Positions 1-49,576 of a stretch of 49,576 nucleotides of DNA are shown here, one piece after another. The stretch's first letter is position 1, and every line of letters begins with the position of its first letter. The stretch comes from Granulicoccus phenolivorans DSM 17626 = NBRC 107789 = JCM 15570 (lineage in GTDB: Bacteria > Actinomycetota > Actinomycetes > Propionibacteriales > Propionibacteriaceae): positions 1 to 49,576 of the forward strand of contig NZ_AUHH01000032.1 in NCBI RefSeq assembly GCF_000423085.1. Direction: 5' to 3'. Below the pieces are notes generated by a model. The model made no database searches and had not been told where the DNA came from. It worked only from the letters and a program-made list of their open reading frames with translations. The position numbers and the translations under genes were made by a program.

Positions 1-312
1 CGGATCCAGGAGGCGCGCAACCCGTCCTGTGTGTTCCCGTTCTCGGGGATCTCCAGCCGGTACTGCGACCTGGACCACACGATCCCGTTCGATCACCAGG
101 CACCGGCCGGGGCCGGGCAAACCAGCCTGGCCAACACCGCACCCCTGAGCCGGAAAGCCCATCGCGCCAAAACTCACGCCGGCTGGCGACTCGACCAACC
201 CGAACCCGGCCTCTACCAATGGACCTCACCGGCCGGCTTCCAATACACCGTCACCCCCCACGGCACCATCGCCCACCCGGCCCCCACGCGGGACCACCAG
301 GCAGCCGCCTGA
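1..312 (+). CDS. HNH endonuclease domain protein, C-terminal fragment (13E12/DUF222-type)
   Basis: The reading frame is open from the first base, so the gene starts outside the window and only about 103 residues are visible. They contain the second half of an HNH nuclease fold: a Cys (CVFP), a second Cys about twelve residues later, then the DLDH core and a further DH. This is the arrangement of the HNH domain that ends the actinobacterial 13E12/DUF222 repeat proteins, which are multicopy and often behave as mobile or recombination-prone genes. The last residues (TPHGT, then a Pro/Ala tail) also fit that family. The family is recognised from the motif only; the DUF222 part is not visible. Confidence 0.75.
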   Translation, partial: RIQEARNPSCVFPFSGISSRYCDLDHTIPFDHQAPAGAGQTSLANTAPLSRKAHRAKTHAGWRLDQPEPGLYQWTSPAGFQYTVTPHGTIAHPAPTRDHQAAA

Positions 313-332
313 CCACACCCCACGAGGCCACA

Positions 333-357
333 CCCCGCCGGCACCCGGCCAGCGGGG
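333..357. terminator. possible terminator hairpin between convergent genes
   Basis: CCCCGC at 333-338 pairs with GCGGGG at 352-357 in the short gap between the HNH fragment and the convergent permease gene. No T-run follows, so this is a weak candidate. Confidence 0.3.
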
Positions 358-380
358 CCCGCAGGCTGCCCGCGCCGGGA

Positions 381-1208
381 TCAGCCGAAGAATTGGTGGT
401 AGGTGTCGTAGGACAGCCGGACGGCCAGGATCGTGATCACCACGAGGAAGACCCGTCGGATGAACCGGTTGCCGAACCGCAGCGCCATCCGGGCTCCGAT
501 CAGGCCGCCGGTGAGATTCGCCGCGGCCATGCAGCCGCCCAGCAGCCACAGCACTTCGCCGTGGAATCCGAAGACGAGGATCGAGGCCACATTGGTCGTC
601 AGGTTGGCGACCTTGGCGTACGCGGTGGCCTGGAGGAACCCGTAGCCGAGCAGGGCCACGATGGCGATCACGAAGAAGGAGCCGGTTCCCGGGCCCAGGG
701 CCCCGTCGTAGAACCCGATCACCAGTCCGATCAGGCATACCCGCACGATGTGCGCGGCCCCGGAGTGCAGTTCCCGATGCTCCAGACCGAGGTTGGGCTT
801 GCGTACGGTATAGATGCCGACCGCGATGATCGCGACCAACACGATGGGCGTCATCCACGCCTTCGGCAGGTAGCGCGCCAGCGAGGACCCGAGCGCGGAG
901 CCGGCGAACGCACACCCGATCAGCGGCAGCACGGTGGCCCACTTGAGGCGGACCCGCCGCAGGTAGGTCACCGTCGCGATCAGGGTGCCTGCCGCCGAGG
1001 ACAGTTTGTTGGTACTGAGGATGTACGGGGGTGGGGTGCTGTCGGGCAGCATGATCATCAGGCTCGGCAGCTGGATCAGGCCACCGCCGCCGACGACGGC
1101 GTCGACCCACCCGGCCGCGAACGCGATCGCCACCAAGGTGAAGAGAATCGCCAGGGGCACCCCCACGCCGGGAGTGCCCGAAGGGATCATTACCTCCAGC
1201 GGCAGCAC
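381..1208 (-). CDS. TSUP-family permease (TauE/SafE), first copy
   Basis: A 275-residue, strongly hydrophobic protein with about eight predicted membrane segments and two similar halves. The N-terminal half holds the AGWVDAVVGGGGLIQLP stretch typical of TauE/SafE (DUF81) permeases, and the second half repeats the glycine-rich pattern (GFYDGALGPGTGSFF). Family members export sulfite, sulfoacetate or other small organosulfur anions; the substrate here cannot be read from sequence. The start is a GTG at 1208; an ATG at 1190 is possible but sits only two bases after its GGAGG. The gene lies 9 bp downstream of the CG0192-like gene on the same strand. A second TSUP gene is at 44975-45766. Confidence 0.85.
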   Translation of the reverse strand: MLPLEVMIPSGTPGVGVPLAILFTLVAIAFAAGWVDAVVGGGGLIQLPSLMIMLPDSTPPPYILSTNKLSSAAGTLIATVTYLRRVRLKWATVLPLIGCAFAGSALGSSLARYLPKAWMTPIVLVAIIAVGIYTVRKPNLGLEHRELHSGAAHIVRVCLIGLVIGFYDGALGPGTGSFFVIAIVALLGYGFLQATAYAKVANLTTNVASILVFGFHGEVLWLLGGCMAAANLTGGLIGARMALRFGNRFIRRVFLVVITILAVRLSYDTYHQFFG

Positions 1209-1217
1209 CGCCGCAGT

Positions 1218-1877
1218 CTACTCCACCGGTGGGCGGCTCCCCGGGATGATCGTGGCCAGCAACACCTCGTCGTCCTGGCCGGGCCAGGTGCCGAACAGCA
1301 TGCCGTTCGACGTCCGCTCGGAAGGATCAACCTCGAGGTCGGGCTGCAGATCGAACACGAGGAGCCCGCCCATCAGCGGTACGAGGACCGAGCCTTCGCT
1401 CAGTCCCGGGTTCGCCGCCCCGGCCACCGACGGGGCCTCCTCGTCGGACATCCCGGTCCCGCGAACATTGGCCACCCGTTCGGTGATCTCGGAGCCGTCG
1501 CGCATGTCGACATGACGGGCTCCGACGCCAGCACCGACGATCGTGTCCACCAATTGGGTGAGGAACTCGGTGTCGGACATGCCGCCGTAGACCCATCGGC
1601 GCCCGAGCACCGAGTGATCGATCACCAGTAACTCATCGAGGGCCTCGTGCGGTACTCCTCGGTAGGTCAGCGGGACCTGGAGCAATCGCCCCGTGTCGTC
1701 GGTGACGAGATGGACCTCCATCCCGACGTCGCCGCCGGGGTCATCGAAGCGATAGGAGGCGAGCAGCGTGAGCGAATCAGCGCTCACACCTGGGTCCGGA
1801 CCGTGTTCGCGGAGGTACGCCGCGACGGCCTCGGGCTTGGACGGATACAACTCTGCATCAGGATATATTTCAGCCAT
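1218..1877 (-). CDS. CG0192-like protein (maltokinase N-terminal cap-like domain)
   Basis: A soluble protein of about 219 residues without signal or membrane segment. It resembles the actinobacterial CG0192 family, whose fold matches the N-terminal cap domain of maltokinase: it opens with an acidic segment, continues with a beta-rich part (DVGMEVHLVTDDTGRLLQVPLTYR) and has a conserved LGRRWVYGG stretch in the middle. No kinase domain follows, so a catalytic role is not evident. The ATG at 1877 is preferred to an upstream TTG at 1883; neither has a clear Shine-Dalgarno sequence. It lies between proS and the permease on the same strand. The family assignment is by eye and the cellular role is unknown. 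Confidence 0.6.
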   Translation of the reverse strand: MAEIYPDAELYPSKPEAVAAYLREHGPDPGVSADSLTLLASYRFDDPGGDVGMEVHLVTDDTGRLLQVPLTYRGVPHEALDELLVIDHSVLGRRWVYGGMSDTEFLTQLVDTIVGAGVGARHVDMRDGSEITERVANVRGTGMSDEEAPSVAGAANPGLSEGSVLVPLMGGLLVFDLQPDLEVDPSERTSNGMLFGTWPGQDDEVLLATIIPGSRPPVE

Positions 1878-1913
1878 ACCCAAGCCTATGACCCGGCATT
1901 CCGGGCTCTGCGG

Positions 1914-3704
1914 TCACCCCCGACCGATCTCCGCCAGCACCTCATCCACTGCCGAATCAACCGAAACCTCGCGCTTGTCACCGGTACGCCGGTCGCGGAT
2001 CTCGACGACCCCATCCACCAGCCCCCGGCCGACCACGACCGAGGTCGGCATCCCCAGCACCTCGGCATCGGCGAACTTCACCCCGGGCGACGCCTTCCGG
2101 TCATCCAGCAGTACGCGGACGCCCCGGGCCACCAGCGCCTCGGCGATCTCGGTGGCCTTGGCCAGGACCTCTTCGCCCTTGCCGGTGGCCAGTACCTGCA
2201 CGTCGTAGGGGGCCAGCGTCCGCGGCCAGACCAGGCCCTTCTCGTCGCAGGTCGCCTCGGCCACCGCCGCCACGGCCCGGGAGACCCCGATCCCGTAGGA
2301 CCCCATGGTGACCGTGGCCTGCTTGCCGTTCTGGTCCAGCACCTTCAGCCCGAGCGCGTCGGCGTACTTGCGACCGAGCTGGAAAATGTGACCCATCTCA
2401 ATCCCGCGGGCCAGTTGCAGTTCGCCGGAGCCGTCGGGAGCCGGGTCGCCGGCGCGGATCTCGGCGACATCGATCAGCCCGTCGGCGGTGAAGTCCCGGC
2501 CACAGACCAGATCGACCACGTGCTTGCCGGACTCGTCCGCACCGGTCACCCAGGCGGTGCCCTCCCCCACCCGCGGATCGACCAGGTACCGGATCCGGCC
2601 CGGATCGGGGGCGGCCCCCTCGGCGACCTCTCCCAGGCCCAGCGCACCCGGGCCGAGGTAGCCCTTGACCAGATTCGGGTACTCCTTGAAGTCAGCCTCG
2701 GTGAACGCCTCGACCGCGGCCGGCTCGACGTGGGCCTCCAGGCGCTTCGCCTCGACCTCGCGATCACCGGGCAGGCCGATCGCCAGCGGTTCCCGGGTGC
2801 CATCGGGATGGCGCAGCATCACCAGCACGTTCTTCAGCGTGTCGGCCGCGGTCCAGGCACGATCGGCCCGGGGGTGCCGCTGGTTCAGCAGCGTGACCAG
2901 GGCCTCGATGGTCGGGGTGTCGGGGGTGTCCACGACCCGCGCGGCGGGCGCATCGTCATAGGGCACCGCGGGGACCGGCGCGATCCGGACCGCCTCGACG
3001 TTGGCCGCGTACCCGCCCGGGGAGCGGACGAAGGTGTCCTCGCCGTTCTCGGCGACGGCGAGGAATTCCTCCGACTGCGAGCCGCCCATCGCCCCGGACA
3101 TGGCCTCGACGATGACGTAGTCGAATCCGAGCCGGTCGAAGATCTTGATGTACGCCTGCCGGTGCCGGTCGTAGGAGCGCTGCAGGCCCTCGTCGTCAAT
3201 GTCGAAGGAGTAGGAGTCCTTCATGATGAACTCACGCCCGCGCAGCAGGCCGGCCCGGGGCCGCGCCTCATCGCGGTACTTGATCTGAATCTGGTACAGC
3301 GCCAGCGGCAGATCCTTGTAGGAGGAGTAGAGATCCTTCACCAGCAGGGTGAACATCTCCTCATGAGTGGGCCCCAGCAGCAGGTCGGCGTCCTTGCGGT
3401 CGGTGAGCCGGAACAGGTTCGGCCCGTACTCGGTCCACCGGTTGGTCGCCTCGTAGGGTTCCCGCGGCAGCAGTCCGGGGAACCGGACCTCCTGCGCGCC
3501 GATCGCGTTCATCTCCTCGCGGACGATCTTCTCGACGTTCTGCAGCACCTGGAGGCCGAGCGGGAGCCAGCTGTAGATGCCCGGGGCGACGCGACGGATG
3601 TACCCGGCGCGGACCAGCCAGCGGTGGCTGGGCACCTCGGCATCGGCCGGGTCCTCCCGCAGGGTCCGGACGAACAGTTCCGACAACCGCGCCAACTGGC
3701 TCAC
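1914..3704 (-). CDS. proS: prolyl-tRNA synthetase (bacterial type)
   Basis: Charges tRNA-Pro with proline in the cytoplasm. The protein, about 596 residues, has the bacterial ProRS layout: class II motif 1 near the N-terminus ([16 protein letters not shown]), motif 2 with [17 protein letters not shown], a large insertion (about residues 230-400) corresponding to the Ala-tRNA-Pro editing domain, motif 3 ([13 protein letters not shown]), and a C-terminal anticodon-binding domain. The GTG at 3704 is chosen because GGAGG lies seven bases upstream; the GTG at 3710 would overlap the ribosome binding site. It stands downstream of the GNAT and ispG genes on the same strand, as in other actinomycetes. 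Confidence 0.96.
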
Positions 3705-3770
3705 AGGCACTCCTCCGACTCTCGACGCTCCGGCCCGCCCGGGTTCGCCAGGAGGCAGCCTAGCGTCGAG

Positions 3771-4655
3771 TCAGTAGAGAACCGTCGCGAAGTCCCCGGT
3801 CTGGGCGAACCCGACCCGCCGATAGGTCGCGATCGCGCGGGTATTGAAGTCGTTGACGTACAGCGAGATCACCGGATACCGCTCCCGGGCCAGGCGCACC
3901 ACGCTCGCCACCGCGGGAGCGGCCAGTCCCTGACCGCGCAGTTCGGGATCCAGCCAGACCCCCTGGACCTGGGCGACGCCGCCGCAGACCGAGCCCAGAT
4001 CCGACTTGAACAGCACCCGGCCGCCCTCCACGATCCCGAAGGCCCGGCCCTGTTCGATGATCCGCCGCACGTACGCCCGGTACGGCCCGGAGTCCCCGTT
4101 GCTGATCGGAGACACCCCGACCTCCTCGGTGTACATCTCCACCGCGGCGCGGAAGTAGGGCCCCAGCAGCTCCGGGCCGATCCGGCGTACCCGGGGATCC
4201 CCGGGCACCAGCGGATCCCGGTTGATCGCCATCATCGGTTGGTGCGCCCGCACTTCCCGTACGCCCGCCCAGGGCTGCCCCCAGCGCAGCGCGAGTCGAC
4301 GCCACAGTTCGAGCACCGTGGCCGAGCGGCCCACGATCGAGGTGGCAAGCCGCTTGCCGGTGCAGATCTCCACGAAGGTGTCCAGCACCGCCGAACCGAG
4401 TGCGGTGGCCGGGTCGGCGTTCACCGGCACCAGGTTGGCGCCCTGGTGCAGCAGGGACACCAGATCCTCACCGACGAAGTAGCCCCAGACCGGGCAGCCC
4501 AGCCGCCACGGCTCCAAGCCGTACTGCTCCACCCGGGCCGCGACGAAGACGTGGTCGATCGGGTCGGTGTCCAGCAGCTTCCGGACCCGGGGCAGGTCCC
4601 GGTCGGTCAGCATGCGGGTCGAGTGCTCGTCCGCGCCGCTGTGCTGGTTCACCAT
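3771..4655 (-). CDS. GNAT-family N-acetyltransferase with DUF4081-type N-terminal domain
   Basis: A 294-residue protein with two parts. The first about 120 residues match the DUF4081 domain seen in actinobacterial acetyltransferases. The second half is a GNAT fold with the acetyl-CoA pyrophosphate-binding loop ELRGQGLAAP and the late beta-strand/helix VNDFNTRAIATYRRVGF. It transfers an acetyl group from acetyl-CoA to an unknown amine, possibly the N-terminus of a protein. The same gene follows ispG in Mycobacterium (Rv2867c), so it belongs to the conserved dxr-rip1-ispG cluster. The ATG start is 25 bp from the ispG stop, which suggests cotranscription. Confidence 0.88.
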   Translation of the reverse strand: MVNQHSGADEHSTRMLTDRDLPRVRKLLDTDPIDHVFVAARVEQYGLEPWRLGCPVWGYFVGEDLVSLLHQGANLVPVNADPATALGSAVLDTFVEICTGKRLATSIVGRSATVLELWRRLALRWGQPWAGVREVRAHQPMMAINRDPLVPGDPRVRRIGPELLGPYFRAAVEMYTEEVGVSPISNGDSGPYRAYVRRIIEQGRAFGIVEGGRVLFKSDLGSVCGGVAQVQGVWLDPELRGQGLAAPAVASVVRLARERYPVISLYVNDFNTRAIATYRRVGFAQTGDFATVLY

Positions 4656-4680
4656 GCCGCCACCCTAGTGGCGGGGCACC

Positions 4681-5829
4681 TCAGTGCACCGACACTTCGG
4701 GGGAACCGGACTCCTCCATCGAGTCGGCCATCCGCAGCGCCTCCTCGATCAGGGTCTCCACGATGTCGGCCTCCTTGACGGTCTTGATCACCTCACCGTG
4801 CACGAAGATCTGCCCCTTGCCGTTGCCGGAGGCCACCCCGAGGTCGGCCTCGCGCGCCTCTCCCGGACCGTTCACCACACAGCCCATCACCGCGACCCGC
4901 AGCGGGACCGTCAGCCCTTCCAGCCCGGCGGTGACCTTCTCAGCCAGGGTGTAGACGTCGACCTGCGCGCGCCCGCACGAGGGACAGGAGACGATCTCCA
5001 GCTTGCGCGGCCGCAGATTCAGCGACTCCAGGATCTTCGTGCCGACCTTGACCTCCTCGACCGGATCGGCCGACAGGGAGACCCGGATGGTGTCCCCGAT
5101 GCCCTGGCTGAGCAGCGCCCCGAACGCGGTCGCGGACTTGATCGTGCCCTGGAACGCCGGTCCGGCCTCGGTCACGCCCAGGTGCAGCGGGTAGTCGCAG
5201 GCCGCCGCCAACTGCTGGTACGCCTTGATCATGACGACCGGATCGTGGTGCTTGACCGAGATCTTGAAGTCCCGGAAGCCGACCTCCTCGAACAGCGAGG
5301 CCTCCCACAGCGCCGATTCGACCAGCGCCTCCGGGGTCGCCGAGCCGTACTTGGCCAGCAGCCGCTTGTCCAGCGAGCCGGCGTTCACCCCGATCCGCAG
5401 GGACACCCCGGCATCGGTGGCCGCCTTGGCGATGTCGGCGACCTTGTCGTCGAAGGCCTTGATGTTGCCCGGGTTGACCCGGACCGCGGCGCAGCCGGCG
5501 TCGATCGCGGCGAAGACGTAGCGCGGGTTGAAGTGGATGTCGGCGATCACCGGGATCTGCGAGTGCTTGGCGATCTCGGGCAGCGCCTCGGCGTCGTCCT
5601 GGCTCGGCACCGCCACCCGGACGATGTCGCAGCCGGCCGCGGTCAACTGGGCGATCTGCTGCAGGGTGGCGTTCACATTGGTGGTCTGGGTGGTCGTCAT
5701 CGACTGCACCGAGATGGGTGCGTCGCCGCCGACCAGCACGTCCCCGACGCGGATCTGCCGACTCACCCGGCGCGGTGCGACCACCGGGGGCTCCTCGCGT
5801 ACCTGGGGTGCGGGCAGATCAATCGCCAT
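4681..5829 (-). CDS. ispG: 4-hydroxy-3-methylbut-2-en-1-yl diphosphate synthase (flavodoxin)
   Basis: Penultimate enzyme of the MEP isoprenoid pathway; converts MEcPP to HMBPP using a [4Fe-4S] cluster. The 382-residue protein has the TIM-barrel half ([18 protein letters not shown], then [10 protein letters not shown] and [14 protein letters not shown]) and the C-terminal cluster-binding half with [10 protein letters not shown] and [14 protein letters not shown], which supply the three cysteine ligands. The ATG at 5829 is chosen over a longer open frame because GGAAG lies just upstream and family similarity begins there. It sits downstream of the site-2 protease and dxr, so two MEP steps are in one cluster. 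Confidence 0.97.
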
Positions 5830-5876
5830 GGGTGCTTCCTTCTGTGATGAGTCCGACGGGTCCAGCCTAGCCCTGC

Positions 5877-7166
5877 TCAGAACAGGGTGACCGGAGAGAA
5901 GATGTCTGCTGCCACCAGGACGACCCCCGAAATGGCAATGAACGCGAACACCGCGTACGCCACCGGCAGCATCTTGGCGGTGTCGATGAAGCCCGGATCG
6001 GGCCGCCGGAAGATCCGGGCTCCCTGGCGGCGGATCCACTCGACGATCACGCCGAGGATGTGCCCGCCGTCCAGCGGCAGCAACGGCACCAGGTTGAACA
6101 GGCCGACGAACAGGTTCACATTGCCCAGCAGGGTGAAGAAGGTCGCGACCTTGTCCGCCCCGGTCATCTGGTCGGTCGAGCTGACCTCACCGGCCACCCG
6201 GGAGGCGCCGACGATGCTCATCGGGCCGTTGACGTCGCGCGGTTGGCCGGTGACCAGGTCCACCGCGGTGTTCCAGACCCGGACCGGGAACTGGCCCAGC
6301 GCGATCACCGATTGGCTGGTCATCGTCCACATCTGGTTCAGCGTGCCCGCCGGCCCGAGGTGCACCTTCTCGGTGGTCGGGCTGACGCCGAGGAACCCGG
6401 CCTCGATCGTCTTCGACGGGTCGAGCTTGTCCTGGACCCCGGTGATCATGGTGTTCCCCGGGGTCAGGTCGACCTGCCGGCCGTCGCGCTCGACGGTGAT
6501 CCGGGCGCTGCGGTCCAGGTTGCCGCGGATGATCTCCTGCAGGTGCTCCCAGTCGCGTACCGGTTCCCCGTTGAACGCGACGATCCGGTCCCCGGGCAGC
6601 ATGCCCATCTGCGCGGCCGGCGCGATCGGGTCACCGGGCTGACAGGTCTGGTCGGTCCGGTCGGCGGTGACCACGCACTGGCTGACACTGGCGACGGTGA
6701 GCTGGGGCTGGTAGATGCCGTGGATCCCGAACACGCCCCACAGGATCACGAAGGCCAGGATCAGATTGGTCGCCGGCCCGGCAAGCATGACGATGAGCTT
6801 CTTCCAGCTCTTCTGCTGATACATCAGCCGCCCGTCGTCCTCGGGCTTGATGTCTTCCCATTCCGCGGCCCGGGAGTCCTCGATCAGCGTCATCACCGGG
6901 TTGGTGTTCCCGCGGACCTTGCCGTTCTTCGGCGGGTACATCCCGACCAGCTTGACGTAACCGCCCAGCGGGAGCGCCTTCAGGCCGTACTCGGTCTCGC
7001 CGCGCCGGAACGACCACAGCGTCTTGCCGAACCCGACGAAGTACTCGGTGACCTTCACCCCGAAGATCTTGGCCGGGACCATGTGCCCGAACTCGTGCAG
7101 CGAGACCGACAACATGATCAGGGCGAAGAACACGATCGCCCCGATGATGTAGATCACGGTGTCCAA
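5877..7166 (-). CDS. rip1: site-2 intramembrane metalloprotease (RseP/Rip1 family, M50)
   Basis: Cleaves membrane-anchored substrates such as anti-sigma factors inside the bilayer. The 429-residue protein has the zinc site HEFGH at residues 24-28 in the first membrane segment, a PDZ domain in the middle (about 170-270, beginning near [16 protein letters not shown]), and a late membrane segment with PLLPLDGGH, whose Asp is the third zinc ligand. The start codon is TTG at 7166, supported by AGGAG six bases upstream; no better ATG or GTG precedes the HEFGH helix. It lies 9 bp after dxr, as in mycobacteria, where Rip1 controls several anti-sigma factors. The substrates here are not known. Confidence 0.93.
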
Positions 7167-7175
7167 CGGTGTCTC

Positions 7176-8426
7176 CTAGGCGCAGATGTCCGCGGCGCGT
7201 GCGCGAGCCCACGCATCGGCCGCCAGGACGTCATCGATGGTCACCCGATCGGCGCCCACCAACCCCGCTCCCCGGGGCCTGCTCGATAATACGTCGCCAC
7301 CGGCCGGTTCCGGATTTTCGGCGTTGGCCACATGCTCGTCCAGGACTCGCGCGATGGTGTCGACGATGCCGAGGAAGCTGAGCGTGCCGGCGCAGAACGC
7401 GTCGACGCAGGCCTCGTTGGCGGCGTTGAACACCGCCGGGGCGGTGCCGCCGAGCTGACCGGCGCGGCGGGCCAGGTCGACTGCCGGGAACGCCTCGTGA
7501 TCCAGGGGTTCGAACGTCCAGCTCGCCGCCTGGGTCCAGTCGATCGGCGCGGACGCGTTCGCCAGCCGGTCCGGCCAGCTCAGCGACAACGCGATCGGCA
7601 GCCGCATGTCCGGCGGGGAGCACTGGGCGATGGTGGAGCCGTCGTGGAACTCGACCATCGAATGCACGATCGACTGCGGATGGACCACCGGCTCGATCAG
7701 GTCCAGGTCGATGTCGTAGAGCAGGCCCGCCTCGAGCAGTTCCAGGCCCTTGTTGACCAGCGTGGCGGAGTTGATCGTGATCACCCGGCCCATGTTCCAG
7801 GTGGGGTGCTTCATCGCCTGCTCCGGGGTCACCTCGGTCAGTTCCTCCCGGCGGCGGCCCCGGAAGGGACCACCGGAGGCGGTCAGGATCACCCGCCGGA
7901 CCTCCTGCGTACGCCCGGCGCGCAGGCACTGGGCGATCGCCGAATGCTCCGAATCGACCGCGATCAACTGCCCCGGCGCCGCCTTGTCGGTGACCAGGCG
8001 CCCGCCGATCACCAGGGATTCCTTGTTCGCCAGGGCGAGCTTGGTGCCGGCCTCCAGGGTGGCCAGGGTCGCGGTCAGCCCGGCGGCACCGGTGATCGCG
8101 TTCATCACCAGATCGCACGGCAGCCGGGCCGCTTCCAGGTTGGCCTCGGGCCCGGCGACGATCTTCGGCAGCGTCATCTCCCCGGTCGCCCAGCCGCGCT
8201 GTTTCGCCGCGGCGTACAGGGCCAATTGCAGGTCCTGCACCGCGGTCGGCCGCGACAGCGCCACCAGCGGCGGGGCGAACTCCAGGATCTGCTCGGCCAA
8301 CAGCGGGATGTTCGAGCCGCCCGCGGTGAGGGCGGCCACCCGGAATTGGTCACGTCGCTCCCGGATCACGTCGAGGGTCTGGGAACCGATCGATCCGGTA
8401 CTACCGAGAATCACGATGTCGCGCAC
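7176..8426 (-). CDS. dxr: 1-deoxy-D-xylulose 5-phosphate reductoisomerase
   Basis: First committed step of the MEP pathway: NADPH-dependent rearrangement and reduction of DXP to MEP. The protein, about 416 residues, begins at a GTG with GGAAG upstream and immediately shows the NADPH-binding loop GSTGSIGSQTLDVI. The substrate and metal site follows: NKESLVIGG, VDSEHSAI, LTASGGPFR, then HPTWNMG and NKGLELLEAG. The length is slightly above the usual 380-400 because of a longer C-terminal tail. It heads the dxr-rip1-ispG group and is divergent from the AAA+ gene, with only 49 bp between the two starts, so both promoters lie in that gap. Confidence 0.96.
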   Translation of the reverse strand: MRDIVILGSTGSIGSQTLDVIRERRDQFRVAALTAGGSNIPLLAEQILEFAPPLVALSRPTAVQDLQLALYAAAKQRGWATGEMTLPKIVAGPEANLEAARLPCDLVMNAITGAAGLTATLATLEAGTKLALANKESLVIGGRLVTDKAAPGQLIAVDSEHSAIAQCLRAGRTQEVRRVILTASGGPFRGRRREELTEVTPEQAMKHPTWNMGRVITINSATLVNKGLELLEAGLLYDIDLDLIEPVVHPQSIVHSMVEFHDGSTIAQCSPPDMRLPIALSLSWPDRLANASAPIDWTQAASWTFEPLDHEAFPAVDLARRAGQLGGTAPAVFNAANEACVDAFCAGTLSFLGIVDTIARVLDEHVANAENPEPAGGDVLSSRPRGAGLVGADRVTIDDVLAADAWARARAADICA

Positions 8427-8475
8427 GATCCCAGTCTTCCATCCCGGCCGTTGGCACCGCGCGTACAGTGATCGC

Positions 8476-9873
8476 GTGAGCGAACCCACCAGCAACCGCC
8501 CCACCATCGCCACCGTCGGTGAGCTGCGCGCCTCGGGGCATCGGTACCGGACCCTGCGCGAGGAGATCCGGGAAAATCTGCTCGCCGCGCTGCGGGCGGG
8601 GCAGGATCCCTGGCCGGGCATGCACGGTTTCGAGAACACCGTGCTCCCCCAGCTCGAGCGCGCGATCCTGGCCGGTCACGACATCGTTCTGCTCGGGGAA
8701 CGCGGTCAGGGCAAGACCCGCCTGCTGCGCACCCTGGTCGGCCTGCTCGACGAGTGGACCCCGGTGATCGCCGGGTCCGAGATCGGCGAGCACCCCTACC
8801 ACCCGATCACCGCCGGCGGCCGGCGTCGGGCCGCCGAGGCCGGCGACGAGTTGCCCGTGGAGTGGCGCCATCGCAGCGAGCGGTACGCCGAGAAACTGGC
8901 GACCCCGGACACCTCGGTCGGGGACCTGATCGGTGACGTCGACCCGATCAAGGTGGCCGAGGGCCGCAGTCTGGGCGACCCCGAGACGATCCATTTCGGC
9001 CTGATTCCGCGCAGCCACCGGGGCATCGTCGCGATCAACGAGCTGCCCGACCTGGCCGAACGGATCCAGGTCGCGCTGCTGAACGTGATGGAGGAACGCG
9101 ACATCCAGATCCGCGGCTATGTGCTGCGGCTGCCGCTGGATGTGCTGGTGGTGGCCAGTGCGAACCCGGAGGACTACACCAACCGCGGCCGGATCATCAC
9201 CCCGCTGAAGGACCGTTTCGGTGCCGAGATCCGCACCCACTACCCGCTGGAGATCGCCGACGAGGTCAAGGTGATCCGGCAGGAGGCCAACCTGGTCGCC
9301 GAGGTGCCCGACGCCCTGATCGAGGTGCTGGCGCACTTCACCTGGGAATTGCGCGGTTCGAGCGCCGTCGACCAGCGCTCGGGCGTGTCGGCCCGCTTCG
9401 CGATCGCCGGGGCCGAGACCGTGGCCGCGGCGGCCCTGCACCGGGCGACGATCCGCGGGGAGGCCGAGGCGGTGGCCCGACCGGTCGACCTGATCCCGGC
9501 GGTGGAGGTCCTCGGCGGCAAGATCGAATTCGAGCTCGGCGAGGACGGCCGGCAGGACCAGATCCTGACCCACCTGCTGCGGACCGCGACGATGGACACC
9601 GTGCACGAACGGCTGTCCGGGCTGGATTTCGCCGAGCTCGTCCGCGCGCTGGACGGATCCACCCTGATCACCACCGGGGACCGGGTGACCGCGGCGGAAC
9701 TCCTGGCGGCGCTGCCCGAACTCGAGGGTGACCTCTACGACCGGATCGCCGACCGGCTGGATGCCCGGACCCCGGCGCAACGGGCCAGCGCGATCGAGCT
9801 GGCCCTGGAGGGGCTGTACCTGTCCCGCCGGATCAGCAAGGACACCGGCGGCGGGGAGACCATCTACGGCTGA
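8476..9873 (+). CDS. MoxR/Mg-chelatase-like AAA+ ATPase
   Basis: A 465-residue AAA+ protein. Walker A is GERGQGKT at residues 74-81. The Walker B region reads GIVAINELPD, so Asn188 takes the place of the usual Asp. That substitution is also what I recall for the mycobacterial homologue Rv0958, so it is probably a family feature. Sensor and arginine-finger regions follow (VVASANPEDYTNRGRIITPLKDRFG). Such ATPases act with a VWA protein as a metal- or cofactor-insertion or remodelling machine; the matching VWA gene is at 13006-14991. It is annotated variously as magnesium chelatase or sigma-54-interacting protein, but there is no evidence for chlorophyll synthesis. The GTG start follows the divergent dxr promoter region. 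Confidence 0.85.
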   Translation: MSEPTSNRPTIATVGELRASGHRYRTLREEIRENLLAALRAGQDPWPGMHGFENTVLPQLERAILAGHDIVLLGERGQGKTRLLRTLVGLLDEWTPVIAGSEIGEHPYHPITAGGRRRAAEAGDELPVEWRHRSERYAEKLATPDTSVGDLIGDVDPIKVAEGRSLGDPETIHFGLIPRSHRGIVAINELPDLAERIQVALLNVMEERDIQIRGYVLRLPLDVLVVASANPEDYTNRGRIITPLKDRFGAEIRTHYPLEIADEVKVIRQEANLVAEVPDALIEVLAHFTWELRGSSAVDQRSGVSARFAIAGAETVAAAALHRATIRGEAEAVARPVDLIPAVEVLGGKIEFELGEDGRQDQILTHLLRTATMDTVHERLSGLDFAELVRALDGSTLITTGDRVTAAELLAALPELEGDLYDRIADRLDARTPAQRASAIELALEGLYLSRRISKDTGGGETIYG

Positions 9874-9888
9874 GCGCGCCGGGGCCGA

Positions 9889-11076
9889 TCACCCGAAGCG
9901 CAGTACGCTGCGCAGCCCGAGCAGGGCGACGACGGCGACCGCGATCGCGAAGATCACCCCGGCCGGGATCAGGCCGAGCAGGTTCGCCAGGACGCCGACC
10001 GCGACCACCGGCAGCGAGATCGCGATGTAGGCGATGATGAAGTAGCTGGTGGTGGCCTCGGTGCGATGGGCGGGTTCGGTGACCGTGGTGACCGCCCGCA
10101 GCCCGGTCATGAACAGCAGTCCCTGGCCGACGCCGCCGAGGGCGGTCGCCACCAGCAGCAGGACCAGCGAGGGCGCCAGCAGCGCAAGGATCAGCACCAC
10201 CATGCTGACCGCGAGCGCGATGGATCCGACCGTGATCAGCGTCCGATCGCTGTAGTTCCGCAGCCCGATCTGGCCGACCGCCGAGGTCAGGAACAGCAGC
10301 GAGACCACGGTCCCGATCAGGGCGGGCTGGTGCACCTGCAGCACCTGGGTCATGAAGTTCGGGGTGACTGCGGAGTGCATCCCGGAGACGGCGAAGCCGA
10401 GGAAGGCGCCCAGCACCGCGGGACCGAAGATGCCCCGGGCCTCGGTCGGGATCCGGGGCAGCTGCAGCCGGAACCGGCTGGGGTCGCTGGTGATCCGTTC
10501 CCGCACCGCCAGCAGCGCCACCCCGGCCAGCACCAGCAGCACCGCATGGACCACGAACGGCGTCGGCAGCGGGGACCGGGCCCACTGCGCGATCAGCCCC
10601 GAGACGAGGATGCCCAGGCCGAGGCCGCCGATATTGGCGGCGGTGGCGACCGCGCTGCCCAGCCGGCCGTGCTTCGGCGGCGCATTCTCCAGGACCGCGA
10701 CGGTGCCGGTGGCGGTGAAGATTCCCGCCGCCAGCCCGGACAGGATCCGGCCCACGAACAGCAGCCAGAGTTGCGAGAATTGCTGCCCGGCCAAGAAGCA
10801 GAACGCCGAGAGCAGGGCCGACACGACCGCGGCGAGCAGGACCGGCCGGCGCCCCAGCGCGTCGGAGAGCCGGCCGAACAGCACCAGGGTCGCGATCACG
10901 CCTCCGGCGTACACCGCGAACAGGACGGTGGTGGTGAGGCCGCCGAACCCGAACCGCTCCTGGAACAGCGGGTACAGCGGGGTCGGCAGCGTGGTGCCCA
11001 TCATCACCACCGCGAAGACGTACGCCGAAGCGGCCAGCGATCCGGCCGTACCGGGCCGCTCCGAACGTACTGTCAT
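9889..11076 (-). CDS. MFS transporter, probable drug or metabolite exporter
   Basis: A 395-residue integral membrane protein with twelve likely helices in two sets of six. The MFS signature between helices 2 and 3 is visible as GRLSDALGRRPVLL, and motif-C-like glycine-rich helix 5 (GGLGLGILVSGL) suggests an antiporter/exporter. The start is the ATG at 11076, with AAGGAG seven bases upstream; an open frame extends 31 codons further but has no ribosome binding site. It is downstream of thiC on the same strand with a 49-bp gap, so it may be cotranscribed with thiC and partly under the TPP riboswitch. A role in thiamine or pyrimidine transport is possible but not shown. Confidence 0.82.
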   Translation of the reverse strand: MTVRSERPGTAGSLAASAYVFAVVMMGTTLPTPLYPLFQERFGFGGLTTTVLFAVYAGGVIATLVLFGRLSDALGRRPVLLAAVVSALLSAFCFLAGQQFSQLWLLFVGRILSGLAAGIFTATGTVAVLENAPPKHGRLGSAVATAANIGGLGLGILVSGLIAQWARSPLPTPFVVHAVLLVLAGVALLAVRERITSDPSRFRLQLPRIPTEARGIFGPAVLGAFLGFAVSGMHSAVTPNFMTQVLQVHQPALIGTVVSLLFLTSAVGQIGLRNYSDRTLITVGSIALAVSMVVLILALLAPSLVLLLVATALGGVGQGLLFMTGLRAVTTVTEPAHRTEATTSYFIIAYIAISLPVVAVGVLANLLGLIPAGVIFAIAVAVVALLGLRSVLRFG

Positions 11077-11125
11077 GCCCACTCCTTCGTGCCGGCCCCA
11101 CTCCTCGTGCCGACGGTCGGCTACG

Positions 11126-12847
<1,722 letters not shown>

Positions 12848-12850
12848 TCA

Positions 12851-12940
12851 CTTCCTTCGCCGGTATGACCCGGACAGGTTCGGACGGTCCCGAGCGGCGT
12901 CGGCTCGATCTCAGCCCTCTGCCGAGGGCTCCCGTGTGGG
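12851..12940 (-). promoter_or_regulatory. TPP riboswitch (THI element) upstream of thiC
   Basis: Read on the minus strand, the leader contains the conserved pieces of the TPP aptamer in order: ACGGGAGCCC at the 5' side, GGGCTGAGATC (the invariant CUGAGA loop), then GACCGTCCGAACCTGTCCGG and GTCATACCGGCGAAGGAAG. These correspond to the ACCC/GAACCUG and AAUACCAGCG-type segments that bind the pyrophosphate. The aptamer ends close to the thiC start, so control of translation initiation is likely. Confidence 0.93.
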
Positions 12941-13005
12941 TGCGGCCACCCTAGCTCATGCCCGGTGACCGCAATCGGCATTGGGCCCCCGCGTACGCTG
13001 GGCGC

Positions 13006-14991
13006 ATGTCAGGCCGTCAGGACAATCAGGGCCGCCACGAGCATCGCGGCTTCGCCCGGTACGGGCGCTATCTGGGTGGGCCGGATCCGCTCGCGCCGCC
13101 GGTCGACATCGCCGATGCGCTGGCCGACATCGGCCGCGAGGTGATGGAGGGCACCAGTCTGCGCCGGGCCCTGCAGGAGTACCTGCGCCGCGGCGGCCGC
13201 GATCGCGGCCTGGACGATCTGGCCCGCCAGGTGGCCCGGAAGCGATCGGAGTTGCTGCGCCGGCACAAGCTGGACGGCACGCTGAGCGAGATCCGGGAGT
13301 TGCTGGATCGGGCCGTGCTCGCCGAGCGCAAGCAGCTGGCCCGCGACCTCGACGACGACGCCCGGTTCGCCGAGATGCAACTGGAGAACCTGCCCAGCCG
13401 CACCTCCGAGGCGGTCAACGAGTTGCGCGACTACCAGTGGCGCAGCCCCGAGGCGCGGCAGGCGTACCAGCAGATTGCCGACCTGATGGGCCGCGAGGCC
13501 CTCGATCAGCGCTTCGCCGGGATGAAGCAGGCGCTGCAGAACGCGACCGAGGCGGACCGGCAGGCGGTCAACGAGATGCTGGCCGACCTGAACCAGCTGC
13601 TCGAGGCGCACGCCCGGGGCGAGGACACCGACCAGCAGTTCGCCGATTTCATGGCCAAGCACGGGGAGTTCTTCCCGGAGAATCCGCAGACCATCGACGA
13701 ACTGCTGGACGCCCTGGCCCAGCGGGCGGCGGCCGCGCGGCGGATGCGAAACTCGCTCACCCCCGAACAGCGCGCGGAACTGGACGCGCTGACCGAGCAG
13801 GCCTTCGGCTCCCCCGAACTGAGCCAGGCGCTGTCCCGGCTGGACAACAACCTGATGAACCTCCGCCCGGACCAGGACTGGTGGGGCGAGGAGGGCTTCG
13901 AGGGTGAGCAGGGCCTGGGCATGGGCGAGGCGACCGGGGTGATGCAGCAGTTGTCCGAGCTGGATCAGTTGTCCGAGCAGCTCTCCCAGGAGTACGCCGG
14001 GGCGAGCCTGGACGACATCGACCTGGACACCCTGATGCGCCAGCTCGGCGCCGAGGCCGGCGTGGACGCCCAGCGGCTGCGGGACCTGGAGAAGGCGCTG
14101 CGGGACTCGGGCTACCTGGAACGCGGCTCCGATGATGTGCTGCGGCTGTCCCCCAGGGCGATGCGGCAGCTCGGCAAGACCCTGCTGAAGGATGTCGCCG
14201 ACCGGATCGCCGGGCGCGGCGGGCAACGCGACACCCGGACCGCCGGGGCCGCCGGGGAACGGACCGGCTCCAGTCGCGCCTGGGAGTTCGGCGACACCGA
14301 ACCGTGGGATGTCACCCGGACGGTGTCCAATGCGGTCGCGCGGACCGTGGCCGAGGGGGGTGACCCGCGGGCGGGCGTACGGCTGGGGCTGGATGATGTC
14401 GAGGTCACCGAGACCGAGGCCCGGACCCGGGCGGCGGTGGCGCTGCTGGTCGACACCTCGTTCTCGATGGTGATGGAGGGCCGGTGGCTGCCGATGAAGC
14501 AGACCGCGCTGGCGCTGCATCAGTTGATCACCACCCGGTTCCGCGGGGATGAGCTGACCCTGATCGGGTTCGGTCGCGAGGCGATGGCGATGGACATCGC
14601 CGAGCTGACCGCGCTGCCGGGAGCGCGCAGTCAGGGCACCAACCTGCATCATGCGCTGATGCTGGCCAACCGGTTCTTCCGGCGGAATCCGACCGCGCAG
14701 CCGGTGCTGCTGATCGTGACCGACGGCGAGCCGACCGCGCACCTGGAGCCGGACGGGGAGGCGTACTTCGACTATCCGCCGGCCCCGCACACGATCGCGG
14801 TCACGGTCCAGGAACTCGATGCCGCGATGCGCCTGGGCAGCCAGATCACCTTCTTCCGGCTGGGCGGTGATCCGGGGCTGGAACGCTTCCTCGACGAACT
14901 CGCCCGCCGGGTCGAGGGCCGGGTCGTGGCCCCCCAGTTGGATGATCTGGGGGCCGCGGTCGTCGGGTCCTACCTGTCCGACCGCGGCTGA
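13006..14991 (+). CDS. VWA-domain protein, partner of the AAA+ ATPase
   Basis: A 661-residue protein with no signal peptide. The first two thirds are helical and rich in Gln, Leu, Arg and acidic residues, with many heptad-like stretches, so an extended or coiled-coil structure is likely. The C-terminal third is a von Willebrand A domain with an intact MIDAS: DTSFS at residues 483-487, the Thr in GTNLHHAL, and the Asp in IVTDGEPT. Size and layout match mycobacterial Rv0959, which is adjacent to the ATPase Rv0958; here the two genes are 3.1 kb apart on the same strand. The ATG at 13006 is chosen over an upstream in-frame ATG at 12958 because the latter lies beside the riboswitch region. Confidence 0.82.
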   Translation: MSGRQDNQGRHEHRGFARYGRYLGGPDPLAPPVDIADALADIGREVMEGTSLRRALQEYLRRGGRDRGLDDLARQVARKRSELLRRHKLDGTLSEIRELLDRAVLAERKQLARDLDDDARFAEMQLENLPSRTSEAVNELRDYQWRSPEARQAYQQIADLMGREALDQRFAGMKQALQNATEADRQAVNEMLADLNQLLEAHARGEDTDQQFADFMAKHGEFFPENPQTIDELLDALAQRAAAARRMRNSLTPEQRAELDALTEQAFGSPELSQALSRLDNNLMNLRPDQDWWGEEGFEGEQGLGMGEATGVMQQLSELDQLSEQLSQEYAGASLDDIDLDTLMRQLGAEAGVDAQRLRDLEKALRDSGYLERGSDDVLRLSPRAMRQLGKTLLKDVADRIAGRGGQRDTRTAGAAGERTGSSRAWEFGDTEPWDVTRTVSNAVARTVAEGGDPRAGVRLGLDDVEVTETEARTRAAVALLVDTSFSMVMEGRWLPMKQTALALHQLITTRFRGDELTLIGFGREAMAMDIAELTALPGARSQGTNLHHALMLANRFFRRNPTAQPVLLIVTDGEPTAHLEPDGEAYFDYPPAPHTIAVTVQELDAAMRLGSQITFFRLGGDPGLERFLDELARRVEGRVVAPQLDDLGAAVVGSYLSDRG

Positions 14992-14995
14992 CCCG

Positions 14996-15118
14996 TCAGC
15001 CCTGGCGGGCCTTCAGGCGCGGGTTGCGCTTGTTGATCACGAACGTACGCCCGCGGCGGCGGACGATCTGGGCGCCGGGCTGCAGCTTCAGCGCGCGCAG
15101 GGAATTGCGGACTTTCAT
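14996..15118 (-). CDS. rpmJ2: ribosomal protein L36, zinc-independent paralogue
   Basis: A 40-residue basic protein ([20 protein letters not shown] at the N-terminus). The L36 fold is recognisable, but the four zinc ligands of ordinary L36 (three Cys and one His) are absent and there are no cysteines. It is therefore the C-minus type made when zinc is scarce. It lies 36 bp downstream of the Mrf/CobW-like gene on the same strand and should share its Zur-controlled promoter. AGGAG lies upstream of the ATG. Confidence 0.93.
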
Positions 15119-15153
15119 GGTTCTCCTCGGACGGGAATGATGGTGGGGCGGGT

Positions 15154-16251
15154 TCAGGCGGCGCGTTCGATCGGGCCGAGCCAGGGTTCCAGCCCGTCCC
15201 AGATCTCTTCCCAGACCTGACCCCGGGTGGCGATCTCGGTGTCGGTGAGCAGGCAGCGATGGAACGCGGCCTCGATCTCCCGGTGCCCGTCGTCGCCGGC
15301 CAGCCCGACCACCGTGATCCGGGTCTGCCGGCGCGCGGCACCCCAGTTCTGGGTGGAGCCGACACTGGCCTGGCCGCCGGCGCTGTCCCACGCGCAGATC
15401 GCGTCGGGCCGGGTGGGCAACCAGAAGCAGCCCCGGGCGCGCCGCGGTCCGGAGCCGAGGGTCTCGATCTCCTCGTACAGCCGGCCGGGGTGGAAGGGCC
15501 GGTCGGAGTGGAGGTCGAGGCGCCACACGCCGGCCTCCGGCAGCGGCGGGAGCGGGCCCACGCGTACCTCGTCGATCCAGCCCTCCGACGCCCGGGACCG
15601 GTGTACGCCGGCGGCCAGCGCGGGCGCATCCAGCAGGCACGGATCGGCGACCAGTGGGACGCGCGGGCGCGCCAGGGCGGTGAGCAGGGCCAGTTCGTCG
15701 TGCTCGGGCAGCTGGGTGAGACAGACCACGTCGGCGTACTCCACCATCGCGGTCGCCACCTCGGCGACGCCGCGGTCATCATCGACGGCGGTGGCCAGGC
15801 CGCGTTCCCCGAGCGCCTCGTCCCCGAGCAGATCCTCGCTGATCGTGGCCCCGTCCAGCGCGGTCACCACCGCGGCGACCGTCACATGCGGGGCGTTGCC
15901 GGGAGCCCAGGACAGCACCCGGCAGACCTGGTTCGCCTCCGCGGTGACCGGCAGGCAGGCCACGATGCTGGTCCACTTTCCCTGCGCGGCCAGTCGCTCC
16001 AGGGTCGGCACGATGTCCTCCCGGATGGCGCAGGTGATGCAGGTGTGGGCGAGGTTGATCTCCTCGTGCTCGATCACCCCGGTGATGTCGCCGACCACAC
16101 GGGTCAGAATCTCCCGCTCGGCATCGATGGTGTGCATCACGCCGACGGCGCCGGGCAGCCCGAGCTGCAGCGAGATGCTGGCCGAGGCCACCGCGCCCTC
16201 CTGGATGCCGCTGATCAGGATCACCGGCACCTGACGACGCCCCACCTTCAT
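15154..16251 (-). CDS. mrf: Mrf-like COG0523/CobW-family protein with degenerate P-loop
   Basis: A 365-residue protein of the CobW/COG0523 family by overall layout: a short beta-strand (PVILISG), a loop, a CxxC at residues 71-74 in the position of the family GCxCC metal motif, and a CobW C-terminal domain with [10 protein letters not shown] and CFWLPTRPD. The Walker A is not functional in appearance: GIQEGAVAS (15-23) replaces GxxGxGKT. Mycobacterial Mrf (Rv0106 type), which recruits the hibernation factor MPY to C-minus ribosomes in low zinc, has the same feature, and the neighbours are C-minus ribosomal genes. I therefore infer an Mrf-like role rather than a GTPase zinc chaperone. GGAGG precedes the ATG; its start overlaps the stop of a 17-codon upstream frame. 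Confidence 0.78.
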
Positions 16252-16301
16252 CGCGCCTCCTTGCGGCCGGCACCGTAACGGCGATGGACGGTTTGCTTCA
16301 T
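16248..16301 (-). CDS. possible 17-residue leader peptide upstream of mrf
   Basis: A 17-codon frame with ATG at 16301 and GGGAG nine bases upstream. It encodes a very basic peptide ([17 protein letters not shown]). Its TGA overlaps the mrf ATG as ATGA, which is the usual geometry of translational coupling. It lies inside the Zur-controlled transcript. It could be a small protein, a coupling leader or chance; no similarity is recognised. Confidence 0.3.
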   Translation of the reverse strand: MKQTVHRRYGAGRKEAR

Positions 16302-16325
16302 CGTGAAACTCCCTGCAGACTATTG

Positions 16326-16342
16326 AGAATGATTGTCATTCT
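16326..16342. promoter_or_regulatory. Zur-like operator between mrf and rpmB2
   Basis: A perfect 17-bp palindrome, AGAATGA-TTG-TCATTCT, lies in the divergent gap. It matches the shape and composition of actinobacterial Zur boxes (AAATGA..TCATTT type). It ends 15 bp before the rpmB2 ATG and lies 74 bp from the mrf ATG, so a repressor bound here would cover both promoters and respond to zinc. Confidence 0.85.
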
Positions 16343-16357
16343 AAACGAAGGGACGCC

Positions 16358-16594
16358 ATGTCACGCAAATGTCAGGTGACCGGAGCCGAACCGGCGTTCG
16401 GCAACGCGGTCTCCCACTCCCATCGACGCACCCGCCGGCGGTGGAACGTGAATGTGCAGAGCAAGCGGTACTGGGTGCCGTCGCTGGGCCGCAACGTCAC
16501 GCTGCAGGTCAGTGCGCGCGGGATCAAGACCATCGACCAGCGCGGCATCGAGGCCGTGGTCCGGGATCTGCAGGGTCGCGGGGTGAAGCTCTGA
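16358..16594 (+). CDS. rpmB2: ribosomal protein L28, zinc-independent paralogue
   Basis: A 78-residue L28 of the E. coli-like type (MSRKCQVTG..., then [16 protein letters not shown]-like region and a C-terminal [11 protein letters not shown]). Only one Cys (residue 5) is present, so the CxxC pairs of zinc-binding L28 are missing. It is the first gene of a tight three-gene operon with a very short leader behind the Zur-like palindrome; AAGGGA is the ribosome binding site. The stop overlaps the rpmG2 start (TGATG). Confidence 0.94.
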
Positions 16595-16764
16595 TGGCGA
16601 AAAAGGGTTCGGAGGTCCGGCCGATCATCAAGCTCCGCTCCTCGGCGGGGACCGGCTACACCTACGTCACCAAGAAGAACCGGCGCAACGATCCGGACCG
16701 GTTGGTGCTGCGCAAGTACGACCCGGTCGTACGCCGACACGTGGAATTCAAGGAGCAACGCTGA
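16594..16764 (+). CDS. rpmG2: ribosomal protein L33, zinc-independent paralogue
   Basis: A 56-residue L33 ([20 protein letters not shown] at the N-terminus, [14 protein letters not shown] core) with no cysteines; the two CxxC motifs of zinc-type L33 are absent. Both junctions are TGATG overlaps, so translation is coupled to rpmB2 upstream and rpsN2 downstream. Confidence 0.95.
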
Positions 16765-17069
16765 TGGCCAAGAAGTCGAAGATCGTCGCCAACCAGAAGC
16801 GACAGGTCCTGGTCGAGCGCTATCGGGAACGCCGCGCCGAGCTGCGGGCCGCCGCCCGGGACACCTCGCTGGATCTGGCGGACCGGATGGCAGCCGGCCG
16901 GGCACTGGCGAAGCTGCCGCGGGATTCCTCCCCCAGCCGGGTCCGCAACCGCGACCAGGTGGACGGGCGGCCCCGGGCGTACCTGCGCAAGGCCGGCCTC
17001 TCCCGGGTGAACTTCCGGGAAGCCGCACACCGGGGGGATCTGCCGGGAATCACCAAGTCGAGCTGGTGA
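16764..17069 (+). CDS. rpsN2: ribosomal protein S14, zinc-independent paralogue
   Basis: A 101-residue S14 of the long, cysteine-free type; zinc-binding S14 is about 61 residues with CxxC pairs. The C-terminal signature [20 protein letters not shown] is intact. It ends the rpmB2-rpmG2-rpsN2 operon. Under zinc starvation these proteins replace the zinc-binding versions on the ribosome. Confidence 0.95.
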
Positions 17070-17154
17070 ACAGTCGCTCTCGGGCGATATCGGTACGCCA
17101 CTCGCCGGGGTTAGCGTGAACACGATCAATCCCGAGTGAACCGAGGTGGCAGCG

Positions 17155-17985
17155 ATGCCCGAGATCGAGTTACCGTCCGGACCGTTGGAGTACGGGGACA
17201 CCGGCGGCCCGGGCCCGGTGATCGTGCTCGCCCACGGCGTACCGATGGACGGACGCTGCTGGCGCAAGGTGGTGCCGCTGCTGGGTCAGTACCGGGTCGT
17301 GACCCCAACGCTACCGATGGGTGGGCACCGCCGGCCGATGCGGGCCGATGCCGACCTCTCCCAGGAAGGGATGGCCGCCCTGCTGGGGGACTTTCTGGAC
17401 GCCCTGGAACTCAGCGACGTGACGCTGGTCCTGAACGACTGGGGTGGCGGGCAGTTCCTGATCAATCAGGACCGCACCGATCGGGTGGCCCGGCTGGTCC
17501 TGGCCACCTGTGAGGCGTTCGACAACTTCCCGCCCGCCCCCGTCCGGCCGATGAGTGCGATGGGCAAGCGGGTGCCAGGCGTCCTGTGGCTGTTCCTGCA
17601 ACTGATGCGGGTACGCAGGTTCCGCCGGATGCCCGCCGGCTACGGCGGGATGTCGGTGACCGGGATTCCCGACGACCTGCTGCAGGACTGGTTCACCCCG
17701 GCCCGCAAGGATCCGGAGATCCGGCGCGACTTCGTCAAGTTCTTCGTCGGCGCACCGCCGCCGGAGCGACTCGACGACCTGGCCGCCGGGTGGAGCGCCT
17801 TCGCCGGGCCGGTGCTGGTGGTGTGGGCCGAGCAGGACCGGCTGATGCCGGCCGACCACGGTCCCCGACTGGCCGACCACTACCCCGACGCCCGGCTGGT
17901 CCGGTTACCTGGCTCCTCCACTCTGATCGGCGAGGACCAACCCGAACGGTTCGCCGAGTTGCTGACCGACTTCGTCGCCGCCTGA
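17155..17985 (+). CDS. alpha/beta hydrolase with Asp nucleophile and no obvious catalytic His
   Basis: A 276-residue cytoplasmic alpha/beta-hydrolase. The oxyanion region is HGVPMDG (27-33). The nucleophile elbow NDWGGGQ places Asp95 where haloalkane dehalogenases and epoxide hydrolases have theirs, and the acid region is VWAEQDRLMP. At the position of the catalytic His the sequence reads PGSSTLIGEDQPE, where family members usually have GHF..QE; Thr appears to replace His. It may be a subfamily with altered chemistry or without hydrolysis. The ATG at 17155 is chosen over a GTG three codons upstream because GAGG is nine bases before it. It is monocistronic, after the S14 gene. Confidence 0.72.
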   Translation: MPEIELPSGPLEYGDTGGPGPVIVLAHGVPMDGRCWRKVVPLLGQYRVVTPTLPMGGHRRPMRADADLSQEGMAALLGDFLDALELSDVTLVLNDWGGGQFLINQDRTDRVARLVLATCEAFDNFPPAPVRPMSAMGKRVPGVLWLFLQLMRVRRFRRMPAGYGGMSVTGIPDDLLQDWFTPARKDPEIRRDFVKFFVGAPPPERLDDLAAGWSAFAGPVLVVWAEQDRLMPADHGPRLADHYPDARLVRLPGSSTLIGEDQPERFAELLTDFVAA

Positions 17986-18083
17986 GCAACTGCGCGGCCC
18001 GAATTTCCCCGGGAGTATCCTTGGTCCACTTGCCGGGGATGTGTCCCAGCTCACACACCGGCTGCACGAGGAAGTGAGGACGC

Positions 18084-20315
18084 GTGGCCGGCGACGCCGA
18101 GATTCTGTTCGGACGCCAGGAGGACCTGGCAACCGTGACCCGGCTGTTGGAGTCTTCGCGCCTGGTGACGATCACCGGGCCGGGCGGAATCGGCAAGACC
18201 AGCCTTGCCGTCCGGATCACCGAACACCTCCGGCCGACCGTGGTCGATCTGACCGCCATTCACTCCGCCGGCGAGGTCGCCGCGCAGATCGCGCGGACCC
18301 TCGGCGTCTCGGAGAGTTCGGCCCGGCCACCCCAGGAGCAGGTAGCGCGCCATCTCGGTGCCGCCCCGGCGCTGTTGTTGCTGGACAACTGCGAACACGT
18401 GGCCGACGGAGTGGCCGATTTCCTCACCGCTGTCCTGCCCAAGTGCTCGGGGTTGCGCGTACTGACGACCAGCACCGTGGTTCTGGAGGTCCGCGGCGAA
18501 CAGGTCTATGAGCTCCCGCCGCTGTCGGTGCCGGCGCCGACCGATGACTTCGCCCGCATCCTGGAACATGCCTCGGTGCAGGTGCTGATCGCGCGTACGC
18601 GGGCGGTTGCCCCCGGCTTCGAGGTGACCGAGGAGAACTGTCAGCAGGTCGCTGAATTGTGTCGTCGCCTGGACGGCATGCCGCTGGCGGTGGAACTGGC
18701 CGCCATCCGGCTCCGCGTCCTCTCGGTCGACGAGTTGACCAAGCGGCTGGACCACCGCTTCGCCCTGCTGAATCACGGCAACCGGAACGCCCCCGATCGA
18801 CACCGGACCCTGCGCGCCCTGGTCGCCTGGAGTTTCGAACGCTGCAGCCCGGCCGAGCGGCTGCTGTGGGCCCGCCTCTCGGTGTTCCGGGGCAGCTTTT
18901 CCCTGGACGCCGCCGAGCACGTGTGCACATCCCCGGACGTAGCGCCCGAGGACATCCTCGATGTCATCGATGGCTTGGTGGCGAAGTCGGTCCTGGTCGT
19001 GGACCGGGCCACCCGGGGCCAGGTCCGCTATCGGCAGTTGGCGACCATCCGCGACTACGGCACCGAGCTGCTGACCGAGCGCGGTGAACGGGCCATGGTG
19101 CACGACCGGCTGTTGGAATTCTGCCTGGACCGCGCCGATCAGCGAGTGGCGAGCTGGTGCAGCGACAGCCAGGCCACCTCACTGCGCACCTGGCGGGTGG
19201 AACACCCCACCATCCTGGCCGCCTTCGAATGGGCGATGGAAGATCCGTCCCGCCACAACCAGGCGGCAGAACTGATGGTGCAGCTTCGCTACCACTGGAT
19301 CGCCGGCGGACAGCTGAGCGACGGCCGTCGCTGGGCCGATCGGATCCTGAACACCGCCGAACTCCCCGCGGTCCAGCGCGGCCACGTGCTCGCGGTGGCC
19401 GCCTGGATCGCGCTGATCCAGGGGGACCGGGAGTCCGCCCGGGCGTACCTCGACGAGGCCGAACCCCTGCGCGCCGCGACCGGAGACGAGTTCCTCGGCG
19501 CCCGGCTCGAGGCCTGGACCGGTCTGCTGCTGCTGTTCAGCGGGCAGGTGGAGGCGGCAGTCGACACGTACGCCCGGGCGATCCCGGTGCTGTCGGCGCA
19601 CGGGGACGACGGGTCGGCACAGATGGCGACCTTCCAGATGGCGATGGCACAGGTCTACAGCGACCGGCTCGATGATGCCCTGGCCACCTGCCGGGACCAG
19701 ATCGCGTGGTGCCGGTCAACCGGTGAGCAGTGGGATCTGGCGTACGCGCTGTGGGTGCAGGGCATCGCCCTGTGGCGCCGCGGCGAATCGGACGCCGCCC
19801 GAACCAGCGCCCGGCAGGCGCTGCAGATCCAGGAGTCCTTCGAGGACGGCATCTGTATCGCCCTGGTCCTGCTCCTGCTGACCTGGATCATGGGCAAGCG
19901 GTCCCCGCAGTCGCGGCAACTGTCCTGTGCCGCCGATCGGGTGTGGCAGATCCTGGGCACCTCGGCGGCCGCCTTCGGGCCGCACCTGCACCGGCATCAT
20001 CAGCAGTTCACTCCCCCGCCGCTGACCGGCGGCACGCCACCCCGGACCCGCGGCGAGGCCGTCACGCTCGGGCTCGCGCTCAGCGAACCGACCTCGGCCA
20101 AGGCTGCTAGCAATCTCACGGCCCGGGAGGAGCAGGTGCTGACCCACTTGGTCGAGGGCCGCAGTAACCGGGAGATCGCCGCCGAGCTCGTCCTTAGCCC
20201 GCGTACGGTCGAGGGCCACGTCGAGAACGTGCTGGCCAAACTGCATCTGCGCTCCCGCGCCGAGGTACCGGCGTGGTTCGTCCGGCATCGCGATCCGGGG
20301 GCCGTAGTCACGTAG
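18084..20315 (+). CDS. large NB-ARC/LuxR-type transcriptional regulator
   Basis: A 743-residue regulator. Walker A (GPGGIGKTS) is at residues 32-40, Walker B (LLLLDNCEHV) is near 97, and a GMPLAVELAA helix, diagnostic of NB-ARC/AfsR-like STAND ATPases, is near 200. The middle, about 330-640, is helical and TPR-like. The last 65 residues are a LuxR DNA-binding domain (LTAREEQVLTHLVEGRSNRE, then SPRTVEGHVENVLAKL). Such proteins oligomerise with ATP when a ligand binds and activate nearby operons. The GTG start has AGGA upstream. The fused monooxygenase-esterase gene begins 83 bp downstream on the same strand and is the obvious candidate target. Confidence 0.88.
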   Translation: MAGDAEILFGRQEDLATVTRLLESSRLVTITGPGGIGKTSLAVRITEHLRPTVVDLTAIHSAGEVAAQIARTLGVSESSARPPQEQVARHLGAAPALLLLDNCEHVADGVADFLTAVLPKCSGLRVLTTSTVVLEVRGEQVYELPPLSVPAPTDDFARILEHASVQVLIARTRAVAPGFEVTEENCQQVAELCRRLDGMPLAVELAAIRLRVLSVDELTKRLDHRFALLNHGNRNAPDRHRTLRALVAWSFERCSPAERLLWARLSVFRGSFSLDAAEHVCTSPDVAPEDILDVIDGLVAKSVLVVDRATRGQVRYRQLATIRDYGTELLTERGERAMVHDRLLEFCLDRADQRVASWCSDSQATSLRTWRVEHPTILAAFEWAMEDPSRHNQAAELMVQLRYHWIAGGQLSDGRRWADRILNTAELPAVQRGHVLAVAAWIALIQGDRESARAYLDEAEPLRAATGDEFLGARLEAWTGLLLLFSGQVEAAVDTYARAIPVLSAHGDDGSAQMATFQMAMAQVYSDRLDDALATCRDQIAWCRSTGEQWDLAYALWVQGIALWRRGESDAARTSARQALQIQESFEDGICIALVLLLLTWIMGKRSPQSRQLSCAADRVWQILGTSAAAFGPHLHRHHQQFTPPPLTGGTPPRTRGEAVTLGLALSEPTSAKAASNLTAREEQVLTHLVEGRSNREIAAELVLSPRTVEGHVENVLAKLHLRSRAEVPAWFVRHRDPGAVVT

Positions 20316-20398
20316 ATCTACGGGGGTGCCCGACGCTCCCCGCTCAGCACACTGGGGTGACCCGAATCACGACAGAGTCGTCGCGAAGGAGACTCCCC

Positions 20399-23008
20399 AT
20401 GAGCAACAGCGATCCGAGCACCACGGACACCATCGCCCCCGATGTCGATGTCATCATCATCGGCAGCGGATTTGCCGGCATCTACGCTATCCACAAGTTC
20501 CGCGACCAGATGGGACTGACCGTCCAGGCCTTCGATGCCGCCAGCGATGTCGGCGGCACGTGGTACTGGAACCGCTATCCCGGCGCCCGGGTGGACATCG
20601 AGAGTGTCCACTACTCCTACTCCTTCGACGAGGACCTGCAGCAGGAGTGGCAGTGGAGCGAGCGCTTCGCCGCCGGCCCGGAGATCCTGCGCTACCTGAA
20701 TCACTGCGCCGACCGGTTCGACATTCGCCGCAGCGTGAAGTTCAACACCCGGATCACCGATGCCGCGTGGGACGACGAGCGCAATCACTGGGTGATCCGT
20801 ACCGATCAGGGGGACACGATCACCGGCCGCCACTTCGTCTCCGGCGCCGGCACCCTGTCGGTGCCGAAGGTGCCCGACTTCCCCGGGGTCGAGGACTTCG
20901 CGGGCCAGACCCTCCTGACCGGAAACTGGCGCGAGGACCATGACCTGACCGGCAAGCGGGTCGGCATCATCGGCGTCGGTTCCACCGGCATCCAGGCGAT
21001 CAGCGAAATCTCCAAGGTCGCCGGTGACCTGTTCGTCTTCCAGCGCACCCCCAACTTCGCCACCCCGATCGGCAACTACCCGCTGGCACCGGGCGAGGAG
21101 GACGCCAACAAGGCGCGCTACACCGAGATCCGCGACGCCTCCCGCAACCACTTCCTCGGGGTGCCCTACGACGAGGTCGAACCGTCCGCACTCGCGGTCT
21201 CCCCCGAGCACCGCCGGGCGGTCTACCAGGACCGTTGGGACAAGGGCGGCTTCCGGCTGTTCATCGACAGCTTCACCGACGTGCTGCTCGACAAGGAGGC
21301 CAACGACACCGCCGCCGACTTCATCCGGGACAAGATCCGCGATCGGGTCAAGGATCCGAAGACCGCCGAACTGCTCTGCCCGACCGGCTATCCGTACGCC
21401 ACCAAGCGGCCCCCGCTGGAGACCGACTACTACGAGGCGTACAACCGGGAGAGCACCCACCTGATCGACGTGAAGAGCAATCCGATCGACCGGGTCACCG
21501 CCGCGGGCGTACGCCTGGCCGACGGCACCGAGTACGAACTCGACGTTCTCATCCTGGCCACCGGGTTCGACGCCTGCACCGGACCGATGCTGGCGATCAA
21601 CCCGAAGGGCCGCGCCGGGCACACCCTCAAGGAGACCTGGGCCGACGGGCCGCAGACCTACTTGGGCCTCACCGTCCACGGGTTCCCGAACCTCTACCTG
21701 ATCACCGGTCCGCAGAGCCCGTCGGTGCTCTACAACATGCCGCTGGCGATCGAGGATCACGTCGACTACATCGCCGACATCCTCACCTGGATGGACCAGC
21801 ATGGCCACACCGTCATCGAGCCGAGCGTCCAGGCGCAGGAGCAGTGGGTCCAGGAGACCACGGCGATGTCGGAGATGACGCTGCTGCCGACCTCCCCGAG
21901 CAGCTGGTACATGGGCGCCAACATCCCGGGCAAGCCGCGCCGGGTGCTGGTCTACCTCGGCGGCGCGCCCCGCTATCGAGCGATCTGCGACAACGTCAAG
22001 GAGAACGGCTTCCGCGGCTTCCATGCCGCGAACTCGACCGCCGAGGTGACCGGGGCCCCGATGAGTCCGGCCCTCGACCCCGCCGAATGCTTCATCGTCG
22101 AGGCGCTGAAGCAGCAGAGGTTCGCCGGGTTCCGAGCCGCCGGCGTGGAGACCTCCCGGGCAGTGATCGAGTCGTTCGTCGGGATGCAGGCGCCGGCTCC
22201 GGAGGTCGCCCAGGTTTCCGAACACGCGTACGGTGACGACCCCGAGCAGCGGCTGCGGATCTACACCCCCGCCGGTGAAGGACCCTTCCCGGTGCTCGTC
22301 TATGTCCACGGGGGCGGCTTCGTCGGCGGCAGCCTCGACGTGGTGAACGAACCCGCCCGGGACCTGGCCGTACGCTCCGGCGCGATCATCGTCACCCCGA
22401 CCTACCGGCGCGCCCCCGAGCACCGCTTCCCCGCCGCCCACGACGACGCCTATGCCGCCCTGCAGTGGACCGCCGAGCACATCGCCGAGCACGGCGGCGA
22501 TCCGGCGCGTATCGCGGTCGCCGGCGACTCCGCCGGTGGCTCCCTGGCCCTGGCGGCCGCCCACCGGGCCTCGGTGGAAGGTCCGGCGCTGTCGGCGCTG
22601 ACGCTGATCTATCCGCTGGTCAGCGTCGCCGGGCAGACCGCGTCCCGGGAGGAGTTCGCCACCGGCTACGTCATCGAACTCGATGATCTGGTGTGGTTCG
22701 GCGAGCAGTATCTGAACGGCCCCGAGGATGCGACCGATCCGCGGCTGGCTCCCGAGCGGGCCGACCTGTCGGGCCTGCCGCCCACGCTGATCCTGACCAA
22801 CGAGTGCGACACCCTGCGTGATGAGGCCGAGGACCTGGCCGAGCGTCTCGCGGCCGAGGGCGTCGACGCCCGATTCCAGCGCTTCGACGGCTTGGCCCAC
22901 GGTGCGTTCTGGCAGTCCCTGGCGGTTTCCCGGTGCGCCGAACAGCGCCTCGCGGTCGCCGAATTCATCCGGGCCCGGCTCGGTGCGCGGACTCCGCAGC
23001 CGGCCTGA
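20399..23008 (+). CDS. Baeyer-Villiger-type flavin monooxygenase fused to an HSL-family esterase
   Basis: An 869-residue fusion. Residues 1-545 form a class B flavoprotein monooxygenase: FAD loop GSGFAG (22-27), the GGTWYWNRYPGARVD signature, the NADPH loop GVGSTG, and the late ATGFD. The Baeyer-Villiger fingerprint FxGxxxHxxxW appears at 167-177 as FAGQTLLTGNW, so Leu173 replaces His. Residues from about 600 form a hormone-sensitive-lipase-type esterase with HGGGF (637-641), GDSAGG with Ser711, Asp804 and His834, an intact triad. Coupled oxidation of a ketone to an ester or lactone and its hydrolysis is the natural inference. The ATG at 20399 has AAGGAG upstream. The LuxR-type gene precedes it. 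The substrate is unknown. Confidence 0.9.
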   Translation: MSNSDPSTTDTIAPDVDVIIIGSGFAGIYAIHKFRDQMGLTVQAFDAASDVGGTWYWNRYPGARVDIESVHYSYSFDEDLQQEWQWSERFAAGPEILRYLNHCADRFDIRRSVKFNTRITDAAWDDERNHWVIRTDQGDTITGRHFVSGAGTLSVPKVPDFPGVEDFAGQTLLTGNWREDHDLTGKRVGIIGVGSTGIQAISEISKVAGDLFVFQRTPNFATPIGNYPLAPGEEDANKARYTEIRDASRNHFLGVPYDEVEPSALAVSPEHRRAVYQDRWDKGGFRLFIDSFTDVLLDKEANDTAADFIRDKIRDRVKDPKTAELLCPTGYPYATKRPPLETDYYEAYNRESTHLIDVKSNPIDRVTAAGVRLADGTEYELDVLILATGFDACTGPMLAINPKGRAGHTLKETWADGPQTYLGLTVHGFPNLYLITGPQSPSVLYNMPLAIEDHVDYIADILTWMDQHGHTVIEPSVQAQEQWVQETTAMSEMTLLPTSPSSWYMGANIPGKPRRVLVYLGGAPRYRAICDNVKENGFRGFHAANSTAEVTGAPMSPALDPAECFIVEALKQQRFAGFRAAGVETSRAVIESFVGMQAPAPEVAQVSEHAYGDDPEQRLRIYTPAGEGPFPVLVYVHGGGFVGGSLDVVNEPARDLAVRSGAIIVTPTYRRAPEHRFPAAHDDAYAALQWTAEHIAEHGGDPARIAVAGDSAGGSLALAAAHRASVEGPALSALTLIYPLVSVAGQTASREEFATGYVIELDDLVWFGEQYLNGPEDATDPRLAPERADLSGLPPTLILTNECDTLRDEAEDLAERLAAEGVDARFQRFDGLAHGAFWQSLAVSRCAEQRLAVAEFIRARLGARTPQPA

Positions 23009-23025
23009 GTCGGATCACTGAGCGC

Positions 23026-23058
23026 CGACGCCCCGTCACCTCGCGTGGCGGGGCGTCG
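23026..23058 (+). terminator. strong hairpin after the fusion gene
   Basis: CGACGCCCCG at 23026-23035 pairs perfectly with CGGGGCGTCG at 23049-23058, 18 bp after the stop codon. There is no T-run, as is common for terminators of GC-rich actinomycetes. Confidence 0.6.
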
Positions 23059-23180
23059 TGCCGCCGGTCGGGAGTCCGATAGACCGATGACAGGTACGCA
23101 TTCCCCGGGAGGTGGCCCCGGTCGTACGCTGATTGGTGGAGGCGCGGCAGGCCCGCTTCCGATCAAGGGGGATCACCGTC

Positions 23181-24500
23181 ATGTTCGATGCCCAGGGTAA
23201 TGCTCTCCCCGGCGCCACCGCCGAGTCCGTAGCGCTGTTCGATCAGGCCGTGGCGGCTTTCAATCTCTACCGCGGAGATCCTGTAGCCCTGGTCGATCAG
23301 GCCATCGAGACGGCTCCGGACTTCGCCATGGCGTACGTCCTCAAAGCCTACCTGTACGGCACGGCCACCGAACCGGACGCCACCGCCGAGGCCGCGACGA
23401 TTGTCGAGCACCTGAAGTCGATGCGGCTCTCGGAACGGGAGGCGTCCCACGCCGCTGCCCTCGACCTCCTGCTGCGCGGTGAGTGGACCGCCGCGGCCGT
23501 CGCGCTCGATCGGCACAACGCGGACTATCCGCATGATCTGGTGGCGTTGCAGGCCGGCCACCTGATGGACTTCTTCCGCGCCAGCGCCCGCGACCTGCGC
23601 GACCGGATACCCCGCGTGCTGGCTCGCTGGTCCGACGACCTGCCCGGATACTCGATCCTGCTCGGCATGTACGCCTTCGGCCTCGAGGAGACCGGCAACT
23701 ACGGCCGGGCCGAGGAGGTCGGCCGGCGCGCGGTCGAAGCGCAGCCACTCGACTGCTGGGCGCACCATGCCGTCGCGCACGTGATGGAGATGCAGGGTCG
23801 GGCCGAGGACGGCATCGGCTGGATGCTCGCGCGGGAGCCCTACTGGTCCGGGGACGACAACTTCTTCCAGGTCCACAACTGGTGGCACCGGGCCCTGTGC
23901 CATCTGGAGCTCGGTCAGACCCCGGAGGCGTTGGCGCTGTATGACGGGCCGATCCGGCAGGACCGCAGCGCGGTGTCGATCGACATGGTGGACGCCTCCG
24001 CCCTGCTCTGGCGACTGCACCTGATCGGCTGCGACGTCGGCGACCGCTGGACCGAACTCGCGCAGGCCTGGGACGCCCACGCCGACGGGCGCTCCTATCC
24101 GTTCAACGACTGGCATGCGGTGATGGCCTATCTCGGGGCCGGCCGGTTCGACCAGGTCGACCGCATCGTCGCGGCCTGCAACCTCGCCGACGAGTCTGCC
24201 GAGACCGACACCTGGCGCCGCGACACCGCCCGGCCGCTGGTCGAGGGCTTCGCGGCCTTCTGGCGCGGCGACTATGCCACCGCCGCCGACCTGCTGTTCG
24301 GCGCCCGCTTCATCGCCAACTCCTTCGGCGGCAGCCACGCCCAGCGTGACGTGATCGATTGGACGCTGGCCGAGGCCGCGGTCCGCGGAAAGCTGACCGG
24401 CCTGGCCGAGGCCCTCGTCGACGAGCGGCTGGCGCTCAGACCGCACAGCGCGGTGAACCGGTCGCTGCTGCGGCGAGCCCGCGCGACCACGGCGGACTAG
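23181..24500 (+). CDS. TPR protein of the TTC38-like family
   Basis: A 439-residue soluble, helical protein. Repeated helix pairs with small residues at TPR positions are visible (for example LVDQAIETAPDFAMAYVLKA, GMYAFGLEETGNYGRAEEVGRRA, LCHLELGQTPEALALY). The central QPLDCWAHHAVAHVMEMQGR and HNWWHRALCHLELG are typical of the TTC38 family, present in bacteria and animals without an established function. No catalytic motif other than conserved His/Trp residues is seen. The ATG at 23181 has AGGGGG upstream. The gene is convergent with the HxlR-type regulator; their 3' ends overlap by 4 bp. Confidence 0.7.
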   Translation: MFDAQGNALPGATAESVALFDQAVAAFNLYRGDPVALVDQAIETAPDFAMAYVLKAYLYGTATEPDATAEAATIVEHLKSMRLSEREASHAAALDLLLRGEWTAAAVALDRHNADYPHDLVALQAGHLMDFFRASARDLRDRIPRVLARWSDDLPGYSILLGMYAFGLEETGNYGRAEEVGRRAVEAQPLDCWAHHAVAHVMEMQGRAEDGIGWMLAREPYWSGDDNFFQVHNWWHRALCHLELGQTPEALALYDGPIRQDRSAVSIDMVDASALLWRLHLIGCDVGDRWTELAQAWDAHADGRSYPFNDWHAVMAYLGAGRFDQVDRIVAACNLADESAETDTWRRDTARPLVEGFAAFWRGDYATAADLLFGARFIANSFGGSHAQRDVIDWTLAEAAVRGKLTGLAEALVDERLALRPHSAVNRSLLRRARATTAD

Positions 24501-25189
24501 GCCGGATCGGCCTCCGCCGGGACCAGGGGTGCGATCGGGCTGCGTTGCAGGATCGTGGACAGCCGACTGGTCCAGGCGCGATCCCCCTCGACCCGGATCA
24601 CCTCCCGGCGTACGGCCCGGTCCACCGGCACCCGGCCCAGCCAGACGCGGTACAGGTCGCTCAGCGCCCCGCGGACGGTGAGGTCGACCGGATAGCCCGG
24701 GTCCGACTCACACACCGACGCCGTCCCCCGGTCGATCACAATCCAGAACGACCGCGCCTCGTCGGTGAAGATCACCGCAATCACGTGCCGGTTCCCCGGA
24801 ATCGCGGACGTGTCGATCCGATCGTGCATCCACCACACCAACAGTTGCGGGTCGAGTTCCTCCGGGGTGGGGTCGCTGAACGCCCACCGCGCGCCCCAGC
24901 CGCCCAGGCCGAACACGATCGGCTCCAGTTCCCGGCCGGCCGGGGTCAGCACGTACTCCCCGGCCAGATGGTCCACGAGCCCGGCCCGGGCCAACTGGCG
25001 CAATCGTTTTGCCAACAGGGTCCGGGACAGCCCGGGCAGGCCGCGGGCCAGGTCGTTGAACCGGGTCGTGCCGCACAACAGGTCGCGCACGATCAGCAGC
25101 GCCCACCGCTCCCCGAGTAACTCCAGGGCCCGCGACACCGGACAGTACTGTCCGTAGGTCTGGGTCCGGTCCTCGCTGACGACTGCCAT
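24497..25189 (-). CDS. HxlR-family transcriptional regulator
   Basis: A 230-residue regulator. The first 100 residues are an HxlR winged helix: YCPVSRALELLGERWALLIV, with the Cys near residue 16 that is often redox- or electrophile-sensitive, followed by the recognition helix SRTLLAKRLRQLARAGLV. The remaining 120 residues resemble a SCP2-like sterol-carrier fold, an extension known in this group that may bind a small hydrophobic ligand. It is divergent from the methyltransferase gene with an 86-bp gap, so it probably regulates itself and that gene. Confidence 0.86.
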   Translation of the reverse strand: MAVVSEDRTQTYGQYCPVSRALELLGERWALLIVRDLLCGTTRFNDLARGLPGLSRTLLAKRLRQLARAGLVDHLAGEYVLTPAGRELEPIVFGLGGWGARWAFSDPTPEELDPQLLVWWMHDRIDTSAIPGNRHVIAVIFTDEARSFWIVIDRGTASVCESDPGYPVDLTVRGALSDLYRVWLGRVPVDRAVRREVIRVEGDRAWTSRLSTILQRSPIAPLVPAEADPA

Positions 25190-25275
25190 GACTCCAATGA
25201 TGGGTCCCGATGCTGTACCGGGAAAGTCCCCTTCCTGTACTTCTCCGCCCGCCCGAGCGAGCGCACGCTGGAGGC

Positions 25276-26097
25276 ATGACCACTACTGAACTCCGGCTCG
25301 ACGAGCTGAAAACAAAGCACCGCGCGATGTGGGACCTGGGCGACTATCCCCGCATCGCCGACACCGTGATTCCCCACATGGGCAGCGACCTGGTCGCCGG
25401 TGTGCGAATCACCGAGGGCGAGCAGGTCCTCGATGTCGCGGCCGGCGCCGGGAATGCGGCCCTGCCCGCCGCCCGGCGCAGCGCCCGGGTGACCGCAACT
25501 GACCTCAGCGACCGGCTGCTGGCCGAATGCGACCGGCGGGCCCGCAGCGAGGGCCTGAGCGTCGCCACCGTGCCCGGCGATGCCGAGGCGCTCCCCTTCC
25601 CCGACAACTCCTTCGACGTCATCACCTCCTGCGTCGGGGTGATGTTCGCCCCGCATCACCAGCAGGCTGCCGCCGAACTGGTCCGAGTGGGCCGCCCCGG
25701 CGGACGGATCGGCCTGGCGTCCTGGACTCCGGCCGGCTTCATCGGGCAACTGTTCGCCGTGATGAAGCCGTACGCCCCGACCCCACCCCCGGGCGTACAA
25801 CCCCCGCCGCTGTGGGGCAGCGTGGACCACGTCGAGTCCCTGCTCGGCGACCGGACCGTCGACACCAAGTACCGCACCCAGGAGGTAGCGGTCGATGCGT
25901 TCACCGATCCGGTGCAGTTCCGCGAACTGTTCAAATCCAGCTACGGACCCACGATCGCGGTCTATCGCAACATCGCCGACGATCCCGAACGGACCCGCGA
26001 ACTCGACGACGCCCTCGACGACCTGACCCGGGCGAACTGGAACGGCGGACACATGCGCTGGGAGTACCTGCTGTTCACCGGCACCATCCGGGGCTGA
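25276..26097 (+). CDS. class I SAM-dependent methyltransferase (ubiE-like fold)
   Basis: A 273-residue protein with the class I methyltransferase motifs: motif I VLDVAAGAGNAAL, acidic residue after strand 2 (VTATDLSDRLL), motif II region FPDNSFDVITSCVGVMFAPH, and post-motif VRVGRPGGRIGLASW. It transfers a methyl group from SAM to an unidentified small molecule. The ATG at 25276 has GGAGG close upstream. It is divergent from the HxlR-type gene, a common arrangement in which the regulator senses a substrate or toxic compound. Confidence 0.82.
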   Translation: MTTTELRLDELKTKHRAMWDLGDYPRIADTVIPHMGSDLVAGVRITEGEQVLDVAAGAGNAALPAARRSARVTATDLSDRLLAECDRRARSEGLSVATVPGDAEALPFPDNSFDVITSCVGVMFAPHHQQAAAELVRVGRPGGRIGLASWTPAGFIGQLFAVMKPYAPTPPPGVQPPPLWGSVDHVESLLGDRTVDTKYRTQEVAVDAFTDPVQFRELFKSSYGPTIAVYRNIADDPERTRELDDALDDLTRANWNGGHMRWEYLLFTGTIRG

Positions 26098-26120
26098 CCG
26101 GACCGGGCTAGAGTGGCGCG

Positions 26121-27230
26121 GTGCGTCAGTACCTGGAAATCGAAACGCTCGACGAGTTCGATGAGCACCTGCGCCACACCCACTCGCTGAACGGCTGGTT
26201 CGTCCAGTCGGTCGACCTGACCGGTCGCGGTGCTGCCCTGCGGACCAAGGACGTCGCCGGGGCGGCGTTCCTGGGCTGCGGCCTCGACCCCGAGGTCGAG
26301 CAGTGGCTCAGCGCGGCCGGGGCCCTGGTCTTTCCGAAGCTGCCGGCGCTGCCGTTCGATCCGTATCGGGGGCAGTTGTACACCGCTGACGAGTTGTACG
26401 ACCGGCCGCACTACGCCCACACCCTCGACGCGCGGGTGTACGCCTGGTCGCGCCGGGTCGGTCCGCACCCGGCGGCGAGCCCCTCGCTGGCGATGGCCCT
26501 GCACGATCATGCGATCAGCAACGCCCTGGACGAACTACACCTCGCCTCGGACCGACTGGTGGGTGTGATGGGCGGCCATGCGATGGCGCGCGACAGTGCC
26601 GGGTACGCCGCCGCGGCCCGGATGGCGCAGGCGCTCACCCGGGCCGGGCGTACCGTACTCACCGGCGGCGGACCGGGCGCGATGGAGGCGGCGAACCTGG
26701 GCGCCTGGTTCGGTTCACCCGAACATTCGAGCGCCGAGACCGCCGCCGGACTGGCCGAGGCACTCGACGTACTGACCCGGGTGCCGTCGTTCCACCACAG
26801 CATCGACGACTGGGCCCGGACCGCGGCCACGGTACGCCGGGCCTGGCCGGCGGAGCGGGCCGGGCACAGCGTGGGGATCCCGACCTGGTTCTACGGGCAC
26901 GAACCGCCCAATCAGTTCGCCACCGCGATCGCGAAGTACTTCCAGAACGCCCTGCGCGAGGACACCCTGCTGCATAGGTGCCGGGGCGGAATCGTGTTTC
27001 TGGAGGGGGCGGCCGGCACGATCCAGGAGCTGTTCCAGGCCACCACGGGCAACTACTACGCCGCCGATGACACCCTGATCGCGCCGCTGGTCCTGGTCGG
27101 CCGGGAGTACTGGACGCAGACCCTGCCGGCCTGGTCGCTGCTCAGTGCCCTGGCGGCCGGCCGTCCAATGGCCGAACGGCTGCACCTGGTCGATCACCCG
27201 GGAGAGGCGGTCGACCTGCTCACCCGGTGA
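26121..27230 (+). CDS. LOG/TIGR00730-type Rossmann protein with N-terminal extension
   Basis: A 369-residue protein. Residues from about 130 form the nucleotide-binding fold of the LOG family (nucleoside 5'-monophosphate phosphoribohydrolase type, formerly called lysine decarboxylase): strand DRLVGVMGGH, then GGGPGAMEAAN at 182-192. The second family motif PGGxGTxxE is degenerate (EGAAGTIQE near 295), though its last Glu is kept. The first about 130 residues are an extra domain of unknown function. Without the full motif, hydrolase activity is uncertain. The GTG start is 23 bp after the methyltransferase stop, so the two may be cotranscribed. Confidence 0.68.
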   Translation: MRQYLEIETLDEFDEHLRHTHSLNGWFVQSVDLTGRGAALRTKDVAGAAFLGCGLDPEVEQWLSAAGALVFPKLPALPFDPYRGQLYTADELYDRPHYAHTLDARVYAWSRRVGPHPAASPSLAMALHDHAISNALDELHLASDRLVGVMGGHAMARDSAGYAAAARMAQALTRAGRTVLTGGGPGAMEAANLGAWFGSPEHSSAETAAGLAEALDVLTRVPSFHHSIDDWARTAATVRRAWPAERAGHSVGIPTWFYGHEPPNQFATAIAKYFQNALREDTLLHRCRGGIVFLEGAAGTIQELFQATTGNYYAADDTLIAPLVLVGREYWTQTLPAWSLLSALAAGRPMAERLHLVDHPGEAVDLLTR

Positions 27231-27299
27231 GCCGTTGCTCGGCCAATGTTCACCCGGAATTCTCTGCGGCGTCGAGGGCCGGCCCTAGCGTGAGCTGTC

Positions 27300-28520
27300 G
27301 TGAAGATCCTGACCAGCGTGGCCCTGGCTGCCGCCGCCCTCACCCTCACCGCCACCCAGCTCCCGGCCGCCCAGGCCGCTCCCCCGGCGACTCCGGAGAT
27401 CCGGTTCGCCACCTATAACGCGTCGCTGAACCGCAACAACGCCGGCGACCTGGTCCGTGACCTGGCGACCCCGAACAACGCCCAGGCCGCCGCCGTGGCC
27501 GAGACGATCCAGCGCAACCGACCCGATGTCGTGCTGCTGAACGAGTTCGACTACGTGGCCGACGGCTCGGCGGTCGACCTGTTCCGGACCAACTACCTCC
27601 AGGTGGCGCACAACGGTGCCGCCGCGATCGACTACCCCTACGCGTACACCGCCCCGGTGAACACCGGCGTCCCGACCGGCTACGACCTGAACCGCAACGG
27701 GTCCACCACCGACGCCGATGACGCCTACGGGTTCGGCTTCTTCCCGGGCCAGTACGGCATGGTGGTCCTGTCGAAGTACCCGATCGCCGCCGACCAGGTC
27801 CGGACCTTCCAGAACTTCCTGTGGCGCGACATGCCCGGGGCCCGGCTCCCCGACGATCCGGCCACCCCGGCCCCGGCCGACTGGTACTCCCCGGAGATTC
27901 TGGCCCACTTCCGGTTGTCGTCGAAGTCGCACTGGGACGTGCCGGTCCGCATCGGCCGGGATACGGTGCACGTGCTGGCCAGCCACCCCACCCCGCCCTC
28001 CTTCGACGGACCCGAGCAGCGCAACAAGCTGCGCAACGCCGACGAGATCCGCTTCTGGGCGGACTACATCACCCCCGGCCAGGGCCGCTACATCTACGAC
28101 GACCGGGGTGGCCGCGGCGGCCTGAACCCGAGCCAGTCGTTCGTGATCATGGGTGATCAGAACTCCGATCCGCACGACGGCGATTCCGCTCCCGGGGCGA
28201 TCCAGCAGCTGCTGGACAACAAGCGCCTGGTCGATCCGCTGCCCACCTCGGCCGGGGGTCCCGAAGCGGCCGCGCTGCAGGGCGGCGCGAACGCCACCCA
28301 GTTGAGCGACCCCACGTACGACACCGCCGACTTCGCCGACACCCCGCGCCCGGGCAACCTGCGCGCGGACTACGTGCTGCCCTCGCGCAAGGGCCTGCAG
28401 GCCAGCGGCGCGGGCGTCTTCTGGCCCACCAAGGCGGATCCGCTGTCGCGGCTGACCGGGGAATATCCGTTCCCGGCCAGCGACCACCGGCTGGTCTGGG
28501 TGGATCTGCGCCTGTCCTGA
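27300..28520 (+). CDS. secreted endonuclease/exonuclease/phosphatase-family protein
   Basis: A 406-residue protein with a clear Sec signal peptide (MKILTSVALAAAALTLTATQ, cleavage after AQAA near residue 26). The EEP fold follows: ATYNASLNRN at the first strand, VVLLNEFD with the metal-binding Glu, ASHPTPP, VIMGDQNSDPHDGDS with the catalytic Asp/Asn, and the terminal SDHRLVWVDL with the catalytic His. Such extracellular enzymes cleave DNA, phospholipids or phosphate esters to obtain phosphate; the substrate cannot be decided. The start is GTG. It is convergent with the CapA-like gene. Confidence 0.86.
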   Translation: MKILTSVALAAAALTLTATQLPAAQAAPPATPEIRFATYNASLNRNNAGDLVRDLATPNNAQAAAVAETIQRNRPDVVLLNEFDYVADGSAVDLFRTNYLQVAHNGAAAIDYPYAYTAPVNTGVPTGYDLNRNGSTTDADDAYGFGFFPGQYGMVVLSKYPIAADQVRTFQNFLWRDMPGARLPDDPATPAPADWYSPEILAHFRLSSKSHWDVPVRIGRDTVHVLASHPTPPSFDGPEQRNKLRNADEIRFWADYITPGQGRYIYDDRGGRGGLNPSQSFVIMGDQNSDPHDGDSAPGAIQQLLDNKRLVDPLPTSAGGPEAAALQGGANATQLSDPTYDTADFADTPRPGNLRADYVLPSRKGLQASGAGVFWPTKADPLSRLTGEYPFPASDHRLVWVDLRLS

Positions 28521-28543
28521 CCGGACCCGGTCGCCGGGTACAG

Positions 28544-29716
28544 CTAGTGCTCGGTCAGGCCCTCGTCGTGGCCCAGGGAGTGGACGACCTGGTTCGTCCG
28601 CTCCCGGGCCGCCAGCAGCCGGGCCCGATCACCCGTGCCGTCGGCCAGTGCCCGATCGACCAGATAGGTCCGGGCCGGCTTGCTGCCATCGCCGTAGGTG
28701 ACCAGGGTCGGGAAGTACTCGGCCAGGCTGACGCTGAACTTCCCGGGCTCCTGCTCGGTGAAGGTGAACCGGGGCGTGATCCCCTCGTACCCGCGCGGCA
28801 TGTCCTGTTTGTGCGTGGCGACCAGATTGCCGAGGCCGTAGGCCACCCACTTTCCGTTCTTCCGGGTGATCGGCTGCACGACGTGGACGTGGTGGCCGTA
28901 GACCAGGTCGACATCGGGGGACTTGGTCAGGGCGTCGGCCAGGGCTTCCTGCTCCGCGGTCGGCGCGCTCTGGTATTCCTCACCGTCGTGCATCGCGACC
29001 AGCACGATGTCGGCCCCGGCCTGCCTGGTCGCCCGGGCGCGGGACAGCAGGTCGTCGATCCGGATGCCCTGGACCGCCCACGGTTTGCCGTCGGGCAGCG
29101 GGATCCCGTTGGTGCCGTACGCCCCTTCGACCAGCCCGATCTTCACACCGGCAGCGGTGGTGAAGATGGTCGGCGTCCGTGCCTCCTGCTCGCTGCGGGC
29201 GGTGCCGTTGTGCTGGATCCCGCGGGCATCCATCGCGTCGAGGGTCCGCTTGAGCCCGGCGAAGCCCTGATCCAGGCTGTGGTTCGACCCGGTGGTGCAT
29301 ACGTCGTACCCGAGGGCCTTGACCGCGTCGAGGGTCTCCTCCGGCGCGCTGAAGGTCGGGTAGTAGCTGTACGGGCCGCCCTTCGGGGCGATCGGAACCT
29401 CGTTGTGGCAGATCGCCAGGTCCGCCGATTCGACCACCGGGCGGACCCCCTCGAGCAGCGGCTCGAAGTCCAGCGTCTTCCCGGTACGCCGCCCGTCGGT
29501 CTGGGCGCCGAAGACCAGGGTGTTGTGCCACAGCAGGTCGCCGTTCATCACCACCGTCGCGGTCCGCGGCGACCACGTCGGTGACGGCGCCGGCGCCGCA
29601 CTCCCCGAAGGGGACTCCGCCGGTGCGGGTGACTGGTCGACGTTCGCTCGCGCGCAACCACTGGCCAGCAGCAGCCCTGCCGCGACGAGGACGGCAACAC
29701 CCTGTGCTGTTTTCAC
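28544..29716 (-). CDS. CapA-family lipoprotein (metallophosphatase-like)
   Basis: A 390-residue protein with a lipoprotein signal: LLLASGC with the lipidated Cys at 21, followed by a Pro/Ser/Ala-rich linker. The CapA/PgsA fold follows, related to calcineurin-like phosphoesterases: VVMNGDLLWHN, DLAICHNEVP, TGSNHSLDQGFAGL, and VYGHHVHVVQPI. CapA proteins take part in poly-gamma-glutamate capsule export, but no capB/capC lies nearby, and stand-alone lipoproteins of this type are common in actinomycetes with unknown substrates. The start is GTG. Confidence 0.82.
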   Translation of the reverse strand: MKTAQGVAVLVAAGLLLASGCARANVDQSPAPAESPSGSAAPAPSPTWSPRTATVVMNGDLLWHNTLVFGAQTDGRRTGKTLDFEPLLEGVRPVVESADLAICHNEVPIAPKGGPYSYYPTFSAPEETLDAVKALGYDVCTTGSNHSLDQGFAGLKRTLDAMDARGIQHNGTARSEQEARTPTIFTTAAGVKIGLVEGAYGTNGIPLPDGKPWAVQGIRIDDLLSRARATRQAGADIVLVAMHDGEEYQSAPTAEQEALADALTKSPDVDLVYGHHVHVVQPITRKNGKWVAYGLGNLVATHKQDMPRGYEGITPRFTFTEQEPGKFSVSLAEYFPTLVTYGDGSKPARTYLVDRALADGTGDRARLLAARERTNQVVHSLGHDEGLTEH

Positions 29717-29746
29717 CCGGCCAGGCTAGGCCCCGCGACGGCCACT

Positions 29747-29785
29747 GCCCCCGGTTTTCAGGGCACTCACAGCGCCGCCCGGGGG
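29747..29785. terminator. possible terminator downstream of gdhA
   Basis: GCCCCCGG at 29747-29754 can pair with CCGGGGG at 29779-29785, with TTTT on the plus-strand side of each arm. The hairpin lies in the 75-bp gap between the gdhA stop and the CapA start. The loop is long (24 nt), so support is modest. Confidence 0.35.
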
Positions 29786-29790
29786 TTTTC

Positions 29791-31170
<1,380 letters not shown>

Positions 31171-31265
31171 CTATACCCAGAATTCAGCGACCATTACCAG
31201 TTTGGCTTCCGCGGTGCCATCAACCCGTACGCCGGCCCCGTAGGCGCGCACCCCGGACATGCGGG

Positions 31266-31305
31266 AACCCCGGCCCTCCCGCGACGAATCGGGAGGGCCG
31301 GGGTT
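31266..31305 (-). terminator. 16-bp hairpin terminator after aceA
   Basis: The 16 bases from 31266 to 31281 (starting AACCCCGG) pair perfectly with 31290-31305 (ending CCGGGGTT) around an 8-nt loop. It lies 38 bp after the aceA stop and 138 bp before the gdhA start, both on the minus strand. There is no U-tract, but the stem is exceptionally stable. Confidence 0.75.
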
Positions 31306-31342
31306 GTCCGGGGGACCTGGTCGCACCCGGTCGGGTGAGGAA

Positions 31343-32938
31343 TCAGGCGAACTGGTTCATCGTGTTGTCCTTGCCACCGGCCTTGAGCGCGGCGTCACCG
31401 GCGAAGTACTCCTTGTGGTTGTCGCCCATGTCGCTGCCGGCCATGTTCTGGTGCTTCACGGTGGCGATGCCCTCGCGGATCTCGCGACGCTGCACGTCGC
31501 GGACGTAGGTGAGCATGCCCTCCTCGCTGAAGTACCCCTTGGCCAGGTTGTCGGTGGACAGCGCGGCGGTGTGGTAGGTCGGCAGGGTGATCAGGTGGTG
31601 GAAGATGCCGGCGCGGGCCGAAGCGTCCTTCTGGAAGGTACGGATCTTCTCATCGGCCAGCTGGGCCAGTTCGGTGTCGTCGTACTCCACGCTCATCAGC
31701 TTGTCGCGGTCGTACGCCGAGACGTCCTTGCCCTGCTCGACCAGCAGGTCGTACGCCTGCTGGCGGAAGTTGAGGGTCCAGTTGAACGACGGGCTGTTGT
31801 TGTAGACCAGCTTGGCGTTCGGAACCTCTTCGCGGATCTTGTCGACCATCTCGGCGATCTGCTCGACGTGCGGCTTCTCGGTCTCGATCCACAGCAGGTC
31901 GGCACCGTGGCGCAGCGAGGTGACACAGTCGAGCACGACCCGGTCGACGCCGGTGCCCTTGCGGAACTGGTACAGGTTGCTGGCCAGACGCTTCGGGCGC
32001 AGCAGCTTGCCCTCGCGCTTGATGACGACATCGCCGTTGCCGAGGTCGGCCTCGGAGATCTCCTCGACGTCCAGGAAGGAGTTGTACTGGTCGCCCAGGT
32101 CACCCGGGGTGGTCGAGACGGCCAGCTTCTGGGTCAGACCGGCGCCCAGCGAGTCGGTGCGGGCGACGATCACGCCGTTGTCGATCCCCAGTTCGAGGAA
32201 CGCGTAGCGGACCGCGTTCAGCTTGGCGATGAAGTCCTCGTGCGGCACGGTGACCTTGCCGTCCTGGTGGCCACACTGCTTCTCGTCGGAGACCTGGTTC
32301 TCGATCTGGATGGCGCAGGCGCCGGCCTCGATCATCTTCTTGGCCAGTAGGTAGGTCGCCTCGGGGTTACCGAAACCGGCGTCGATGTCGGCGATGATTG
32401 GCACGACGTGGGTCTCGAAGTTGTCGATCTGCGAGGTCAGGAACTCCACGGCGGTCTGGTCGCCGGCGGCGCGGGCGTCATCCAGCTGGGAGAACAGCAG
32501 ATCCAGTTCGCGGGCATCGGCCTGGCGCAGGAAGGTGTAGAGCTCCTCGATCAGCGCCGGAACCGCGGTCTTCTCGTGCATCGACTGGTCGGGCAGCGGA
32601 CCGAACTCCGAGCGCAGCGCCGCCACCATCCAGCCGGACAGGTAGAGGTAGCGCTTGTTGGTGGACTTGAGGTGCTTCTTGATCGAGATCAGCTTCTGCT
32701 GGCCGATGAAACCGTGCCAGACACCGAGCGACTGCGTGTAGACCGAGGAGTCGGCGTCGTATTCCGCCATGTCGCGGCGCATGATGTCGGCGGTGTACTG
32801 AGCGATCTCCAGGCCCGTCCGGAACCGGTTCTGGGCGCGCATCCGGGCAACATACTCGGGGTTGATCGCATCCCAGCCGGAGCCATTGGTTTCCTTCAGG
32901 GCCTGCACGGCCTCGACGTCATTCTGGAACGCAGTCAT
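31343..32938 (-). CDS. aceA: isocitrate lyase, long form of Pseudomonas type
   Basis: Splits isocitrate into succinate and glyoxylate, the first glyoxylate-shunt step, needed for growth on acetate or fatty acids. The protein has 531 residues. The active-site loop reads KQCGHQ at 220-225, where E. coli and mycobacterial Icl1 have KKCGHL; the 531-residue length and the Gln variants recall the Pseudomonas aeruginosa class rather than the 428-residue Icl1 or the larger Icl2. The catalytic Cys, Gly and His remain, and other core motifs (PIIADIDAGFGNPEATY, NNSPSFNWTLNF) are intact. AAGGAC precedes the ATG. No malate synthase is in the window. Confidence 0.93.
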   Translation of the reverse strand: MTAFQNDVEAVQALKETNGSGWDAINPEYVARMRAQNRFRTGLEIAQYTADIMRRDMAEYDADSSVYTQSLGVWHGFIGQQKLISIKKHLKSTNKRYLYLSGWMVAALRSEFGPLPDQSMHEKTAVPALIEELYTFLRQADARELDLLFSQLDDARAAGDQTAVEFLTSQIDNFETHVVPIIADIDAGFGNPEATYLLAKKMIEAGACAIQIENQVSDEKQCGHQDGKVTVPHEDFIAKLNAVRYAFLELGIDNGVIVARTDSLGAGLTQKLAVSTTPGDLGDQYNSFLDVEEISEADLGNGDVVIKREGKLLRPKRLASNLYQFRKGTGVDRVVLDCVTSLRHGADLLWIETEKPHVEQIAEMVDKIREEVPNAKLVYNNSPSFNWTLNFRQQAYDLLVEQGKDVSAYDRDKLMSVEYDDTELAQLADEKIRTFQKDASARAGIFHHLITLPTYHTAALSTDNLAKGYFSEEGMLTYVRDVQRREIREGIATVKHQNMAGSDMGDNHKEYFAGDAALKAGGKDNTMNQFA

Positions 32939-33033
32939 GGTGTGTCCTTCGTGTGGGAGCTGCTTGCTGTCTCCACCAGTGTCGCCACAATTGCGCCGGG
33001 TTACCCTCGGATGACACTGTGAAGAAACGCAAA

Positions 33034-33052
33034 ATTTCCCACTGGAGGAAAT
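33034..33052. promoter_or_regulatory. inverted repeat upstream of aceA, possible operator
   Basis: ATTTCC at 33034-33039 and GGAAAT at 33047-33052 form a perfect inverted repeat with a 7-bp spacer, about 100 bp upstream of the aceA start in a stretch of locally low GC. Next to it is a GAAA..TTTGCG..TTTC-like sequence. Glyoxylate-shunt genes are commonly regulated, but no regulator can be named from this. Confidence 0.35.
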
Positions 33053-33116
33053 CGGCCGCCTTTCCGGGGCCGGACGCGGTCGATGGCGACCTCCGTCACC
33101 GATCTTCCCACGGCCT

Positions 33117-33782
33117 TCAACCTTCGGCGGTCACCACCGCCCGGTCGCCAGCAGCGATCCGGGGACGTCCGGGGAGCGCAGCCGCCACCAGGGCCGCCAC
33201 GGCCGCGGGCGCGAAGTACCAGCCGACCGAGGCGGACGCGACAACCGCGAAGCCGGTCAGCACGAGCGCCCCCGGGACGGCGAACAGTCGCCAGTGACTG
33301 CGGGTGCGTCGCCAGAGCCCCGCGAGCAGCGGGATCGCGGCGGCGGCGAGCGGGATGAGGAACGGAACAAGGATGCCCGGGCCGTACTGCGGCAGCAGGT
33401 AGGTGCTGCGGACCCGGCCGGAGCCGTCGACGCTCACGCCACCGGGCAGCAGGAATGCGACCAGGATGCCGGCCACCACCAACGCCAGGGCGATCAACTG
33501 CACCACCCGAGCCGGGGTCAGGAACGGCGGCTCCGCCCGGCGCCCGGTCCGGTCCTCATAAGCCTGCAGATACGGCCCGGCAACAGTTCGCGGCGAGCCG
33601 GTGTCACGAATGGCCTCAGATGCCGATGCACCCTTCGCGATGGACTCCCGGAGATGATCCTCGACGGCGGCGCGCGCATCCCGACGATCCGACCGAGGGA
33701 TCGTCGCCAACTCCGCCTCCACTGAATGCAGATACGCGGACACCGACGCGCCCAGCACCTGACTGTCAGCCCTGCCCTCCAT
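33117..33782 (-). CDS. HAAS-domain membrane protein (DUF1700-like), PadR partner
   Basis: About 221 residues. The first 80 are a helical HAAS-type domain (VSAYLHSVEAELATIPRSDR, then DHLRESIAKGASASEAIRDTGSPR), followed by four likely membrane helices. Proteins of this type are usually encoded next to a PadR regulator and are thought to transmit its output at the membrane. The coding start overlaps the padR 3' end. The ATG at 33782 has GGAAG five bases upstream and is preferred to one at 33785 and to an upstream ATG at 33809 without a ribosome binding site. The substrate or signal is unknown. Confidence 0.75.
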   Translation of the reverse strand: MEGRADSQVLGASVSAYLHSVEAELATIPRSDRRDARAAVEDHLRESIAKGASASEAIRDTGSPRTVAGPYLQAYEDRTGRRAEPPFLTPARVVQLIALALVVAGILVAFLLPGGVSVDGSGRVRSTYLLPQYGPGILVPFLIPLAAAAIPLLAGLWRRTRSHWRLFAVPGALVLTGFAVVASASVGWYFAPAAVAALVAAALPGRPRIAAGDRAVVTAEG

Positions 33783-34110
33783 CATGACTTCCAATCGTTT
33801 TGTCGACATTGTTTCGAAACTCGCCCCACACTCCGCGGAATGCGTTCAGTCGCGCGTACCCCTCGCCAGTCAGCGCGTAGTACTTTCGCCGGCGACCACT
33901 CTCGCTTTGCTGCCAGCGCGTGGACACCAACCCCTCGCGATGCAACCGGTTCAGCAGCGGGTACAACGTCCCCTCGCCTGCGATGAGACCCCGCTCACTG
34001 AGCACTTTGGAGATCTCCCAGCCATAGGCCTCTCCACCATCAAGGATCCCCAGCACACAGAACTCTGCAATGCCGCGACGAAGACTATCCAAAGGGCCAC
34101 TTAGTACCAT
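33766..34110 (-). CDS. PadR-family transcriptional regulator
   Basis: A 114-residue regulator with the PadR winged helix: EFCVLGILDGGEAYGWEISK, then GEGTLYPLLNRLHREGLV and the wing SGRRRKYYALTGEG. The C-terminal helix for dimerisation is short, so it is the small PadR-s2 type. It overlaps the HAAS-domain gene downstream by 17 bp and is therefore translationally coupled. The upstream gap toward the frameshifted secreted-protein gene is visibly richer in A and T and may hold its operator, but I could not define one. Confidence 0.86.
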   Translation of the reverse strand: MVLSGPLDSLRRGIAEFCVLGILDGGEAYGWEISKVLSERGLIAGEGTLYPLLNRLHREGLVSTRWQQSESGRRRKYYALTGEGYARLNAFRGVWGEFRNNVDKTIGSHDGGQG

Positions 34111-34286
34111 GCTTTACACAGTATGACTCCACGAACCACCGAGGGACAAGACTCAGAAGCATAGACGGCCCACGAAAGTACGCTCCGAATCATTTACCTT
34201 GCGCCACAAAGTATATCGGCCTAGGGTGATCACGCCCCCAAAGTCGAACGGCACCTTCAGCGGGATTTTCCCGGAAAGGACTCCAG

Positions 34287-35091
34287 ATGTATCGAACAAA
34301 GAGGTTCGCGGGCTTGGGCCTGGTCTGCCTGCTGGTTCTCAGCGGACTTTCGGTCGCGCACCCCCCCCATCGCAGCAGCCGAAGAGGTCCCCAAGACTGT
34401 CGAGCAGACGTACACCGACGAGGCAGGCGTTATTCACTACAAGTTCGACGCGAACGCCCTCCCAGGGGCTGAGACTGTAAGGTACGAATCGGCTCGCTCC
34501 CAGAACAGGGAGGACCGATGCCCCCTCCACGCGTCAGGGGCAGGAGCCCCGGGGAAGGGGCCTCGTGTGACCATTGCTGTCGAGACCACCTTCAACCCAA
34601 GCACTTGCGAGCGCTCTATGGCGGTCGCTACCTATCCGCTTGCGGAGACGCCCGGGACCGCATGGGCTCTGGCCCGGGGACCAGCCGCTTCACGCGAGCC
34701 GGTCGTGGTTCCCTCAGCGGATGGTGATTGGTACGTACGCCTCAACGCGTTTGTGCGCGACCCTGTGGACATCCACGTCAGTGAGGCAAGAGCCGACTTC
34801 CTTTGGAATTCGTCCGGGCCCGTTGCATGGTGGAACGATCGCTCGTGGTATTCGTACACCGGCTGGTACGAGACGGCCTATTGGGTGGGCAACTCCGCCA
34901 CGGGAGCCAACACCACAGGCCACTATCAGAATGAGGCATTCTGCATTCCCTGGGAGAGCACCTTCAGCAGGCACTGGGAAACCCGCACAAGTGGGTGGAC
35001 CAGCGGTCACTGGGAGTGGAGCTACTCGATGGGCAAGTGGGGAGACTGCTCGGACCTTCTCAGCTACGGGTACTGGACAGTCACGCCTTGA
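34287..35091 (+). pseudogene. secreted Trp/Tyr-rich protein, frameshifted in a C8 tract
   Basis: The first 24 codons give a signal peptide (MYRTKRFAGLGLVCLLVLSG). A run of eight C at 34361-34368 then puts the gene out of frame. With seven C the frame continues through PPIAAA, an ideal signal-peptidase site, into EEVPKTVEQTYTDEAG and on to a stop at 35091, giving about 267 residues. The mature part is rich in Trp, Tyr, Ser and Gly (DFLWNSSGPVAWWNDRSWYS) with two Cys near the end. No family is recognised. GC content is visibly lower than in its neighbours, which suggests transfer. The shift could be a decayed gene, a phase-variation tract, or a homopolymer sequencing error. Confidence 0.7.
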
Positions 35092-35143
35092 TCATCGCGG
35101 GGACTTCCAAAATCTAATCACCGGACTTGAGCAACGCGGCCAG

Positions 35144-35172
35144 CCCGGTCACCACCGCTCACGGTGGCCGGG
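35144..35172. terminator. hairpin between convergent genes
   Basis: CCCGG at 35144 pairs with CCGGG at 35168-35172, with an inner CCACCG/CGGTGG stem around a CTCA loop. It lies between the frameshifted secreted-protein gene and rlmN, which converge. Confidence 0.5.
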
Positions 35173-35178
35173 CAGTGA

Positions 35179-35199
35179 CCCCTGCAGCAGGGGACTTTT
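35179..35199 (+). terminator. hairpin followed by a T-run
   Basis: CCCCTG (35179-35184) pairs with CAGGGG (35188-35193) around a CAG loop, followed by ACTTTTG. It is a probable intrinsic terminator for the plus-strand secreted-protein gene. Confidence 0.5.
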
Positions 35200-35234
35200 G
35201 TCTTACCCACCGGCGAGACTACTTCGGGCACGCG

Positions 35235-36389
35235 TCAGCGCTCCGTGGCTGCCAACTGTCCGCAGGCGCCGTCGATCTCGCGGCCGCGGGTGTCGCGTAC
35301 GGTCACCGGGACGCCGTGGGCCTCCAACCGACGGACGAACTCGCGCTCATCGGCCGGGTCGGACGCGGTCCATTTCGAGCCGGGGGTCGGGTTGAGCGGG
35401 ATCAGGTTCACATGGACCCAGCCCCAGTCGCCGCGCTTCTTCAGTTCCTTGGCCAGCAGGTCGGCCCGCCAGGCCTGATCGTTGATCTGCCGGATCAGGG
35501 CGTACTCGATGGAGACCCGGCGCTTGGTGACCCGGGCGTACTCCCAGGCGGCGTCGAGGACCTCGGCGACCTTGTAGCGCTGGTTGATCGGCACGATCTC
35601 ATCGCGCAGTTCGTCGTCGGGGGCGTGCAGGCTGAGCGCCAGGGTGACCGGTACGCCCTCGGTGGCGAGCTGGTGCATCCGCGGCACCAGACCGACGGTG
35701 GACACGGTGATCCCGCGGGCGGAGATGCCCAGCCCGTCCGGCTCGGGCGCGTTCAGCGTACGCACGGCGGCGACCACGGCGTTGTAGTTGTGCAGCGGTT
35801 CGCCCATCCCCATGAACACGATGTTGCTCACCCTGCCGGTACCCCCGGCGATCTCGCCGCGGGCCAGCCGGCGGGCGCCGTCGACGACCTGGGAGACGAT
35901 CTCGGCGGCCGACATGCTGCGCTGCAGCCCGCCCTGGCCGGTGGCGCAGAAGGGGCAGTTCATCCCGCAGCCGGCCTGGGAGGAGACGCACATCGTGACG
36001 CGGCCGGGATAGCGCATCAGCACCGACTCGACCAGCGCGCCGTCGAACAGCCGCCACAGTGTCTTGACCGTCGTCCCCTTGTCCGCGGTCTGTTCCCGGA
36101 CCGAGGTCAGCAGCGGCGGGAACAACTGTGCGTGCAGCGCTTCCCGCTGCGCGGCCGGCAGATCGGTCCACTCATCCGGGTCGTCGGTGAGCCGTTCGAA
36201 CCAGTGCTTGGACAGTTGCTTGGCCCGGAACGCGGGCAGGCCGGCGGCGACCACGGCCTCCTTGCGGGCCTCGGGGGTGAGATCGGCCCAGTGCTGCGGC
36301 GGCTTGCCGCGCCGAGAGGGAGCCAGCAGGGGCAGCAGAGGGCTCACCCCGTCGGCCGCCGTGGCGCTCGCCAGATCGATCTCACTCAT
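35235..36389 (-). CDS. rlmN: dual-specificity RNA methyltransferase RlmN
   Basis: Radical-SAM enzyme that methylates C2 of A2503 in 23S rRNA and A37 in some tRNAs. The 384-residue protein has the CxxxCxxC cluster motif as [11 protein letters not shown], the N-terminal accessory domain ([24 protein letters not shown] region), [19 protein letters not shown], and the C-terminal Cys in the DIDGACGQL segment that forms the methyl-protein intermediate. It starts one base after the cdsA stop on the same strand, so it is cotranscribed. It ends the conserved rpsB-to-rlmN block. Confidence 0.96.
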
Positions 36390-36390
36390 C

Positions 36391-37260
36391 TCAGCCTCCG
36401 GGAATCAGCAGGAACATGGTCAGCCAGGCCACCGGGCAGGCCGCCAGCAAGGAGTCGAGCCGATCCATCACGCCGCCGTGTCCCGGCAGCACCGATCCCA
36501 TGTCCTTCAGGCCCACATCGCGCTTGATCAGCGACTCGATCAGGTCTCCGCAGACACCGGCGATCACCACGACCACTCCGAGAATCAGCCCGACCCACCA
36601 CGCTACCCCGAGGACCCAAATCGCCAGCACGATCGCGGTGGCGATGCCGAGCGCGAATGATCCGGCCAGCCCTTCCCAGGTCTTCTTCGGGGAGATGGTC
36701 GGGGCCATCTTGTGCTTGCCGAACAGGACGCCGAAGAGGTAGCCCCCGGTGTCGCCGGCGATCACGATCAGGATGTAGGTGAGGACCCGGCCCGCCCCGT
36801 TGTCCCCGGCCACCAGCAGCCCGACGAAGGACCCCAGGACCGGGATGTACCCGAGAATGAACATGCTCGCGGCCGCATCGCGGACGTAGCCGTGCGCTCC
36901 CCCGGGCATCCGCCAGATCAGACACACCAGCGCGGTGAGGCCGATCAGCGACAACGTGATCGTGGACGGGTTCAGATCCACCAGGTGGAACTTCGACACC
37001 AGGTAGCTGGAGGACACGATCAGGATCGTCCCCACGGCCAGGGGCCACAGGGCAGGACGCATCTCCACCTGCCGCAGCGCTTGGGCGACTTCGTGCACCC
37101 CGAAGGTCAGCAGAACCGCAACCAGGAGCACGAAGGCCCAGTGCGCCCACAGCAGGGAGACCGCCATCAGGCCGAGCAGAACCACCGCAACCAAGATCGC
37201 CGCAGGAAGATCGCGACCGGGGCTGCGGCGGTGCGGGGCCTGCGCAGTGGGCTCGGACAT
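36391..37260 (-). CDS. cdsA: phosphatidate cytidylyltransferase
   Basis: Makes CDP-diacylglycerol from CTP and phosphatidic acid, the branch point of phospholipid synthesis, in the cytoplasmic membrane. The 289-residue protein has about eight membrane helices and the CDS signature near the C-terminus ([20 protein letters not shown], then DRLDS), with [16 protein letters not shown] and SPKKTWEGL before it. The ATG overlaps the frr stop (ATGA), indicating coupling. Confidence 0.95.
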
Positions 37261-37817
37261 CAGATCTCGAGCAGCTCACTTTCCTTGTTCTTGAGCACCT
37301 CGTCGATCTGGTCGACGCGCTTCTTGGTGATGTCCTCCAGCTGCTTCTCGGCGCGGGCCACCTCGTCCTCGCCCGCTTCCTTGTCCTTGACCAGCTTGTC
37401 CAGGCCGTCCTTGGCGTGGCGGCGGACGTTGCGGATCGAGACCTTCGCGTCCTCGGCCTTGGTCTTGGCCAGCTTGGTGTACTCCTTGCGCCGCTGCTCG
37501 GTGAGCTCGGGCAGGCTGCACCGGATGATCGTGCCGTCGATGGCCGGGTTCACGCCCAGGTCGGAGTCGCGAATCGCCTTCTCGATCGAGTGCAGGGTGG
37601 ACTTGTCGAAGGGGGTGATCACCACCATCCGCGCATCGGCCACCTGGACGCTGGCGATCTGCTGGATGGGCATCGCCTGCCCGTACGCCTCGGCCATCAG
37701 GCTGTTGAACATGCCGGGGTGAGCACGACCGGTCCGGATGCCGGCGAACTCGTCCTTGGTGTGCGCCACCGCGGCGTCCATCTTCTCTTCGGCTTCGGCC
37801 AGAATGTCGGCGATCAC
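37260..37817 (-). CDS. frr: ribosome recycling factor
   Basis: Splits the post-termination ribosome with EF-G. A 185-residue protein with the full RRF sequence: the three-helix bundle (MDAAVAHTKDEFAGIRTGRA at the start, then RRHAKDGLDKLVKDKEAGED) and the beta domain. The start is GTG with AAGGA upstream. It follows pyrH by 57 bp and overlaps cdsA. Confidence 0.97.
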   Translation of the reverse strand: MIADILAEAEEKMDAAVAHTKDEFAGIRTGRAHPGMFNSLMAEAYGQAMPIQQIASVQVADARMVVITPFDKSTLHSIEKAIRDSDLGVNPAIDGTIIRCSLPELTEQRRKEYTKLAKTKAEDAKVSIRNVRRHAKDGLDKLVKDKEAGEDEVARAEKQLEDITKKRVDQIDEVLKNKESELLEI

Positions 37818-37874
37818 GTGATCGATCCTTCCCTAGGTGCCAGCGGGGCTGGCGCGAACTGTGGTTGTGCCGCC

Positions 37875-38585
37875 TCAGGCGTGCACAGTCGTACCGATCT
37901 TCTCACCCGCGACGACCCGGGCAATATTGCCCTCGGTGTCCAGGGAGAAGAAGATCATCGGCAGTTTGTAGTCGCGGGCCATCGAGATGGCGGTCGCGTC
38001 GGCGACCTTGAGGTCACGGGTGAGGTATTCGTCGTAGGAGATCGCGTCGAACTTCTTCGCCCCGGGCACCAGTTTCGGGTCGGCGTCGTACACCCCGTCG
38101 GTCCCCTGCTTGCCCATCAGCAGCACGTCGGCCTTGATCTCCAGGGCACGCTGGGCGGCCACGGTGTCGGTGGAGAAATAGGGCATCCCGGAACCGGCGC
38201 CGAAGATGACCACGCGGCCCTTCTCCATGTGCCGTTCGGCGCGCCGCGGAATATAGGGTTCGGCGACCTGCTGCATCTGGATCGCGCTCTGCACCCGGGT
38301 CGGGATGCCGGCCTTCTCGGTGAAGTCCTGCAGCACCAGCGCATTCATCACGGTACCGAGCATGCCGACGTAGTCGGCCCGGTCCCGGTCCATCCCGCGC
38401 TGCTGCAGTTCCGCGCCGCGGAAGAAGTTCCCGCCGCCCACGACCACCGCCACCTGGACCCCGCCGTTGACCACACCGGCGATCTGGCGGGCGATGCTGG
38501 CCACGACATCCGGATCGACACCGACCTTGCCACCTCCGAAAACCTCTCCGGACAGTTTCAGTAGGACGCGGCGGTAGGGGGCCAT
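37875..38585 (-). CDS. pyrH: UMP kinase
   Basis: Phosphorylates UMP to UDP in pyrimidine synthesis; bacterial hexameric type of the amino-acid-kinase fold. The 236-residue protein has [11 protein letters not shown], the glycine-rich [31 protein letters not shown] and the C-terminal [10 protein letters not shown] nucleotide site. The ATG at 38585 is chosen because family similarity begins there and AGGAGA is upstream; the longer open frame has no support. A hairpin separates it from tsf. Confidence 0.96.
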
Positions 38586-38700
38586 GCGGTCTCCTCGGTT
38601 GGGTTCTGTGTCGAACCAATCAAACCGTACGCCGGCCCACCCGCGGCACCGACCCACCCATATGGGATACCGACGAGCGGGCGGGCGCCGGAAAAGCGAC

Positions 38701-38730
38701 GGGCCCGCGCCACCGAAGTGACGCGGGCCC
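38701..38730 (-). terminator. intrinsic terminator after tsf
   Basis: GGGCCCGCG (38701-38709) pairs with CGCGGGCCC (38722-38730), with an extended inner stem around a UUCG-type loop on the minus strand. Four U follow on the minus strand (AAAA at 38692-38695). It would end the rpsB-tsf transcript 25 bp after the tsf stop. Confidence 0.85.
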
Positions 38731-38754
38731 ACCTGCTGCGGGAAATCCGACCGA

Positions 38755-39570
38755 TCAGGCGCCGGCCTCGAAGCGGGCGAACTCCTTGACGGTCAGCCCG
38801 GCCTCCTTGAGCTGCTGGCCGACCGACTTCTTGTCCTCGGAGATCGAATCCTGATCGACCAGGCAGACCTCCTTGAAGTACGCGTTGACCCGGCCCTCGA
38901 CGATCTTGGGCAGCGCCTTCTCCGGCTTGCCCTCCTCGCGGGACTTGTCCTCGGCGACCTGACGCTCGTGCTCGACGACGTCGGCCGGAACGGTGTCGCG
39001 GTCGAGGAACTGCGGCTTCATCGAGGCGATCTGCAGCGCCACCGAGTGGATCGCAGAGTCGTTGTCACCCTCGTAGGAGACCAGCACGCCGACCTGCGGG
39101 GGCAGGTCGGACGCGCGCTTGTGCAGGTAGACCTTGGTCTTGCCGTCGTAGTAGACGGCATCCTTCAGTTCCAGCTTCTCGCCGATCACCGCGGCCAGGT
39201 CGGCCACGGCCTCCTCGACGGTCTTGCCCGAGGGGAGCTTGGCCGCCTTCGCGGCCTCCACCCCGTTGGCCTTGGCGTCGTTGACGGCCTTCGCGATCTC
39301 GTCGGCCAGGTCGATGAACTCCTGGTTCTTGGCGACGAAGTCGGTCTCCGAGCCGAGCTGGATCAGCGCGTTCCCGGCATTGGCCACCAGACCGTTGCCG
39401 GCGTCCCGCTCAGCGCGCTTGGCGGCCTTGGCCAGACCGGTGACACGCAGAATGTCGACCGCCTTGTCGAAGTCGCCGTCCGCTTCGGTCAGCGCCTTCT
39501 TGGCGTCCATCATTCCGGCGCCGGTGGCGTCCCGGAGCTTCTTCACGTCGGCTGCAGCAAACGATGCCAT
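38755..39570 (-). CDS. tsf: elongation factor Ts
   Basis: Nucleotide exchange factor for EF-Tu. The 271-residue protein has the N-terminal UBA-like module ([20 protein letters not shown]), the [10 protein letters not shown] contact region that inserts next to the EF-Tu nucleotide site, and two core subdomains. It begins 60 bp after rpsB, the usual partner, and is followed by a strong terminator. Confidence 0.97.
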
Positions 39571-39630
39571 GTGGGATTTCCCTGTCTCTCGCGATTGACT
39601 GGTGGGATTCTTGGAGGTCGGTCGACCGCG

Positions 39631-40560
39631 TCACTGTGCGGCGGGAGCGTCCTGAGCCGGAGCGTCCGCAGCGACGTTAGCAGCCGGAGCGGTGGGGACC
39701 GGCGCAGCGGCCGGAGTCGCGTCGGCGGCCGGGGTCGCGTCGGCGGCAGGCGTCGCGTCGGCGGCGGACTCCGCGGCCGGGCTCTGGCCGGCCTCCAGGA
39801 GCTCGCGCTCCCAGTCGGGCATCGGCTCGGACTCCGGGGTCGCGGTCTGGCCCTGACCGGTGTGCCCGGCCGAGCGCTCCAGCAGACCGGCGGCGACGGC
39901 ATCGGCGATCACCCGGGTCAGCAGGGTGACCGAGCGGATCGCGTCGTCGTTGCCCGGGATCGGGAAGTCGACCTCGTCGGGGTCACAGTTGGTGTCCAGG
40001 ATCGCGATGACCGGGATCTTCAGCTTGCGCGACTCGTCGACGGCCAGGTGTTCCTTCTTGGTGTCGACGATCCACACGGCCTGCGGGATGCGCGGCATCT
40101 CGCGGATACCGCCGAGGTCCTTCTCCAGCTTCTCCTTCTCCCGACGCAGCATCAGGAGTTCCTTCTTGGTCAGACCGGATCCGGCGACCTTGTCGAAGTC
40201 CATCGCTTCCAGTTCCTTGAGGCGGGTGATCCGCTTGGAGATGGTCTGGAAGTTGGTCAGCATGCCACCGAGCCAGCGCTGGTTGACGTAGGGCATGCCG
40301 ACGCGGGTGGCCTGCTCGGCGATGGCCTCCTGGGCCTGCTTCTTGGTGCCCACGAACAGGACCTGTCCGCCCTTGGCGACGGTCTGCTTGACGAACGCGT
40401 ACGCCTGGTCGATGTAGGTCAGCGACTGGTGCAGGTCGATGATGTAGATGCCGTTGCGCTCGGTGAAGATGAAGCGCTTCATCTTCGGGTTCCACCGGCG
40501 GGTCTGGTGCCCGAAGTGAACGCCGGACTCGAGCAACTGGCGTGCGGTAACGACGGCCAT
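39631..40560 (-). CDS. rpsB: ribosomal protein S2 with Ala/Pro-rich tail
   Basis: Small-subunit protein S2. The core ([20 protein letters not shown], then [16 protein letters not shown] and [12 protein letters not shown]) is complete. After about residue 255 there is a low-complexity tail with three ADATPA repeats followed by Ala/Pro-rich sequence, bringing the protein to 309 residues, longer than the usual 240-280 but not rare in actinomycetes. The ATG at 40560 follows AAGGAGG. A structured leader lies upstream. Confidence 0.97.
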
Positions 40561-40610
40561 GGCCGTTCCTCCTTGTGGCGCCGCGCAGGGCGGAGCCGAT
40601 CGGTTGTGCC

Positions 40611-40681
40611 GGTGCCGACCTTCGGCACCGCCTGATGCAGTGTGGGAGAGCAACCGGCAAAGCCGGACCGTAAGCTCCCAC
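40611..40681 (-). promoter_or_regulatory. structured 5' leader of rpsB (possible ribosomal-protein leader)
   Basis: This 312-bp gene-free stretch (40561-40872) holds two strong hairpins upstream of rpsB. GGTGCCGA (40611-40618) pairs with TCGGCACC (40622-40629). GTGGGAG (40642-40648) pairs with CTCCCAC (40675-40681) and encloses a CCGGC-AAA-GCCGG stem (40654-40666). Both are on the transcript between promoter and ribosome binding site. Autogenous control by S2 is a plausible inference. Beyond 40690, toward the M23 gene, I see only the two divergent promoter regions. Confidence 0.5.
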
Positions 40682-40872
40682 CCGGGAACCCGGAAGACTG
40701 CATGCGAAGTCAGCCCACATCGGTGAGCTGCTGCCAATAGTGTATGCCTCCGCCCAAAACGGCGCCACTTGAGTGATCGGCCGGTCATCCACAGCCGTAC
40801 GCCGGGCGAAGCGCTGTCCACAGGTGCTCGACTCCGACGCACGATCCGGAAGCCGGCGACCATCCTTCCCGC

Positions 40873-41898
40873 ATGAACGCCACCCATCCTCTCATCCGTT
40901 CGGGGCTGCTCGCCGGGCTCGTCGGCCTGCTGCTCGGGATCGCGGCGGCCGGGCCGGCGCAGGCGGTCCCGACCCTGCCGTCGCCGTCGGTGACTCCGCT
41001 GGCCGGCAATGTCCGGGTGGTCACCGAGTTCCGGCCACCCGAACGCCGGTGGTTGGCCGGGCACCGCGGGGTCGACCTGGCGGGGACGCCGGGGCAGGTG
41101 GTCCGCGCGGCCGCGGCGGGGCGGATCAGTTTTGCCGGGACGATCGCCGGGCGCCCGGTGATCACCGTCGACCACGGTGAGGTGCGCACCACCTACGAAC
41201 CGGTCGATGCGACCCTGCCGGTCGGTGCCGAAGTGGCGATGGGTGAACAGATCGGTACGCTGCGCGCCGGTCACGACTGTGCCGCGGCGGCGTGCCTGCA
41301 CTGGGGGCTGAAGCACGGGGAGGACTACCTCGATCCGATGCTGCTGGCCACCGGCGACGCGACGGTCCGGATGCTGCCCGGGTCGGCCCCCGCCGAGGCC
41401 CGGGAACGGGCCGCCGCCCGGGAGGCGGCCCGCCGCGCGGCCGCGGAGCAGCAGGCGTCGGCGGGAACGGACGTGCCCCAGGGGCCCGCTCCCCCACCGG
41501 GCTCCCGCGGTCTGGTCCGGCCCGCCGACGGGCCGCTCACCTCCCGGTTCGGGATGCGGGTGCATCCGGTCACCGGGGTCTACAAACTGCACGACGGGCT
41601 GGATTTCGGCACCGGCTGCGGAGCCCCACTGCGCGCCATCGCCGCGGGCCGGGTGACCGATATCTACTACAACGCCGGGTACGGCAACCGGTTGATGCTC
41701 GACCACGGCCTGGTCAACGGCCGTCCGATGCGCAGTTCGTACAACCATGCGATCCGCTATCTGGTCGGCCCGGGCGCCACGGTGCAGGCCGGCCAGGTGA
41801 TCGGCCTGAGCGGCTCGACCGGGTACTCCACCGGCTGTCACCTGCATTTCATGCTCTGGGTCGACGGCCAGCTGGTCAATCCGGAGGCTTGGCTGTGA
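40873..41898 (+). CDS. secreted M23 peptidase with two LytM domains
   Basis: A 341-residue exported protein with a signal peptide ending near AQA (31). Two LytM/M23 domains are in tandem. Domain 1 (about 55-160) has HRGVD with His64 and Asp68, but the catalytic HxH is CLH (141-143), so its first His is a Cys. An Ala/Arg-rich linker (about 170-215) follows. Domain 2 (about 220-341) is complete: His240, Asp244 and HLH at 323-325. Such enzymes cut peptidoglycan cross-links. An M23 gene next to rpsB is normal in actinomycetes (Rv2891-like), usually with one domain; the second, intact domain is the added part. An EndoU-type gene begins 13 bp downstream. Confidence 0.88.
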
Positions 41899-41911
41899 GG
41901 CCTGTCCACCA

Positions 41912-42337
41912 ATGGCAGAACATGGCCCTTGGGCCGACCTGTGCGGCGTTCCAGACCTCAGGCTGCCGAACCACCGCCGCACCCACCTGCTCGATGGCGA
42001 TGACAAGGGCACAGGCGGCCATCGATTTGGGGTGTTGCCCGCTCCCGGCCATCGCAAGACATGGTTTCCGAGCACCTGGACCGATGACGACATTGTGCTG
42101 GCGGTGCTGGCGGTGGCGCGCTCCCCGATCGTGGCAGTGCGGGGAGCGGGGTCTTTCATCAACTGCTTCGGCGAGATCAGCGGAGTTCGGCTCAAGGTCC
42201 GCGTGCAAATCGACGGGACGATCATCACCGGTCACCCGCTGGACGGACCGGGAGTGAACCAAGTGAAGGCCACCGCGCTCGGCGTTATCAGCAGCCGCGA
42301 GCTCCCGTACGGGAGCAACCGGGAGGTAACGTGGTGA
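41912..42337 (+). CDS. EndoU-type ribonuclease toxin domain, stand-alone
   Basis: A 141-residue protein resembling the C-terminal EndoU domain of bacterial polymorphic toxins. The entry sequence [19 protein letters not shown] (His37 in GGHRFG) is the usual start of such domains. [20 protein letters not shown] matches the KTxFP...WSDxKI element, and [17 protein letters not shown] matches the final beta strands. EndoU enzymes cleave RNA with two His and a Lys. The expected Tyr of the terminal TAYP-like motif is His here. No signal peptide or delivery domain is present. The end overlaps the next small gene, a probable immunity protein. The recognition is by eye. Confidence 0.65.
42301..42316. 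repeat. 16-bp perfect palindrome upstream of the probable immunity gene
   Basis: GCTCCCGTACGGGAGC is self-complementary over all 16 bases. It lies within the last codons of the EndoU-type gene, 15-18 bp before the start of the small downstream gene and just ahead of its GGGAGG. Confidence 0.6.
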
Positions 42338-42549
42338 TCATGAAGTTTGATGATCTTGTCTATCACGTCTTCGCGCAGATCATCCCCAACATCGGGCCGG
42401 ATGATCGGTGGGACGTCGTGGACGCACTCCATGATGATGACACCGATGTCGCTCTGGTCATCATGCTTCGGCTGATCGACCGGGAGGGATGGCCGGTCGA
42501 TCCCGAGTTGCTGGCGATGGCCCGGGCTGCGGCCCCCAGCCTCACCTGA
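42334..42549 (+). CDS. small acidic protein, probable immunity partner of the EndoU-type toxin
   Basis: A 71-residue acidic, helical protein (FDDLVYHVFAQIIPNIGPDD, then DVVDALHDDDTDVALVIM). GGGAGG lies seven bases before the GTG at 42334, and the start overlaps the toxin stop, so the two are translationally coupled. Immunity proteins are typically small, acidic and encoded directly after the toxin. No family is recognised, so the function is inferred from position and composition. Confidence 0.55.
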   Translation: MIMKFDDLVYHVFAQIIPNIGPDDRWDVVDALHDDDTDVALVIMLRLIDREGWPVDPELLAMARAAAPSLT

Positions 42550-42570
42550 CCGTCGGGTGCCAGTCACGGA

Positions 42571-43500
42571 TCAGGCGCGGGGGTGCGCCTGCTCGAAGGC
42601 CGCACGGAGCCGTTCGTTGCTCACATGGGTATAGATCTGGGTGGTCGCCAGCGAGGCGTGCCCGAGCATCTCCTGCACGCTGCGCAGATCCGCGCCGCCC
42701 TCGAGCAGGTGCGTCGCCATCGCATGCCGTAGTCCGTGCGGTCCCAGGTCGGGCGCATTCGGCACCACCTGCAGGGCCCGGTGCACGACCCGGCGGACCA
42801 CCCGGGGGTTGATCCGGCCGCCGCGCTCCCCCACGAACACCGCCGGCCCCGCGGTCGGGGCCGCCAAGGTGTCGCGGACCGCCAACCAGGCGTCAAGGGC
42901 CCGCCACCCCGGACGGCCCAGCGGTACCGCGCGCTCCTTGTCGCCCTTGCCCACGACCCGGAGGACGCCGCGGGCGGTGTCCAGGTCGGCCAGTTCCAGG
43001 CCGCACAGTTCGGCGACCCGGATCCCGGCCCCGTAGAGCACCTCCAGGATCGCCACATCCCGGCAACCGACCGGGCCGTCATCGGCGCCGGCCCGAGCGA
43101 CGGCCGCCGCCAGCATCTGGTCGGCCACCTCGGCGGTGATGGTCTGCGGCAGCCGCTTGGGCAGTTTCGGGGAACGCAGCGCCTCGGCCGGATTCTGCCC
43201 GCTGCGCCCGGTCCGTTCACACCAGGCGAAGAACACCCGGGCCGCGGCGGCCCGGCGTTGCAGGGTGCTGCGTTCGGCGCCGCGGGTCTGCTGGTTGGCC
43301 AGCCAACTGCGCAGTTCCCGCAGTCCGACCGCTTGCGGGTCGTGCACCCCGAGCCGGTCCAGGTACGCGAACAGGCCCGCCAGATCGCCCTCGTACGCCC
43401 GGATCGTGTGCGCGGACAGATTCCGCTCCCCGGCCAGGTGCTGGGCATAGGCCGCCAACAGTCCGGCCCACCCCTCCGACAACTCCGGGTCCTCACTCAC
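42571..43500 (-). CDS. xerC: tyrosine recombinase XerC
   Basis: Chromosome-dimer resolvase acting with XerD at dif. The 309-residue protein has the N-terminal SAM-like domain ([20 protein letters not shown]) and the catalytic residues: Arg in [12 protein letters not shown], Lys in [29 protein letters not shown], the GHASLATTQ His, and the nucleophilic Tyr in IYTHVS. The start is GTG. Its position two genes from rpsB is the conserved actinobacterial one, which argues for the housekeeping recombinase and not a phage integrase. Confidence 0.93.
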
Positions 43501-43559
43501 CCGCCCAGTGTGCCCGCCGCACTGGAATGTGCCCGGGAGCCCGGCCCGGCGCGGCTACG

Positions 43560-44165
43560 ATGCAGCCCATGGTCTCCCTCGACGAACTGATCACCGGTGG
43601 CAGCGTACTTCCCATCACCCGCTGGGGAACCCCGGTGATGCACGCCCCGACCACCCCTGTCACGACCTTCGACGAGGACCTGCACACCCTGATCCGCGAC
43701 ATGTTCGCGACGATGGCGGCCGCCCAGGGGGTCGGGCTCGCCGCGACCCAGGTCGGGCAGGGGATCTCCCTGTTCATCTTTGACTGCCCCGACGAGGATG
43801 AGGTCCGCCACTACGGGGTCATCTGCAACCCGGTGGTCACCACCCCGGACGGCCGCAACCGGCACCTCGATGCCGCCGAGGAGGGCTGTCTGTCGCTGCC
43901 GGGGGCGTACGAGACCCTGGCCCGGCCCGACCATGCGATCTGCGAGGGCGTGGATCACAACGGCGAACCGGTCAAGGTGGTGGGCACCGGGCTGCTCGCG
44001 CGCTGTCTGCAGCACGAGACCGATCACCTGAACGGGACCGTCTTCGGCGACCGGCTGGCCTCGAAGGCCCGCAAGCGGCTGTACGCCCAGCACGACAGCG
44101 TGGCCGACCGCTACCTCGCGGACTGGCCGGTCAGCCCGAAACAGCCCGCCCCGCCGCAGGACTGA
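43560..44165 (+). CDS. def: peptide deformylase
   Basis: Removes the formyl group from nascent proteins. The 201-residue protein has all three motifs: GVGLAATQVG, EEGCLSLPG with the metal-binding Cys, and QHETDHLNG with the HExxH zinc or iron site. The start is uncertain: ATG at 43560 is used, ATG at 43569 is possible, and neither has a strong ribosome binding site. It is divergent from xerC and convergent with the TrmH-type gene. Confidence 0.95.
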   Translation: MQPMVSLDELITGGSVLPITRWGTPVMHAPTTPVTTFDEDLHTLIRDMFATMAAAQGVGLAATQVGQGISLFIFDCPDEDEVRHYGVICNPVVTTPDGRNRHLDAAEEGCLSLPGAYETLARPDHAICEGVDHNGEPVKVVGTGLLARCLQHETDHLNGTVFGDRLASKARKRLYAQHDSVADRYLADWPVSPKQPAPPQD

Positions 44166-44168
44166 GCG

Positions 44169-44978
44169 CTAACGGGCGTCCGGGTTCAGCACATAGCAGG
44201 CGACCGCCGCCGCGGCGGCGACGTTCAGCGAGTCGATGCCGTGCTGCATCGGGATCCGGGCGACCAGATCGGCCTGCCCCAGCCAGTGCTCGGACAGCCC
44301 GGCTCCCTCGGTGCCCAGCAGCAGCGCGATCTTCCCGTCGCCGACCCGCGCGGCGGCCTCGTCCAGAGTCACTGCGTCCTCCCGCAGCGCCATCGCGACC
44401 GTGGTGAAGCCGGCCTCGCGCAGCCGGTCCAGGTCACTGCCCCAGTGCTCCAGCCGGGCCCAGGGCAGGGAGAACACCGCCCCCATCGCGACCTTGATCG
44501 CGCGCCGGTAGAGCGGATCGGCCGCCCGCGGGGCCAGTAGTACGCCGTCCCAGCCGAGCCCGGCCGCACAACGCAGGATCGCGCCGACATTGGTGTGGTC
44601 CACGATGTCCTCGCAGACCACCAACCGGCGCATCCCGAGCAGATCATCCAGGCTGTGCCGGGTGCGGCGGTGGAAGGACCCGAGCGCGCCGCGGTGCACA
44701 TGAAAACCGGTGACCTCCTCGGCGAACGCCTCGGTCACCACCAGCACCGGCACCTCGGGCCAGGCGTCCAGGACGTCGGCCAGTGAGTCCAGCCAGCGCT
44801 CGGCGAGCAGGAACGATCGCGGGGTGAAGCCGGCCTCGGCCGCCCGCCGGATCACCTTCTCGCCCTCGGCGATGAACAGCCCCTCCGCGGTTTCCAGCTT
44901 GCGGCGCAGTGAGGTGTCGCGCAGCCGCAGATAGTCGTGCAGCCGCGGGTCGGCGGGGTCGCTGACCCGTTCTCTCAT
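44169..44978 (-). CDS. TrmH/SpoU-family RNA 2'-O-methyltransferase
   Basis: A 269-residue SPOUT methyltransferase. The N-terminal RNA-binding part (RLRDTSLRRKLETAEGLFIA) is followed by the knotted catalytic domain: motif 1 HTNVGAILRCAAGLGWDGVL, motif 2 LLLGTEGAGLSEH, motif 3 IPMQHGIDSLNVAAAAAVAC. It probably methylates a ribose in 23S rRNA or tRNA; which site cannot be told. Its start overlaps the stop of the TSUP gene upstream (ATGA). Confidence 0.9.
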   Translation of the reverse strand: MRERVSDPADPRLHDYLRLRDTSLRRKLETAEGLFIAEGEKVIRRAAEAGFTPRSFLLAERWLDSLADVLDAWPEVPVLVVTEAFAEEVTGFHVHRGALGSFHRRTRHSLDDLLGMRRLVVCEDIVDHTNVGAILRCAAGLGWDGVLLAPRAADPLYRRAIKVAMGAVFSLPWARLEHWGSDLDRLREAGFTTVAMALREDAVTLDEAAARVGDGKIALLLGTEGAGLSEHWLGQADLVARIPMQHGIDSLNVAAAAAVACYVLNPDAR

Positions 44979-45766
44979 CGGTGCACCAGCAGCAGGTACG
45001 CCAGGGCGATGACGCCGACGATGACGATGATCACCCGATACACCACCGCCGGCAGCTTGCGGCCGACCCGGGCGCCGATCGAGGCCCCGATGATCGAGCC
45101 GATCGCGATCGCGATGGCCCCGGGCCAGTACACCCGACCCAGCGAGATGTAGATGATCGCGGCAATGCCGTTGACGATGGTGACCAGGCCGTTCTTGATC
45201 GCATTGATCTCCGACATCGACTGGTTGATCAGGCCGATGCCGAGGATGCCGAGGACCAGCACTCCCTGGGCGGCACTGAAATAGCCGCCATAGGTGCCGG
45301 CGAGCAGGATCGCGAACCAGACCCAGACCGGATCGCGGGTCTCCCCGGTGGCCGGATCGGTCTTTCGGGCGTGCAGTGCCTGGACCCGGCGGGACAGCAT
45401 CGGCTGGGTGATCACCAGGACGATGCCCAGGGTGACCAGCACCGGGACGATCACATCGAAGGCCGAACTGGGCAACAGCAGCAGCAACAGCGCCCCGGTG
45501 GTGCCGCCGAGCAGGGACGCCACCCCCAGGCGCAGCAGCCGCTTGCGCTGCGGTCTCAGTTCCGGCAGCAGGGCGTAGGTGGCCGAGGCGTTGCCGAACA
45601 CCAGCCCGACCGCGTTCGACGCGTTCGCCGAGACCGCGGTGAGTCCCGGCCCGCCGAGGGCGAGCAGGGTCGGGAAGGTGATCAGGGTGCCCGAACCGAC
45701 CACCGAGTTGATCAGGCCGGCGGCCACCCCGGCCAGCCCGACCAGGAACAGATCCAGCGGGGTCAC
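44975..45766 (-). CDS. TSUP-family permease (TauE/SafE), second copy
   Basis: A 263-residue protein with about eight membrane segments and the family N-terminus GLAAGLINSVVGSG-like (GVAAGLINSVVGSGTLITFP), with the repeat GGYFSAAQGVLVLGILGIGL in the second half. It is translationally coupled to the NfeD-like gene upstream (GTGA overlap) and to the TrmH-type gene downstream. The substrate is unknown; the sequence differs clearly from the copy at 381-1208, so they are not recent duplicates. Confidence 0.87.
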   Translation of the reverse strand: MTPLDLFLVGLAGVAAGLINSVVGSGTLITFPTLLALGGPGLTAVSANASNAVGLVFGNASATYALLPELRPQRKRLLRLGVASLLGGTTGALLLLLLPSSAFDVIVPVLVTLGIVLVITQPMLSRRVQALHARKTDPATGETRDPVWVWFAILLAGTYGGYFSAAQGVLVLGILGIGLINQSMSEINAIKNGLVTIVNGIAAIIYISLGRVYWPGAIAIAIGSIIGASIGARVGRKLPAVVYRVIIVIVGVIALAYLLLVHR

Positions 45767-46029
45767 GGCTGCTCCACCCCCGGCGTACGCGGCGGCCGAC
45801 CCCGCAGCAGCCGCAGCGCCACCGCGGCCACCGCCACCGCGATCGCCACCTGGAGCCAGAACTGGCCGGGGACGAAGACGGCGGTCACCATGCCGCCGAC
45901 CGCCCCGGCGGCCAGGGCCGCGGCATGCCAGCGGCCGGAGATCAGTTCAGCGGCGGCGCACAGGATCGCCGCGATCAGCCACCACAGCCACAGCTGCTGG
46001 CCGAGGAAATCATTGAGGTTGACCGGCAT
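45763..46029 (-). CDS. small NfeD-like membrane protein
   Basis: An 88-residue protein with three membrane segments (WLWWLIAAILCAAAELISGR, then ALAAGAVGGMVTAVFVPG and FWLQVAIAVAVAAVAL). It looks like the membrane part of an NfeD-type protein without the soluble OB domain. It lies between the ABC ATPase and the TSUP gene. NfeD proteins work with stomatin-like partners, none of which is seen here, so the label is structural only. Confidence 0.6.
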   Translation of the reverse strand: MPVNLNDFLGQQLWLWWLIAAILCAAAELISGRWHAAALAAGAVGGMVTAVFVPGQFWLQVAIAVAVAAVALRLLRGRPPRTPGVEQP

Positions 46030-46032
46030 CGC

Positions 46033-46818
46033 TCACTGCGCCGCGCGGGCGGTCCAGCGGCCGCGGTCGTGGGTCACCTCGAGGGGAAGCCCGAAGGTGT
46101 CGCTCATTTTCGCCGAGGTCAGCGTCTCCGCGATCGGGCCGGCCGCCACGACCTGCCCCTGTCGCAGCAACAGCGCATGGGTGACCGCGGCCGGGATCTC
46201 CTCCACATGGTGGGTCACCATCACGCTGGTCGGGGCGTACGGGTCGGCGGCCAACTCGCCGAGGATCCGGACCAGGGTTTCCCGGCCGGCCACGTCGAGG
46301 CCGGCGGCGGGTTCGTCGAGCAGCAGCAGTTCGGGGTCGGTCATCAGGGACCGGGCGACCAGCACCCGCTTCTTCTCCCCCTCCGACAGGGTGCCGAAGG
46401 TCCGTTCGGCCAGGTGCTCCACGCGCATCTGGGACATCAGTTCCCGGGCGCGGGCGTAGTCGTCCTCCTCATAGGTCTCGTTCCACCGGCCGAGCACGGC
46501 GTACGCGGCGGAGACGACGACGTCCTGGACGATCTCGCGGCCGGGGACCTGCTCGGCGACCGCGATCGAGGTCATCCCAATCCGCGGGCGCAGTTCGAAC
46601 ACATCGACCGCTCCGAGCAGTTCGCCGAGGATCTCCGCGGTGCCCGAACGCGGGTGCATCTGGGTGGCCAGGACCCGCAGCAGGGTCGTCTTCCCCGCTC
46701 CGTTCGGGCCGATGATCACCCAGCGATCACCTTCCTCGACCCGCCAGGTGACGTCCCGCAGCAGGTACGACCCACCGCGCACGATGCTCACATCAGCCAG
46801 ATCCACCACAGCCACCAT
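46033..46818 (-). CDS. ABC transporter-type ATP-binding protein
   Basis: A 261-residue ATPase: Walker A GPNGAGKTT, signature LSEGEKKRV, Walker B ELLLLDEPAAGLD, and the switch His in VMVTHHVEEIP. No permease or binding-protein gene is adjacent except the small NfeD-like protein 3 bp downstream. Stand-alone ATPases of this type resemble ModF/YlmA-like proteins, whose role is uncertain. The ATG at 46818 is chosen over an upstream in-frame ATG at 46866 because similarity begins there. Confidence 0.88.
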   Translation of the reverse strand: MVAVVDLADVSIVRGGSYLLRDVTWRVEEGDRWVIIGPNGAGKTTLLRVLATQMHPRSGTAEILGELLGAVDVFELRPRIGMTSIAVAEQVPGREIVQDVVVSAAYAVLGRWNETYEEDDYARARELMSQMRVEHLAERTFGTLSEGEKKRVLVARSLMTDPELLLLDEPAAGLDVAGRETLVRILGELAADPYAPTSVMVTHHVEEIPAAVTHALLLRQGQVVAAGPIAETLTSAKMSDTFGLPLEVTHDRGRWTARAAQ

Positions 46819-46889
46819 GCGGGCAAACTTAGCGCAGATACGCTGACACCAGACCGACAACCACACGCCTGAGGCAACCAGGAGGGCCC

Positions 46890-47609
46890 GTGACCATTGA
46901 GGCAGCCATTCGGCTCACCGGGAACCTGAACGTCCTGCGGCACACGGCGGTCAGCGCCGAGGTGAGTGCGCGGGAGGTCGTCGCCGACGATGTGGCGCAC
47001 CATGTGGTCGACCCCGAAGGTTTGCTCGATCTGAATCCGCTGGCCGCCAACGAGCTGGACATCGCGATGCGCGCCGCGATCACGCGCTATCCCGGCGACT
47101 GGTCGTTGATCCTGCCCCGCCCGGGCATGCTCGGCGCGCTGCGCGGACCGGCGGCGCTGACCCGGCTGGCGCTGGAAATGGGGGCCGCGGTGGTTTCCCA
47201 GGCCGGCGGGCTGGGCTGGGTGCCGCAGCCGGTCGGGTCGGCGGTGCAGTGGGTGGTGCTGCCGGCGGAGAAGCCGGCGCTGCCGACCGCCCCCACCGAG
47301 GCGGACCGGCACCTCAGCGAGACCGTCCTGCGGATCGCCGATGCGCTGGCCGCCCAGGAGATGAGTTCGGGCGAGCGGCCGGAACCGGTGTTCGCGCCGC
47401 TGCCGGCGGCGTACGGGGGGCGGGCGAAGAAGCTGGCGACCAAGGCGCTGCGGCTGATCCACGCCGCCGATGCCGCCCTGGCCGATGATTCCGGCCTGCT
47501 GCACTCCCATGCGATCCAGACCCGCCGGACCGCCCTGCGGGAGGTCCAGCGGGCCGCGATCGATGCGCTGTCGGCGGCGGTCAGCTGGGTGGAGCCGCCG
47601 CCGCAGTGA
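46890..47609 (+). CDS. unknown conserved actinobacterial-type protein
   Basis: A 239-residue cytoplasmic protein that I do not recognise. The first half is alpha/beta (TIEAAIRLTGNLNVLRHTAV, then WSLILPRPGMLGALRG), and the second half is helical and Ala-rich (TKALRLIHAADAALADD). No catalytic motif or membrane segment is seen. The start is GTG with GGAGG seven bases upstream. It is divergent from the ABC ATPase gene (71 bp) and convergent with fabI, so it is probably monocistronic. Confidence 0.7.
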   Translation: MTIEAAIRLTGNLNVLRHTAVSAEVSAREVVADDVAHHVVDPEGLLDLNPLAANELDIAMRAAITRYPGDWSLILPRPGMLGALRGPAALTRLALEMGAAVVSQAGGLGWVPQPVGSAVQWVVLPAEKPALPTAPTEADRHLSETVLRIADALAAQEMSSGERPEPVFAPLPAAYGGRAKKLATKALRLIHAADAALADDSGLLHSHAIQTRRTALREVQRAAIDALSAAVSWVEPPPQ

Positions 47610-47619
47610 GCGGTACGGG

Positions 47620-48393
47620 TCAGGCGCCCATCGCGTGCATGCCGCCGTCGACGTGGATGATCTCCCCGGAGGTGGCGGGGAACCAGTCGCTGAGCAGCGC
47701 GACGACTGCCTTCGCGGTGGCCTCGTTGGAGGTGGCGTCCCAGCCGAGCGGGGCGCGCTCCCCCCAGATCGTGTTGAAGTCGGCCGACCCGGGGATCGCT
47801 TTCTTCGCCAGGGTGTCGATCGGGCCCGCCGCGACCAGGTTGCTGCGTACGCCCTCGGGGCCGAGGTAGCGGGCCAGGTACCGGCTGGTCGATTCCAGCG
47901 CGGCCTTGGCCACCCCCATCCAGTCGTAGCTGGGCCACGACACGGTGGCATCGAAGGTCAGCCCGACCACCGACGCGGTCCCGCCGAACAGCGGCTTGCA
48001 GGCCATGGTGAGCGAGGTCAGCGAGTACGCCGACACCTCCACCGCGGCCTTCACATCCTCGGGCGGGGTGGTGAGGAATTTTCCGCCCAGCGCGGTCTCC
48101 GGGTTGGCGAAGGCGATCGAATGAACCAGCCCGTCGAGCCGGTCGATCCCGACCTCGCGCAGGGTCTGCGGCAGATTCGCCAGGTGGTCGGCGTTGGTGA
48201 CGTCGATCTCGATCAGCGCCGGGACCGGGGCCAACTTCTGCAGCACCCGCTTGGTCAGGCTCATCGCCCGCCCGAAGTTCGACACCACCACGGTGGCGCC
48301 CTCCTCCTGGGCGATCCGGGCCACGGCGTACCCGATCGAGGTGTTCATGGTGACCCCGGCCACCAGGATGTTCTTGCCCTCGAGAATTCCCAT
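47620..48393 (-). CDS. fabI: enoyl-[ACP] reductase, InhA/FabI type
   Basis: Last reductive step of the FAS-II cycle, NADH-dependent. The 257-residue SDR has the N-terminal GVTMNTSIGYAVARI, which matches the Gly/Ser-Ile-Ala/Gly loop of InhA, the catalytic Tyr and Lys in SYDWMGVAKAALES (Y-x6-K spacing of enoyl reductases), and the C-terminal GEIIHVDGGMHAMG. GAAGGAG precedes the ATG. It directly follows fabG, the same order as mabA-inhA of Mycobacterium, so it may be an isoniazid/triclosan-type target. Confidence 0.95.
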   Translation of the reverse strand: MGILEGKNILVAGVTMNTSIGYAVARIAQEEGATVVVSNFGRAMSLTKRVLQKLAPVPALIEIDVTNADHLANLPQTLREVGIDRLDGLVHSIAFANPETALGGKFLTTPPEDVKAAVEVSAYSLTSLTMACKPLFGGTASVVGLTFDATVSWPSYDWMGVAKAALESTSRYLARYLGPEGVRSNLVAAGPIDTLAKKAIPGSADFNTIWGERAPLGWDATSNEATAKAVVALLSDWFPATSGEIIHVDGGMHAMGA

Positions 48394-48424
48394 GCTCTGC
48401 TCCTTCAGTCTGTCCGTCGGGTAC

Positions 48425-49162
48425 TCAGTGGCCCATGCCGAGGCCGCCGTCGACGGGGATCACCGCACCGGTGATGTAGCCCGCGGCGTCACTGGCCAGG
48501 AATTCCACCGCGGCGGCGATGTCGTCGACCTGGCCGAGTCGGCCCAGCGGAATCTGGGCGTGGTAGTCGGCGACCTGCTTCTCGGACAGTTCGGCGGTCA
48601 TGTCGGTCTCGATGAACCCCGGTGCCACCACGTTCGCGGTGATCCCGCGGGAGCCGACCTCGCGGGCCAGCGAGCGGGCCAGACCGACCAGACCGGCCTT
48701 GGACGCGGCGTAGTTCACCTGACCGGCCGAGCCGAGCAGTCCGACCACCGAGGAGATGTAGATGATCCGACCGAAGCGGGCCCGGGTCATCGGACGCAGG
48801 GCGCGCCGGGTGACGTTGAACGAGCCGGTCAGATTGGTGTCGATCACCGACTGCCAGGCCTCGTCCTTCATCCCCATCGCGAGGGTGTCCTTGGTGATGC
48901 CGGCGTTGGCCACCAGCACCTCGACCGGCCCCAGCTGGGCCTCGACCTGCTTGAACGCCGCGTCGACCTGCTGGGGGTCGGTCACATCGCACTGGACGCC
49001 GAGGATTCCGGGGGCGACGTCCCCGCTGCGATAGGTGGCCGCCACGCGGTGCCCGGCCGCGGCCAGGTGAGCGGCGATCGCCGCGCCGATCCCGCGGTTG
49101 CCACCGGTGACCAGGATGACCCGGCCCGACTTCTCGGGTGCGGACTCGGTGGGCTCGGCCAT
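48425..49162 (-). CDS. fabG: 3-oxoacyl-[ACP] reductase
   Basis: NADPH-dependent beta-ketoacyl-ACP reductase of FAS-II. A 245-residue SDR with TGGNRGIGAAIA (cofactor loop), NAGITKDTLAM, the catalytic Ser in ISSVVGLLGS, YAASK (Tyr and Lys), and the C-terminal ITGAVIPVDGGLGMGH. It heads the fabG-fabI pair with a 31-bp gap. The start is ATG; GGAGA lies upstream. Confidence 0.95.
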   Translation of the reverse strand: MAEPTESAPEKSGRVILVTGGNRGIGAAIAAHLAAAGHRVAATYRSGDVAPGILGVQCDVTDPQQVDAAFKQVEAQLGPVEVLVANAGITKDTLAMGMKDEAWQSVIDTNLTGSFNVTRRALRPMTRARFGRIIYISSVVGLLGSAGQVNYAASKAGLVGLARSLAREVGSRGITANVVAPGFIETDMTAELSEKQVADYHAQIPLGRLGQVDDIAAAVEFLASDAAGYITGAVIPVDGGLGMGH

Positions 49163-49336
49163 GGTTCTCTCCTTTTCCGGGACCGCGACGGCCCGCAGGT
49201 CTGCTCAGGGCAGGGTATCCATTCCGTCCGGCATCCGAAAAGTTCCCGACGAGACTCACACAGAGTCCCCGCGTAGCAGGGTGCCGTGCCTCACATAGTT
49301 TTCCCCGGGAAGTGTGGGTGGCGGTCACGATGGGGT

Positions 49337-49576
49337 GTGAGTGTGAAGGATCTGTCGTTGGCTGCCAGGTACGAGGTGACCAAGAAGTACGCGCAGGCTT
49401 ATGCGGCGGCGCCGAAGAAGGGCAAGAGCGAGATCTTGGATCAGGTGGTCGCGGTGACCGGCTGGAACCGTGACCATGCCCGCCAGCAGTTGACCGCCCG
49501 GCTGCGGCAGACCCCGGGTCGGGCCCGGGCCACCGTCGCGGTGATCGACCGACGCACGACCAAAGCACGCCGGTAC
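49337..49576 (+). CDS. insertion-sequence transposase, N-terminal part (truncated by window end)
   Basis: Eighty residues are visible and the frame continues past the window. The N-terminal helix-turn-helix (DLSLAARYEVTKKYAQAYAA, then KGKSEILDQVVAVTGWNRDHARQQL) matches the DNA-binding part of actinobacterial transposases that carry an rve/DDE integrase core further on. The GTG at 49337 is the likely start; the stretch 49163-49336 upstream contains the fabG promoter region and presumably the left end of the element, but I could not define a terminal repeat. Confidence 0.7.
   Translation, partial: MSVKDLSLAARYEVTKKYAQAYAAAPKKGKSEILDQVVAVTGWNRDHARQQLTARLRQTPGRARATVAVIDRRTTKARRY

Follow-up and report, generated by a model that had tools for sequence, protein, structure and literature searches.

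The stretch of DNA analysed here, referred to as the window, comprises 49,576 nt of contig NZ_AUHH01000032.1 from Granulicoccus phenolivorans DSM 17626. At positions 20399-23008, a gene was found whose product is, judged from its sequence, a phenylacetone monooxygenase (PAMO)-like class B flavin monooxygenase (BVMO) joined to a complete HSL-type esterase. The first-pass annotation had claimed an 869-residue frame combining a class B flavin monooxygenase with an alpha/beta-hydrolase that carries a full triad, and this was borne out by translation, phmmer, Pfam and alignments. The host genome contains a single full-length copy of the fused gene. The features of the locus are as follows:

18084..20315, + strand: probable local regulator of LuxR type, with TPR and STAND-like ATPase regions (PF00196, E 4e-18)
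20386..20391, + strand: Shine-Dalgarno-like AAGGAG, 7 nt before the ATG (sequence)
20399..23008, + strand: fused BVMO-HSL esterase gene, 869 aa (translation without a stop; Pfam, NCBIfam and PDB matches; unbroken homologues elsewhere)
20438..22021, + strand: PAMO-like BVMO domain, residues 14-541 (phmmer match with 1w4x, E 1.1e-173)
20594..20596, + strand: Asp66, equivalent of PAMO Asp66 (D in 159 of 160 aligned BVMOs, X in one)
20897..20929, + strand: degenerate fingerprint FAGQTLLTGNW, residues 167-177, with Leu173 at 20915-20917 (alignment to PAMO)
21407..21409, + strand: Arg337, corresponding to PAMO Arg337 (invariant across all 160 aligned BVMOs)
22022..22093, + strand: linker, residues 542-565, holding the LDP that also opens unfused esterases (junction alignment; pLDDT < 50 from 547)
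22094..22981, + strand: HSL-type alpha/beta-hydrolase domain, residues 566-861 (PF07859, E 2e-64; LipP1 NF058653, 285 bits, cut-off 350)
22529..22531, + strand: catalytic Ser711 in GDSAGG, from residue 709 (S in 88 of 90 aligned esterases, 2 gaps)
22808..22810, + strand: catalytic Asp804 (D in 62 and E in 26 of 90 aligned esterases, 2 gaps)
22898..22900, + strand: catalytic His834 (H in 87 of 90 aligned esterases, 3 gaps)

The BVMO domain is 49% identical to PAMO over the aligned columns, and its homology to characterised BVMOs extends over the full length of the domain. An FMO-like Pfam profile also matches the fused protein (E 1.9e-13). The sequence GSGFAG is located at residues 22-27, GVGSTG lies C-terminal to the fingerprint, and the BVMO motif [A/G]GxWxxxx[F/Y]P[G/M]xxxD is present as GGTWYWNRYPGARVD, including Asp66. 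Residue numbers coincide with PAMO numbering at 66, 173 and 337. Asp66, Lys336 (kept in 158 of 160 aligned BVMOs) and Arg337, the catalytic arginine of PAMO, are common to PAMO and the fused protein. In contrast, the fingerprint His is present and a fused hydrolase absent in PAMO, and the fused protein shows the reverse on both counts. Compared with FxGxxxHxxxW[P/D], the fingerprint reads FAGQTLLTGNWR, with Leu173 where PAMO has His173 and, as a second deviation, Arg rather than Pro or Asp directly after the Trp. The fused protein thus falls outside the strict motif.

In the C-terminal part, the Abhydrolase_3 (PF07859) match spans residues 633-836, and stretches inside residues 552-858 match HSL carboxylesterases in phmmer. 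All the hallmarks of an HSL esterase were observed, namely an HGG motif (at residue 637), the GDSAG elbow and the Ser-Asp-His triad. This triad is present in 29 of the 31 fused esterases collected below, the remaining two being alignment gaps. The best NCBIfam esterase profile is NF058653, which describes the LipP1 family of hormone-sensitive lipases; the fused protein scores under the cut-off of this family, and its esterase, unlike LipP1, is part of a fusion.

Searches with the window protein yielded 178 loci, from which 160 distinct BVMO rows were taken, so that the fractions given here describe this collection and not population frequencies. Among these rows, 31 were fused (27 in BVMO-esterase and 4 in esterase-BVMO order), while 59 had an esterase gene within 2.5 kb, of which 45 were in BVMO-esterase order, 11 in the reverse order and 3 on the other strand. 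The remaining 70 rows appeared without a nearby esterase gene, nine of them with less than 900 nt of flanking sequence on one side or the other. Loci L005, L006, L007, L009, L010, L041, L045, L049 and L175 were left out by name as short, distant, duplicate or, in one case, the frameshifted gene of G061. BVMO matches of fewer than 420 residues or under 330 bits (e.g. L058, a contig-end copy) and identical segments were also excluded. A subset of 58 rows was used for IQ-TREE, without L112 and L099, the latter being the sole fused row that retains the fingerprint His.

The fused state changes four times on the FastTree tree and four times on the 58-row IQ-TREE tree, giving four fused lineages. 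Lineage 1, to which the window belongs, contains 8 fused rows in BVMO-esterase order. Lineage 2 also comprises 8 rows, including a Bradyrhizobium plasmid gene and two genomes from the Sphingomonadales-MAG-centred search. This plasmid fusion is annotated simply as "alpha/beta hydrolase fold domain-containing protein". Lineage 3 encompasses 11 rows, nine from Actinomycetota searches and one each from the Sphingomonadales- and Luminiphilus-MAG-centred searches. In lineage 4 (4 rows: a Luminiphilus MAG, a Halieaceae MAG and two further genomes from the Sphingomonadales-MAG-centred search), the esterase comes first. A single origin of all fusions in BVMO-esterase order (lineages 1-3) was rejected by the AU test (p 1.9e-8), and a single origin of lineages 1 and 2 was not (p 0.055), with groups that had been named after a tree had been seen. 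Together with the reversed lineage 4, this rejection indicates at least three fusions; from these trees, in which many inner branches are weak and for which the tree program gave a long-branch warning, BVMO-esterase fusions seem to have had at least three origins, one of them with the domains in the opposite order. In the esterase tree, the 11 rows of lineage 3 are separate, and lineage 4 falls in a 13-row group whose nine other members are eight esterases preceding a BVMO gene and one divergent esterase. This grouping is expected if each fusion kept the gene order of its own operon.

The regulator gene (18084-20315) ends 83 nt before the fused gene, on the same strand. It had been described as an NB-ARC/LuxR regulator; the GerE/LuxR domain is over the cut-off, as claimed, and the NB-ARC match lies below it (E 7e-4). 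We compared 35 neighbourhoods by gene family. The window's clade contributed 18 of them (8 with a fused and 10 with an unfused gene), and 17 came from elsewhere; flank lengths vary between loci, so that the absence of a neighbour is weak evidence. A LuxR/STAND homologue adjoins the gene at 17 of the 18 clade loci (7 of the 8 fused and all 10 unfused ones) and at one of the 17 loci outside the clade (L186). Additionally, a phenol hydroxylase of the HpaB two-component type is encoded at 8 of the 18 clade loci (L011, L013, L014, L015, L017, L018, L183 and L185), with 70-83% identity to the L183 enzyme, and all eight loci also contain a flavin reductase and a PcaR/IclR-type regulator. Such a hydroxylase occurs at one of the 17 other loci (L080, Bradyrhizobium, 63%). 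FAD synthetase is encoded in 6 and catechol 1,2-dioxygenase in 5 of the 18 clade loci, one of the latter being partial. Family models run on the fused loci L183 and L185 placed HpaB at both, together with a flavin reductase and a PcaR-type regulator in L183 and a muconate cycloisomerase-type protein in L185. The catechol 1,2-dioxygenase model TIGR02438 was over its cut-off only in L185 (408.4 vs 404.4) and just under it in L183. Six other genes of the window did not recur at any of the 34 other loci (tblastn, E <= 1e-15).

In the pathway of Pseudomonas fluorescens ACB, a BVMO and then an esterase act as consecutive steps, as would be the case for the fused protein. The enzymes of strain ACB are separate proteins, and its BVMO belongs to another subfamily. 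This 4-hydroxyacetophenone pathway is named as analogous in a study of Rhodococcus rhodochrous GD02 (PMC9618137), which itself describes a closer parallel. In GD02, the acpAB genes, encoding a PAMO homologue and an esterase, were the most induced on acetophenone (>4,000-fold), and pheAB and catABC were also upregulated. The authors suggest conversion of acetophenone to phenyl acetate and then to phenol and acetate, trace the pathway to a 1975 Arthrobacter study, and describe the acetophenone monooxygenase as awaiting expression and characterisation (PMC9618137). They also note that R. jostii RHA1, which can grow on acetophenone, carries acpAB (PMC9618137). The fused protein resembles AcpA and AcpB in pairing a PAMO-like BVMO with an esterase, here of HSL type, and the phenol hydroxylase and cat genes co-induced in GD02 have counterparts beside some of its unfused and fused relatives. 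GD02, however, encodes this pair in two genes and the window in one, and the words "fusion" and "fused" are absent from the main text of PMC9618137. AcpA is reported as 55% identical to PAMO (PMC9618137), and a Rhodococcus gordoniae member of the window's clade is 54% identical. A Nocardia farcinica BVMO-esterase pair that keeps the fingerprint His (L081) is equally close to PAMO (54-55%), so the 55% figure does not decide the presumed orthology with AcpA.

Taken together, we consider it the most probable reading, at roughly 65%, that the gene encodes a fused AcpA-AcpB-type bifunctional enzyme converting an aryl alkyl ketone to an aryl ester and then to a phenol and an acid. The N-terminal domain, with FAD and NADPH, would insert oxygen into an acetophenone-like aryl alkyl ketone, and the C-terminal serine esterase would split the resulting aryl ester into a phenol and a short acid. 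The adjoining LuxR/STAND protein probably controls the fused gene. The HpaB and catechol genes near clade members suggest a route from ketone through aryl ester, phenol and catechol to muconate. That the two activities are consecutive steps of ketone breakdown, as first proposed, is therefore supported by context, through the adjacent BVMO and esterase genes of unfused relatives and the BVMO-esterase pair of GD02. The two complete domains, their order, their conservation and the two-gene operons of sister lineages can be read from the DNA itself; the reactions, substrate, benefit and regulation of the fused protein we infer.

The phenol hydroxylase and catechol branch that accompanies acpAB in GD02 was not recovered from the host genome with the HpaB_N and intradiol dioxygenase profiles. 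HpaB_N gave no match over its cut-off, and the intradiol dioxygenase profile gave a single weak, partial one above its own cut-off (37.7 bits, profile positions 24-98 of 182). Among the 12 other genomes of the fused lineage, HpaB_N was over the cut-off in five (G342, G311, G211, G201 and G1015) and in none of G061, G324, G704, G1160 and the three fused relatives from the host's family (G043, G217 and G284). Since the host and these three relatives lack HpaB_N matches over the cut-off, phenol may not be degraded there, or the substrate may differ. The same ketone-to-ester-to-hydrolysis logic could then act on another ketone (aliphatic, cyclic, or terpenoid/steroid), the gene in the window's family having been retuned from acetophenone. 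The window, in which no phe or cat genes were found adjoining the fusion, is consistent with this alternative. We nevertheless regard it as unlikely, as the clade and the regulator are the same as for loci with phe and cat genes, and the phenol hydroxylase search was confined to the HpaB type.

The replacement of the fingerprint His by Leu had been proposed as a sign of altered oxygenation. The replacement itself was confirmed by alignment, and its proposed meaning was weakened by the distribution of the residue. In the 160-row set, His is missing in 30 of 31 fused vs 46 of 129 unfused rows, and in the fused rows it is replaced by Leu, Phe, Tyr, Thr, Gln, Arg, Val, Asn, Ser or Ile. Of the 51 rows in the clade holding lineages 1 and 2, 50 are without His, among them every one of the 35 unfused rows, and the clade holding lineages 3 and 4 has it in none of its 16 rows. 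Outside these two clades, His is missing in 10 of 93 rows, none of them fused. Because 35 of 35 unfused rows of the window's clade lack His, its loss preceded the fusion there, and the Leu is characteristic of the subfamily and predates the fusion seen in the window. These same unfused rows led us to reject the fusion as the driver of His loss; an independent-pairs test, which had just 3 pairs on supported branches, was not significant.

The fingerprint His has been proposed to take part in conformational changes that occur between the sites for FAD and NADPH, and its mutation makes CHMO less efficient and HAPMO inactive (PMC3762062, discussion). These effects would favour a His-less monooxygenase without Baeyer-Villiger chemistry, performing heteroatom oxidation or acting as an NADPH oxidase, with the esterase serving another end. 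We consider this very unlikely, given that Asp66, Lys336 and Arg337 are kept, that fusion to an esterase is repeated in four lineages, and that BVMOAf1 of Aspergillus fumigatus, with a natural His173Gln, is an active and selective BVMO (PMC3762062). Some rhodococcal BVMOs deviate in the fingerprint as well (PMC3762062). Natural Leu173 does not by itself predict either loss or change of chemistry.

The fused arrangement of the aryl alkyl ketone enzyme proposed here is shared by other genomes. A search for proteins with both domains in the same order, as the first-pass annotation had recommended, identified seven further unbroken homologues with 69-71% identity, in Quadrisphaera granulorum (L012) and in G043, G217, G284, G342, G311 and G211. 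The Q. granulorum gene was met a second time as G1015. An eighth fused homologue, in G201, is cut by a contig end, and that of G061 has a frameshift within the BVMO part. Across seven pairs of the window gene and its homologues, dN/dS was 0.085-0.40 in the BVMO part and 0.145-0.35 in the esterase part, and these low values indicate that both halves are kept by purifying selection. The closest unfused relatives, found in Amycolatopsis, Prauserella, Pseudonocardia, Mycobacterium sp. SM1, Rhodococcus and an Arthrobacter MAG, have a BVMO gene, a stop and then an adjoining esterase gene. A stop between the domains, which had been named as grounds for doubt, thus does occur in sister lineages, but as part of two-gene operons and not as an assembly error. 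In seven measured unfused loci, 10-42 nt separate the BVMO stop from the ATG of the esterase, which starts MP[L/I]DP in six of the seven. In all 8 fused rows of lineage 1, ALDP or ELDP persists in a linker that otherwise varies, which is what loss of the stop, the gap and the start codon would leave behind. The fusion would accordingly have been born from an operon BVMO-esterase pair through these three losses. An assembly or sequencing error that deleted a stop present at this junction in unfused relatives has a negligible probability, as the frame is unbroken in the seven homologues from other genomes, the gap and start codon are gone from the linker, and the Met555 within it occurs only in the window.

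This Met555 (in GAPMSPALDP) was considered as an internal restart from which the esterase could be made alone, and it was rejected, being absent from the other 7 aligned fused sequences. By eye, no well-spaced ribosome site was seen upstream of it. The AlphaFold2 model of the fused protein drew on 37 sequences, two of them extending across the fusion, and has a mean pLDDT of 79 and a pTM of 0.64. The linker is predicted to be disordered, and with residues 547-600 below pLDDT 50, the model gives no mutual position of the two active sites. The channelling suggested at first is thus not supported. Equal dose and nearness of the domains are enough to explain the fusion, which would secure equal amounts of both activities and fast removal of the ester. 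A more far-reaching proposal, speculative and in our view improbable, is that joining the two enzymes is a design which selection has favoured repeatedly (three or more independent events, in both orders, across Actinomycetota, Alpha- and Gammaproteobacteria). The His-less BVMOs would then be a hydrolase-coupled branch missed by motif-based mining, with the fingerprint relaxed as domain dynamics or product release came to be coordinated with the esterase, and with real transfer of the ester between sites.

Earlier work already covers the logic of the pathway, gene pairs of a BVMO and an esterase, and BVMOs that deviate at the His. Among the matches listed from the open-access literature (titles and abstract openings), no natural BVMO-esterase fusion was found, nor was a repeated origin in both orders or a tie to acetophenone genes among those listed, which is not proof that they are unreported. 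The sole natural BVMO fusion met in this literature, as far as the retrieved sections extend, is BVMOAf1, which combines a replaced fingerprint His (Gln) with a natural C-terminal fusion of about 360 aa and an active BVMO part (PMC3762062). Its fused domain is, however, a putative polynucleotide synthase and not an esterase, and a version without this domain was made (PMC3762062). Of two BVMO surveys, one required both fingerprints and saw no grouping of BVMOs by domain architecture (PMC4498894), and the other allowed only F/Y or H/Q as fingerprint changes (PMC3762062). A Leu enzyme like the fused protein would be excluded by the rules of both.

A one-protein cascade from a ketone to a phenol (or alcohol) and an acid would be of use in biocatalysis. 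The physiological substrates of BVMOs are widely unknown (PMC4498894). Here, the esterase joined to the BVMO tells which reaction probably comes next, and the phe and cat neighbours of the relatives point to aryl alkyl ketones.

The host genome encodes another Baeyer-Villiger monooxygenase (BVMO), L002, which carries Arg in the position of the fingerprint His.

G000:C4:1868-4531, BVMO L002

An HSL esterase gene adjoins it on the opposite strand; the two genes are unfused, and the pair belongs to a different subfamily from the fused gene of the window.

The gene L175 of genome G061, closely homologous to the fused gene, is disrupted by a frameshift that falls within the BVMO part.

G061:C13:436965-439560, frameshifted homologue L175

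In this same genome, no match over the cut-off was found for the HpaB phenol hydroxylase. Among the esterase-first fusions, the esterase part of L024, from a Halieaceae MAG, was matched as two pieces in different frames, while its near twin, L025, is without such a frame split.

Elsewhere in the window, a CobW_C-domain protein is encoded near a ribosomal protein gene, an arrangement known from zinc-responsive ribosomal protein paralogue sets.

Within 15154-17069, (-), CobW_C-domain protein
16764-17069, (+), 30S ribosomal protein S14

In fusion lineage 2, a PucR-type regulator was observed in six of the seven neighbourhoods examined (L080, L189, L190, L192, L193 and L198), and the seventh, L186, carries a LuxR/STAND protein, a homologue of the regulator upstream of the fused gene in the window. 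At L192, the fused gene is adjoined by an acyl-CoA ligase.

L192:6425-8440, (-), AMP-binding acyl-CoA ligase with a fused Polyketide_cyc2 domain

Through the neighbourhood gene comparison, AMP-binding ligases of the same cluster were identified near 6 of the 35 loci.
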